NCBI RefSeq assembly: GCF_964340395.1
Contig: NC_135555.1
Span: forward strand, 20,431,447-20,495,446
Direction: 5' to 3'
Length of the DNA stretch: 64,000 bases
From: Glandiceps talaboti
Taxonomy: Eukaryota; Hemichordata; Enteropneusta; Spengelidae
Part shown: positions 1 to 64,000 of the stretch, piece after piece
Numbering within the stretch: position 1 is the stretch's first letter
How the letters are laid out: the number at the start of each line of letters is the position of its first letter
Notes under the pieces: generated by a model
What the model was told of the DNA's origin: nothing
What the model saw: only the letters and a program-made list of their open reading frames with translations
Database searches by the model: none
Translations under genes and position numbers: made by a program

Positions 1-749
1 AGTACCAAACAATGAAATCTCAATATCTTTGAAGGGAATTGTGTACAAGGTTCTTAAGACTCGAGGCTATTTCTTTTACATTTCAATCCTATACAGTCAA
101 TTTCACAATACTGTGCAGCTTTTCTGTTTGATACAACCAGGCAGTGACCAATTATGCAATAAGAACCTGCACATGCCAAACTTCAAGATAACAAGATTGA
201 ATGAATACAGTTTCTTGCTACATTGTGTCGAAGTGAAATGCAGGTCACCATACAGACATCGAACACCGCAAAGGACATTTTACGCGCCCTTCATCGGGTG
301 TTAGATACTAAGGAAAACATTGGCGCCAGAATGTCTGCATGGAGTTACAATGCATTTAAATGTAGCAAAACATGTGGCATGTGTAGTTTCTTGCTGGTTT
401 CTGCGTGGTTGTATCCGGCCGGGGGTTGTATAAAACAGAAAAGCTGCACGGTATTATGACTGTATATAGTATTAAGAGATTAAATAATTTGTAAAAGCTA
501 CGTACGCGTCAACTAATTATAAAAAATATTTTCTTGTAATAAGATTTTTCAAGATATTCGTTACCGAACAATTTGTAAAGCTTATCATTATGATCACCCA
601 ACTTAAAAAAACAACTACAATATACACATTGCAATAATCTGGTAATATCATAATCGGAACAAGTGGTAAGCGCAATGTTTCAATTATATGAAAGACTATG
701 CTAGTACAAATTTTTATTTGAACTGGGCCAGGTATTTAAGATAATCAAT

Positions 750-791
<42 letters not shown>

Positions 792-875
792 GGCAGACAG
801 GCGGACGGACGGACGGACGGACAGACTAGACAAACTGACTGACTGACTGACAAACGGACGGACGGGTAAACAGAC

Positions 876-918
<43 letters not shown>

Positions 919-2348
919 CACCCACACACACACGCACGCACGCACGCACACACACACACACACACACACACGGGCATCGCAATCACAGAAACTTACTTTA
1001 CAGAGCTAAAAATTGAAGTACTCATGAATACACCTGAGGGGATGACAACAACATAAAACCTAGGCACAAAAGAAGAACACTTTTCTCATCCATTTTTTTT
1101 TCGTTTCCGGTTTCTTTGTTCGATACATAAGATGTTGTCATTCATCAAAGCCACAGTTCATTAAAACGTCTTTAATGACAAGCAGTGTCAGATATCTGCC
1201 GCCAAATTGGCAACTTCCCCGCCAAAATTGTCCTTACACGTGATATGTATAATTAAGATCTTTAAACTATAATGATTAATGGCATTATCAGTTTGCGTCA
1301 CCCTGCATCGTCATGGAAATTATTCACCCTCCCCTCTCCCTCCCCTCCTCCAATCACAAAAACTGAAATCTCAATAATTTTGCAATAAAAGAGATTACAT
1401 TCAAGCCTTTTGTTGGGGTGGGGGGGGTGTTGGACTCGAGGTTATATCTTTTATGCTCCTTCCTATAATATTACGATTTTGAATAATTTGTAAAGCACGA
1501 GCTGAAAGCTACGTCTACTGCTAACAATGTTACTAATCTAATGTGACTCAGTGTTCACGGTGTACAAGTACAAATAAGTTATTGTACCAAATAAGCGTTC
1601 CAGTTGCAGATAGTGCAGCTAAAATAGAATGATATAAAAAATATTTCGTGGTGAACCCCCCCCCCCCCCCCAGCATTAAGAAGAACCACAAAGTTTTACA
1701 CTGTGCCCCCGTTTAGTCATTCTATCAGAAGTGGTGGCTTTTATGTGAAATTCTGACCTTTTGATAAACAACTGTTATGATTAAAGTATTCGCAGAATTG
1801 TACTGTTACAGTAAATTGTCGGTCATGTGAGAAAAAGTGTACAATTATTATATCGAAAAATTGTTATGCCGGGGTAACAAATACTTGACTGAGAAGTGGG
1901 TACAGGTGTACCCAGGTGGTGGATTCAAACTACAAGCACAAACTCTACCAGAAAATTAGCTAGAGGTAAAAACTCTACATTTCAGAAACTATGAGTGATA
2001 TGTCTACATTCAGTCAGAAAATGGGACTCAATAGGCTGGCAAAATGTTATAGTTTGCAACTTGGAAACAGCGTTGTGCAAAAGTGTCGTATCAATGTGGA
2101 AATCGGCAGCTTTTAAAACCAAGTTGTCCAAAATATATGGGCAAAGGTCGTATGTGCCTTCAAAGAGGGGGTCAATCCTTAGACGTTTATGTCCAACCCT
2201 CTACATACAAATAAACCAAGGGTTAAAAGTTTACATATATAAGTCGAACAGGAGGTGGAAACCACAGTATATATGTATGGAGTATGTAAGCTACTGTGTG
2301 AGTGCCCCCTGGGAGTGGGTTGCTATGTCCACTCAGAGGAACAATAGG
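1..2348. other. gene-poor left flank
   Basis: No coding exon can be supported here. The stretch is AT-rich with a purine/pyrimidine tetranucleotide satellite (described separately), a G-run near 1412-1428 and a run of about 14 C near 1656-1671. Open frames in it lack an ATG or are antisense to the neighbouring GPCR. Part of it, next to 2348, must be 3' UTR of the GPCR gene, but I see no clear polyadenylation signal on the minus strand. Confidence 0.6.
752..971. repeat. compound microsatellite (CAGA)n-(CGGA)n-(CAGA)n-(CA)n
   Basis: About 220 bp of ACAG tetranucleotides grade into ACGG tetranucleotides, back into ACAG, then ACGC and AC dinucleotides. The two long open frames across it on the minus strand are Cys/Val/Ser-rich translations of the satellite and are not genes. 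Confidence 0.95.
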
Positions 2349-3401
2349 TTAGAAAACCGTGGCCACTGTAGTACCGCTTACGTTGGGGTCATCTGCATCG
2401 ACCGCTGCTACAGGGATAACGGAGACACATGGACAAAAAAGTGACCTCAACGCTTCCTGGAACTTTCGATACTTGAACGTGTAAATAAACGGATTAACGC
2501 ACGAGTTGCAATATGCCATGATGATGCTGAAGTTGTAGAAACTTCCGCCAACATCCACATGACCGCCAAAATTGTAGAGCAGCCACGTAAATTGGTTAGG
2601 CGACCAGCATATAATGTACACGACGAAAATCATACAGGAGGTTACGGTCAAATTTCGCTTTACAGAAAGTTTCGAGAACGCTGCTTTCCTTCTCGGGATC
2701 TCATTTGGTACGATATTGCCGGCAAGTCCGTCATTTTCCACGTTTGGTGGGTTAGGAGCAGGGTGCAGTTGTTTCGTTTGCCGCTGCAGCACAAAGATAA
2801 TCTTGCTGTATATTAATATCATAGATATCACAGGTAGTCCATATTCAACTAAGAAAGTAAGGGAACCAACCAGTTTCTGAAGCTGCAGACTCGGCCAGGA
2901 GCGATGGGCACATTCGCCGTTGTATCCGTTACCTTGGTTGAAAATGGCGTAAAAGACTTGAACGGCGGGACTGCAGAACCACATCGAAATAGCTATGATT
3001 TTGGTACGACGTCTGCTAAAGACAAATGTGTACTTCAACGGGTATACGACTGCGTAATATCGTTCGAATGACAAAGCCACCAGGTTGAATGTTGAAGCTG
3101 CGAACGAGCACCACAGTGGAAACCTTAGAATCCACAACTTACAGACCAGTTCACCATAAAGCCCCGTCTTCGGAACGGTGATATAGGGCGTAGAAAAACG
3201 TATCGCCATCAAGAGAAACGATGTGACGAGGTCGATCGCCGCTTGGTTGATGATCAGAAAATTACACTTTTGTCGGAACGACCGTACCCCAAGAAATACC
3301 AAACAGACGATGGAGTTGCCGAGAAAACCTATGGGTCCGACTACACCAGCGGTGATGAACTCAATGTCGAGTTTGGAAGCATCGGTAGAATTGCTTGCCA
3401 T
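2349..3401 (-). CDS. class A (rhodopsin-like) G-protein-coupled receptor, single exon
   Basis: A 350-aa seven-transmembrane receptor read from one uninterrupted exon. The ATG at 3401-3399 is chosen because the open frame upstream of it starts at a non-ATG codon; it is followed by an N-glycosylation sequon (NST, residues 4-6). Visible class A signatures, in order: GFLGNSIV in TM1; NQAAIDLV in place of the usual LAxxD of TM2; a Cys at the start of TM3 (LVCKLW) able to pair with the ECL2 Cys (NGECAHR); ERYYAVVYP as the DRY-type motif; CWSPNQ in TM6, a CWxP variant; and CVNPFIYTFKY as NPxxY in TM7. A short Cys-containing tail (LFCPC) could be palmitoylated. The style is that of peptide-receptor-like orphan GPCRs that are expanded and often intronless in marine invertebrates. 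The ligand cannot be inferred. It stands alone with no neighbour within 6 kb. Confidence 0.93.
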   Translation of the reverse strand: MASNSTDASKLDIEFITAGVVGPIGFLGNSIVCLVFLGVRSFRQKCNFLIINQAAIDLVTSFLLMAIRFSTPYITVPKTGLYGELVCKLWILRFPLWCSFAASTFNLVALSFERYYAVVYPLKYTFVFSRRRTKIIAISMWFCSPAVQVFYAIFNQGNGYNGECAHRSWPSLQLQKLVGSLTFLVEYGLPVISMILIYSKIIFVLQRQTKQLHPAPNPPNVENDGLAGNIVPNEIPRRKAAFSKLSVKRNLTVTSCMIFVVYIICWSPNQFTWLLYNFGGHVDVGGSFYNFSIIMAYCNSCVNPFIYTFKYRKFQEALRSLFCPCVSVIPVAAVDADDPNVSGTTVATVF

Positions 3402-4002
3402 CTTGAAGACAAAACAAGCTACGATTCGCAAAATCCAGTTAGCTCGTCAATATATAGAATGAAGTGAAGTGAAGGCACAGTATACACGTCACACAAAATA
3501 TGAGTTCTGATTCGAGAAACCCTTTACCAAATCAATCTCTAATAACATCTTAAAGCGACCACATGGGGAGTGCTACAATGTTAATGCCCTTCTTTTGATA
3601 TCATTTCAGCGTTTTTGATTACCCATGTTACATAATTTACATATTCCTTGCGGCCATTTTGAATTAAGCTAATTTAATTCATGAACAATTCTTCGAGGGA
3701 TAAAAAATAACCGTCTTACGCAAGATTGTTGCCTAAAAGAAGATGAAATGTATTTGATTAGAGTAAAAGATGGTCACGGTGCGAGGTATTATATTTTGTT
3801 GAATATTCTGGGAAATCGTAGAAATTGTAACTTTTACCTTGTTTGTTTTGTTTTTGTATTGTTTCCTTGTTATTTGAAAAAAAAATGCGGATTAACATAT
3901 TATCGGTTTTATCATATGGCAACCTGCTAGAGGTCTAAAGGCTATACTTGGCTCCGAACTCAACATCTCTCTTCAACCCATCTAGCTGAATGAGAACTCA
4001 TG

Positions 4003-4196
4003 AACCAAAAGTTGTTGTTTATGCAAATCAGTAAACCAAAAGTTGTTGTTTATGCAAATCAGTAAACCAAAAGTTGTTGTTTATGCAAATCAGTAAACCA
4101 AAAGTTGTTGTTTATGCAAATCAGTAAACCAAAAGTTGTTGTTTATGCAAATCAGTAAACCAAAAGTTGTTGTTTATGCATATCAGTAAACCACGA
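4003..4196 (+). repeat. six-copy 31-bp tandem repeat carrying POU octamer motifs
   Basis: Six copies of a 31-bp unit run without indels. The unit reads AACCAAAAGTTGTTG then TTTATGCAAATCAGTA. Each of the first five copies contains a perfect octamer ATGCAAAT, at 4021, 4052, 4083, 4114 and 4145; the sixth (4176) reads ATGCATAT. The octamer is the classical POU-domain (Oct) binding site. The array lies about 0.6 kb 5' of the GPCR start codon, so it could be a regulatory array for that gene; this is inference. Confidence 0.9.
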
Positions 4197-4537
4197 CTGT
4201 TAGAATGATTTAAAGAATGCATAAGCAGCATCCTGATATGACAAACTAATACACCATATTTGGACAATATGGTGTTTCTGCGCAGTAACTGCTATCATCT
4301 AGATAGACACTAGGGTCTATGCTGCTATCCAAATGACACTGCAGAAGTTCGTGATTGATAAACAAGGGCATGATGTTAATGACTGTGTGGTTGGCTTAAT
4401 TTGAATTTTGAAATTTTATATCAGGGCCTCATTGAGCTAGACGTGATAAGTGATTCGAAGCTACACATAGCCTCTAGACCTGCCGACACAAAGACATTTG
4501 TTTTCAACTCAATAGACTCTTGAATCAAAGCCTCTTA

Positions 4538-4538
<1 letters not shown>

Positions 4539-4582
<44 letters not shown>
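4539..4582. repeat. (CA)n microsatellite
   Basis: An uninterrupted run of 22 CA dinucleotides. Confidence 0.98.
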
Positions 4583-4584
<2 letters not shown>

Positions 4585-5199
4585 ATTTTGTATACATTTG
4601 ACTGTGCTTTATAGTTAAGGGGATATGAAAAGTATTCATTCATATTTGTTTATAAGATCTGCTTTCGTGTTTTGATAATGGCAGGCCTAAAGCTAAATTC
4701 TTCATTATGTCAGAGTGTTATTTCGTAATCTCGTATCAATATCTTATGACGTGTTTTATTCGTTGGCATTCACGCAAAAACGACGTTAATTTTTTTAAAC
4801 TGTTTACACGAAAATGACACTCCGTAAATACGAAATGTTATCAAGTCGGGTAAATTATACATATGGCTTCCAAGAACATGAAAATCCTAAAAATAGTATT
4901 GTCAGAATGCAGCAATGATTGTCTGTAAAGATGATTACGTGTGTGATAGTTTTGAAACTCTGTCCTCATAGACTAGCGATAACATTCTGTGAACTATTAC
5001 ATTACGTGACAAGCACGAAATGCAGATAAGAAACTGTACTAGATATGATTGGAAAGTTGCTCGTTGAGGATGATAAAATGGCACCCTTTTTGAAGAAAAT
5101 GTACAAACACTGTTTGATATTATGTCCAATCGCTCTGTCTATGACTGTCTGTCTGATCTGCCTGTCTATCTGTGTCCGTCTGTACCCTGTCTTGTTCTA

Positions 5200-5380
<181 letters not shown>

Positions 5381-6580
5381 CGTTCCTATCAATCCTTCCA
5401 CTTTCCTTCAATGTAAACCACTTTCCGATGGTAACAACAACAACAACAAAATCTTAACTTCCTTCACATCTGTTGTCTTTCCTATACGTAAGCTTAATCC
5501 CTACTTTTGATATTGGTATGTTGAGTCTGACGTATACTTCCAGATATTTAAAAATCCAGTAAAATGATAGTTTTATTATGTCGAAATCCAGTCTGTAGGC
5601 CTTGTTCTCTTTCGTATATTTCCACTTTTCCTTCTCAGAGCAAATAGATATTACAAGATAGTATACCCCAGTATTTTGCTCCGTCCAGCCAAGGAAAATA
5701 CGGAAAGTCGAAAGGTGAACATTGACAGGGTCTTTAGGCTACGAGTTGAGTTGAGGAAAAGGCTATAAGTAAATCGCCATTTTTTTAATTAAACATAATG
5801 ATATGTATGCGAAATCTAGGAAAATTAAGGAAAAGGCGACTTTGCATATTTAGAGCACTGCTATGAACCAATCACTAGTACTTAGACATGCGTTATCGTG
5901 ACGTCGAACGATCACGATATGAACTCCATATTCTGTGGCATAACATAAGTATGATACAAAACGAAAACGATTAAGGTCTAAGAATGGTACAAGCACAATT
6001 ATAAGAGCGAGATTCCCGCCATCCTGGCACCATAGCATAGTAGTGCCGTGTGATTGCCCACATCAAGAGACCTTTAGCAGGACACAGATTGCTTTCAGTT
6101 TTTTTTTAAGTATCATTATTACTATTAGTTTTTAATGGGACAGGATGATAAGTATATGGAAATAAAGATGAATATTTTAGTTCTAATAATTCCATTCCCC
6201 TTGAGGTCCTTCTTCATTTTTGGGGGCAAAATCACAAATACTTGTAACGCTTGATATGTTTGAGGCTGTATTAAATTATTGATAATATCAATATTGTCAG
6301 TAATGTATCAAGTATAGAACATAAAGGGTGTCTAGGGACCGGAAAATTCAGTTAGTAGTGATAAAACCTATTCATTGCTAACTGAATTTCAAGGTCCTAG
6401 AACGTTGTTTCTTTTATAGTAATTCTATACGACAATGTTGTCGTTAATTTATTGTATTCACGGGTCACGGATGTCAATGGAAAAAGTGATTGGCAAACAA
6501 AGTGAAGATAAGGGTGAGTCAATGAGTTACCGTTGCTATGGTCTACAACAGCGGGAGATATGTAGACCAAGTCTTGTTTA

Positions 6581-6965
6581 TCACACATTGCAAAAAACCC
6601 TAAACTATGAGCAAAACAAAAGTTGTATGTATGTATGTATGTATGTATGTCTGTCTGTCTGTGTCTGTCTGTCTGTCTGTATGTATGTCTGTCTGTCTGC
6701 CTGTCTGTCTGTCTGTATGTATGTATGTATGTATGCATGTATCACACATTGCAAAAACCCCTAAACTATGAGCAAAACAAGTTGTGTTATTGTCTGTCTG
6801 TCTGTCTGTATGTATGTATGTATGTATGTATGTATGTATGTATGTATGTATGTATGTATGTATGTATGTATGTATGCATGCATGTATGTATGTATGTATG
6901 TATGTATGTCTCTCTCTCTGTCTGTGTGTGTGTGTGTGTCTGTATGTATGTATGTATGTATGTAG
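6581..6965. repeat. duplicated unit with (TATG)n/(TCTG)n microsatellites
   Basis: A block beginning TCACACATTGCAAAAA and continuing through CTAAACTATGAGCAAAACA occurs twice, at about 6581 and about 6742. Each copy is followed by a TATG/TCTG tract (about 6625-6740 and 6790-6965). The locus is a two-copy tandem duplication of a unit of about 160 bp in which the satellite portion has expanded unequally. Confidence 0.9.
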
Positions 6966-7475
6966 TTTCACATTAGAAAAACATATTAAAGTTTCATTCA
7001 TATGGCCCTTTAGCGTTTGCATAAGCTTATTAGCTTATATATTGTATTACTGGCAGATAAAAGTCATCTTGTTTGACATTTAAAATGCAATCATTATTTA
7101 ATCATTCAACTTCATACAAATGGAATCCAGGAAAATGATCATCGAATTTGGAGTGAAACACGTACAATACTACCCTTTACTAATTTGTAGCTGCTGACTA
7201 AACCGTGTACGTGTGGCTATAACGAGTGTGAAATCAAATTACCTGTACATTAATTAATAACTTCCTTCCCTCAAACAAACCCATAAATCAAATTTATATT
7301 GCATGATCATAGAGTAATGTCACTCGGAGCTGCAAATAAATAAGATATGATATATTGTGTATTAATGAAAATAACTTATTAAATCTTATATCAATATTGT
7401 ATTCTAATTAAACACACATACCATACGTGTGCTGTTATACTAGGGAAAGCGAAAAGTAGGCCCGGAGGGGAATTA

Positions 7476-7852
7476 CAGCCAGCGACAGACAACTATTTAC
7501 AAGAGGAACTTGTTACAATCAGGGAGAGTTAAAAACTGAATTGGATTAATAACACTTGGTACTAACGGCATGTATGAACTACAGAGATCTGTATTACATT
7601 TCACGGTTTGATAAGAACAGTTTTATGGCCTGCCTCTTTCCATGTACATGGCCTGGGAAACTTGACATTCGACTTAGAATGTGAGCTATTCTGTAAAGAG
7701 GTCATTGAACTGTTATCAAGTGACGTCATGAAACGTAATGTGAGTCTTTGTAGTTATAACATTTCGTGCCACATGTCTTTAATTCGATTCATTTACTTAC
7801 GTTACCTGTCTGTAACTAGTTCCATTTGTAAATGTTTGTCAGTCGCTGGTTG
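7476..7852 (+). mobile_element. MITE family 1, copy A (terminal inverted repeats)
   Basis: About 377 bp with inverted ends. The left end starts CAGCCAGCGAC and runs through GAGGAACTTGTTACAATCAGG. The right end, reversed, starts CAACCAGCGAC and runs through ATGGAACTAGTTACAGACAGG, so the arms are about 50 bp. There is no transposase. Copy B (8008-8361) is the same element inverted, and copy C lies at 53290. The internal word GGTTTGATAAGAACAGTTTT is shared by all. A clean target-site duplication is not visible for this copy, so the superfamily is undetermined. Confidence 0.85.
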
Positions 7853-7935
7853 GAAAGTGTAGCTTAAAACTGTAATAAATGTGCTAAGGGTGTTTGAAAA
7901 CGGAGGAAAATATTGTTTTGCTTTAGTGATAGAGC

Positions 7936-7962
7936 CACACACACACACACACACACACACAC
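7936..7962. repeat. (CA)n microsatellite
   Basis: A short CA run between the two neighbouring MITE copies. Confidence 0.9.
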
Positions 7963-8007
7963 CTTACGAGAAGTTACCATAGTTCAGTGATGCCAAAAAG
8001 TTATATA

Positions 8008-8361
8008 CAGCAAACAACAGGCTAACATTTTACAAACAGTGAAAATAAACAAATAGATAGGTTTGATAATACACAACACATTGGAAGTACAGAGACATGT
8101 ATTAAGATTTTCCATCATTTGATAAGAACACTTTGGGGACATTTTACATCTCGTACATTCACAAATACATTTGAAGTTCCCCTGGCATTTCATGTAAACA
8201 AGGAAAGGCCAAAAAACTGTTCTAATCAAACCATGAAATGTAATACAAGTCTCCTACGGCTAACACACTGTGCCAAGTGTTTTTTTTTCTACCCAAGTCA
8301 TTTGTTAACTTTCCCTGTTTGTAACAAGTTCCACTTGTTCATGCTAGCCTGTTGCTGGCTG
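8008..8361 (-). mobile_element. MITE family 1, copy B (inverted relative to copy A)
   Basis: The reverse complement begins CAGCCAGCAACAGGC and passes through AAGTGGAACTTGTTACAAAC, then an interior matching copy A (TTACATTTCATGGTTTGAT versus TTACATTTCACGGTTTGAT). The left arm has lost part of the inverted repeat. GTTATA flanks both ends and may be the target duplication. It lies 155 bp from copy A in opposite orientation, so the pair could fold into a long hairpin. Confidence 0.82.
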
Positions 8362-8402
8362 TTGTTATAAACAAAAGGTAATTGTGCTGCTCTTACCCAG
8401 TT

Positions 8403-8439
<37 letters not shown>

Positions 8440-8441
8440 TT
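8403..8441. repeat. (TCTG)n microsatellite
   Basis: Nine TCTG units followed by a T-run. Confidence 0.93.
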
Positions 8442-9538
8442 TTTTTCTTCTCAATGAAAAGGAAATGTTCATTTTATGTATATTTTTATTCTCAAAATAA
8501 CTGTGAGACAATACCAGTAAAAAAACCTAACAGCACAACAATTTTTCTATGTTCAAAGACATAGAACCGAACACTAATATACTTACAACTGATATCTAAA
8601 ATGTGGACCTATGATAAGCCTAGGATAAGCTGGCAATCTCTGTAAATTCATAATACACCATACATAGTAGTGTGTACTAACATTCAGTGATGTTAGTTGA
8701 ACCTATTATATAAGCAGCTATACTTAATGCAAGATATTGACATATAAAACAAGATCCATCTAAGTAGACAATTTTCCTCTGATAATATGGGTGTAGACAC
8801 TTGAACAGTGTTTCAATGAAATATCTTACAAGTTCCTTCTAACAGCTTGATCCTAAAGGATGTGTGGTGATGGTGAAAGGTCAGCTTCTGGACAGAGAGT
8901 TCAATTCTGGGTTAAAACACTTGCAACAAAAATGATGAAGTATAAGGAACCGTATAAATGTTACCAAATTCTTCCTTCTCTTCAAGGGTTCTATAAGATT
9001 CATAATACCATGTTGCCCCTGACAATGTTTATGTGAAAATAAGAGATGGAGATGAAGTTGTATAATGAACATCATCAAGTGATCACCACAAAAGGAGCCA
9101 TGGTCTTAGTAGGATATACAACTTGGCACTAATAAAATGCTGTGATGGCAGGCTTAGCTGAAATAAATGTACATCCCAAATGGGAGAAGAAAGTATTTTT
9201 TTGACCTTGCTTTAGTATATATGTTGGCCACTTAAACTGTAAGATATGCTGTGTCACTCCACTGCTGCCAAGACACAGGCATATCCCATCAGGCCTGTCA
9301 GATCAGGCCTAACAAGACAGGTCTCCCACAGGCATGTCCCAGCAGGCCTGCCACAGCTCTGACCCATCAGGCCTGAGGCAGACCAGAATCACTAGTAATA
9401 TGCCTGCACAAGCCCTGTTGATCATACCTGTACCAGGCTTGACACAGTCCTCTCACACCTGATACATTTTATCTGTGTACTGTAGAAATGGATGATAAAG
9501 ATAACATATGTTGAATATAGCTAATTTCTGAGACTTCT

Positions 9539-12500
9539 TTATGATGGTTTGTAGTTTGATGGTGGTTTCATACAGTTGCCATCAGGGTACCTCTTCTTAA
9601 ATCTTTCTACAACTTCAGGATCTAAGAGATGTACACCATCCACCTGATTTCCCAATGTAATCCTGTCAGGAATAATACAAACACGTCAAAGACGATGGAC
9701 ACTTTGCTTATGAGTAATAGGGTGTACCTATCATTGCTCAAACCATACTCTAGCTAATAACTTTACTTTCAACCAGCAATCAACTTACAAGTTTTCATTT
9801 GTCTGTTTTTATTACTCATAGATAAGATGCTATTATCTTTGTAATTTCTATTATATTTGTTGTGCTCGAAAAATTAATATTACTTATGCTCTTTATTGTT
9901 GAATGATGGATGGTGGCCCTATTCTTATGAAAATGAACATAAAAAAGGTGTACCAACTGGCTGTCGGAGTTACACAACTTATGAGGTTTTGCTGCTCGAG
10001 GCGTACTTCACAAGCCTTACAATTACAAAGACATTTACACATGTATAAATGTATAGCCACTAGTCGGGCAAACAAGACTAGTTGCAAGGCTATGCAGGGA
10101 TGGCATAACAGTCAATATTACCATATGCTGATAGGACCATAGATCCTCCACCGACGGTGTTAGTGGAGGGTCTATGGAGAGGAATACCAATCATTTGTTC
10201 ACTTCATGAATTATCTAGGATCTCAACTCCATTCTGAACCCCTGAAAACAACAGTTGGTTTTTCATGTATGAAGCACACCCTCACTAAGCTAATGTGGCA
10301 GTCAACAATGTATTGCCCAATAAAGAGATTTGTTACAACTTACACGACCATTACTCCTGCAATGTGTTGACAAATCAGAAAGTTACTTTTACATCGTCAA
10401 TAACTGGCATAATTTTTGAAAATTCATAGCTTCACATACAAGACAAATATTTTATTTGAACCATTCAGGAGTGAGAGTGAGATACACAACTACTGTGTCA
10501 TCATCAAAGGCTGAACACAAATACATTTTTTTTTACAAACTCACCAGTTTGGTTGTACATTATGAGGTCTGCCAAACAGTTCAATTTTACGAGTGCCGGG
10601 AGATAACCTTTCTATAAGTCCATATATTTCATCAGGTTTATGACTGGTTTCTCTTACTTCAGCAACTAACACATCACAATCTAAACCACGATTGTAGGCT
10701 GTTGCATTCCCTTTGATTCCAACCTATGAAAGAAATAAACTTCAAGTTAAAGTGCACATGGGCCAGATCTGAATGTTTTTATGTGTTATTCTTAATTCAT
10801 ATAAAGAATTGCATGGTATTTTACTTTTTTAAATGTGTTCAATCGCGAATCGTCACTTGTAACCGTAACACTGCATCTAATCAGCCTGAACAAATGCTTC
10901 GTTGACATGTTTTTTGGGTGAACTAACAAATTGTAACTGACATCAGGATTGTAGACAAAAACACATAAACATATAAACCTGACAATGTTGTATAACTATA
11001 ATAGTGTTAGTCTTTCATATATATAACACTTTCCCACACTGTGTACAAAACACAAGTATTACCTCTGGTATGGACCTATAATGACACAGTGGCCCTCTAT
11101 ATTTTCCTCAACTCCCTGGGGAGCATACAATCCATTGCAGCCTTTATAAGTGCATAGGATTAAAGCATCCATGTGACATTGCAACCTCTATACTACCAGG
11201 TCCCCAATGATACAGTTGGGTTGACTGGGGCACAAATATGGCTCAAATCATACCCAGGGACACTAGACATTCACAAACAAAATGATGGTGGCTTGGCTTG
11301 AACCAGCAACCTACAGATTGGGTCACTCTCAGCATTTGGCCATCATGACTCCATATATATGGAGGTGTTATACTCCATTTAAGGATCAAATTGATATGAA
11401 TGAATATGACACTAGATGAGTTCTCTGTTAGTGTTTACATCTTAGATAAAACCACTGTCTCAAGATGGCCAATGGCCCTTTAAATGGCTCTCTGTCTGTA
11501 CTGTCGTTTAGCATATAATTTCACATTCCAGCCGGGTGAGTGGATCAAGTCTGTTGAAAGTGTTACTGTTTTTACCTTCCATGAGGGAGGCTATGTTATG
11601 GTCATGCATGCATGTGTGCGTGTGCATGTGGATGCATCTGTCTGTCTGTCTGTCTGTCTGTCTGCATCAATCTTTTCTCATTTTAACTCACCAGACAGTG
11701 TTCTTTGCCATGGTTCAACCAATGGCCAGTTCTTCCAGTTCGTATAAGTCTCTGAAGTTGGTTGGTTTTCACCCAAATCAATTCATCACATCTCCGATAT
11801 CCCCATAATTTCAGACACTCTCTCCCAAGCTCCATGGCTCTGAAACCAAATAAAGCAGCAGAATTTACCATATGTGTTTGCATTGATCTCCTATACAGAA
11901 CAATATACATGTAAGCAGCTAAAAATACTACTAAAATGTGAAGGGAGTAATTTAGTTACAACAACATCACAAAAGTACCATTTGTTATGATTAGGGTCTC
12001 AGGTAAAGATAGTGGCAGGACTTTATTCACTGACTGACTCCATTCAGCATGGTGCAAACTGGCTATATTTGTGAAACTTGTTTGTCTCTGGGATGGTGTG
12101 TGAACCCGTCTCTTCTGGGATGCCTGAACAACATGACTAGACAGTCACACATGATGGTGAGAAATGGTGAACAAACTGAAAGTTCATAGTTCTGTTGAAT
12201 ATACACATATAAGCAAAATTGTGTACATGTATGATATCTGTATGTGACACAGTGTTGCAATATGATTTTAGTCTACAAGCTATGCAAATAAATGCTATCT
12301 ATGGGGAGAAGTTGCATTTAAAATATTAAGTAAACTGTCAGCCAGCCCTTGATTGAATCCCTCAGGTGAAAGCCCCTGACAATGTCGTGGTATAAGCTGT
12401 TGATGAGACCACAATGTAATCGATCGTTGTGCTTCATCACGTCCAGCCACTCGATTCAGTTAAAACATCATCACACACCAATAGAGGGGGTTGTTCATTG

Positions 12501-15500
12501 AGAATCTTTTCTGAAGATGACAGAAATTCGCCTACCTTCCAGTGACCCACAGGAAAATAAACCCTTCATCTTGTAAGCTTGGTACATCCAAATGTCTCAT
12601 TTCATCATCCTGCATAGTTCCATAGGGTAATTCCATGTGAATATCCCATGGTGGGTCTGCCATGACAACGGAAAATTTACCCAGTACTGGCATGTATAAT
12701 GACCTCAGGTCACACTGGATCCACTACAAGATATAGATTATGGAAGCAAATAGTCAGTATAAAGTACACACGCTAAGGCCTAAAAAAAAAAAATGTGTAG
12801 TTCCGATTACGGACAATTTTAAAATAGGTGGGTAGGTAGATTTTTTATTTTATTTTATTATATTTTTTTTCATGTGTGCATATCTAGTTCAGGTAAATAT
12901 GTTTTCCGTTGTTTTCCAAATGGTCTCTGTGTATAATGATGTAGCATAGACTGTACTTTACACATAACAGTGATCTAGGTTGTATTACAACTAACCTGTG
13001 GTGTGTAGAGTATAACATTATTACTAAAACTAACCTGTGGTGGGTAGAGTATAACTTTATTACTAAAACTAACCTGTGGTGTGTAGAGTATAACATTATT
13101 ACTAAAACTAACCTGTGGTGTGTAGAGTATAACTTTATTACTAAAACTAACCTGTGGTGTGTAGAGTATAACATTATTACTAAAACTAACCTGTGATGGG
13201 TAGAGTATAACGTTATTACTAAAACTAACCTGTGATGGGTAGAGTATAACTTTATTACTAAAACTAACCTGTGGTGGGTAGAGTATAACTTTATTACTAA
13301 AACTAACCTGTGGTGGGTAGAGTATAACATTATTACTAAAACTAACCTGTGGTGGGTAGAGTATAACATTATTACTAAAACTAACCTGTGGTGGGTAGAG
13401 TATAACTTTATTACTAAAACTAACCTGTGGTGGGTAGAGTATAACGTTATTACTAAAACTAACCTGTGATGGGTAGAGTATAACTTTATTACTAAAACTA
13501 ACCTGTGGTGGGTAGAGTATAACTTTATTACTAAAACTAACCTGTGGTGGGTAGAGTATAACATTATTACTAAAACTAACCTGTGGTGGGTAGAGTATAA
13601 CATTATTACTAAAACTAACCTGTGGTGGGTAGAGTATAACTTTATTACTAAAACTAACCTGTGGTGGGTAGAGTATAACGTTATTACTAAAACTAACCTG
13701 TGGTGGGTAGAGTATAACTTTATTATTAAAACTAACCTGTGGTGTGTAGAGTATAACGTTATTACTAAAACTAACCTGTGGTGGGTAGAGTATAACGTTA
13801 TTACTAAAACTAACCTGTGGTGGGTAGAGTATAACGTTATTACTAAAACTAACCTGTGGTGGGTAGAGTATAACTTTATTACTAAAACGAACCTGTGATG
13901 GGTAGAGTATAACGTTATTACTAAAACTAACCTGTGGTGGGTAGAGTATAACGTTATTACTAAAACTAACCTGTGGTGGGTAGAGTATAACGTTATTACT
14001 AAAACTAACCTGTGGTGGGTAGAGTATAACTTTATTACTAAAACTAACCTGTGGTGGGTAGAGTATAACGTTATTACTAAAACTAACCTGTGGTGGGTAG
14101 AGTATAACGTTATTACTAAAACTAACCTGTGGTGGGTAGAGTATAACGTTATTACTAAAACTAACCTGTGGTGGGTAGAGTATAACGTAATTACTAAAAC
14201 TAACCTGTGGTGGGTTGAGTATAACTTTATTACTAAAACTAACCTGTGGTGGGTAGAGTATAACATTATTACTAAAACTAACCTGTGGTGGGTAGAGTAA
14301 AACGTAATTACTAAAACTAACCTGTGGTGGGTAGAGTATAACATTATTACTAAAACTAACCTGTGGTGTGTAGAGTATAACTTTATTACTAAAACTAACC
14401 TGTGGTGTGTAGAGTATAACATTATTACTAAAACTAACCTGTGGTGTGTAGAGTATAACATTATTACTAAAACTAACCTGTGGTGTGTAGAGTATAACTT
14501 TATTACTAAAACTAACCTGTGGTGTGTAGAGTATAACGTTATTACTAAAACTAACCTGTGATGGGTAGAGTATAACTTTATTACTAAAACTAACCTGTGG
14601 TGGGTTGAGTATAACTTTATTACTAAAACTAACCTGTGGTGGGTAGAGTATAACATTATTACTAAAACTAACCTGTGGTGGGTAGAGTATAACGTAATTA
14701 CTAAAACTAACCTGTGGTGGGTAGAGTATAACATTATTACTAAAACTAACCTGTGGTGTGTAGAGTATAACGTTATTACTAAAACTAACCTGTGATGGGT
14801 AGAGTATAACTTTATTATCTTCTGATCCTTTACCTATATCTGCAATGTCAGATTTACTCTGTTGTTGCTGGTGACCTGGCACTCTCTGGAAATCTATTTC
14901 ATAATGTACATACTGGGGATAAAATGAAACATTGGTGGATTACTAAACGATCATATCAGATTAGGAATAAAATCTGAGATAGGAAAACAGTCGACTGATA
15001 GAGGAAAACAGTCAATTAGTAGAGGCAGGGACGTAGGAAAAGCTGGTCTTGAACAAATGAATGATTCCATCAAATCCTTATGGTCATACTGATCACCTTT
15101 AATATCCTGTTTTTCTCAACTTTTTAGGGGTTTTTTTGTGTACAATAAATATTGCCCTGGTTGAACGATTAATGACCAGGTTTCTGTATTATGTAATTAT
15201 ACCCTAAATATAGGCGGTCATGCTTGCATGGCACTGGTATCATGGGATTGAATTATGGGCCTTTAAAACAATGCTTATATACATGGCACACTTTCTCTTT
15301 CATCAAACATCATAATTGAATTATTTGAAACTTTAAACCAGCCCCTTCTCTTCTCTGTTTTTCTTCATGTCCTTGTAATTTGCATAATCAGTAATGTACA
15401 TTTTGCTTTCCTTCTCTGTCATAACTACTTCCAATTGAATATCTGCTCAAGTTTTGCATTTAACTCTGACAAATCAAACCACAGATGTCTAATAAATAAT

Positions 15501-18500
15501 TCCGCAAGCAATTTGGATTTTCAAGATCTATCCCAATGACTACCCATGCTATTAATCAAGACATACTCTCGTTTGTTAAACTCAAAAAAACCTTAGAGTG
15601 AACCTGGTTCCTTACCTTGCATGTGTCCATGTGAAAACAAGTATTCAAGAATGAACAATCCCCCAAAGACTCTGTAAAACAAGAGAAAGAGAGAGAATTG
15701 CAGTAATTATTTTAAGACTTTGTCATATTCTCTTCTTTTTTTGTGATGACTGTCTCTACTTGTACATTTACAGGACTAAAACACTCATTAACACTACTCC
15801 TGGGTTACATCGCTGACTTGATTAACAGTAAACCAGTAACTCATTCACTTCACTCAAACAACAAAACTCTACTTCATAACCCCATTGTAATACAAAGTCA
15901 TATGGTGAGCATGCATTCTCACAAGCAGCACTAGTCTTATGGAACAGTATACAACTTGAACTTCATTCGTCATTAACTATCTATAATTTCAAGAATTATA
16001 TCAAGACACATCTGTTTGCAAGAGCTTTCTAACTTTTTACATCAATCTACTATTGTTCCTGTTCAGCACCATAGAACATTACATAGTATACAAATTCGTT
16101 GATTGATTGATTGATTATCTTTCAAAGTAACCAGTGACTATGTCCACATATGTGTAAATGATTTTCTCATTAAAAAGTTGAGATAGGAAATACGATATTT
16201 AAGATTCAAACTCACCATCTGTATGTTTGTTGATTATTCTTCTAAAGTGAAGCTGAAAGGTGAGAAAAAATAAATAAGTTGTGTTTTATATAAGTCAGTA
16301 AAGAATTACAGTGTCACTGTGTGGTGTGATAGTGTTACTACCAAACCAGAGTGACTACAGAGTGTCGATTAGGTGATGCAGAGTTTTTCATATCTCACAC
16401 AACATGTTTTGCTACAAATTACATAAAATCAAATACAGGCATGTTACATCAGATTGTTAAGACATTAGGGTATTGACTTACCTTATCACATGGTATGTCT
16501 TTGTTGATCATCTTCATACATTCTTCCTTGGTTCCATGGGGACAAAATTCCTTCAGTTGATTTCCTACAATAAAAAATCAAAAAAGTTGACATTCCTTTC
16601 TTGAAAAAAATTAGTATAAATCATTATCCTTAGTTGTAGAAATTCTCTAGTCAGTATAGATGTGAAAGGGGTTAGATGATGAATGACGGTGTCCTGACAA
16701 GGTGTAACTTACAGACTAACAGTGAAATCACCTAAAGGGAAAGCCACTCCGGGAAATAAAGCATTTTCATAATTTTGGGTTCAGAAGAGTTATTTCATTA
16801 TTTCTATCCACAGCAAAAATTACCCAAACAGGTCACATTACAACATCAACTTGATATTTCTCTCAAATTACAAGCCGTAGTGATGTAAAAAAAAAAATGA
16901 TGAAATGACCCACCAGAACCCAAAGTTATGAAAATGATTTCATTACCTGGAATTGTATTCCCCTTTAACATAGTGTTACTGGTTGTATGTATTTCACTAC
17001 AATACAGGAATGTTTTTGGCAAAGAAACAAAAAAGTACACCTTACCTTGTGATTTAAACTTTTCAACCACTGATTGCTCCTTAGCAGTTGGTTTACTCAA
17101 CAAATCAAAGATCTCCTCACCCATCTTCTTTGTCTATATTTAAAGATAAAAAACAAAAAAATTAATATCAAGAACACAAAATTTGAAAAATGACCAAACT
17201 GTAAATCCATATTTACGAAGTCAAGATTAGAAATTCCAAAAAATGAAACAAATGGGTTGTCCATTTTTTCAAAACAATTTTTAATTGAATGTTTATCTGG
17301 AATAACACCGATTACATAAGGGATAATCGCACAATGTCACACAAGGTCAATAAATGAATGTTTTTGGGGGAGGGGGACTGTTATCAGTATGATTGCTGAA
17401 CACCACTACTAACCAAATTTCGCAAACTTTCACGCCTTCAACTATAACAGGTTCTATATTTACTACAGGGATGTTGATAAGTTGATTAAAATTTACTTCT
17501 AATGTGATACACAGTGCTGGGTTTCCGGTAATATGTTTTCCAAATTTTACATTGCATCAACAGTAGCGGTGTGACCGCTACAATTTTCATCATGGTTTAC
17601 ATCCTATATAAACGTGTCAATGTCGCACTTATGAATGTTTGTTATGGGGGAGGGGGTTTTGTCCTAAGGGAAAAAAGTTTGTTTACTGAGCTTGTGCAAC
17701 ATTGTGCAATCATCCCTAGAGATTACTAAAAATCTCACCAATCTTCACAAGGGAGGTTCATATTATTACTATTAAAATGACCATTAAAACCTCACATGAA
17801 TCGGAATGCAAAAATAGTGTTTCCAAAAATACAATGCACTGGATGATATTCTAAGTGCCTGTCTGATAATCTTTACTCATGAGTAATGGAATTAGCATAA
17901 TTTATAAAAACGGTGATTCGCCACTGATAATCTGTCTTGGAGTGAACTGGCAAAGCCGAGTCTAAACCAAGACATTACAGTTTGATGATATTTTTGTACT
18001 TACTTCTTGTTCTTTGATAGACGGCATTGATAGAAGACTTTCTACACTGTCAGCCTCAGCTTCTGTAGAGACTTGTCTAGTAACTAGTTTGACTGATGGT
18101 TCATTCTTAGTTGGTGAATCACTGAAAGTCAATTAAAAACATACCACAGATTGGTCATACATAGATTTATGTAACAAAGCAAGATTTCAGTTTAGTTGCA
18201 AATTTGAGGCTGCAAATCTAACATACAAATCTAAACAAGTACTATTTCAATTCTCAAAGATGGTATCCTCTCTACAAGCTCTCGGTAAAGTTGTTGTGTT
18301 TGTTCAACCAGGATCTGGAAAGGTTTCTATAATTTCACCTTGGTTCTGTTTGATTTCCACTGTGTATCATACATTTCAGAATGCATTCAAGTTAAGAGTT
18401 TGGCTAGCATCATGACACAGATTTTGTTCAACATGATTCTCTAGCTGATTACCCCAGATTTTTGCATTAGTGATATCGTATCAGCTGGACCATGAAATCA

Positions 18501-21500
18501 ACCTAGACAACTGTCTTGTTCTAGGCCAACTTTCATTAAAAGCTCTACCAGACAACTGATTCTCCACCTGTATTTGAGTCCTGTTCCAAACTAAGTCTTT
18601 AAACTCATAATACTTACTGTTCTCTCTTCCTTTTCCTAGATCCAGATGGTTTATCTTTCTCATTTAGTTGGTTGGACACGGCAGTCAACTGTATACCAAA
18701 CACATCATATACCAGCAGAGAAAAGTCAAATGAAAGAGAAGGAGAGATCAAAGATGAGTATTACAAACCACCATGGATTGAATAAAAGTGCTTACTATGA
18801 TTGCTGTTCACTGATGTTCCTTTATTATTGCAGCATCTTGACATAAGCTACTACAGTGGCAATAAAGGTTTCAGCTTACTAAGATTTGTAAGATAGATAC
18901 AAACTAAAAATATTTTTGTGCAATGTGGTAGATTACACTAGTGGGTGCTAGCGGTGCATCTGTTGTGTGGATATAAAATTATAATCACCCTGTAATCAAG
19001 ATAGTGTAAACATTGGAAGTCCCCAAAATGTACAGGGCAAGTTTATGGATTGGAAGTCATCAGAAATGCCACCCTACTGTGAGTATAATTAAACTAACAT
19101 CCACACCATAGCTTATATGAACATATTGCAACAACAGCTTAATTAGACAAAAGTTAGATTACTACTGCTACGTTTCTTCCTCTTGACAGTACATGTATAC
19201 CATACTCTTTTCATTATTTTTTCGGATTTTAAATTTGTATTTCTTTTACATTTCATCTAGGTCTTACTCTATGAAAATACTGGTTCATATACTTTGGTAA
19301 AATGAAACTAAAATGACCAGTGTGAAAGGAATGGACACAACTGTGATTTCATAGATAAACTCAATTGATAAGAAGACCCATTACAATTACACTTTTTGGA
19401 AAGTTCAATTAAAAAAAATCAATGCATCATGTGTGGTATCTAATAACAGGCAGTCATAAGATACAACGATTCCAATATCTAGACATGAGTGAAGTTGACC
19501 TTACTAGAAACACTATTTTTATAAACAATCTTGCAATACAATGGATTGAACCTTAGACTGAGATTGAACACAAGACATCTATTTTACAACTTCCTGTTAT
19601 CAGATACCACACTTGGTGTTGATTGTTTGAATTGGACTTTCCAAAGAGTGTAATTGTTTATATACAGGGGTCTTATCAGGCAATTGAGTTTATCTTGAAA
19701 ATCATAGTTGTGTCTATTCCTTTCACTTCGGTCATTTGAATTTCATTGTAAAATGAACAGCAGTACATACTACTACCCTAATATAGTTTACGCCTGAAGG
19801 CTGGCATTGGATTTTACTTTGGCTTGCATGTGGTATGATAAACAGTAGTGTAAATGCAATAAATATTTGAAATGATGACAGAATGTGTGCTCTTTCTGAG
19901 ACCAAGAATATCATCTCAATAATTCTTGGCAGGAAAATATAGCACAAAGTATTACTGTACGGTACTTTGTAAACAGACATCTCAATTCTTTGAATGCCTG
20001 CTCTGATAAGTACCATGGTTAATGTCAAGTTTACACTACAATGTTGAACATAGACACTTTATATTTCCATTAAAGCTACACTCTCTGCAACTAGTACATT
20101 TTTTTTTTGAAAATGTTTTGTTAGTTAAATTAGTTTACTTGTAATATCGTAAACCCTGAACATTATTGAACCCCCTCTAGGTTAATGTATTTTTTTTGTA
20201 GCTGTATACATGATATGGTACACAAAATCAAATCAATTTTATTTTGGGTCCACACCCAAAAATCAATGCCCTCAACGGCAATTATAATTTCAACCTGTTT
20301 CTGCACAATTTACGGATAAGATAACCATTTAACATGTACAATGTCTAATTATGCAGCCATTGCCACATTACTAGCCCAGAGACTTGGCTATCTTGATTGA
20401 AAAGGACACTCGCAACCCAATATGTCAAGTTAGAGAGCCTAGTCTGTAGGTTACAACATTACATACATTATGCAAAGTCTTGTTTCCGGCCTACCATAGG
20501 TAAAAGTTTGAAAATAAATCAATTTCATATCACAAAAAGTATAATGATTGACTAACAAACCATATTTCTCATTAATTTACTTTTGTTAGTAAATGGGAAA
20601 TCTTAGAAAATAAACAATCTTACAATTACCAATCTGAGATGGCTGAAAAAGGGTACGAGTGTGGCCACTAAAGGTTAAAAAGTTGTTATATAGTTTTGGT
20701 TTTGGTATAATTTGGGAAATGCAAAATGTTGGTGACGAGGACGGTTTTCTATTTACTTTTACCTTAGAATGTTCAGCTGATGTTACAAGTACACAGGTTT
20801 GTCCGTCTGGTGTTCCGCCATCTTTGATCCTGGATATCAAAAAATGAAAATTTTATATAAATCAGTACTTTTCACACCATGATTGCTTTGTTTGTCTACT
20901 AACTAGCCGACCAGTAACAAAGTAAAAAATACTACCATAACTGTACTCTATACTTTACACCTGTGGGTGGTATGGTGGTACCAGTGACCACCTCTGGTAG
21001 GAGTATGCAACCAATATACAATGTACATTCAAGAGACTCCATTTTAGATCAATTTTAAACAAAATGCGATGCCCCATTTTAGACCATTACAGGTTTTTAG
21101 AAGATCAAATTTTAGACCAAAATATTACATTATTACAGACAACATGAACTTGAACACTCATCCGAGTTCCTGTAACAGTGAAGGAACATGTACTAGGACC
21201 CAAGGGAAAGTGGTGTGTCACTAACACTCACTGCAATGATAAGTATGCTGGTTAGGCATCCCTAAATTTCTGGCTTGGCTTTCATAGTCTCATTGAGGAA
21301 CCCTGTGGACTGCATTGCTTTTATCAGTGGCCAGTACTTTTATCAAATGTAATTCAATGTACTTACTCAATAAGTTCTTGAGCTGAAAACTTCTGTAGAA
21401 TACTCTCTACTGTGCCCTGCGATACTTCTTTATTCAATGCCTGTTGATAACAACATGCAAACATATATATGTATAGCTCTGGATATATATCTGCTCGACA

Positions 21501-24185
21501 CTTCTTGAACCATAGCAGAGGTGAGAAGACGTGTCGAAACCCTGCAGCGTATAACATCCAGAGCTAATGTATCATGACTATATGTATGAATCAATATTAG
21601 GATCTGCAAAGATTAATCATTAATTTCCAGAAAAATGACTTTAACTGACGTTATTCCTCTCATTGTTGGATTGTTTTCTACATAATATTGCATGATTTGG
21701 ATACGATGCCAAGTTAAGAGTCTTCAGCCTCTGTCAAGTTTGTAACACAAGTCCAAAGTCTGCCTCAAGATCAAATACACATGATGGTACAAAGAGTGAT
21801 TACGGCCCGGCTGGGTGTCTACTAAAGGCTTCACTGTGTATATGACAAGAATCCCCCTGCCTGTTAGACTAACATGATAACTATAACTTGGCATTATCAT
21901 GTTAAGAGACCTGATTCGTTCACTTCAAAGTCCACAGCCATATGCCATATTCGGATTACTGATGTTCTTGCTATTTTGAATGTAAGGATCACAAGAATGT
22001 CCCAGATTTGGCAAAGTGAGGGCTAAAATGTGTGTGACACTGTCATGGCTACTGATCCAAATGAATGGCAATTGATACATAAAGCCATGAACAAAATAAC
22101 ATATATGTAACAGAACTCCATATCTTAAAAGAGCTAAGTGGTAATCTACAACACCTAAATCAACCCCCTTCCTCCCTAACCCTATACAGACACTGCCACA
22201 CAAACTGTTGTACATACACCTACCTTTGTAACTGTTGCCTGTAAAGAAGGTGAATCTGTTGGCAACATTAATGCATGATCACACAATACTTCTAACAACT
22301 TCTTCTCAATTTCAGGATCGATGTACGCTAAGTCAACAGTAGGTTGTACAGTAACTGGACTACTACTTCGTGAAGATGGTCCTGATTGGGAAGGTGCTGG
22401 AGTTTCTTCTGTGGTAAACAAATAGGATAAAAATAAATAATGAATTTTTTAAAACCTGAACGAGACAGTATATCAAAGTTAGCAGGGCACATAGATTACT
22501 AATCATTGTATCTACCTTTAGACAACCACATTTATGAGGTGATATAGTCTATTCATCCATGGAAATCAATTATCACATATCAACATCAGCCATCTAACAT
22601 TTGCTCAACCGAAAAAGACTTAAGCAGGATTACAATACAGTTGATTGACATACATGTACAGATTTATCAAAGCTAGGGAGTATGAGGTAGGGTTAGGATT
22701 GCAATAGGAATAGGTTTGACCCCCTAACACTGGCCTGATTTGTGACATCAACCACAATGAATCCCCCTTGTAAACTTGATTTAGACTACAACTGACAGCT
22801 GACAATAAATTAGACATACACAGTTACTTTTTCTATTCCTGTATTTTCACAACCAAGAATATCATACTTATTCAAATCACAATTGAGTAAGAATTGAGAG
22901 TTATCATTCACGTGTATAACCTGGGTTCATGTTTGCAATATTCAATGTACAGATGAAAGAGTATGTATTTCGTTGCTTGGTTTTATCATTCATAGTGCTA
23001 CCTTTCTACCATACTGTTCACATACAGTTGCTGCAGCCTACACACTGCATGCATTGGATTGGATACTCCCAAAGGACTAAAAAAAATATATACAGGGCTG
23101 TTGAGCCATTATTGGTCCGGGATAACGAATGTACATGTAGTGCTATGATAGCATTGGGATGGGACTTAAATTGTGCATCAATATCATTACTTTTATTTTG
23201 ATTAAATTCCATGCTAATAAAGGCTCATTTTGCCAATTTTTTGGAATTGTATATGAATTCAGGATTGGACTAAAATTTAAAATATGATTGACTGTTAGTT
23301 GTGAGTAATACTTGTCGTCTCATTGAGCTATAGATATATTGGATTCAGAACAGAAAGATGATCCTATTCAATCCTAATGGGATGACTCGGATCCACTTAC
23401 AGATAACACTTAATGTGAGTTTCAGGGATCTAATCATGGGCCTTTAACTGAAGTTGTGTCAAACACGGAATTGTTGAGAAATGTGATATAAAATACTTGG
23501 CTGACCTACTAGTAATATCCCCCCCCCCCCCCGCCGTTATGATAAGTTGTGTATTGGGGTTCCACAGTCTCCTTTGATTTAGTCTGGATGACCAGCCTGT
23601 GGTTCTAACTCTGTGGGTGAAGGTATAAATCGTAACGATACTAGATTACCTTTGATTAAAATTCACCCAATGATCGACTTTTGAATCCACTCCCTCCCCT
23701 CAAACCAGCTACTGTTGTACTCTCCTTTTAAATGAACTTCACTCTGTTTATTCACAGTGTGGATGTATTAGAGACGATACATCCATGGTCACAGACAATA
23801 ACCGCTCAAATTTTAGCCTGGAATCCATGTGGATATGGGAGTTTTGGCTACTCCAAATTTGTCTCTGAATTTATTCGCTGGCGTAACATAATCAGTCCAA
23901 GACATGTACACTTTCAAATATAATGGATATACTTTCCATTGACACTCTGAAGAGGACAGAGCTGACGGCGAGCATCAAAGATCTTTTGATTTTTACGATG
24001 TGTAATAACAACAATGAAGTAGCTTTATATCATTATCAATGTCTAGTCTCTGTTTTGTCTCTCTTTCCAGTCTTACCTGCACTGGCGCCGAGAGCCTGTC
24101 GCTCCCGTTTCCTTCTTTGCATACGCTCTCTAAGACTCTCTTGTTTCTTTTTGAGAGCTACAATATCACTCCACGTATCAGACAT
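9539..24185 (-). CDS. METTL3: METTL3, catalytic subunit of the mRNA m6A methyltransferase (15 coding exons)
   Basis: Transfers methyl from SAM to N6 of adenosine in mRNA, in the nuclear METTL3-METTL14 complex. Coding exons on the minus strand, all with GT-AG borders and matching phases: 24077-24185, 22224-22408, 21367-21440, 20763-20829, 18618-18688, 18004-18121, 17046-17133, 16482-16564, 16216-16252, 15616-15671, 14790-14912, 12536-12723, 11692-11839, 10545-10723, 9539-9662. The sum is 1650 nt, 549 aa (human 580). Visible features: N-terminal [20 protein letters not shown] leader helix; KSRK-like basic NLS area (RKRKRE); two CCCH zinc fingers (C245-C253-C263-H267 and C283-C289-C295-H299); catalytic DPPW at 360-363; gate loop [19 protein letters not shown] near the C-terminus. 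METTL14 would have EPPL, so this is METTL3. A CTTGTTGACAG tract just before the ATG may be an acceptor for a 5' UTR intron. The 11th exon runs into the 39-bp splice-junction minisatellite. 549 aa assumes its first donor is used; the last donor would give about 1147 aa. Confidence 0.96.
11040..11355 (-). mobile_element. tRNA-derived SINE in METTL3 intron
   Basis: Read on the minus strand, the 5' part has an RNA polymerase III A box TGGCCAAATGC (11342-11332) and, 27 nt further on, a B box GGTTCAAGCC (11304-11295). A body of about 230 nt follows, with CCCAGTCAACCCAACTG and GTATGCTCCCCAGGGAGTTG. This is the layout of a tRNA-headed SINE inserted antisense to nothing: it is in the same direction as METTL3, in the intron between exons 14 and 13. 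The 3' end is not sharply defined. Confidence 0.75.
12774..12952. mobile_element. partial copy of TAGGCCT-terminated MITE (family 2)
   Basis: The stretch begins TAAGGCCTAAAAAAAAAAAA then GTTCCGATTACGG, and continues with CTAGTTCAGGTAAATATG and ATGGTCTCTGTG-like words also found at 26.0 kb and in the full copy at 32.1 kb. Only the left half is present. It abuts the end of the METTL3 minisatellite. Confidence 0.7.
12990..14816 (-). repeat. 39-bp minisatellite made of the METTL3 exon-11/intron junction (46 periods, 47 splice donors)
   Basis: From the first donor (exon end at 14790) to the last (12996) is 1794 nt, exactly 46 x 39, so there is no net indel. On the gene strand the unit is GTTAGTTTTAGTAATAAN, then GTTATACTCTACCCACCACAG with single-base variants. 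The first 12 nt match the start of the intron; the other 27 nt match the end of the METTL3 exon that encodes NKVILYPSQ. Translated in the host frame the unit is VSFSN(N/K)VILY(P/T)(P/S)Q, 13 residues with no stop, contiguous with the zinc-finger exon. Human METTL3 has RLFPPQ at this place, so VILYPPQ is genuine coding sequence that was captured. Variants recur in blocks: GGGTTGAG occurs at 14212 and 14602, 390 nt (10 units) apart. Confidence 0.97.
14790..14912 (-). CDS. METTL3: METTL3 coding exon 11, minimal form (zinc-finger / methyltransferase linker)
   Basis: Acceptor TATCCCCAG precedes TATGTACATTATGAA, giving YVHYEID, the end of the second CCCH finger. A low-complexity linker follows ([15 protein letters not shown]), then KVILYPSQ and the donor CAG|GTTAGT. 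The exon begins and ends in phase 0, 41 codons. Using any later donor in the array lengthens it by whole 13-codon units. A second donor-like site (ATAG|GTAAAG) inside the exon would break the frame, so it is not favoured. Confidence 0.9.
15745..16117 (+). mobile_element. LINE (CR1/L2-like) 3' fragment in METTL3 intron
   Basis: The end of a non-LTR reverse-transcriptase [23 protein letters not shown] in one frame, then, after a one-base frame change near 15900, [18 protein letters not shown] and finally KTHLFARAF followed by TAA. The LWNS(I/L)P and THLFARAF blocks are typical of CR1/L2 ORF2 C-termini. It ends in a (TTGA)n tail (16098-16117), the usual tail of this clade. It is 5'-truncated, degenerate and antisense to METTL3. 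Confidence 0.85.
16729..16970. repeat. fold-back element in METTL3 intron 7
   Basis: Two arms of about 80 nt are inverted copies. The left reads CTAAAGGGAAAGCC then TTTTCATAATTTTGGGTTC; the right, reversed, reads TTAAAGGGGAATAC then TTTTCATAACTTTGGGTTC. The spacer is about 70 nt. No coding capacity; probably a MITE. The open frames across it are incidental. Confidence 0.8.
18945..19150 (+). repeat. dispersed repeat family 3, copy 1
   Basis: Shares a colinear series of words with 32690-32880: ATAATCACCCTGT, GTAAACATTGGAAGTCCC, GTACA-GGCAAGTT, GACTATAATTAAAC-like, TAGCTTAT and CAACATGTTGC-like. Neither inverted ends nor coding potential are evident. It lies in METTL3 intron 4. Confidence 0.7.
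19300..19747. repeat. large palindromic fold-back element in METTL3 intron 4
   Basis: Arms of about 170 nt are inverted copies. The left reads AATGAAACTAAAATGACC, GTGAAAGGAATGGACACAAC, GATAAACTCAATTG and TGTGGTATCTAATAACAGG. The right, reversed, reads AATGAAATTCAAATGACC, GTGAAAGGAATAGACACAAC, GATAAACTCAATTG and TGTGGTATCTGATAACAGG. The spacer is about 110 nt. The transcript of this intron could fold into a long duplex. Confidence 0.9.
20226..20460 (-). mobile_element. probable LINE 3' UTR remnant
   Basis: On the minus strand the stretch ends TTTTGGGTGTGGACCC then AAAATAAAATTGATTTGATT. The terminal (ATTTG)-type tail is that of CR1/L2-like LINEs. No reverse-transcriptase sequence is recognisable, so the call rests on the tail only. 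Confidence 0.4.
23813..23858. repeat. fragment of short fold-back family 4
   Basis: TTAGCCTGGAATCCATGTGG and GGGAGTTTTGG match one arm of the complete fold-back at 28816-28912. Confidence 0.6.
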
Positions 24186-24384
24186 CTTGAATCTGTCAAC
24201 AAGAACTGTTTAAGGTGGCAAAAATTGGATCATACACGCTTCAACTACAACTACAACTACACCATGGGCGCTGCCATGTTGAATGATGCATTGTGGGCTT
24301 GGTATACTTCGGATGCATGCACGCGTAAACCCACAACACACAGACTGTCCTGTCACACACGACACAAAGATCATAACATATATT

Positions 24385-25125
24385 GAATTGAATTGAAATT
24401 TATTCCACCAGAAAAGAAAAGGCAAATATATACACGAACTTTGAAAGCAACGGGAAGAACATTTCTGTTGAGGGTGGACTAATCAATGTCCATGGACCGT
24501 ACATGCAGATAATAAATACAAATTTGGGCTGGCAGTGGTACGAGTTTCACAACAACAACGTTAACAAAATTGCAATTTTTAGTAAACAAAGAGATATGTT
24601 GGTGGCAAAAGTAAATGGAAGCTTATTAAAATAACGGAAAAAAAATAGTGAAATAAGAACAGGTAACAAATACAAGTTCTACCATATAGAATTAAAATTA
24701 CAGTGGCAAATTAAAAGAGACAAAAGATGAAGGTTATTCCCTCAGAAGATAAGTTTTTGTTAAAGTTATGTCTATTGTTTATCGTTCTTACAAACATGGG
24801 TAAATAGTTCCAGGTTTTAATAGATGCGTACTTGAAGTTGTGTTGACTAATTGAGAGGTTATTGGTTAACCTTAGGGATTGGAAAGTTATCACTGTTGTT
24901 AGCACTAGTTGGATAGCTATGGGACAACTGGTTTGTGATGTAATGGTCAAGAGTGTGTGTAAAGCGAGTATGGTTTGAGGTCGTAGATGAACATGCAAGT
25001 CTGAAGTTTACAAAGTTAATAGATGTCAAGAATATTAAGTTGGTTAAATAGAGTAGAGTGTGCATGGTAGTCAGAGAATGTTATGAGACGAACTATTTTC
25101 TTTTGTAGACGGAAACGTGGATCGA
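24385..25125 (-). mobile_element. LINE (CR1/L2-like) 3' fragment
   Basis: On the minus strand from about 25117: LQKKIVRLITFSDYHAHS then LFNQLNILDIY, the classic reverse-transcriptase thumb block. After frame changes follow HTLDHYITNQLSHSYPTS, PIPKVNQ and FKYASIKTWNYLP. The element ends with GGTGGAATAAATTTC plus repeated AATTC/TTCAA units at 24385, the 3' tail of this clade. It is 5'-truncated with at least two frameshifts and an in-frame stop. Its 3' end lies only 200 bp upstream of the METTL3 start codon. Confidence 0.85.
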
Positions 25126-26009
25126 GAGCTGTTGGATATGTGGTCTATCATGCCCTTTTACATGTTTTTAATAAATAATTATTTTTGATCCGTAACATAT
25201 TTGAATTAATGTTGCATTGTACTTTAGAAGTTGATTAACGTATTCGTACCGAACAGTATCCACATTCTTTGGCCTAATTATGCACTTATGTTAATTGCTT
25301 AGCCTAGGCAACCAGTCTAGCATACATATTTTTTTTTTTAAAGTAGTACATGGAGATACAGACCCTCCAAGCGAAACAGTGTAAAATTCGAAGAATTTCT
25401 TGAGCCTGATATGATACGGGATGTCGAACCAGCTGTAAAAAGGTACAACAAAGCCTTTTTAGCGACACTTACTAGTTCAAAAGTATTGTTAGAAAGTGTC
25501 AAATGGAACAGCTTGCTTTTTTAGACAGTCTACTAAATTAAGTGCTAATGTTTTTTAACCATTGTATTAAACCCTGGTATTGTTTTCATGTTGATTACAA
25601 TCGTACATTTCTCACTTTTCCCACACAATAAGAGAACTTCCTGGTAGCCTGCTAAATTAAATGTTAATTATATTTGTCTGTTGTGGAATTTTTGACGAAT
25701 TAAGTCATTTAGACACCCTGGAATTGTTTTCAAGCTCGTATGCAGTTCAATTCACTGTTTTGTCTGAGAATTTCCTGACAGCTGTGCCCTTTGGCTTCAA
25801 CTTCATTTGTTTTCCTCAATTAGCTACTTTCCCGCCAAAATCAATGATCAATATTTGTAACTCCTGTCATTTCAAATTCACCTCTTTCGTCATTTATCAG
25901 CAGGTTTACTGTGGCCAATATACATTTATATATGACTTTCAATTAAGTGACGTCAATCTGATGCAATTTAAATCGAGGTTCCAATTACACTCAATTTTAG
26001 CTTTATAGT

Positions 26010-26600
26010 GGTCTGAGATTTTAGAATAGGTAAATGGGATAGGCAGATTTTTTATCCCCCCCCCCCCCCCTATGTGTGAGTATCTAGTTCAGGTAGTTGT
26101 GTTGTCCGTATGGTCTCTGTTTTTTTAGTTTCTTCCTATCAGATGTACAGCCATTACAGATTGGAAGAACGGTTTTGTATTGTCTTTTTGAGTTGGTCAG
26201 TTTCTGCATCCACTATTTCTCGCGACCATCGCGTTTTCATCAAGTGACCAACTTCTCTTAGTCATTTCGCGCGCAAAGGTCCAGGCAAAGCTTCTCTAGA
26301 GGTGGTCATGTCACCTCATGTATACTCACCAGTTGATATGAAACATGTGGTTTTAATTAAATGAAATCGAGCCCTCTCATCTCAATGGTCAGATTGTTGA
26401 CCCCAGCAAGAATAGTTTTATATTGTCTTTTTAAGTTGATGTCAGTTTCCGCACCCACTATTTCTTGCGAGACTTAACAATTTGTCGCGATTTTATTATT
26501 ATTTTTCTCGAATACGTAAAAAAAGTTTAGGGTCGGCGTGAAAAACTAGGTGGGGTAGGGTAACCAGAACCCAACAACCTTTTTTTATTTGGTCTAAGTT
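26010..26600. mobile_element. rearranged copy of MITE family 2
   Basis: The left part (26010-26215) has AGAATAGGTAAAT, GTGTGAGTATCTAGTTCAGG, ATGGTCTCTG and ATCAGATGTACAGCCATTA. The right part (26390-26600) has TATTGTCTTTTTAAGTTG, AATTTGTCGCGATTTTATTA and TGAAAAACTAGGTGGGGT. Both match the full copy at 32.1 kb in order. About 170 bp between them includes a second version of the TATTGTCTTTTT...CACTATTTCT segment, so the copy carries an internal partial duplication or a nested insertion. Confidence 0.75.
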
Positions 26601-26749
26601 ATAGGAACTCGTGCTTGCGCAAATTTGTGGGATGTTGGTACACGTAACTGATGATTTTCGCTGTTTTTTTATTCATAAAAAATGTTTATTACAGTTTACT
26701 TCCATAAATACGTTATTGATTGATGTGTGGATATCCTACAAAAATGTAT

Positions 26750-26824
26750 TGACGTCAGTGTCAGGGCTTGTGGTGTGGGATTCCCCACTACAGAAAGTGG
26801 ACGAGTCCTGAAGGTATGACGTCA
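26750..26824 (+). promoter_or_regulatory. two perfect CRE sites upstream of the unknown gene
   Basis: TGACGTCA occurs at 26750-26757 and again at 26817-26824, 174 and 107 bp before the ATG at 26931. TGACGTCA is the palindromic CREB/ATF site. The pair fits a promoter position. No TATA box is evident. Confidence 0.5.
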
Positions 26825-26930
26825 GACTTAATTATCGCGCTCTTTTTAAAAGGAGGAAGTGGCCCAGGGGCGTAAACAGAACAGTAAAGACATCAGAGAC
26901 AACAGTTACTCAACACAGACGTGCAGAAAA

Positions 26931-29900
26931 ATGCCTTCCAACAGCGAATTTTCTCTCAATATTTTAGTCGGTGATGTCCAAGTTCCCGAGTATCAGAAAG
27001 ACGGAATCACTTATGTAGAAAGTAATTTGTTCACACCAGTTTCTTACAAAGTTCGCACCGATGAAGTAGTGGCGGGAGAAATAGAGAGCCAAGAGTGGCC
27101 AGTCACTCCGTACCAAATCAAGATCACTGCAAACTCGATGTCAAGCGAACGTTATTTTAAAGTTTTTGTTGATGGAAGTCCCGTTGCTGGTAGCAGTGGT
27201 ACAACATTAAGAGGTGGCCAGTCAAAGTAAGTAAATCTAGCCACAACTTTTAATATTCACTGTACGCGATTGCTCCGTATCACTTTCACTTTACATGATG
27301 TAGTGATGTACGTATTTGTAACAGATGATGTGTCGGTCGAGTTCTCGCCGGAGCGCATATTTAAATTCTAGATCCTAGTGCACGGTGTGTTAATGCTTAT
27401 GCCGCCAATTTCCATCCGTGTGTATGGACCGGGCAAAACACACTTTTATACAAAAACATTTCTGTAATACTATCTCTGGAATTTGGAAATTCGAGAACTT
27501 TGACCACGTACACGGTCTACGCGCCTTCTTTCCAATCCGTGTTGGAGTTCTCGATCTCGGACTCGGAGCGGAGCGCATATTTCCAGAGCTATTAGTATTA
27601 CACTAATAAGTTAACTAACAATATTGTACCGCCATTTTCAACTGGAATTTTGAAAGGGAAAAGAAGTAATTGCCTGACATCCTGATCGTGGTGGTATACT
27701 GTACATGTAGTAGTAGATCCTCATCACCATCTCAGACCACTAAAAATAGTCACCATGTAGTTGAAGAACGGCAGCAGGTCATTCCCCTCAAAGTGCACTC
27801 TTTCTAAAGTAGATTTGAAGAGTCGTCAATGATCTCATAAGTAAATAGCACTCCCTGCTAATGCCCCACGCCGTGTTTGACGCTTATGAGTGGTTTAATA
27901 GCTCAGACCACAAGTTAGTGGTCTTAGCGTAAAGTCATGCATGTCGTGTATACGCACTGCACAGTGTACATATACGTACATGTTGACTTTGTCTTTGGAA
28001 ATAAACATTGTAAAATCAGTAAACACAATGAACAGAATCGAGTCGGTAGACGTGATTAACACCATCTTTATTGCCTAAATAAAACTAGTCAGCTGATTAT
28101 TGTCAATCACTTGTATTTGTAAGACCGCAGACCCTACACAAAAGTTTATGGTGTAACGTAGAAGAACTACCTGAGTACCTCCATGGTGTTGTCTAGCATA
28201 TACCCCTAGTCTCTGCCTAGTCTAGGGGCTATTCATGCCTTAGATTCTCCTTCCATTCTAAGCCAAGGATAGCTGCTAGACTATGTTTCATCACAGACTG
28301 TGGTTTCATGATAGAAATTGTAGTTTCACATGAAAAAGTGCAGTAATAATTCTGAACACAACCACTTCTCATCTACATTATTATAGAACTGAGAACAGAC
28401 ACATTGACATTTGACTCTAGATTTGGTAGTATTTCATTGGCAATTGTAGTGATGGAAATTTAAAGAAGATAAAGACATCATGATATCATAAAAACATGGG
28501 AAATCATCAAATGCATGCAAGATTTCACTTAAAAGTAGCACCTGCCAGTCAGCCTTATTTATGTTCACAACTACTTACTGTTCACTTGGTGTTGTGAAAG
28601 ATCTCCTAATTTCTCATGATTTGAAAGCTGATTATTTGCTGTGATATATTTACATATTTATTTATTAAGCCGTGTACACAAGAAGTGACATTGGCAAAAA
28701 AACTTAACAAATGAAGGATTGATGTTCAATTGAATTAAACTTTGAAAATATCTAGTATATCATTGAAATATCTTGCAGTAACACTTGCTACAGAGTCATC
28801 TACAAATGCTATGTTTTTAGCCTGGAATACATGCGAGTGGGGGTTTTGAACTTATTATTTCCGATGGGGAAATCAAAAGTCAAAATCCCCATTCGCCAGG
28901 ATTCTGGGCTATAATTTATGTCTTCTCTACTGTAATTGATTATTCATATATATTTTTATTTCATATTCTGCAGGGTGATCAAAGGTTTTTCTGATGGTAG
29001 TCAAGTGAAGGAGTTCCTTTTCTCATTGCCAAGATTTCCTAGAGATGAGGTATGTTATAATCACTCAGCTGTGATTTCACTATATGTGTATTTTTGTGTA
29101 GTATAACACAGTGTGTGTGTGTGTCAGTGTCACAGGGAGCCCAGGAACCATTTTACAAATAAAACAATGTATTGGTAAATGAAATATCATTTGAAACTCA
29201 TAGATAACTATCTATACATTTATATATCATACAGGCCTGTATAGGATTGAAATAATATACTATGTTTTTATAATACTCAGCCATACAAACAACATTAATT
29301 TACATAGAATCATAGTATATTATTTCAATAGTATACATGTCTGTATATATGCATACATGTATATACATGTATGGAGTTATCATCCATGAGTTTAAAGTGA
29401 TATTTCATTTACCCATGTATATTTTATATATTTATTTATTTATTTGTAACACAGTTTTTGGGCTCCCTGTGCATGCATGTATATATGTATGTCACCCAGA
29501 TCTGTTTTCTTAACCATGCTAAAACACCTGTAAAATATATGAGCACGCTGTTTGGACCATGATAAAGTAATTAAGATAAAATGTTCTTGTTGAGATGAAA
29601 TGTGTAGGATGATGTTAACCATTGACTTCATTCATTATTGTCATTTTACATTATAGATTGCCTACACTTTCAGTGGTGTGAGGATTTAGCTCTTAGAAGG
29701 GTTACGTGTTCGTACTATTCTACCACCCTTTCATTGCTGTTTTTTTTATTTATCTATTTATTTTTGTTTTTTAAAAATTGACAGAATGACCATATCACTG
29801 ACAAGGCTGCAGCATTAAATATTGGTTTGATAGAAGTTCAGTGCTGGTCCTTTTCACTTTCACATTCAGGATGGAAAAATAAACAGACGATTGATCATCG

Positions 29901-30905
29901 CCAAGCGAACAAAAAGGATTGTCACGTCGTTACTCGTGGTAGGTAACTAATTTGCATGGCGTAGGAAAGTGCTATATAAGAACCAAACATTATTATTATT
30001 TATTACATATAGCATTGATGACCCAAGTTACCAATTAAGGCAGTCTCACCCTCAGTCTGTAATTGTGGCTTTTCTCAGATCAGATGCAGGTTTTATCCAA
30101 GATGATAAACTGTTTGTAAGATATGGCATGTCAAGTTACTTTACATCAGATATGTGCAAGAGAAGACTGATTATATGGCTGAACAACATGACATATCATA
30201 CAGTTATTGTCACACTGTACTCATTACACAAGATAAATTATATCGCCATGGTGTTTCACGCATGTGACATTTTTTATACACTTCAGAGTAATTCAAATGC
30301 ATAAGAAACAGTTATATAGCAGTACCGTGCACAGTGGGGATATAAAAGTAGACAAGTTAACATGTTGATTATCAGTTGGAGAGTAAATTGAAAACATTAA
30401 AATCATCAAGTCCATGTGTAATGTTTTCAACAGAAGCCTGTTTCTACTGCACTGTGAAAGAATAGTAATGCTGTTACAATGTGATTGGGCAAAGGATCCG
30501 GATGTCTGTGCGTGTTGTGTCTCAGTTATTGTTAGTCTATAGAGTTGAAATGTATCTTATCTTTTTCATGTCCCAATCAGAATGAAGCACCAAGCCAACA
30601 TCATTTCTACTGTAACTTTCATCTCTCAAATTTTGTGTTCTTTCTGTTTAGGGAAGTACGTCATGATGACAACCAAGGTTGGCAGAGACATCTCTAACAC
30701 AGTACAGAATCACCATCCATACGCTCGAAGAGATGGCAAGGAAAAGGTCAACTTTGTCAATACACACATGATGACCAGTAAACTGAGGGTCAAATACATA
30801 ATGGGTCCTACTTTACAGAATATGGGTATTCAGCTGCAGCCGTTGCATTTTAGATCAAGCACTACAGGCGCTTCATCTTCTAGAACATCAATCAAGTCAC
30901 AGTAA
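26931..30905 (+). CDS. conserved-looking protein of unknown function, four coding exons
   Basis: Exons 26931-27226, 28974-29049, 29785-29938 and 30652-30905 join with GT-AG borders in matching phases (2, 0, 1) to 780 nt, 259 aa. The start is the ATG at 26931 (AAAATGCC context, A at -3); the frame is open further upstream but only to a GTG. No signal peptide or membrane helix. The N-terminal 165 residues look like a beta-sandwich: FSLNILVGDVQVPEY, TPYQIKITANS, KVFVDGSPVAGSS, LRGGQSKVIKGF, ALNIGLIEVQCW. The order (VxVDGxxxPEY ... YxxVDGxxVGG ... GxIEVxxW) reminds me of fungal DUF7918-type proteins, a tentative likeness that I cannot verify. The C-terminal third is basic and Ser/Thr-rich. It diverges from METTL3 across a 2.7-kb spacer. 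No function is proposed. Confidence 0.85.
28816..28912. repeat. short fold-back element (family 4) in intron 1 of the unknown gene
   Basis: TAGCCTGGAATACATGCGAG then TGGGGGTTTTGAAC on the left; reversed right arm TAGCCCAGAATCCTGGCGAA then TGGGGATTTTGAC. About 38-nt arms, about 97 bp in all. A related fragment lies at 23813. Confidence 0.75.
29131..29472. repeat. fold-back element in intron 2 of the unknown gene
   Basis: The left arm begins CACAGGGAGCCCAGGAACC and reaches TTGAAATAATATACTATG. The reversed right arm begins GCACAGGGAGCCCAAAAAC and reaches the same TTGAAATAATATACTATG. Both contain GGTAAATGAAATATCA. Arms are about 130-170 nt with little spacer. The extra length of the right arm is TA-rich satellite growth. 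Confidence 0.88.
29957..30005 (+). mobile_element. LINE/SINE 3' tail fragment
   Basis: GGAAAGTGCTATATAAGAAC followed by (ATT)n is the 3' signature of L2/CR1-type LINEs and of SINEs that borrow their tails. It starts 18 bp after the exon 3 donor of the unknown gene. Confidence 0.55.
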
Positions 30906-31467
30906 AGTAAAGAACCATGGTGGATAGAGCTACAGATATTTTGCTAACATTGTTTTGTTTTTATTTGTTCTACCTTTGTCATGATTGAGAGCACAGAGAA
31001 ATGGAGGCCATGTTTTAATTTTATTAGAAGAATGAAAGTAGGATGCAGATGGACACTTTTACATGCCAGAGATACCAATTTGTAAAACCTCAGTTAATGC
31101 TTGGTATAAAGATAAATTTCCCAAATATTTGAAACAGCGCCATCTATGACCAAAGTTAGTAACTGAGGATTCTGTTGTTTTTTTAACACTGCCATGATTA
31201 TCTCATCCGTTGATTTCTGTCTAGAGTATGGTTTTCCAAGGTGGAAGAACACACACCACTCATGTATAGCATATTATTTCAAGTTGATATTCTTTATTTC
31301 GTTGTTTTGTAGAATGTTTACGTTGTGTTTCCCACATTTGTGGCAAGCAGTACTTTGTAACTGTTAAGGTAGTATTAAGTTGTAGGGATCTTAAAGCACA
31401 CAATATTTAAGGTGTTACACTGTAAGTATTTTTATTCTGGTGCATGGCTAAAACATTTTTTGTTTTT

Positions 31468-31473
31468 ATTAAA
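31468..31473 (+). terminator. candidate polyadenylation signal ATTAAA of the unknown gene
   Basis: ATTAAA 563 nt after the stop codon, followed by GT/T-rich sequence. It is the first plausible signal on the plus strand and lies before the MITE at 31574. Confidence 0.35.
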
Positions 31474-31573
31474 GAATTGTTCAGATCCTGCATTTAAAAG
31501 TATGCATCATATAACTTTTATTTATAACTATGTATGTACTTATTTAATAGAATTAATGAAGTTAGGTAATTCC

Positions 31574-31945
31574 TAGTTTCGGTTACCCAGCCTCTTGCCG
31601 CTGGGGCCTCCCAGACCACCCCAAACGAGAGTCTGGGGAAGCGAGATTTCAACTCGTCTGCGTAGGAAGTAGCTTCTGGAACAGTGCATCATGAGGAGTA
31701 CTTCACATCCAACCTTGCTGGCTGAACGATTTGGGTACCTTTGCTACAAATTATCACTTCTCAAGCGACTGTTATACATGTATATATATATATTAATTAC
31801 AAAACAGGCCTCGTTTTTTATGCATGGAAGAAATGTACTGTGTGACTTCCGTATCAGGGTAGTTGGAATGTGGTTTCCTCAGACTCTTGTATGGGATGGT
31901 CTCATAGACAGCCTCCCCAGCGGTGAGAAGCTGGGTAACCAAGAC
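31574..31945. mobile_element. MITE family 5 with terminal inverted repeats and target duplication
   Basis: The left end GGTTACCCAGCCTC, GCCGCTGGGG and AGAGTCTGGGGAAGC mirrors the right end, which reversed reads GGTTACCCAGCTTC, CACCGCTGGGGAGG and AGAGTCTGAGGAAACC. Arms are about 75 nt. The word TAGGTAATTCC is present immediately outside each end (31563-31573 and 31946-31956), a likely target-site duplication of about 8-11 bp, which points to a hAT- or Mutator-like source. No coding capacity. Confidence 0.88.
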
Positions 31946-32091
31946 TAGGTAATTCCAAAAGACCTCACCACAAAATTTTAGAAATGTGGGTCAGGAGATA
32001 AGAACGGTCCTTTGGAATGCTTTCTTTGTTCTTCTAGAGTTCATAGTTCACTAACAAAGCACACAACATTATTATTAAAGTGTGTTAGTAT

Positions 32092-32454
32092 AAGGCCTTT
32101 AAGAAAAATCGTGAGGTTCCGATTACCCTCCATTTCAGAATAGGTAAATTTTTTCATTTATGTGTGAGTGTCTGGTTCAGGTACATGTAGTTTTGTTTTT
32201 CGTTATTTTCCATATGGTCTCTATGTCATTGGGTTCTTCCCATCAGATGTACAGCCATTATAGATTAGAAGAACAGTTTGATATTGTCTTTTTAAGTTGA
32301 TGTCAGTCTCCGCATCCACGATTTGTCATGAGTCTTCACAATTTGTCGCGATTTTATTTATTTTTTCTCAAATATGTGAAAAAGTTTATAGGGTCAGTAG
32401 TGAAAAACTAGGTGGGGTTGGGTAGCCTGAACCAAACAATTTTTTTAGGCCTAA
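32092..32454. mobile_element. MITE family 2, most complete copy
   Basis: The left end TAAGGCCTTTAAGAAAAA and GAGGTTCCGATTACCC mirrors the right end, which reversed reads TAGGCCTAAAAAAATTG and TTTGGTTCAGGCTACCC. Arms are about 38 nt in about 363 bp. The flanks are compatible with a TA target, as for Tc1/mariner-like MITEs. Partial relatives lie at 12774 and 26010. Confidence 0.8.
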
Positions 32455-32689
32455 CCTTGAACTATGTATCTACTTGTCAGATTAAACACAACACTAGTGT
32501 TTAGTATTCAGTATTCAAATGTAAATAACTTAAACAGTCTTTGTCATATATTTAGTTGCCTAGTTTCTTTCTTATGAGAATAGAATCTATGGTTAGCAAT
32601 GGATACAAAATTCAAGTCATTGATTCAGAAAATGTGAAAGTTCCTTCTAAAGCATTTATCGATGATAGGGATTCCTTTGTTCGTGCAAT

Positions 32690-32880
32690 TCTAATCACCC
32701 TGTGATCAACATATTGTAAACATTGGAAGTCCCAAAACAGTACACTGCAAGTTCACAGAACAGTTAATAAACTAGTTTTCAGAGACGCCTCCCTACCGAG
32801 ACTATAATTAAACCATATCACCTTTGTAGCTTATCACCGTTGTATCAACATGTTGCGATAATAGTTTTAGTTTTTAGTCT
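32690..32880 (+). repeat. dispersed repeat family 3, copy 2
   Basis: Colinear with 18945-19150 (see there): CTAATCACCCTGTGATCAA, GTAAACATTGGAAGTCCC, CTATAATTAAAC, GTAGCTTATCA. Confidence 0.7.
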
Positions 32881-35800
32881 ATCTTAGAAAACCGAAGCCT
32901 CAACTTCCAGTGTACTATAAATTTGGTAGTCTGGATACAATCGTATGTACCCTGGACTACTACAAATTTCAAGGCCTACCTTGTTAACACGATCATAAAA
33001 AGGTTTTAATTGATGGTCTGTCATCCACATAAAAGCAGCCACAATTGGGTATACATTTGTATTCTAATGTGTGTATCAAATTTTACACCTATCTTGTCTA
33101 GAATTTGTACGTTTTTACTAAAAACAACGCAAATACTACTACAATGTTTCCCATCCATTTTTGTTGAAGTCGATAGAGATGGGTTAAAGAATAAGTATTT
33201 TTTTTTTGCTTTACCAATAGTAAGCCAAAAAATAGATACTTTTTGTGTGCCAAATTTTCTTTATCAGTGAGTCACAACTTGTAATTGTGATAGAGGTGCA
33301 ATCAGAAGGAATTTGTTATTTTTACTAATGGTATTTGAACATGAATATTTACCTACAAATGTCAAGTTGTCAAGGAAAAATAAACTCATTCCATAGGAAA
33401 ATGTTTTTAGTGTTTCAGTTTTTGTTCCTCATTGGTTTTCAGATGTCTGAAAGTACAAACGCCAGTGTTTTTGTTAAGGGCAGTAAGTACGTAAAGTCTA
33501 CCCAAATTCCCATGTCTTTTACCCAGGGTTCCCCACCAATGTCACTGTATAGTATATGGGAAACTATGCCAGTTTTACCAGATTTGCCCCTTCCTGTTAC
33601 TGCAGGTTCCCAGCCCATGGCAAAAACACGCAATTCCATATTGTTTGAATTACGGTAAATAAATGGAAAATTGGTCACTTTGGTCAATTATTACAATAAC
33701 ATACATTTTAAAACTAGGATTACTGGTACTTGTATCTGAACTAGTGCAAGAACTATGTGTTGGGGTTGTCAAAGTTTCATAGATCGCACGTTTCATAATA
33801 TCAGCACTTTCCTTGGAATGGACTTTACCCAATCAAACACCACATGTAGTAATTAAAAACAACACCATGGTGATCAATTTTTAGGAAGCCCCATTGAATA
33901 TTGAATGCCCTTTCTGCTCTTGATTTCATTGCATGCAGAAGTGGTGTCAATAGCCACAGACCCAAGATCCTTCCTCCCAGTACTGGTACTGGCACAAATA
34001 AGTATTACTGGTACCCCGAGTTCTCACGTGAACAGAGAAATACAATGGTTTCAAACTTTGAGCTCGGACTCGACTAAGATGTGTCATGCTGTTCAGCACT
34101 ATATCAGATTGGTAGTATGGCACTTATGTCTTATCTTGGCTAGGATATATGCTAAGTTTGACAAGTACTAATACTTCACACACACCTCCTTTCCCATTTC
34201 TTCTTTTGACATTTTCACTACAATCAAGAATTACACAGCACACAACATACTATTTTTCACTTGAACATGTTCCAAATTTTATTTCGTGATAATGTGCATG
34301 AACAGTAAACTCAAAAAGTTGTTGATTACAAACATCTTTTTAATACTATACAACTGAATACATTTTATGGTGTTCGAATAACAAATTATATTGTATCATC
34401 CCATTCTTGTGAAAAATGTAGCAGTGTAACAAAATGGGTAATATGTGATGATTTTTTGAAACTGGCGAATAAAACAAATAATCCACCTGCTACTACCACG
34501 ATTTAACAAAACTGGCAAGAATGGGGTGAAATACATGTATATGGCTGACTAGTCCATTTGGAAATACACTTTTTCAGTTTTTAGCTACCAAGAATACCAC
34601 AATTTTTGTTTTGTCGAAGTCTTCAAATACAGCTTGTCCTGGCTGACCAGGATTGAAGGCATCAGAAACAGCCAAGATAGTATTTGGTTTACTTTCTTTA
34701 CAACGATCTTATGCCATAAAGTGTATTTGCAATGATCAGTCAAGCCATGTTTTTGCACTCTAATTAGCACAGCCTACTGAAAACATGTCAATGATATTTT
34801 CTATCGCTTTCATCTAGCATCATAGGCGTAACCTAGATATGTACTGAATGAAAAAATACAATTTCACTGTGGCTTGTAACATACACTTTTCTTTGCAAAG
34901 AAGCAAGTCAGTTGGCAGATTACTTTGAGGTGCGACAAATACTTAGCTGGGTAGCGATTCTGGATTAACATGCTTGACACAATACCCCCAAATCTCCTTG
35001 AAATAAACCTCACCTAATGCCTACTGACTTGCTACTCTAAGAAGTTCTTATAATACGTCTTACAGGTATGTGCTAAAGACAACAGCAAGTTTAGTGACCG
35101 TCAACTTGACGAATATAATTTACAACATGAATAAAACACTGGATATAAACTATACAAATGTACTTGGCTTCCAAGTTCAAATTGAAGTACTGAATATATA
35201 TATATATTTTTTTACATATTTCTTGCCTTAGCACAAATAATGGTATGACTTTGACACACCGTATATATGCAACTGCTGGTTCCTTCTAGCATTATTCGTT
35301 TGAATAGAACAAATAAGATGGACGGTGTGAAACTTGTTTAGCCTGCATTTCCGAGTTACGCATTTCAATAGTACTTTAAGAATTCCATGATGGAATTATG
35401 CCGAACAAACGGATATCAGTGGTTTGTTGTTTGCTCCATATCAAGATGTTTCCTATATCAAAGAGAGCAGCTGCATATACAGTGGTAGTCATACCATATA
35501 GAACTTTATTGAATGGGTCAGACAAAATAAATTATGCAAAACAGATGAGCTGCACAGTTGACAACCATCTAGTAACACAAAGTTTTTTTGGCCAATACGT
35601 AGTTTTCATCTTTCTTTTTTTCAATTAGGGAGGGGCAACTATTTGTTATTTATTACAAATAAATACCTTGGACATAAGGAGGTGGATGTGAGTGAGGGTC
35701 ACGGTTATACCATTTTGTTCAACCATTGTTAACAAGATGAACAAATTTGATTTTTTGTTTTTTCGAAATAACCGTCTTTCCAAATTATCGAACTCTTCCT

Positions 35801-37218
35801 AAATTGAGTCAATAAAGTTTGTGCGTTTCATTTTTACACACGTATCTGGTGGCAGTTATTGAGCATAGTCATAATTAAGCATCATCATACTGTTGAATCA
35901 ATTAGTATATGGCCCAAAAGTTAAACTAGCAAAAAAAAATTACATTCTCAGGAATGTACATACAAATTATTTCTGTAAGAAAACCAGCTTCTTTGTACAA
36001 AAAGTTAAAATATATAATTTCTGTAAATCTTTTCGTAAACCGTTTTCTAATTGTGTAGAAAACATAGTACAAACTTCTCCATAATAAGTTCTGTCCCAAA
36101 TAGGGTGTTTCAAAACTAACAAAGTTAGAGTTGGTCCAAACATATACACAACCTTTTTTCAGTTGAAAGATTTGAATATCCTAAATGTCAAGTAGTTGCC
36201 TGATTGTAGGGACTATGCAACTGGATTTGTTCTCACAAATTTACTACACTGTACTGTATCTAATTTCAAGGCAGTTTCTACCAAAAGACGGATGATTATA
36301 ATAAACCTTGTACTTTAATTTGTCCCTTGACTGCACATGCTGACTAGTTCTGACAAGAAAGTTATACTCTACCAAAAAAGAGACATACAAAAATAAATAC
36401 TGCTATGTACAAATATATACAGATGAATGGTTCACATGGGTCCATGGCTTGAATCTTCCTGGTCACTGCTGCCAGAGAAGTGGTCTCTCATCATGCCGAG
36501 ATATCTGTGCTGTTGATGGAAGAGAAAAAGATCATCAGCACAATGACACCAGGGAAGATATTACACACTACTCTCTCCATCCATGTGCACCTCCAAACTG
36601 TAACATGACCGTCATGGCAGTTAAAACATTGACCATTTTCACAGCAAAGTTTGGTTATGTTTGATGTATGTTGTCATAGGACATGATCAGGAAATGTCAA
36701 CACATCTAGACTTTTAGTCAAAGGTGTAGACTGGGCAATAAAAGATGCAAGAGAAAAAAAAAGACAACTTGCTACACACTATCAGTTTTTCTTTATATTA
36801 CACATTGGAAAACAAAACGCCACACTGTAAAGGAAAGAAAACAAGGAACAAAATCACAGAGCATTACTTAGTATTTAGTGTTAAATCATATATAATCATA
36901 TTTATATATATTGGGTTACTGTGCAACCATGGCCAACTTGGCCAATTACAAATCCTAAGAACCAGGTCACATAACCATTGCCGTGAAAATGCTCACTTAT
37001 TTTTTGTTTATCACAGCTCCCGCTTTCTGTACTTTTCACCCCATGATTCTGATTAAGGCAAAGTAACAGCCAGTGGCTACCTGACTATTCAGTGATGGCG
37101 AGAAGTCACATTGTTAAAGGGCACCTATTTTGGTTACCTGCCTCCTTAACCTTCTGTGTTTTATACCAATCACACAGCAAGCCTGCCTGTCAAGCACACT
37201 GCTGTAAGAGGAAGAGAC

Positions 37219-37224
37219 TTTATT
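37219..37224 (-). terminator. candidate polyadenylation signal AATAAA of NFAT5
   Basis: AATAAA on the minus strand 309 nt past the stop codon at 37533. Vertebrate NFAT5 mRNAs have very long 3' UTRs, so a more distal signal may be used instead. Confidence 0.35.
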
Positions 37225-37532
37225 TTCATTAGAGTGCACTGGCACAGAAGCAACAGTGAAGAACTTTGGTGAATCCACTGCCGTTCTCAACCATTACTTT
37301 CTGCATTTTGACTCTTTCCCAATGGTTAAAAATCGCCTTCTCACCAGCACTTCAAAATATTAGAATTTTCCCCTTAGAAATTGACGTTCAATCATGCATC
37401 ATGTAACAATTGATATAATTTGCATTGATAAAATATTCCCCTCCTTCAAGCAGCCACTGGTCTATCATTGATGGTGGAGGTTTTCCTGCTTGCCTGATTC
37501 ACTGTAAAGGAAACGTTTTTTTTTTTCTGTAG

Positions 37533-40500
37533 TTATGCAAGGGACGGTGTACAAGTACCCTCTGCAGTGACTTCATCATATTCACTATAGTTGACCACAG
37601 TAGAAGCTGCTTGCTGTAAAGTGTCAAGTATTTCATCAAGATCATAATCAACAGCTCCTTGTGCGATGAGTTGATTTAACGCTGCTTCTGTGTCTGCACT
37701 GTCGGCATCATTTGCATCCATAGTCGTCCTATCACCTGTGACAATGGAAAGCGATGGACACAACTTTGTTAAAGCATTAACCAACATCAACTAGTGGCAT
37801 GGAACACCAGACTATTTCATGATGTTTACGCCAAAACATTTTTTTTCTGGAAGGTGGTCAGCTGCTCCTGTCGCCTGAACCTATAAACTATAAAGTATTG
37901 AAAACATTCATGAAACTGTGGTAGTTCCAGCCAACGGCACAGTATGCTAGGAGCGACAAGAACAGATAATACTTCCGATTATTTTTTTTAAATTAATGTG
38001 TATGTGGATCAATTAATTGGTTTGCATGCCTAGCCAACATTTACTAGCAGCATTAACTTAGAAAAGCTTCCATTTTAGCAACAAACCAAAATCCAGCCCA
38101 AACATTTCAAAATTTTCTCTTGACTTCAGAAACTGTAGTAAATGTTGATAAATCAGGCAAAACAATTAAATAATCCCTTAAACCCTATACATACATATGA
38201 TTCTTAGTTGTGTATTATGTCCAATTCTTCTGAAATTGCAGCCTCTGGATCTCTCTTTCTGTCACCACATATTTGCAGATAAAAAGGCCAGTTTTGCCTT
38301 AATATGGTTCCAGGTCAGAGAATGTACAAGTTTGAATCTATCAACTAGACTCCTCTGCTAAATCCTGGTTACACTGCGAGTTTCCAACTTGCTGCAAGTG
38401 AAGGTTCATGGTTAGTTTTGGTGGAAATACCTACCTAGATATGACTGCTGCTGTTTCAAGAGTGCTTCTTGTTGTAGATGATGTTGCTGTGCTTTGTGTT
38501 GGTTGATGACAGACAGCACCCGCTGGGCAAAGACACTGTTGCCTGCTTTCTTATTCTGACCTGTTGCCAGAAGTGCTACCAATTTCAGCTGCTCGGCAAA
38601 ACTTGACTGGTTCTGTTCCCTGTCTTTCTGTAACTGAGTCACCACTTCAACTTGATTCAATACTTCACCACATGACCCCACAATCTCTGAAAAGTAAAGC
38701 CAAATGGTTGGTCATACATAATGTTACACAACAAAAGTAATCAGTTGATAAAAAGCAGAAGGCATGCTCATGATATATATGCGACTAAATCCAATACTAA
38801 CCTGTTGCTTTAGTGCTGGGACTTGATAACAGACATGTCCGAGCTTCTGTTTGCTCGGCTTTCACTTTCACAGATGAATCTGCAAGAAGGTGGGAAGAAC
38901 AAAATTAACAAAGTGGCAATGGACCATGTGGAAATTATTGTGTGTGTACAGAAGGTGCAAGCTGCAATCATAAGTTAACAGTGCTTTTTCCCACTAGAAA
39001 GCACTGGCAGGTTCAGGTTAGCAGTCTGCATCCACTTCTTCATGTACAATAATCAAGGCTCAAACTTATTATCTATCACAGATTTTGAAATGTTTTGTTT
39101 CTTTGGAATTGCGTTTCGATGTGAGTGTTGCAAACAGATGGTTCCTTTGGTAAAGGACTCATTTGCCTGACTGTGATACGATCTTTTCAAGGCATTTTCA
39201 TATTAAAACGCAATTCTTCCCATTTAACCATAACTTCACAGGATAGCAGAAAATCAAGTCAGAAGAAATCTGTTGGAAATTATGCAATTGCAAATTTTCT
39301 CAATTTCTAAGATGTTGATTTTACTGCAAGTCAACAATAGATAATAGTCAGAAAGACAACACCAAACTTAGTTACAATGTACTGTACATGGTATGTCAAA
39401 TCTTTCCAAAATTATCGGATTTCTGTTTGTCACATAAATTTGAGCCTTGTGCCCTAAAAGAAGTCTTTCCAAAATCATGTCTGTCATGTGTTGATTATTC
39501 CACTGGAACACCTATTAAAATCCCTGCTGTACAATCACAACATAACTACACAATTCTCGTCCCCAACTCGAACCATCCATCGACACATCTCCATTTCCAT
39601 TAATTCTACCTGAAATATGGCTGAAGTTTCAGCAGTCAGCACCATCAGCTCTGCCAGTGTAAAATCTAACTGTTAAAACTACAGTTGCCAACCATTGACG
39701 AAATGTTCAATAAATAGCCTAAAATATGTCAAATTTATGAAGGATTCAGGTCCAAAATTTATATGTATTTTTGCATATATGTTTTGTTTGTTTTTCAGAT
39801 TTGGATGAAAAAGCACTGCATGGTTGTATACATTATGTTGATGCATCATCTTGGTAGGACAGGATCAGCCAAACTTCTATTTCTTCTTGGTGAGGTGTGT
39901 ATGAAATATAGGATAGGGTTTTGACAGGTTTGAGTTGTGTATGCTGGTGTAAGTATGCATGCATGCATGCACGCTCTCCATGACCAGTGGCTACTGAAAC
40001 AAAAGGTGTAGGTATATGCATGGAAAGATGCATTGCCGATAACAGAGAAGGTACCAAAAATATAAACAATCACTGACTGACAAGTACAGTAACTATGTCT
40101 TTTCTTGTAATTTCATTTTTGTCTTACAAGTTTTGTGCCGAAATCATTTTGTATCTTGTCAATGGGATGCACTAAATGCAGTTCTGTTTCTAGTTCACAA
40201 TTTTGTTTAATTTGAAGCCAAATTATCCGTATCATAATTGTCATATCAAGCTATGTTTCCCATGCCCTGTGACAAGGAGGTAGTAAATTAATCGCTGTCG
40301 GCCGTTTTGCCTGAAATGCCTCTCTAGCTAAAACCTTTAAAAGTTTCTGCCTGACTTCCTATTTATTAAAGTTATAACTCTTATTAAGTTATTGAACCAA
40401 GTTTTCAGAGCCAGCAGTAATTAACCACACACTGTTGTCACCACAGGCATGGGATTTACAGCAAATATTAAATCAAAGTAGGTTACAAGTACCGCAACTG

Positions 40501-43500
40501 TGTTCTATTTTTTACCGCCTGAGAGGAGTGATGTTGGACAGACGTTAATGGCAAAGCCACTTAACGCGTCACCAACGAGCCTGACATAAGCAAAATGCAT
40601 CTCTTTCTTTATCCTGAAGGGAGAGAAGAGAGTTTGTGATGAACTTTAGGGGTCCCCTTCCCGAGTGGATCAACATGAACCAAAAAATTACCAAAAAAAC
40701 AAAAAACAAAAATGGGAAAAAAAATCAGCCTTCTGAAATCTGGAACTCTTTTCACATAGAAATATGCATCTATCTTTTCATACCCCTGTAACATGTGGAG
40801 TCCCACCAGCCCTCTTATGCATAGTAATCGCATGTCACACATACACTCAAAAAATCTTGGTGCAAGTACACTTGTGTACTGCTCATTGAGCTAATTTTTT
40901 ATCACTCTTTTTCAAAGATCAATTGGAAAACTTCTGTTATCATTGTTTTTGTATTGCCAAGTACTTTTTGTGAAATTCATTTGGCACAAGTGTACTGCAC
41001 AACACAATAATTGAAATTCTGTTGGGCAAGAGGAACTTAACAAACTGGTAAGGTGATAAAAGTGCAATATACTTTTATGTGGGTATCAGGGAATATACTG
41101 CAAATATGATATGCAGTTTTCCCTTCTTTGCCATTGTAAATTCCTCTTTCCTTCAAGAATTATAACAAAGTAATGAATAAGTGGTCAGAAACAGTCTGGT
41201 ACGGGTATCACACACATTCCCCATTTTAGCCCATTTTGGTTATTCCCATTAGAAACATAAACATCATAGAAGTGTGTTGGGAGTTGATGAAATGTAGTTC
41301 ATTGGAACCATGGAAAATGCTCTGTAAATGCATACTTTTTTTTTCTATCTGTGCCCAAAACACCTCATTCTTATCCCTACCAAACTGAGGAAATGTCCCA
41401 TTTCACATAGACTCAAAGGAAGCATAGGTTTGCAGTCATGCAAGCAGTTATAGAAGGTTTCTCTAGACATGATGACAGCTTGACATCAGAGTACCAAAGG
41501 GATTATTATTGTAAGATTTTTTGGAATAGCAGTATAGCTAAGCCACCCCTGTTAGTGTCAGCACCCAATTTTACAGAATGAGGCTTAGATGGAAAACAGA
41601 GAAAGGAATTGTGACAGAAAAGGAAACTAAAGACGCAGACACTTGGGACATTTCCTTTATGACCAGAACATAGATGACAAAACTTGTGAAACGCCCATCA
41701 ATGGTTAGAATCGTACCTGCAACAGCAACTGGAGACGGGGTAGTGGCTGCAATGGGAGTGTAACTAAACGGTTGTGGATCACTTTCCCGACCATTACCCG
41801 TTGTAACAATAACAGATATTTCAACTGGTTCAGATATGTCTTGTGACTTGAATGCCGGTATTGTGCATACCAAGTGATTCTATGGGTAACAAGAAAAAGA
41901 AAGTCAGAGAGAAATGAATCAAACACACAGCTATTCAACTGCAGGCTAGTCTAATCAACTAACATTTAATGTCTGGACATGAGGACTATTGCACCTCCAC
42001 ATGACTGTCACATTTCTGAAACCAATTAACCTAACGAACTCACGAGGATAAACCTCGTGATAAAAGTTAAATCACTCCAACACATTCAAAGGCCCAACTA
42101 CGTACACATACCTGTTGAAAGTGTTCTCGGTCAATCTGAGCCTTTTCTTCCCACAATAACTTTTCACCCAAGTACTGTTGAAATTTCACAGCTGTTCCTC
42201 TGACAAAGTTCTTGCCGAGGATAAAGAGTTCTTCACCTCCTTTGACTGAACATGAAGAGATACTCTTTTTTGTGACTTCTGGTAATCCAGTTGGTTGAGC
42301 TGTAGATACAACCAAGTAAAACAGTGGTCATTAGACTTGTATTTGTAACATCGCAACTTGCTGTAAAAGCAATCACTAACATACATATTCAATTACATTT
42401 CAGATGCACTCAGAGAAAATATTACACTTGCACACATGAAATCCATAGACTAACCATATTAATCGACAGACAACATCCAGTCACTGCCTTCAAGAGGAAC
42501 CTTAAACATACTTATTCATGAAAGTTTTCAATATATAAGTGGACAGTGCCTTGGAACTTTACTTCGTATTGGATAAAGGTGCTGTATAGATTTTCTACAT
42601 GATTGATAAATATATATATACATACATACATTAAAGATTCATGACCCCGGAATGACTTCTCATGATATAATGTCATACTACTGCAACAAGTATTTCACAA
42701 AAAACCAACCAAATTACAGAGCCTTATACTTACTACAAGAGATCTGATTTGAAGCAATCTGAAGGGTTCTGTAAGTACCATCTGATTTGGGTATATTCAC
42801 TCTGAAAACAAGTCTGGCTCTTGTACTTCTCTTTTTCGACCTTGGTACTCCAAGACCTTTGTGTTCTACATCTGCATTCCTCAGCTTCATAATACCTACA
42901 CAGTCAATACTGCAAATAAGAAACAAGAAGTTGTGTCAAGTTATTGTAACATAGAGAAGTTGGCACATCGTAAAAGACTTTTTTGTTAGGCAACTACTAT
43001 TAGCATGCCATGGATATAGGTTATATAAATTGCATGCCATACACTTCTTTGATGTTCTGTATATCTACATTATCTTATTCACATGATAAATTGATCACTT
43101 TCATGCCATTGCCCACATAAGAGTTCCATGAATTGCTGGAACTGAATGCATAATTCATATGACTGATCAACACAAGAACAAAACTCATTATATACCTTGT
43201 GGTCATGTCTTCAGCTGGGTCCATCTGCATCTCAATCACAGACGTTGAATCTATAATCTTCTCTTCACAGGGTGTGTTATTCCTACCGGATACTTTACTG
43301 GCCTGATAAAATCCATGGGGTTTGATCTTGCCACTGTCAGTTCCTACAAACACTTGAAGATTGACTTTCTCCTTCAAGCCCAATAGCTGCAAATACAAAA
43401 GAAATAAAGTTAATTCCTACTTTGACTTGGTAATACTCTGGGTTGATAAGCATTTTTTCCTCCCCGACTCTTAACCCTTTCACCACCGATTCCCTCAATT

Positions 43501-46500
43501 GAGGGAACGCGCTAGGGCGCCCACCGATTCCCTCAATTGAGGGAACGCCAGAGTTCATTCACCTACCTCGCCGTTATGCCGTTAAACGGCAGCTATTGCT
43601 GCAAAAATTGCTGCCATAACTAGTTCCACACATGCGTATTAGCCTTGTTTATCTACACTGCCATTTTGAAAGCATGACAGTGAACGATATCAGGAGTACG
43701 ATCCAAATGACGAGCGATCGTAATTTTATGTGCGTTTTTCGCTCACAAAATCGAATTTCAACATGGCGGAAGTAATTAACGGCTCTCATAACATGGTGTA
43801 CGATATAAATTATGTCACTATCTTTGGATATTTCGACAGAATTTGACTCGAAATACATCGTTGAATACAAGTATTTAGCTATGGGAACACATTGTACTTG
43901 TATGTAAGCATCAAATTCCCGCTAAGGCCGTGTGAGCTGCCGACGGCAGTTTATGGTTGAATTTTTGAATGTCGTTCAAATTTACGCAATCTTGTGACCG
44001 TGCCGACGCCCATGCTAACGTTCTAGGGGTAATTTTTGGCAATATCATGGATTATTTTGGTTTTATTTCTTTTTGTTACGGCTCAATAATGACTTGTATT
44101 TGTATTAGCTCACTGTGTAGAGGTCAGTGGAGGGAAACTTACGCTTGATGTTGGCGATTTTCCGATCGGATTTTTTACGTGCGTTTTTCAATGTAAAATT
44201 CAAATTTCAACATCGGCGAAGCAAAATCTGTCTCCCCTAACATCGTTTGCAATGTAAATAAAGGTGCTGTTCGTTGAAATTTCCACTCAATTTTACTATG
44301 AATACGATGTTTTATACAAGGAGATGGCTGAGTGAACTCGATGCAGTATATGGAAGGATCAGATTATCGCAACGTAACTTCAAAGTCCCGACTGCATATT
44401 TGCTTTTGTGGGTAAGCATGTCGGCAAAAAGCGTCACGTTGGCGTCCCGATTCGGACTCGTATACTACCAACTTGTGGGCATTTTTTACTGATTTTGAGG
44501 ATAAATTTGGTGATAATTTTTTGTTGTTCTGTCAAAAAATGATATATAATTACACAAACTGATTTTTCTGAAGGTATTGGGGCGACGACTTCAGATATTT
44601 TTTACCCTTCATTGCCGGTGCGGGGGCCGACTATTGCGTCGTAATCGGATTAGTAGGCCGTTAATTATTTTCGTTCAAATTTAATACGACTGAAAATAAC
44701 ATTTTCTGACAAATTTTCGCCGATTTTGACCATTTAGTCAGTATACAGAAGTTTTGTAAGAACATGAATGTTGGTATTTTGAATTTTGTTTGTAATATAA
44801 ATATTTTGTTTATTTGTGATGTCAATAAATAAACAACCAGTGTTTGTTTTATTAATATTTTGTTACTTTAATCCATATTTCGGTTGTGTGTGTGATATTT
44901 GAATGCATGCATTTGCAACTATGATGTAGAAAATTTATTTTCCATTCAAATGATACCTTATTTTTCAAAAATAAGCAACTCTAAGTATTTTTATATCAGT
45001 TTGATTACACCACACTCACTCTCACATTATGTCAGTGAGGGGGCTGGTGGACAACACACAATCCCATGAGGCAAGTGGTGGTGAAAGGGTTAAAATGGTT
45101 GCAAGCTAAGAAAGTTGAAACAACCGATATATTTTGAATCATGATGAGGGATTATACTTGCAGTTGGCCGAGACTAATGAATTTAGTGTAACGTGGTAAC
45201 TACGTGTTGCAGATCGGTCATACTTCAACTCACCTTCACAGTTGGAAATCCATTTTGAGATTCATCCTTGACACAGCCACGACTTCCTTCAGTTTGATAT
45301 CGTGCCCTGTGATGACTTTCTGGTTGTATAAGGATCTTCAGTTCAATACCATTCTCTTTGGATGGAAATGTCATGTTGAGGCTTGGTTCCTTGATAGGAG
45401 TATGTGGACCACTCGTCTCCATGGGCAGTTCTTGATTGCTGCGATATATGGAAGAAAACAACAAGTCCCAACAAAAATCAGACTCACCACCATTGTCACC
45501 TCCATCAGACTTGCTTACAGCTACACTTGGGCAGCCAGCGAACTCAGATAAATTACTGCTTTTTATCTTGTTGGATGTTTGATTCTTTGAGTGCTTGTCG
45601 GATAGCATGCTCTGTATACAATCGTCAGAAAGATATCCAAACGGCGGAACACCACCACATTTACTGTAGAAATGGATTATAATATGTCAGGTACACTCGT
45701 ACAAAATGGCAAAACTTTGACACCTTGTCATTTGGCAATGCCATTATCATTGACACTTTGAATGAGGGATATGTATGAAGTACAAGAGTGGAACCAGGTC
45801 AAGGTTATATATGTTAGGATACAATGATGTTGCTACTGAGTCAACATGTCAGCCTACCTGTCTTCTGTTCTTGTATCTGGATTCTCTGAAAAGTTGAAAT
45901 TCCTCGGTGAGGATGTCGCTCCATCAGCATCAAATACAGATATCGGGGATCCTACAGATGATGGACTTGATGGGGATTGGTCTTCAGTATTCTTCCTCGC
46001 TTTCCTCGGCTGTTCAACTTCTAACAAGTCAGCAGCTGATGCCAGGGACTCTTCAGTTCCAAGGCTCATCAGTTCTTGAAAGGACTGCATGCTGTCTTCA
46101 TCCAATGATTCCAATGCTGACTGGCTTAAATACTCATCACAGGAGCTTGGGGCTGGTGACGTCACAGCTGTACTTGGCGTTGACATCTCGGACAGCTCTG
46201 GAAATTGGAAGAGGCTTTCTTGCACTTCACTTATATTGGACAGGAGGGGAAAACTTACCACCGTATTACTTACCCCTAAGCCTTTGCCCTGAGCCAAGTC
46301 AATGCTGTCTAAAGCCCCAAGGCCATGCTGATTATTCTCAAAGGCTGGGAAAGTGGTGTTGGCGGTGGTGAGCGATAAATATGATGACTGGTCATGGTTG
46401 GCCTCAAGACTTCGATCTATGGAATCACACACGAATGAAATAAATGAATTAATCTGTGCCCCTCAACTAGTCCCTACCCTACACCTCAACCACACCTTGG

Positions 46501-49315
46501 CGGCCACTCTGCATACGCTTGCTCCTGAAAACAGAACCTGCACTAAACATTCACCTCCATATTCTTCATCAGCGTTTACACTTCTAGAGCATCGGTTATA
46601 TTTTTCTCAATCCATTGTAGGTAGTTATAAATTATTTCCTTCCTAATATTTGAATGGGTCATGATTTGTTAAATCTGTCTTGTTATCTTGTAACAGCTCT
46701 CTTGGCCCTGCACTGCTGTAGAAATTGCCAACACACAATCACTCACACCCATATGGTAGCATTTCACTTTGGATATAAACTGCCAAGTGCTTGTTCTAGA
46801 AATTTCTGGAAGACTAATTTTTAATGCCTGAACAAAGATATATCAAAGTTTCAAAGGTCTTCCTAAAATTTGCTAGAAAAATGCTTACCACCTTGATCTC
46901 CCACTTCCATTTACAATATAAGAAAACCAACCTACTCTCCCTCCACAAGTTGTCAGAATCTAGAGATGAAGTGTCATCTCCCACAAGAATTCTCACTGAG
47001 GGCACAAACTGGTCAGTGTAATCATTGACTGCTTCGACTTGGGTTTGGGGAAAAACTTAGTTATTAGCAGGGAATACAATCACAAAAATCTCTTCTTTGC
47101 ATGCCGGACAATGATTCCATGTTTCAAATACTCACAATAGAATATACATGCATTTTCAGTGTATTAAAAAAAATGCATATTTATTCAAGAATAACAGACT
47201 TTGACAAGGAATATTTTGATGTGTCTTTAGCATTGCTCTAAGTTGTACTCAGATATACTTGTTCCTACTAATTTTTACCAAATCAATTTTGTACAATAGC
47301 TTTAAATATAGTTTCCAGTCCTCAAATTCATGAAATTTCAATTTAGCAAGGAAAATATTGTTGAAATCAACATATAGCTATGACCAATAGGCACACATTT
47401 AATTTTCTTTTTCAAATATCTCGACTTGAACCACAGCAAAAAGCTCGATCTTCAAACCTGTTAATCAGGCTAATTTTTTAGATTTTATTCCCTGTTATCG
47501 CAATGACATAAACATTCTTGGATTATTATCTCTAGGTCTGTAGTAGATACAGTTGCAAACAAACATCAATATCTTCATAACAGCTTTTTGTTGTGGTTCA
47601 GGTCAGAGTAAATTCCAAAATAGTAATCTCGCAAACTTATGATTTGATTTGATTGTTGTTCTTGAATAGGGATAGTCTTCTCACGATCTTCATAATTAGA
47701 TAGTATCTACGAAATCAGATTCATTTAAGGCATGTGGGTCAGCTTGTGTGGGTAAAAGAATGAACTGCACTGCGGTGTCAAATTAGAAATGTGGGAGTAA
47801 CGTACTTTCTCCACTTTCAAATGGCTAACTTTATTTGCTAATTTTATATCATATTTGATAAATAAACACACTGCAGCTTATGATTTTAGCCCATTGAATG
47901 ATTGTATTTGACAAGATCAAATGAAAAAACAGTTCAAAATTCTATCAAAATAAATGGACAATTGTCATAGTCAATTGCTTTCATTATACTGTCCTCGAGC
48001 AAATGATAATTTTAGATCACTTTGAAACCTATCTTTTTAAGTCAACTCAGTTTTCTTAAAATCAAAAAGCATTTGTGTGTCCCACAAGAGAACTGTCTGC
48101 AAGCCCACACGCCTTAAACAATCATACCTATGAAGTGGCCCAATGGTCATGTGCTAAAGACACATTCACAATATTTAGGGTAAAAAATAAAGGTATACAC
48201 AATATGCATGTCAGCATACCATTGCTATTCAAAGCTTCAAGAGGCTCTATTTTTATTTGTCCCTTGTTTTCAGGTATTCGCAACTCTTTTGGTAATAAAC
48301 TGTTCATTGACTCTGCAAGAGAAACAAAAAAAAATTCTATCAAAATAAGGAAATGGTGCTACAGAACAAATAGTCAGGTAACAAATTATATATATAAGAT
48401 ATTGTAGAAAACTTAACATTAAAATATATTCCGATTTACATTCTGAAAAGTCATGCATTAATAATTCATCTCAAATGGGAAAAAACAAAATCGAAAGAAA
48501 GACAGGAGAAAAGAACAATATTGAGCAAGAATCACAATTGGAAAGTATCAATACCATCACTAAATATTCATGACAAACTTCCCCATGCATGTGGCCTTTC
48601 ATGGACACATGCGCAAAAAAACCCAGACATGTACAATAAGTAGACCCCTATTGAGCAACCCTATGTCGCCACGACAACATTTCATATTTAAAATAAGCCT
48701 GGGGTATTACATAAATTAGCATAAACGTCATGGGCCTCTTTATCGGTTTAACAACGTCACATAAGCGCGCCTTGGCAACTTGGAATGATGCCAAGTCGCA
48801 CCTAGCGAGCCGACGTGACAGCTAATGTTAAGAATTCGCGCTCGGTCCAAAATTCTTGAAAAAGGCAAAATGTACCATCACTTTCTCGATGTTCTTGTCG
48901 TTTCGAGAAACAGTTGGCTCATACCTGGAATACATTCATCCTAAAACAAAACATTAATTGAACGAGGAAGACATTATGAATATATTAGCATAATTCCGGT
49001 CTCGTGATTCCAAACCGACCACACGAACGGTATGTAGTCAAAATTCTACAACAAATTCAATGACAGAAAAAAATTTCGTTTCAATATTATATTTCTGAAT
49101 CTTTTGTTCCCATGTAGCAAAGATAGCAATATATTTACTCGTAAATAACGGGAAAACATCAAGAGATATATCATTTTTGGAGGAATCACGTGTTCCTAAC
49201 AAAGACAGACTAGACCTAGACACGTACCTTTTGCCGGGTAGAGACTGTCGGGCGAGTTGAGGTCTTCATAACCAACACTGTCAGAGCCAAATGTGTCCAT
49301 ACATTCAGAAGGCAT
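37533..49315 (-). CDS. NFAT5: NFAT5 / TonEBP-type Rel-homology transcription factor (11 coding exons)
   Basis: A transcription factor of the osmotic-stress NFAT5 class; binds DNA as a Rel-fold dimer in the nucleus. Exons (minus): 49228-49315, 48220-48312, 45858-46416, 45234-45663, 43196-43386, 42734-42909, 42112-42299, 41717-41879, 38802-38879, 38435-38686, 37533-37735; phases agree and sum to 2421 nt, 806 aa. The N-terminus [14 protein letters not shown] through [10 protein letters not shown] parallels human NFAT5 (MPSDF..., LLPKELQLP). Exon 3 has a basic EQPRKARK segment and FDADGA, as in human. The Rel domain spans about 350-620: recognition loop [15 protein letters not shown] (from R366), [32 protein letters not shown], then an IPT/TIG fold [17 protein letters not shown] to PFSYTP. 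VKVKAE and IKIE are sumoylation-type sites. The calcineurin-binding region of NFAT1-4 is absent. The C-terminus is short and lacks the giant Gln-rich tail of vertebrates. The last exons have a Q/H-rich helix and an acidic [10 protein letters not shown] segment that could be a transactivation motif. Confidence 0.95.
42455..42635 (+). mobile_element. LINE 3' end in NFAT5 intron
   Basis: [19 protein letters not shown] and a stop match the ..FKRQLKTYLF end of CR1/L2 ORF2. It is followed by GTGCCTTGGAACTTTAC and AAAGGTGCTGTATAGATT, the conserved stem region of such 3' UTRs, and a (TA)n tail. It is 5'-truncated, antisense to NFAT5, between exons 7 and 6. Confidence 0.65.
43475..45089. mobile_element. 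piggyBac-like non-autonomous DNA transposon in NFAT5 intron
   Basis: Flanked on both sides by TTAA (43471-43474 and 45090-45093), the piggyBac target duplication. Perfect 13-bp terminal inverted repeats CCCTTTCACCACC begin and end the 1615-bp element. The left subterminal region holds two copies, 38 bp apart, of the perfect 18-bp palindrome TTCCCTCAATTGAGGGAA (43490-43507, 43528-43545). No transposase is encoded. The interior is a diverged tandem duplication with a period near 445 bp: GTGCGTTTTTCGCTCACAAA at about 43730 corresponds to GTGCGTTTTTCAATGTAAAA at about 44178. Confidence 0.9.
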
Positions 49316-49507
49316 GGTTTTAAGTATGTCCTTCCTGTTAGACCCTATTTTGAAAAATTTTATGACAAAATTTGAAAAAATTTGATGTATCAAAAAGCTT
49401 CACGAAGATGTTCACACGTCGACAGTCGGCGGCTAACTGAGCTCAAAGCATTGCTGTTAACGAATACAATCGCGTAGACAATACGTCATTCGCATTGAAG
49501 ATCGGTG

Positions 49508-49542
49508 ATTGGTTGAAAAAAAGGGCGGGTACAGAAGCCAAT
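49508..49542. promoter_or_regulatory. NFAT5 promoter core: two CCAAT boxes flanking a GC box
   Basis: ATTGG (inverted CCAAT) at 49508-49512, GGGCGGG at 49523-49529 and CCAAT at 49538-49542 lie about 190-230 bp upstream of the NFAT5 ATG (49315), in a CpG-richer stretch (about 48.7-49.7 kb). This is the composition of a TATA-less, NF-Y/Sp-type promoter, a class often bidirectional. Confidence 0.5.
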
Positions 49543-52500
49543 CAACTGCGACAACTGCACGCCCTCTAGGCTTTCGGAAACTGTCGAATAATACCGATTC
49601 TCCCCGAACAAATTCGGAAAGCAGTCGACATGCCACCGGAAGAAGCGAATGTCTGAAAGTGCGACGTTCAGGGTCGTGAACTAACGTTATTCGTTTATGG
49701 ATGATGAGGTACGTAATATTCAAACAGTCAGCCCTGTTTTTGTGTAGTATTAGCCACGGACAAAGTCACATTTTTTAATCCTCACAAACGACACTGTTGC
49801 CTTTCACCCCTAGCCGAAAATTAAATATAATATGAAATCATGTTACTATTTATAGCTAGCCAAGTAACGACCCAGGGTAACGAGACATACGTACATATTA
49901 TTATAATATTATAATTTAGACGTTTTGACGTTTTGAATGGAAATAGAAATGACATCAGGCCCTGGTTCAAAAACCTGTGAACTAATAATGATATAAATTA
50001 CCGTACAATTTTGATGGTATAACTTATGTTTTTGTTTTTCATATTGCCAGATTGTTTGTTTTGCCAGATTCGGGCCGGGAGGGGGTGCCGAGGAATCTCT
50101 TTTTTAAAACTATCATTGGCCTTTGCCTACTGTTTTAGCTTCATGGGGAAGCCAAAAACTGGTTTAGTGCTTAGCACCCTAAAAATAACCCACACTTAAT
50201 TTTTTAAGTACTATGTTTAGAAAATATCATCCTACAATGAACATTTTCAGCTCAAAAACTCTTGGGTAACACAAAGCATTCCCTAATATTAATAATATAC
50301 TTCTTTGGGTTGACTAATGGAAAATGACTGATCTTTCACAAGAACACTTTCTCTTGGGCATGATTTAAATTCATGGTCTTGTACTGGCTGCTCCAAACAA
50401 AACACTATACATAAAAACATGGAACAAGGTACACAAACTTAACCATGTGGTCACAAAAAAAGTGACGGAAGTTTATTTTAGGAAAATTTACCTACTGACA
50501 TAGGAATTCCATACTTTCAGTTTATGTCTTGTTAAAGGGACATGGTCTGCATTGAAACTTTTGCATATTTTTCATCATTTTTTATTTAACAGTATAACTT
50601 GTCTATCACCAGAGGTATAATTAATTATTATGAAAATAATGCATTTTTTTTTTCATTTTGATATCATCAGATGGGTTTTTTAAATATTTGATAATACATG
50701 TACTAGTAAATACTGAAATGACAGCTGTGCTGAAACCTAAATTCTTCCGACATAGTATCCCGTCCTGAAACTCAGTGTTTGGGTGACCCAAATGAATAGT
50801 TGACCTCATCTGTGCCTAGAGTGAAAACTCTCACGGACACAGGTCATTTGTAAAGAGCACAGTCTGACTGAGGCTCACATGAGTTGATGTCAGTACTCCA
50901 AAAATAGAATCAAAAGAATTCACTTTTAGAAAAGGTGTATTGTAAATAAATAGTGCAGCGAAAAAAATTGAAGAATTGAAACGTAGCTTGTTACGTGCTG
51001 TTAGTGAAGTACGTAACTTTGGTGTAAATGTCTTGGACTGTACATTATTATATGTCTGTCAAGGAAATATCACTGTTGCTAAGAAAAGATGACCCTTGGA
51101 TACATGCCCCAGGGACCTGTTGATATGGAACTCACAATAAAAACTTTTCATGGTTAATTTTCCATCAAACTGTTTTGTTTTCAAATGTGTTTGTAAACCT
51201 TTCTGTTGACAAAAACTGAAGTATGGAGTCAAAAATTTCAGGTAAAAATTTTCAAAGCAGAGTTTGGAACACAAGTTAAATTCAATACTAAAATTGTTTG
51301 TTGAGTAGTCAGTTGTCAAGAACAAAACACAACAACCAAGCAGCAATAAAAGAAGTCAGTAACTGATTTGTTGTGGGCATTTGATTGAAGGCAATATCTG
51401 TAATTGTCTGAGACTTAATTATAGATTATATTGAATGTCAAAGATAACACTTGTCAGTGTGTGAATTCTCAAATAAACTATTCTATAGTCGGTTTTAGTT
51501 TATCTGTTGAGTCTTCTCCATGTGAACAAGGCATCAATGAAAGGTGATGACACTCATGCGCTGTGTTGTTGAGTTGTCTACTGGCTGAAAAATGTGACTG
51601 CTACTCTATAGTCTATTCACTATGAACAAATAGTAATTTGAGTTATGAGTCTATAGTATAGGGGAGTCACAGATTCAGCCTGTAGAATGGCTCCTCACTG
51701 TCATTCTGGTTGTCTTCAGATTTCAGATTCCATGAAAATCAATTTTGGGAAGACATCTTTTGAAACTTGAAATATATATATATATGTGCACTCCCAACTG
51801 ATATTTGCTTTTAAATTATTGCTTGTTGTACAGGTGAAATAAAAAAATGTGAGATGACTGTCAGTCCTTTGCATGGTGTATATATGAAGGCTGCCTTTAA
51901 AGTTTAGATGCTGATCTTATGAAATTCAAAATTACAAACATTTGAGATATGAGATATGTACAAACTCTCAAAGTATGTGAAGGATGCACTGCAGACACAT
52001 GTCGAGCAAGGTGCCTGATTACAGCTAGCTGTCAATTCAAGTCTACATACATACATCTTAGGACACTGTGTTTTTCAGTTCAGTGACTTAGTTTAGGGCC
52101 ATATCTTCATAAAAGCTAAAGACACAGCCTTGTCCAAGTTGGAATAACACTGATTACATTTTTTGGCAAGGCATCTTTGTAAGGAGTATTTTCATGGACG
52201 CCAGGTTCACAGTATCATATGGACATTTCTACTCAACGAATTGCTAATTTCTGCTGAAGTCTTGCCAGCATCATCAGGAGTGTACTCCTGGGATGTACTA
52301 CAAATTACTATGATACTGATGACACGTCAGGGAAAATTTGGGATTCACTTCCTAAAGAAATCTTTTGACTCTGTTTAATAGTAGAAATTTTCATTTAAGA
52401 CTTTGTAAATGTAAGGGTCAGTGTGATGTAGTTATGTATCTATTGCATGTAATGTTGGAATTTTACTTCATGAATGATATGAGGGAATGCTGTGGAACTC

Positions 52501-53289
52501 ATCATCACAGAATGGATTATGAAGTTGTGTCAGTGAAATTAATCCCTTCATAGAGAGGCTGTTGGTCAGTTCAGTTGAGGGTTAACCTTGAACTCTCTAG
52601 TATTCCACTTCACACACATTTCTTCCCCCTTCTCCCACTCATACTTCCTCTCTCAATCATCTCATTTGCATCTAACAAAGATCCACAAAAGTATGGCTAC
52701 ATTTATCGCCTGAATAAACGTAGCCATTGTTAGTTTCCTGAGAATTTCTCAAAGGATATCCTTGAGAACATAAAGAAATTACTAGACAAATTCAAAAAAC
52801 CTTTATTTCAGAAAGAATGCAATTTTAACTCATGATGTTGCCCAAACAGGAAGGTGTCCTTTTGTGTGCAAGTGCTGGCTAACTTTCCAAAGTATTAACA
52901 TGTGATTTGAAATTGAATTACTGTGTTATGCCTAATAAGTGTTTAGAGCTTGAACTACAAACTGACAAATTCCTGACAAAGTTATCTTCTGCTGAAATAT
53001 AAAAAAAAACAGCAATGAGGTGTTTGTTCTAACCTTCCCAAAGGAATCTTTTAACAAAACATGTTTGAAAAGTAAACCTTTTCCTCCATTGCATTTGTTA
53101 TTGTGTTAGCCAATAAGCATAGACATTGTGACTTGTTACGTATATTGTATATACAGTTGTATTGTATAGACATGTGATCCTAGGCAGTGTGCCAAAACAA
53201 CTCACTTTCCATTGACAATAGAATAATCATTACAAATGATATTAACTGTGTGACGCATGTCTGAAATTCAGGATTAGAATCTCACTTTA

Positions 53290-53600
53290 CAACCAGCGAT
53301 AGGCAAGCATTGACAAGTGGAACTTGTTGCAACCGGGAAAGTAAATAGCTGAATTGGATTAATAATACTTGGTACAGCATGTCACGAAGCATACATTTCT
53401 TGGTTTGATAAGAACAGTTTTATGCCCTCTTTAGAAGAACATTAAAGCCAGGGGAAGTTAAAATTCATTTTTGAGTGTGAACTATTATGTAAATAGGCCA
53501 TAAAAGTGTTCTTGTCAAATGATGGAATGTAGACGTCTGGGATTAAACCAATAACTCTCTGTACAGTGTTTTTAAAGACTTCACTTTTCAAAAGTACAGA
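53290..53600 (+). mobile_element. MITE family 1, copy C (right end missing or eroded)
   Basis: Starts CAACCAGCGATAGGCAAGC and GTGGAACTTGTTGCAAC, then CTGAATTGGATTAATAATAC and GGTTTGATAAGAACAGTTTT as in copy A at 7476. The matching right terminal repeat is not clear; the similarity fades before the neighbouring microsatellite. Confidence 0.75.
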
Positions 53601-53617
53601 AATGTAGTCCAGTTCCA

Positions 53618-53812
53618 TACATACATATCTACGTATGTACGTATTTAGGTACATACATGTAAGTATGTACATTGTACATATGTACATACACATACACATG
53701 GTCACATACATACATACATATATACGTACGTACGTACGTACGTACGTACGTATGTACGTACATACATACATATGTATATATGTATGTGCGTACGTATACA
53801 CAGATTCATGCA

Positions 53813-53852
<40 letters not shown>
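53618..53852. repeat. compound microsatellite (CATA)n-(CGTA)n-(CA)n
   Basis: ACAT/ACGT tetranucleotides, including seven CGTA units near 53725-53750, then an uninterrupted CA run ending near 53852. The Tyr/Val/Cys-rich and Thr/His-rich open frames across it are artefacts. Confidence 0.95.
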
Positions 53853-53856
<4 letters not shown>

Positions 53857-54058
53857 ATGATATAATCAAGACTTTAATGAAGGCAAACTTATGTTTGAAT
53901 GATATGTGGAAGTCGATGTTACTTTTACTAGATTTCCACCTGCCCCTCTCTTTCCTGGATTCTGAAAACATAACAAAAACACAGTCCTTGTTTACAAACA
54001 GTCAGCACCTAATGTAGGTCTCCTGGGCTAAAAATAGTTCATAACAATGACATCATTG

Positions 54059-54440
54059 AGTCTGATAGGAAAATTCCAAACCCAAGCTTTCGAACCAGGA
54101 AATACTGTAAATCGAGTTTACTTCTCTAATTCACAAATCTGTACAATCCTAAGGATACATTTCTGTTTAGGACTACCTAGGTTTCTGATAAAAACAAGTA
54201 AAATAGTTTGTGTAGTTTGTATGTCCGTGTCTGATAGGAAAATTCCAAGACCCAAAAGTAGAACCAGGAAATAAATCAAGTTTTAAATACTTTCCTCATT
54301 CACTAAAGCTTTACAATTGTGAGAGTACAATTGTGTGGGAATACCTGGATTTCAACTTAGCTACTTTGTGATGGTGATATCATCATGTCTGGTAGGAAAA
54401 TTCCAAGACCCAAGCTAGAAACAGGAAATGATAGTTTTAT
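54059..54440. repeat. three-copy tandem repeat of about 165 bp
   Basis: The phrase TCTGATAGGAAAATTCCAA, a CCCAA word and AACCAGGAAAT recur at 54061, 54230 and 54388 (third copy TCTGGTAGG), with diverged sequence between (ACTTCTCTAATTCAC versus ACTTTCCTCATTCAC). Confidence 0.85.
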
Positions 54441-54531
54441 TTTCAGAAAACATTATTCCTTACTATCATAATGATATCGATGTTGTGTGCATATCTGTAA
54501 AAAGATTATAAAACATTTTAATGTTATTCCC

Positions 54532-54672
54532 CGATATTTTTCTTTGTTCAGCCAAGGAAAATACGAGTGACCCAAGGGATCTTTGTCACTATGAGCCACT
54601 AGACGAGTAGTGACAACCCTTAAGTCAAGAGTATTTTTCCGGCTACATAAAGAAAAATATTGAGGAATAACC
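54532..54672. mobile_element. short fold-back MITE (family 6)
   Basis: The left arm GTTATTCCCCGATATTTTTC and CAGCCAAGGAAAATAC mirrors the reversed right arm GTTATTCCTCAATATTTTTC and TAGCCGGAAAAATAC. About 40-nt arms in 141 bp. A fragment of the family lies near 5660. Confidence 0.82.
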
Positions 54673-54795
54673 ATACCAGCACAAGTAATATCAAAGAAAA
54701 ATCGGGGAAAGTAATGGAATTTTCATCGTTTTGACTCATATTTCGAACACAGCAGACTCACTGCTTTCAGTTATGTATACACACATTGTCATGAC

Positions 54796-54954
54796 ATAGA
54801 CTAGTCTAGCTGCTAGGCCTCGGATGTTCTTCCGATACAATATGACACATGACCGAACATCGTTATCAAGGATGGGCAAGCCCTCACTGCGAACTTCGTT
54901 CGCTTATCGTATCGGAAGAAAGCCTGAACGTCTAGCAGCCTGACTAGACATAGA
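54796..54954. repeat. fold-back element (family 7)
   Basis: The left arm ATAGACTAGTCTAGCTGCTA and TTCTTCCGATAC mirrors the reversed right arm CTATGTCTAGTCAGGCTGCT and TTCTTCCGATAC. About 45-nt arms. A weaker hairpin with the same GTCTAGCA ends is at 28190-28290. Confidence 0.78.
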
Positions 54955-55289
54955 TGTGTGTTGTCAAGACATAGAACGACCAGAGTATATATTCCATATT
55001 TTTAGGCTGAAGCTTGCTTGTCCCTGGTATAAATAGAAATAGTAATTAAGCCACCTCATACTCCCCAAATAAACATTCGCTGTAGAATCTACTGCTGTGC
55101 TTATCACAGTGTGTACAGTGTATGTACATGTATGGTGTATTTTGTAAAATAACATGATGGCTGTTAGTAGTATTACATTAGTTTTACTCATGAATGTATG
55201 TTAGACAAAATCACGACATTGAATTATAGATTTCCAACCAGTGAAAGTTGACAAGTCCTATAAAAAGAAGCATGAAGGTACCAAAAGTT

Positions 55290-55565
55290 GTTATGCAATG
55301 TTACTGTTATGTTGCCATTATGTTGTGTTGTACTATACATGTATGTACAATATGTTATGTTATGTTGTGTTGTGTTGTGTTGTTATGCTACATGTATCGT
55401 AGGGCATGTTATGGTATGTTATGGTATGTTATACTACATGTGTGCTATGTTACGTCATGTTTTGTTGTTTTGTTCTTATGCTATATTATACAATGCTATG
55501 TTTTGTTTTAATATGATATATCTTATGCCACGTTTCATTCCATTATATTGTATTATGTTATGTTG
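55290..55565. repeat. degenerate (TATGT)n/(TGTTG)n low-complexity tract
   Basis: Irregular TTATG, TTGTG and TATGG pentamers over about 270 bp. The Met/Cys/Val-rich frames across it are not genes. Confidence 0.8.
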
Positions 55566-56253
55566 ATTGTTACAGTATGATATATTAAATCTCCAACATG
55601 ACATTTTTCACACTTATACATGATGCTGAATTGTCATGATCTCAAAACACTGAAAGAATTTTCCTATTTTGGACACATTTTAGTGATAATTTGTGCTATG
55701 CACGTACAATGTGTGTTCCTGACACAGGAAATATCTATCAAACCAAACAGTATATTAAATTCTGAACAGGAAAGGCTACTAGAAGTACAGCCAATTTCGG
55801 TTCTTTTCAAAATATAAAAATATACATCAAATTCTGTATCATTTCCTTTTTCTGTACGTCAGTTGAATAATAAATACTGTGTTCAATTTCCTGTCCATTG
55901 TAGTACTCAGTTCAAATTATGAATGGCAAAAATGAGAAACATATGAATTCATCTGTCATATTGAATGAACACCTGGACAGCATAGCACACATATGTTACC
56001 ATTTTCATGTATTTTTATAATTTACTCTGTATTTAGGTGCATGAACTGAAATGACCGGGAAAAAGTCTCATAAAAAAAGTTATTAAAATTTGATGTCTTT
56101 AAAACTGAATACCGACCAAAGTGAAATCAACAACATGATAATTGATAACCATTTATTGTGTTAATTAACGAAAATAACAAAATGTAAATTTTATGTTTTA
56201 TTAAAAATGCAAAAATGTAGGTTTATCGTGTTTTACTACATCATGTATCTTCA

Positions 56254-56493
56254 GACGTACAAGAAAATGTTGTGCCTAAAAGCAACTATCTATCTTTTTA
56301 GTTTTCAATTTCAATTTCAAAATATTTATAGATGATACAAAAAAGTAGTTTTGTCCTAGGCTAGTTTAGGGTGATTCGGATGTACAAGAAAATGTTGTGC
56401 CTAAAAGCAACTATGTATCGTTTTAGTTTTCAATTTCATTTTCAAAATACAAAAAAGTAGTTTTGTCATAGGCTAGTTTAGGGTGATTCAAAT
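56254..56493. repeat. two-copy tandem duplication of about 124 bp
   Basis: GTACAAGAAAATGTTGTGCC, TTAGTTTTCAATTTCA and GGCTAGTTTAGGGTGATTC occur in the same order in both halves (from 56254 and from 56378). The second copy has a small internal deletion. Confidence 0.93.
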
Positions 56494-58764
56494 GTGTCAA
56501 TCTGTAACCTAAAGGTTGGCAAAAAAATGAAAGCTGTTACGGAATATGAATTATTTCTGTTTGTTATATTTTACATTAATTTTAAATTTTTTTGGTGTAA
56601 ATTATATACTCATGGTTGCATCTCTGTATTGTAACTGGATATTTTGAAACATACCATATTTTGTCTAAATTTGAAGTTAGTATGTTTACAAGGGTTGGAC
56701 TCAATAATACAATTAAAGTTGCTAATCAGCTACATCTAATCCACTTTCCCTGGTAAACATGTAATGTAAGCAGTCAGCATTAGCACACCATATCTTGTAT
56801 ATTTATATTTCTTGGAATAAATGAATATATTATTCATTTCTCAGCCTTTTGTACCTGCCTGAAGGTTCCCCATCAAACTTGTTGTTCAAGAATATGGAAA
56901 TATGTACAAAATTGTCCAGATACCCCCTTCTCTCTTGTTATCAGACTACTGTGTATCCAAACCTTAGCAAAAGAAGTAATCTGTGCATACCACTCTCCCT
57001 TCTTATCAGAATGCATATAAATATCGTTTTTTTATTTGTATAGATGTTATGTTCCTAATTTATTTGTCCAGGCAACACATAACATATTGCAAGTCAAAAT
57101 AAAGATTGAAGTACTTATGTGTGCTTTGCTCTGAGAATAGAAGTGTGAGCAAATACAGTAGAGTAAATCACACTACCAGGATCAAGGTATGCAAATATAA
57201 ATTTATAGACAGTTGTAAGTGTCCATGGTTTCTATCTACTAATAAGGCCACCTATGTGAAGTAGCTATTATTAAGACTCCCTAGGAATATCAATAAGTAT
57301 ACCCCTGCTTTGCAGTGAAGTATGGGGGTAAAGGAACTCTCTGTCACATGATCTTTGAAAACAAAGTCCAACTTTAATAAGCGTAATGTTAAGTATGGAC
57401 TTTATCTAATGTTGCAGGTGTGACAGGGTGCTGGGTGTGAAAAAGTCCATATATAGATGAAGAGCCAAGCTGTGCATGCAAAAGTTCACCTCAACAGATC
57501 ATTAAGGTAACAGTAACTACTTGTATAATGGTAGACATGCAACTATTTATGTATTTAATGATCTTTCATAATCCAGCACCTGTTACTTTATGTAACAATG
57601 GTGCCATTGTCACATCATGGTGTGATTTTCTAGATATATGAATATCCAGTAATCAGAGGTGTGACAAGATAAATGTGAATTGAATCCTTGCCAATCAGTG
57701 TCTTTAGAAATCAATGCAATTACACAAGAAACTGATTGTTACATAATTGATTTATTGAGAGGTACTGTTAACAGTTTCCCTAGAATTTGTTCACATGAAG
57801 GCTCAAATACCATGTAACACTTTCAGACTATAGTGCAGTTCCCTGCTGGAGACCTGGAATAGAACATCCACGTTCTGTTGCTTATCCAATATAATTTTGG
57901 TTGGAAGTATGATTTTCATTTTATCAAGATGATGTATAGAAATTACAAGAGGGTTTGATATCCTTTGTAACACTAACAGTAAAATTATAAGAGGTCTCAT
58001 CAGTGCCCCTGTTGCCATGTTTAGGGACAACACAGAAATACAAGTCTTAGAGTGCTTAGCACTCTTGTTACCTTATTCAGATAGAACACAGAAATTACAA
58101 GACTGATTTTGCCCATGTTACCTTGTTCAAGAGAACACAGACTTTGATGTATTCATGTAATAATAATGTCATTTTATCACTTCATAAAGCAAACGCCGAG
58201 TCGATCTGTCACTTGTACCTGTATAGGTCTAAAGGCCAAGATAGACAGGGAATTTTGTGAACAATTCTTTGTAATAGCATATCACCTATCGGATGTTTTA
58301 TTATTTTCACAATGCTCCTAGGTAGGGGATACAATTCTATTTTGGGTACTGAGAATCATCACACATGACAAGGCTAGCAACTTAGTGCGTATACTAGGCA
58401 ATGTAAGATGCAACTTACGAGAAAGTGCAGAAAAAACTAGGATTCCTTGTGATGTATGTACCTGGAAATGTCGCAAGACCCTGTGATTGTGTATGTACGC
58501 AGAGTATTTAGTTGTATGCAATGAATTGCTTAGTGCGTTACTTACCAAATTGCCTCATGTATCTTGGCATTTTTTTTCTGTACACATTTTTCTTCTTCTA
58601 TTTTTATACTGCTGCATCAGTAGTAAGACTAGAATATCTTTATGTCATATCTCTAACCTTGTCTTTTGATAAATTGTACAATAAATGGTCCAAAGTAGTT
58701 ATGTATAACATAAATCAAATTTCTGTAAGTGGAAGTAAATTTCTGTTACTCAAGCTGCAACAAA

Positions 58765-59540
58765 TAAGGCTGGGGCACACTATCATGCATATAGATTGAA
58801 ACTAAATGAAAGTAAAACAGAGGTTATACTCTTTGGAACCAGGCAACAAATTGCCAAGATCAGTTTTGACCATGTTCACAGTTGGAAATACTAGGATCAA
58901 AATAGTTGACCAAGTCCGCAATCTGGGAGGCTGGTTAGATTCATATCTATCTATGGCTTTTCATGTTAACCAAGTCTGTAAGAAAGGGAATCATAACTTA
59001 TACAATCTCAGTCGTATTCATAAATATTTGAATCAGAAAGCTTGTGAAGCATTGGTCCATTCTCTAGTCAGTTCTCATCTTGATTATGCAAACTCCATAT
59101 TGTATGGAATGCCACAGTATTTGTTTGACAGATTGCAGCGAGTACAAAATAATGCTGCATGTGTTGTAAAAGGTTTGAGAAAGTGTGATGGAATAACACA
59201 ATCTCTTATTGAGCTTCAGTGGTTGCCTGTCAAGGCAAGAGTTGATTTTAAAGTAATTTTACTAGTTTTTAAGGCTTTGAATGGTAAATCACCTTGTATA
59301 TGGTATATCCAAGATTTGTTTACATGTACCAACAATTCTCGTTGCAATTTGCGTAACTACTGTAGTCAAAATCTTCTTGTACCTCGATCGTATATTACAC
59401 TAAATGACAGAGCGCTTGCCATTTGCGGACCAAATCTATGGAACTCAATTCCTGGAGAACTAAAGCTGATCACTGATGTTGAACTTTTTAAATGTGAACT
59501 TAAAACATATCTGTTTAAACAATATTATAAGCTGTATTAA
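58765..59540 (+). mobile_element. 5'-truncated LINE (CR1/L2-like) reverse-transcriptase C-terminus
   Basis: Begins as RLKLNESKTEVILFGTRQQ, then a frameshift near 58855-58875, then an open frame of about 220 residues to TAA at 59540: VGNTRIKIVDQVRNLGGWLD, HLDYANSILYGMPQ, LQRVQNNAACVVKG, LQWLPVKARVDFK, LNDRALAICGPNLWNSIPGE, LKTYLFKQYYKLY. These are the thumb and C-terminal blocks of a non-LTR reverse transcriptase. The endonuclease and catalytic FADD region are missing. It is the youngest-looking LINE piece in the window, judged by how little the frame is broken. Confidence 0.92.
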
Positions 59541-62500
59541 TTTTTTACCATGTGTCTTTTACGAAATTGTCATTTTAGCCTTTTTATAATTTTTGTAACC
59601 AGTATGAGAATGAGAAAGCAGTGTTTGCTGAGGTTGATAACCCCAGGAACAGAAAACCGCAAACCATGTCAAATGCCCCTAGTTAGTGCCCGCCGACGAA
59701 GTCTGAGATGGGGACTTATGGATTGGGTTCCGTCCATCTGTCCGTCTGTCCAGAGCCGTTTCTTGGAGATGCCTGGACCGTTTTTTTTTTCAAACTTGGT
59801 ACAGGGGCAACATGCAATGGCATACATATACATGTCAATTTGTTTCATGATACAATCCAATATGGCCGCCTAGCAGCCATTTTGTTTGCAAATTTTCCCT
59901 GTCCATCAAAGCCATAACTCAGACAAGTTTGAACAGATCTCATTCAAAGTTGGTATTAGGACAGTGTTCTATGACATACATGTGCATATTCATTGTTGTC
60001 ATGGTACGATCCAATATGGCCGCCTAGCAGCCATTTTGTTTGCGAATTTTCCATGTCCAAAGCCATAACTGAGACATGCTTGAACAGATCTCATTCAAAG
60101 TTGGTATTAGGACAGTGTTCTATGACATACATGATTGTGCATATCCATTTTCGTCGTGATACAATCCGATATGGCTGCCTGGCAGCGATTTTGTTGGCAC
60201 AGTTTCCAAGTCCAAAGCCATAACTCAGGCATGCTGGAACACGTCCGTCCCACTGTAATTTCATGTCAGACTCGTCAAGTATGATTCATATTATTTCTGG
60301 TGGATAGTTTTCCTCGCCTTCCTGAGGAGATGAGTAACATAAGGACTACATGTATCACCACAAGTAAACAAATAAGTAATGACAAACTCTGATGTCGAAA
60401 GTATTTTCCAGCTGAATTAAGAATAATATTTGAGAATTTTATTTATTATATTATGCATAAATTTTGAGAATGGTAGAGAAAATAGTCAATTTGACCCTTC
60501 CTTTGAGTGCCATGGAACAAATGATGTATGTGTAGGCATGCGATGGCATGATGTAAAATGACAGGGTTTAAATCTCATTTCCTGTTCAGATATGTACACT
60601 GTGGCATATGCACTGTTCGAAACATAAAAATGAATGTCGATGAATGTTGAATGTGTATAAAATTCATGATGCAACACAGGAACAGATAAATGTAAGTCAG
60701 AGGGAAGATTGGGATATTTTTTCTCTTTTTGAAACAACACTACTTTTTTTCAACTGTTCGATCAAAGGGATTGATTCAGAAACTAGTGAAATTTGTGATA
60801 ATTACAACTATTCAGGGTGTAGGCCAAAAAAGAGAGAGAATTGTTTCTGGTCAATGTGCGCATCACTTAAATTCCCTCGCGTTAATTTTTTTTTTAATGT
60901 GTTTGTCCAGCCCATGTAGCCTCTGCAGATCTGTGGGAAAACACAAAAACTATCCCTCCCTACATTAATTGCTGCTGTAGTGAAGACAACTGCAGATTAC
61001 CAAGCAAATTATAAATGTATATCTACCCAGCATACAGTGCATATTTGCTCTAAAGTACTAAATAAAAAGAACAGTAACTGCCATAAATAGTAGATTGAGT
61101 GACAGGTTTGACAATTAAAAAAATGGGGGGGGGGGAAGCATATGTAGACTCTTCATCATGAGTATTTATGATTAGACAAAGCAAATACATGTCTCTGTAT
61201 GAGACTCAAAGACTACACTTAGAGATGTAGATAAGGGTATGGTCCGTATAGCCAGTAAAAACAACATGCTACTCCACGCGAATGTTTTGCCAGCTTTTTT
61301 TTTTCTTCTAGGAATTTATTTTAAGATTCTTTGTTTCAACCACTATATTTCCATTGATGGACAGATTCATAGGTCATGTCCATCGATATTACTGCCTTCT
61401 TTTCACATATTGACCAGCACTTTTAAAATTAGCGACATCCTTGTATCTTATAACATATCCTTACCAGGACATCTACGCATCAGTAGTTTATTTATGTACA
61501 GGATGCGTCATATTAGTTTAAACATTTCGTGGAATCTTTGGTATTTATGCCAACTCCTAGTATCTCAATACGGCAGCGTGATATCATGTCTGAAAGTGGA
61601 GATTGTCATGTTAAAAATATACATTGAAGTGTACCGGTACAATATATGCACATCGTTTTACAAAATCTCTTTTTTGGAACATATTTTAGAGAGGAAATCA
61701 AAGTTTGCTCAAAAGGGAGATTAATTGATATATTGAAATCTGTGTCAACATTGTGATTAACGAATACTAGTTCCTGTATAAGTTTGTTATCATAAATTGT
61801 AGCTGTCAAGGTCAAGTTTGACATTTACAGTTACATGACTTTGAATCATTCCATGCCTTCCGATTCAGCAGATCACATGACATCCTCATTTACATAAGGA
61901 GGTCACTTGTATGCAAATTAAGAGAATGTAAGCTATCCCTGCATACCAACTTTTACTCTGTCGACAGTCTATCTGTTCAGGTCTGGGTCAGTCTAAAGGC
62001 TGAGGCTGTCTGGAATTACCATGTCTTTCTGTCACACTAATTTTCTTTCAGTTGTTGCTGTCTGTCTGTTTTCTTTCGTTCTCTTTCTTCTCTATCTGCA
62101 GAATATTATTGGATAGTCTTTCTCACTGATAACCCTCGCAAATGCATTATACACAGTACACTGTTACACACTTACAGAGTTCAGTGGCTTTTGCAGTCAA
62201 GTTCTAAAATTAAGCATATCCAACTGCAGACATCAGATAATTTATACCAATTAAGTCTAAATGTGTATAGTAGTATAGGAAGGTTGATGTAGAGGTCTAA
62301 ATTGTTGTGAGTAACCTAAATCCAACAACAGGTCATTGTCAGTTAGCACAAATGATATTGATTGTTTTGAATTTTTTATAAACTATGTACAACTCAAATC
62401 AAACTAAATCAATCCTTGTAGACATCAGTGGTTTTATTGGTTTTTTAGAACCAATACCAGTAAATAGAGAACCCCGCCAAATTAACATTTATCCTAGTCT

Positions 62501-64000
62501 AGTTCCGATACGATCGACGTTGAGCTCTACGATCACTATCCTCTCCATGTATGTGGAGATGATCATCGTAGTAATCGTAATGCATATGTATAGGAACTAC
62601 CAGGTAGACTACAGTTATCCAATGAATGGCAATGCATACATAATTTAAAACAGAATATGTTTGGAATTTAACAAGCCTGGTAAAATATACTTGAAAATCA
62701 AGTTGTAAATTGTGGTTCATTTACCAGCTTTACACTCTAACAAAGTAGTATTAGGTATAGTATTATTGAAACAGTCTGGAGTCCCTGTAAAATGTTTAAA
62801 ATGATCACAAAAGTGTTTAAGGTGCTTGAAGGAAAAACAGCCACACTAGAATTCTGGAAATAGACACAGAGAACAATATGCAGTATACAATACTGGCTGC
62901 CTCTTGTAAAGTTCACCATGTCTGAACAGAAATCCTATAGAGTGCTGTGACCTCTCGGTGACCTTGTCAATTTGTGAACTGAGTTGGGGGTAACACAATA
63001 TGTCTATTGATTTATTTATTTATTAAGTCTAGGGAACTTCTGTTTTGTTAATAAGCAGTGTACATTGTTAGTCGTAGTGTTGACTTTTCGTGTAGACATT
63101 CCAAATATTATATGATTATAAAAATGATAACTTTACCATCTGAAACATTTCAAATCAATCAAACCTACTATGTAAAGGTTTTAGAACCCTAATTTGTTAC
63201 TGGAAACATTGATGTAATCATGAATGAAGTTACCTTATTGGAATCTAGTTTTTGAAGCGACTATGACGACATAAGAAACATTGAAGTTGGATAACATTGA
63301 ATGGTTTCCAAACATGGTTTCTAAGCATGATTTATATTTAGACACTAGGCCAAAATGTGGAGACCTTTGTCAAGGGTGCAACTCTGTTGTGTCTGTACAT
63401 TGAAAGCATGAGACATTACAATACATACAGCTCCACATAAAATACTTTCCATAATCATATCAATACAAGCTATTGCATTCCAGAAATAGACATTCTGAAC
63501 GGTACAAATTATATTTAGCTTGTTGTCGAAAGCTATGTGAGTGTAGAATATATTACTGGATGACTGAACATCACACTTTGACCACTGAATGACCTATTGT
63601 CTATTTTTAATAAAGAAGTCTGGGCATTGAATTAATCTATTATGTATTGTGCATGTCTGTCTAGTCTGCTTACTGTCTGTGTGGTGTGTATTGATTCCTG
63701 TAATTGTACCATCCAAAGGGAACATGAATTCTCAGCTGATCATAAAAATACATGATTTGATCTGTGAGTTCAATGTAATTATTGTTTCTGTCAGTTTATA
63801 TGACATTTGTTGGTTTATTGAACGGTGTCTGGCTGATCAATTAGCTCGTCTGCATATTCCATTTATCAAAAGTATCAGTTTTATATCAAAGTTGGTTAAT
63901 TCACAGACAAGTTTGTTTTCCCTGACCTAATTGAGATGTACAGATGGATATCTAAGTCTCACTATTGATTATATTTTGATAAAGTCATCAGCATATTGGT
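59541..64000. other. gene-poor right flank
   Basis: Apart from the tandem repeat at 59.7-60.2 kb, nothing beyond AT-rich sequence is supported. The longest open frame (61239-61724, plus) starts at a non-ATG codon and shows no domain. Confidence 0.6.
59736..60245 (+). repeat. tandem repeat, about 155-bp unit, 3+ copies
   Basis: GCCATAACTCAGACAAG-type phrases recur at about 59910, 60062 and 60218, and CATTCAAAGTTGGTATTAGG with ACAGTGTTCTATGACATACA recurs twice. Each unit carries the interrupted palindrome ATGGCCGCCTAGCAGCCAT followed by TTTGTTTG. The first part includes a Pro/Ser-coding CCGTCCATCTGTCCG word. It directly follows the LINE fragment and may be part of a different, non-coding mobile family. 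Confidence 0.85.

What the first reader, a model, noticed from the sequence alone, without database searches (positions are those of the whole stretch)
12990..14816. A METTL3 exon/intron junction has become a 46-period minisatellite: 47 serial in-frame splice donors
Seen: 46 exact 39-bp periods; each carries 27 nt of METTL3 exon end plus 12 nt of intron start, with donor CAG|GTTAGT. The unit is open in the METTL3 frame, phase 0 on both sides, so each donor choice yields METTL3 with 0-46 copies of a 13-residue block. Known: the exon ends between the CCCH fingers and the MT-A70 domain, and human METTL3 has RLFPPQ there, so the captured VILYPPQ is authentic coding sequence. Inference: a length-variable, splice-selectable linker in the m6A writer. 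I know of no described precedent.
Basis: partly seen in the sequence, partly recalled or inferred. Interest (0 to 1): 0.92.

Follow-up and report, generated by a model that had tools for sequence, protein, structure and literature searches.

The report
Repeated splice-site minisatellite in METTL3
In an acorn worm, the end of one exon of the m6A-writer gene METTL3, splice site included, has been copied head-to-tail 46 times into the following intron; the same kind of array sits at other exon ends in this genome, is a known oddity in lancelets, and is probably spliced out silently rather than used to vary the protein.

Summary
47 registers exactly 39 bp apart (46 CAG|GTTAGT, one GTTCGT) run from the 3' end of METTL3 exon 11 through most of intron 11, minus strand, in the hemichordate Glandiceps talaboti. 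All 47 donor choices keep the frame open. (1) There are precedents: lancelet "mirages", minisatellites spanning exon/intron boundaries and reported not to disturb splicing, and the human IFI6 minisatellite, whose repeats do supply extra used donors. (2) METTL3 is one of a class here: of 25 donor-bearing minisatellites whose flanks I read (METTL3 included), 16 start at an exon end, 9 of these judged without a protein match. (3) Among the 16 the unit is a multiple of 3 in 3 only, and in the 15 others reading past the first donor meets a stop within about 2.2 units; so the exon-proximal donor must normally be used, and METTL3's open frame looks like chance. (4) The one G. talaboti METTL3 protein seen has zero array copies. 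Best reading: a mirage spliced at its first donor, with at most minor leakage. Unusual are the scale in a hemichordate and the natural test of choice between equal donors. No RNA could be examined.

The parts
9539..24185 (-). METTL3 gene, 15 coding exons, 549 aa (coding part only)
   Evidence: exon model (its last exon end 9540 corrected to 9539); 100% identical protein P0001; PDB METTL3; MT-A70
14790..14912 (-). METTL3 exon 11; its last 27 nt (14790-14816) are the first array unit
   Evidence: preceded by ATCCCCAG; donor CAG|GTTAGT
12990..14816 (-). 39-bp minisatellite (46.9 copies), exon end + intron start
   Evidence: a 30-nt unit pattern is found 46 times in the 590-Mb genome at up to 3 mismatches, all of them here
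14784..14792 (-). authentic (exon-proximal) donor CAG|GTTAGT, last exonic base 14790
12990..14753 (-). 46 further donor registers, every 39 bp, last exonic-type bases 14751 down to 12996; one (13893) changed to GTTCGT
   Evidence: the recalled-matrix donor score 8.35 is reached by 46 of the 47 registers and by 0 of 982 non-donor GT sites of the gene
12724..14789 (-). METTL3 intron 11 (2066 nt) if the first donor is used
12536..12723 (-). METTL3 exon 12 (WIQCDL..., with the DPPW motif)
12975..12977 (-). first in-frame stop if the whole array is read through unspliced
   Evidence: after 645 codons counted from the start of exon 11

Best explanation
It is a 'mirage': a minisatellite seeded by tandem duplication of a 39-bp piece straddling a 5' splice site, then expanded into the intron by further duplications of single units and blocks. 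The exon's own end is unit 1. The spliceosome chiefly uses the exon-proximal donor (14790) and removes the other 46 with intron 11, so METTL3 is normally unchanged. Because the 39-bp unit happens to be in frame and open, occasional use of a later donor would only add 13-residue blocks; I expect at most minor leakage. Shown: the array, its exon origin, its restriction to this locus, its membership of a class in this genome, and the frame incompatibility of the other class members read. Inferred: origin by slippage or unequal exchange, first-donor choice, low leakage.
For: Structure. Unit found only at this locus, so locally born. Block duplication: six-unit run IJCCJA at units 30-35 and again at 36-41, a length reached by 1 of 500 shuffles; units 1-2 (the exon end and its neighbour) recur at units 7-8. 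Class: flanks of 24 other donor-bearing arrays read (L041-L064); 15 start at an exon end, 6 of the 15 with a protein match: isoleucyl-tRNA synthetase, SAP domain, ERR-type receptor, METAP2, neuron navigator, PKD-type channel (just below Pfam's cut-off). An automatic exon signature is met at 14 of 23 array starts against 35 of 163 control AGGT sites, Fisher p 1.9e-4. Nominal period divisible by 3 in 3 of 16; reading on past donor 1 meets a stop within 2.2 units in 13 of 13 and, read by eye, in the two later ones. The listed G. talaboti METTL3 has zero copies; a search with the array frame returned that protein alone; none of 120 orthologs fetched holds the ILYPxQ-type motif twice. Mirage literature: passages.
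Against: No RNA was seen, so first-donor use in METTL3 is inferred; the annotated protein may be a prediction whose RNA support I could not check. The array donors are as good as the authentic one (same 9-mer; 46 of 47 score alike; U1 pairing -8.2 kcal/mol, inside the -6.8 to -12.2 range of the gene's other donors), and recalled in-vitro work tends to favour the intron-proximal of two equal donors. METTL3 is the only one of the 16 with an open unit, which selection for use would also give. 9 of the 24 other arrays were not counted as starting at an exon end, and 9 of the 15 that were rest on an open frame and an acceptor-like site. The automatic test and my reading disagree on 5 arrays (L047, L056, L063 fail it; L045, L049 pass it).
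Confidence: 0.82

Rival explanations
1. IFI6-like leakage that matters: one or more of the later donors are used at a readily detectable level, so METTL3 is made as a mixture of 0, +13, +26 ... residue forms. (Overlaps with the main reading, which allows minor leakage.)
For: All 47 choices are in frame and open. In human IFI6 two downstream repeat units are used as donors, giving three mRNAs (passage). The stretch from YVHYE to the conserved W varies from 29 to 63 residues among the 110 of 120 orthologs that could be scored, and PDB constructs of the MTase begin only a few residues before the W (W is residue 5 in 5il0_A, 7 in 9g4u_A), so an insert there is plausibly tolerated.
Against: No protein with a block was found. 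By my count of the columns 1 of 10 changes between units is synonymous, against 24 of 117 possible single changes. The other junction arrays cannot be read this way. Lancelet mirages are reported not to disturb splicing.
Confidence: 0.3
2. Regulatory array: the 46 extra donors soak up U1 and tune METTL3 splicing or intron retention, with no change in protein.
For: Outside the array none of 982 non-donor GT sites of the gene reaches the array donors' score. Predicted accessibility of the array donors is no worse than that of most real donors of the gene.
Against: Purely predictive; nothing ties it to METTL3 function, and similar arrays occur in unrelated genes.
Confidence: 0.1
3. Recursive or mini-intron splicing: each period reads GT...AG, and each CAG|GT could be acceptor as well as donor.
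For: Each 39-nt register from GT to CAG is a GT-AG unit.
Against: 39 nt is very short (general knowledge); the three units examined have no yTnAy branch-like site, and the four examined as acceptors have T-poor tracts, 29-35% T against 41-76% at the gene's own acceptors.
Confidence: 0.03
4. Assembly artefact (false expansion).
For: Long tandem arrays are error-prone in assemblies (general knowledge).
Against: 14 distinct unit types in a non-uniform order; many similar arrays in the same assembly. Exact copy number was not checkable.
Confidence: 0.03

Closest known systems
Lancelet 'mirages' (Adh3, globins BflGb6/BflGb9, troponin C, PGBD5)
   Same: Minisatellite-like tandem repeats spanning exon/intron boundaries, many units carrying AG/GT signals, concerted evolution of units; reported not to interfere with regular splicing (passages).
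   Different: Here a hemichordate, 47 registers, unit in frame and open; lancelet cases also include 3' boundaries. Length and somatic instability, reported there, was not testable here.
Human IFI6 (6-16, G1P3) minisatellite
   Same: A minisatellite whose repeat units provide several splice donors (passage; Turri et al. 1995 seen only as a cited title, the paper is not held). That it starts at an exon end with a 12-nt unit in phase is recalled.
   Different: Unrelated gene and unit; use of downstream donors is reported for IFI6 but unknown here.
Rogers-type intron gain by tandem duplication of AG|GT
   Same: A duplicated AG|GT segment next to an exon (idea cited in the passage).
   Different: Here the array lies in an intron; no new intron is shown, and the intron's position in other species was not tested.

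Membership tests
[quoted passage not shown]
   27 nt exon + 12 nt intron per unit, unit 1 is the exon end
Mirage | Units carry AG/GT splice signals | tested here: met
   47 of 47 have CAG|GT, 46 of 47 CAG|GTTAGT
Mirage | Does not interfere with regular splicing | not testable with these tools
   no RNA; the listed protein with zero copies is compatible
Mirage | Length instability, also somatic | not testable with these tools
   one assembly only; block duplication inside the array is compatible
Mirage | Recurs at several genes of the genome | tested here: met
   15 of 24 further arrays read begin at an exon end, 6 of them with a protein match
IFI6-type multi-donor minisatellite | Unit in phase, so that later donors give longer proteins | tested here: met
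   47 of 47 open
IFI6-type multi-donor minisatellite | Downstream repeat donors are actually used | not testable with these tools
   no RNA; no protein with the repeat found
METTL3 ortholog | MT-A70 domain, best match METTL3 rather than METTL14 | tested here: met
Coding repeat under protein-level selection | Excess of synonymous differences between units | tested here: not met
   1 of 10 changes synonymous by my count of the columns; 24 of 117 possible changes are. Few changes, so a weak test

The most novel reading that the evidence does not exclude
Hemichordates, like lancelets, carry a genome-wide process that preferentially amplifies 5' splice sites into minisatellites, and their spliceosome reliably picks the exon-proximal of dozens of identical donors; METTL3 is the rare member whose unit is in frame and open, so that leaky donor choice makes a low-level series of m6A writers with linkers lengthened in 13-residue steps, varying with array length between individuals.
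Probability: 0.2. Interest if true: 0.72.

Novelty: new member of a known kind. Interest (0 to 1): 0.46.

Why it matters
The METTL3 array alone is a striking but explicable mirage. The class around it matters more: one animal genome holds many natural experiments in which an exon is followed by a few to over a hundred near-identical donors. In most of those read, any choice but the first would ruin the protein, so they test directly how the spliceosome ranks equal 5' splice sites. They also extend mirages, which I know of in print only from lancelets, to a hemichordate, and bear on where new minisatellites and introns are born.

Tried and rejected
Tried and rejected: (a) the array as a coding exon under constraint: changes between units are mostly non-synonymous and no protein with them was found. 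(b) Units as acceptors or recursive sites: weak. (c) m6A autoregulation: 0 DRACH motifs in the 1827-nt array. (d) RNA structure hiding the later donors: predicted accessibility does not fall along the array. (e) A dispersed satellite: the unit is found only here. (f) Eight single CAGGTTAGT sites (L001-L008) were printed as an exon control, but six were not turned to the donor strand, so I did not use them. (g) Triple-donor hits against the reversed pattern (1409 vs 652; 836 vs 533, with the excess on one strand only, 494 vs 196 and 342 vs 337; 459 vs 247; single CAGGTNAGT 21443 vs 20040; single CAGGTTAGT 4566 vs 5214) suggest more arrays at donor words than expected, but long arrays count many times, so this is not a clean test. 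(h) Papers: the listings (9 papers; 4; 1; 4; 10 of 155; 12 of 372) showed no title on hemichordate mirages or on donor arrays in METTL3; one search found none; (minisatellite + hemichordate) listed 2 papers, of which I saw one passage of one (PMC3902484, on lancelet). Passages of PMC2572611 and PMC3039753 added only the Turri citation and an unrelated minisatellite.

Rows dropped and judgement calls: L054 was left out of the automatic exon test (its array starts over 360 nt inside the intron), hence 23 not 24 arrays. Exon calls by protein match: 7 of 16 including METTL3; the other 9 rest on an open frame from an acceptor-like site to the donor (L047 has a weak DEAD match, E 0.048). L049 (F-box exon) was counted as not junction-spanning because its main array lies about 1.4 kb into the intron; L061 as not, because the exon is the ERM C-terminus with its stop and the array follows the stop. 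L046, L055 and L057 have mixed unit lengths; I used the nominal period. In L046 and L047 only 5-6 exonic nt match the next unit. The arrays were the first listed in contig order, not a random sample.

Full report
What is there. The array is as described. On the minus strand, from 14816 down to 12990, a 39-bp unit is repeated without insertion or deletion (46.9 copies; 47 donor registers all 39 apart). 46 of 47 registers read CAG|GTTAGT; the one at 13893 reads CAG|GTTCGT. The gene is METTL3: fifteen exons with GT-AG introns give 549 aa, 100% identical to an NCBI protein named METTL3-like of the acorn worm Glandiceps talaboti; that protein's contig length, 28,109,324, equals the length of the contig holding the window. 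Exon 11 (14912-14790) ends ...NKVILYPSQ| and exon 12 starts |WIQCDL at 12723, phase 0. The unit is the last 27 nt of exon 11 plus the first 12 nt of intron 11.

Frame. All 47 donor choices leave an open METTL3 frame, 549 to 1147 aa. This is less telling than it looks: 2 of 3 minus-strand frames are open through the array, 27 of 39 nt are exon to begin with, and a unit length divisible by 3 has a chance of one in three. Changes between units fall in nine columns; by my count one of ten changes is synonymous, where 24 of 117 possible single changes would be, so there is no sign of protein-level constraint, though ten changes make a weak test.

Age and origin. VILYPPQ before the W is old coding sequence: Ptychodera has [11 protein letters not shown] and a coral (Porites) [12 protein letters not shown], Saccoglossus [12 protein letters not shown]. 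Of the 120 orthologs fetched (of 2757 matches), none holds an ILYPxQ, LYPPQ or LFPPQ motif twice, and in the 110 that could be scored the stretch from YVHYE to the W is 29 to 63 residues and ends in Q; 10 could not be scored by the pattern, three of them because they have PQY. The 30-nt unit pattern occurs 46 times in the 590-Mb genome at up to 3 mismatches, all in this array. Unit types show a six-unit block repeated at units 30-35 and 36-41, a run length that 1 of 500 shuffles reaches, and units 1-2, the exon end included, recur at 7-8. So the array was born here from the exon end and grows by block duplication.

Donor quality. By a recalled donor matrix the array donors score 8.35; 46 of 47 array registers reach that, 10 of the gene's 13 other real donors do, and none of 982 other GT sites of the gene does. 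Pairing to the U1 5' end (recalled) is -8.2 kcal/mol against -6.8 to -12.2 for the other donors. The units look poor as acceptors: T-poor tract and no yTnAy branch-like site in the units examined. Predicted accessibility does not fall along the array.

A class in this genome. A scan of the whole genome for three CAGGTNAGT spaced 10-40 nt gave 1409 hits against 652 for the reversed pattern; for AAGGTRAGT 836 against 533, the excess being on one strand only; for CAGGTTAGT 459 against 247. Single CAGGTNAGT sites are 21443 against 20040. Long arrays count many times, so these are only a guide. I then read the flanks of 24 further arrays (ten, eleven, three). In 15 of 24 the array starts at what reads as the 3' end of an exon. 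Six of the 15 have a protein match: isoleucyl-tRNA synthetase (46 bp; PDB E 3.5e-07), a SAP-domain exon that I recall as RAD18 (44 bp; Pfam E 3.1e-06), an estrogen-related-receptor exon (20 bp; E 4.9e-09), a PKD-type channel exon (46 bp; E 1.5e-4, slightly below Pfam's cut-off), METAP2 (37 bp; E 9.8e-14) and a neuron-navigator exon (34 bp; E 6.9e-06). The other nine rest on an open frame from an acceptor-like site to the donor; they include arrays of 81 and 120 copies (L047, L050). Where I measured it, the exonic stretch shared with the next unit is 37, 27, 23, 18, 15, 6 and 5 nt in seven of the 15. Nine of 24 were not counted (L041, L045, L049, L051, L052, L054, L060, L061, L064); L049 has an F-box exon with degenerate copies at its end but its main array lies deeper in the intron, and L054 and L061 lie beyond an exon end or a stop codon. 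An automatic test, an open frame from a pyrimidine-preceded YAG to the first donor, is met by 14 of 23 arrays and by 35 of 163 control AGGT sites (p 1.9e-4), and by 9 of METTL3's 13 internal real donors. It disagrees with my reading in five: L047, L056, L063 fail it, L045 and L049 pass it.

The test of the splice-selectable idea. If later donors were generally used, units should be multiples of 3 and open. In the 16 junction arrays, METTL3 included, the nominal period is a multiple of 3 in three (39, 36, 48), no excess over one third (P of 3 or fewer 0.17). Reading on past the first donor meets an in-frame stop within 0.02 to 2.18 units in 13 of 13, in 9 of them before the second donor, and likewise in the two later arrays (read by eye). 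Only METTL3 is open. The class includes conserved housekeeping genes, so the exon-proximal donor must normally be chosen; that is an inference from frames, not from RNA. METTL3 then looks like the member that is in frame by luck.

What is known. Lancelet globin, Adh3, troponin C and PGBD5 genes carry tandem repeats spanning exon/intron boundaries, named mirages; [quoted passage not shown] The human IFI6 minisatellite does provide several used donors (passage of PMC4526556; Turri et al. 1995 seen only as a reference, not held). I saw no paper on mirages in hemichordates in the listings, whose library lacks most subscription journals.

Verdict. A real and striking array, a new member of a known kind, in a hemichordate and with many companions in the same genome. 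Use of later METTL3 donors is possible at a low level and is untested. The most valuable follow-up is RNA: which donor wins when dozens are equal.

Noticed in passing
genome G000, e.g. loci L042-L044, L046-L048, L050, L053, L055-L059, L062, L063: Other exon-end minisatellites with a splice donor in most units (nominal unit 20-48 bp, up to about 120 copies), in isoleucyl-tRNA synthetase, METAP2, an ERR-type receptor, neuron navigator, a PKD-type channel and others.
   Followed up: partly
19881-20016 (-): SNORA11-like H/ACA snoRNA in METTL3 intron 4, 40.3 bits against a gathering score of 36, same strand as METTL3.
   Followed up: no
2349-3446 (-): Single-exon rhodopsin-family GPCR reading frame (7tm_1, E 4e-38) downstream of METTL3.
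   Followed up: no
14790-14816 (-): The functional exon end carries PSQ where Ptychodera, Saccoglossus and Porites have PPQ and 41 of 47 registers have CCA at that codon; the same TCA variant recurs in 5 other units, so the exon end may exchange sequence with the array.
   Followed up: partly
4003-4193; 59840-60241: Two other tandem arrays in the window, 31 bp x 6.2 and 155 bp x 2.6; their relation to exons was not examined.
   Followed up: no
locus L061: Array with a donor-like unit shortly after the stop codon of an ezrin/radixin/moesin C-terminal exon: a 3' UTR minisatellite or a 3' UTR donor.
   Followed up: no
12990-14816 (-): The array RNA holds 46 GUUAG and 91 UAG words, possible sites for UAG-binding splicing proteins (recalled).
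   Followed up: no
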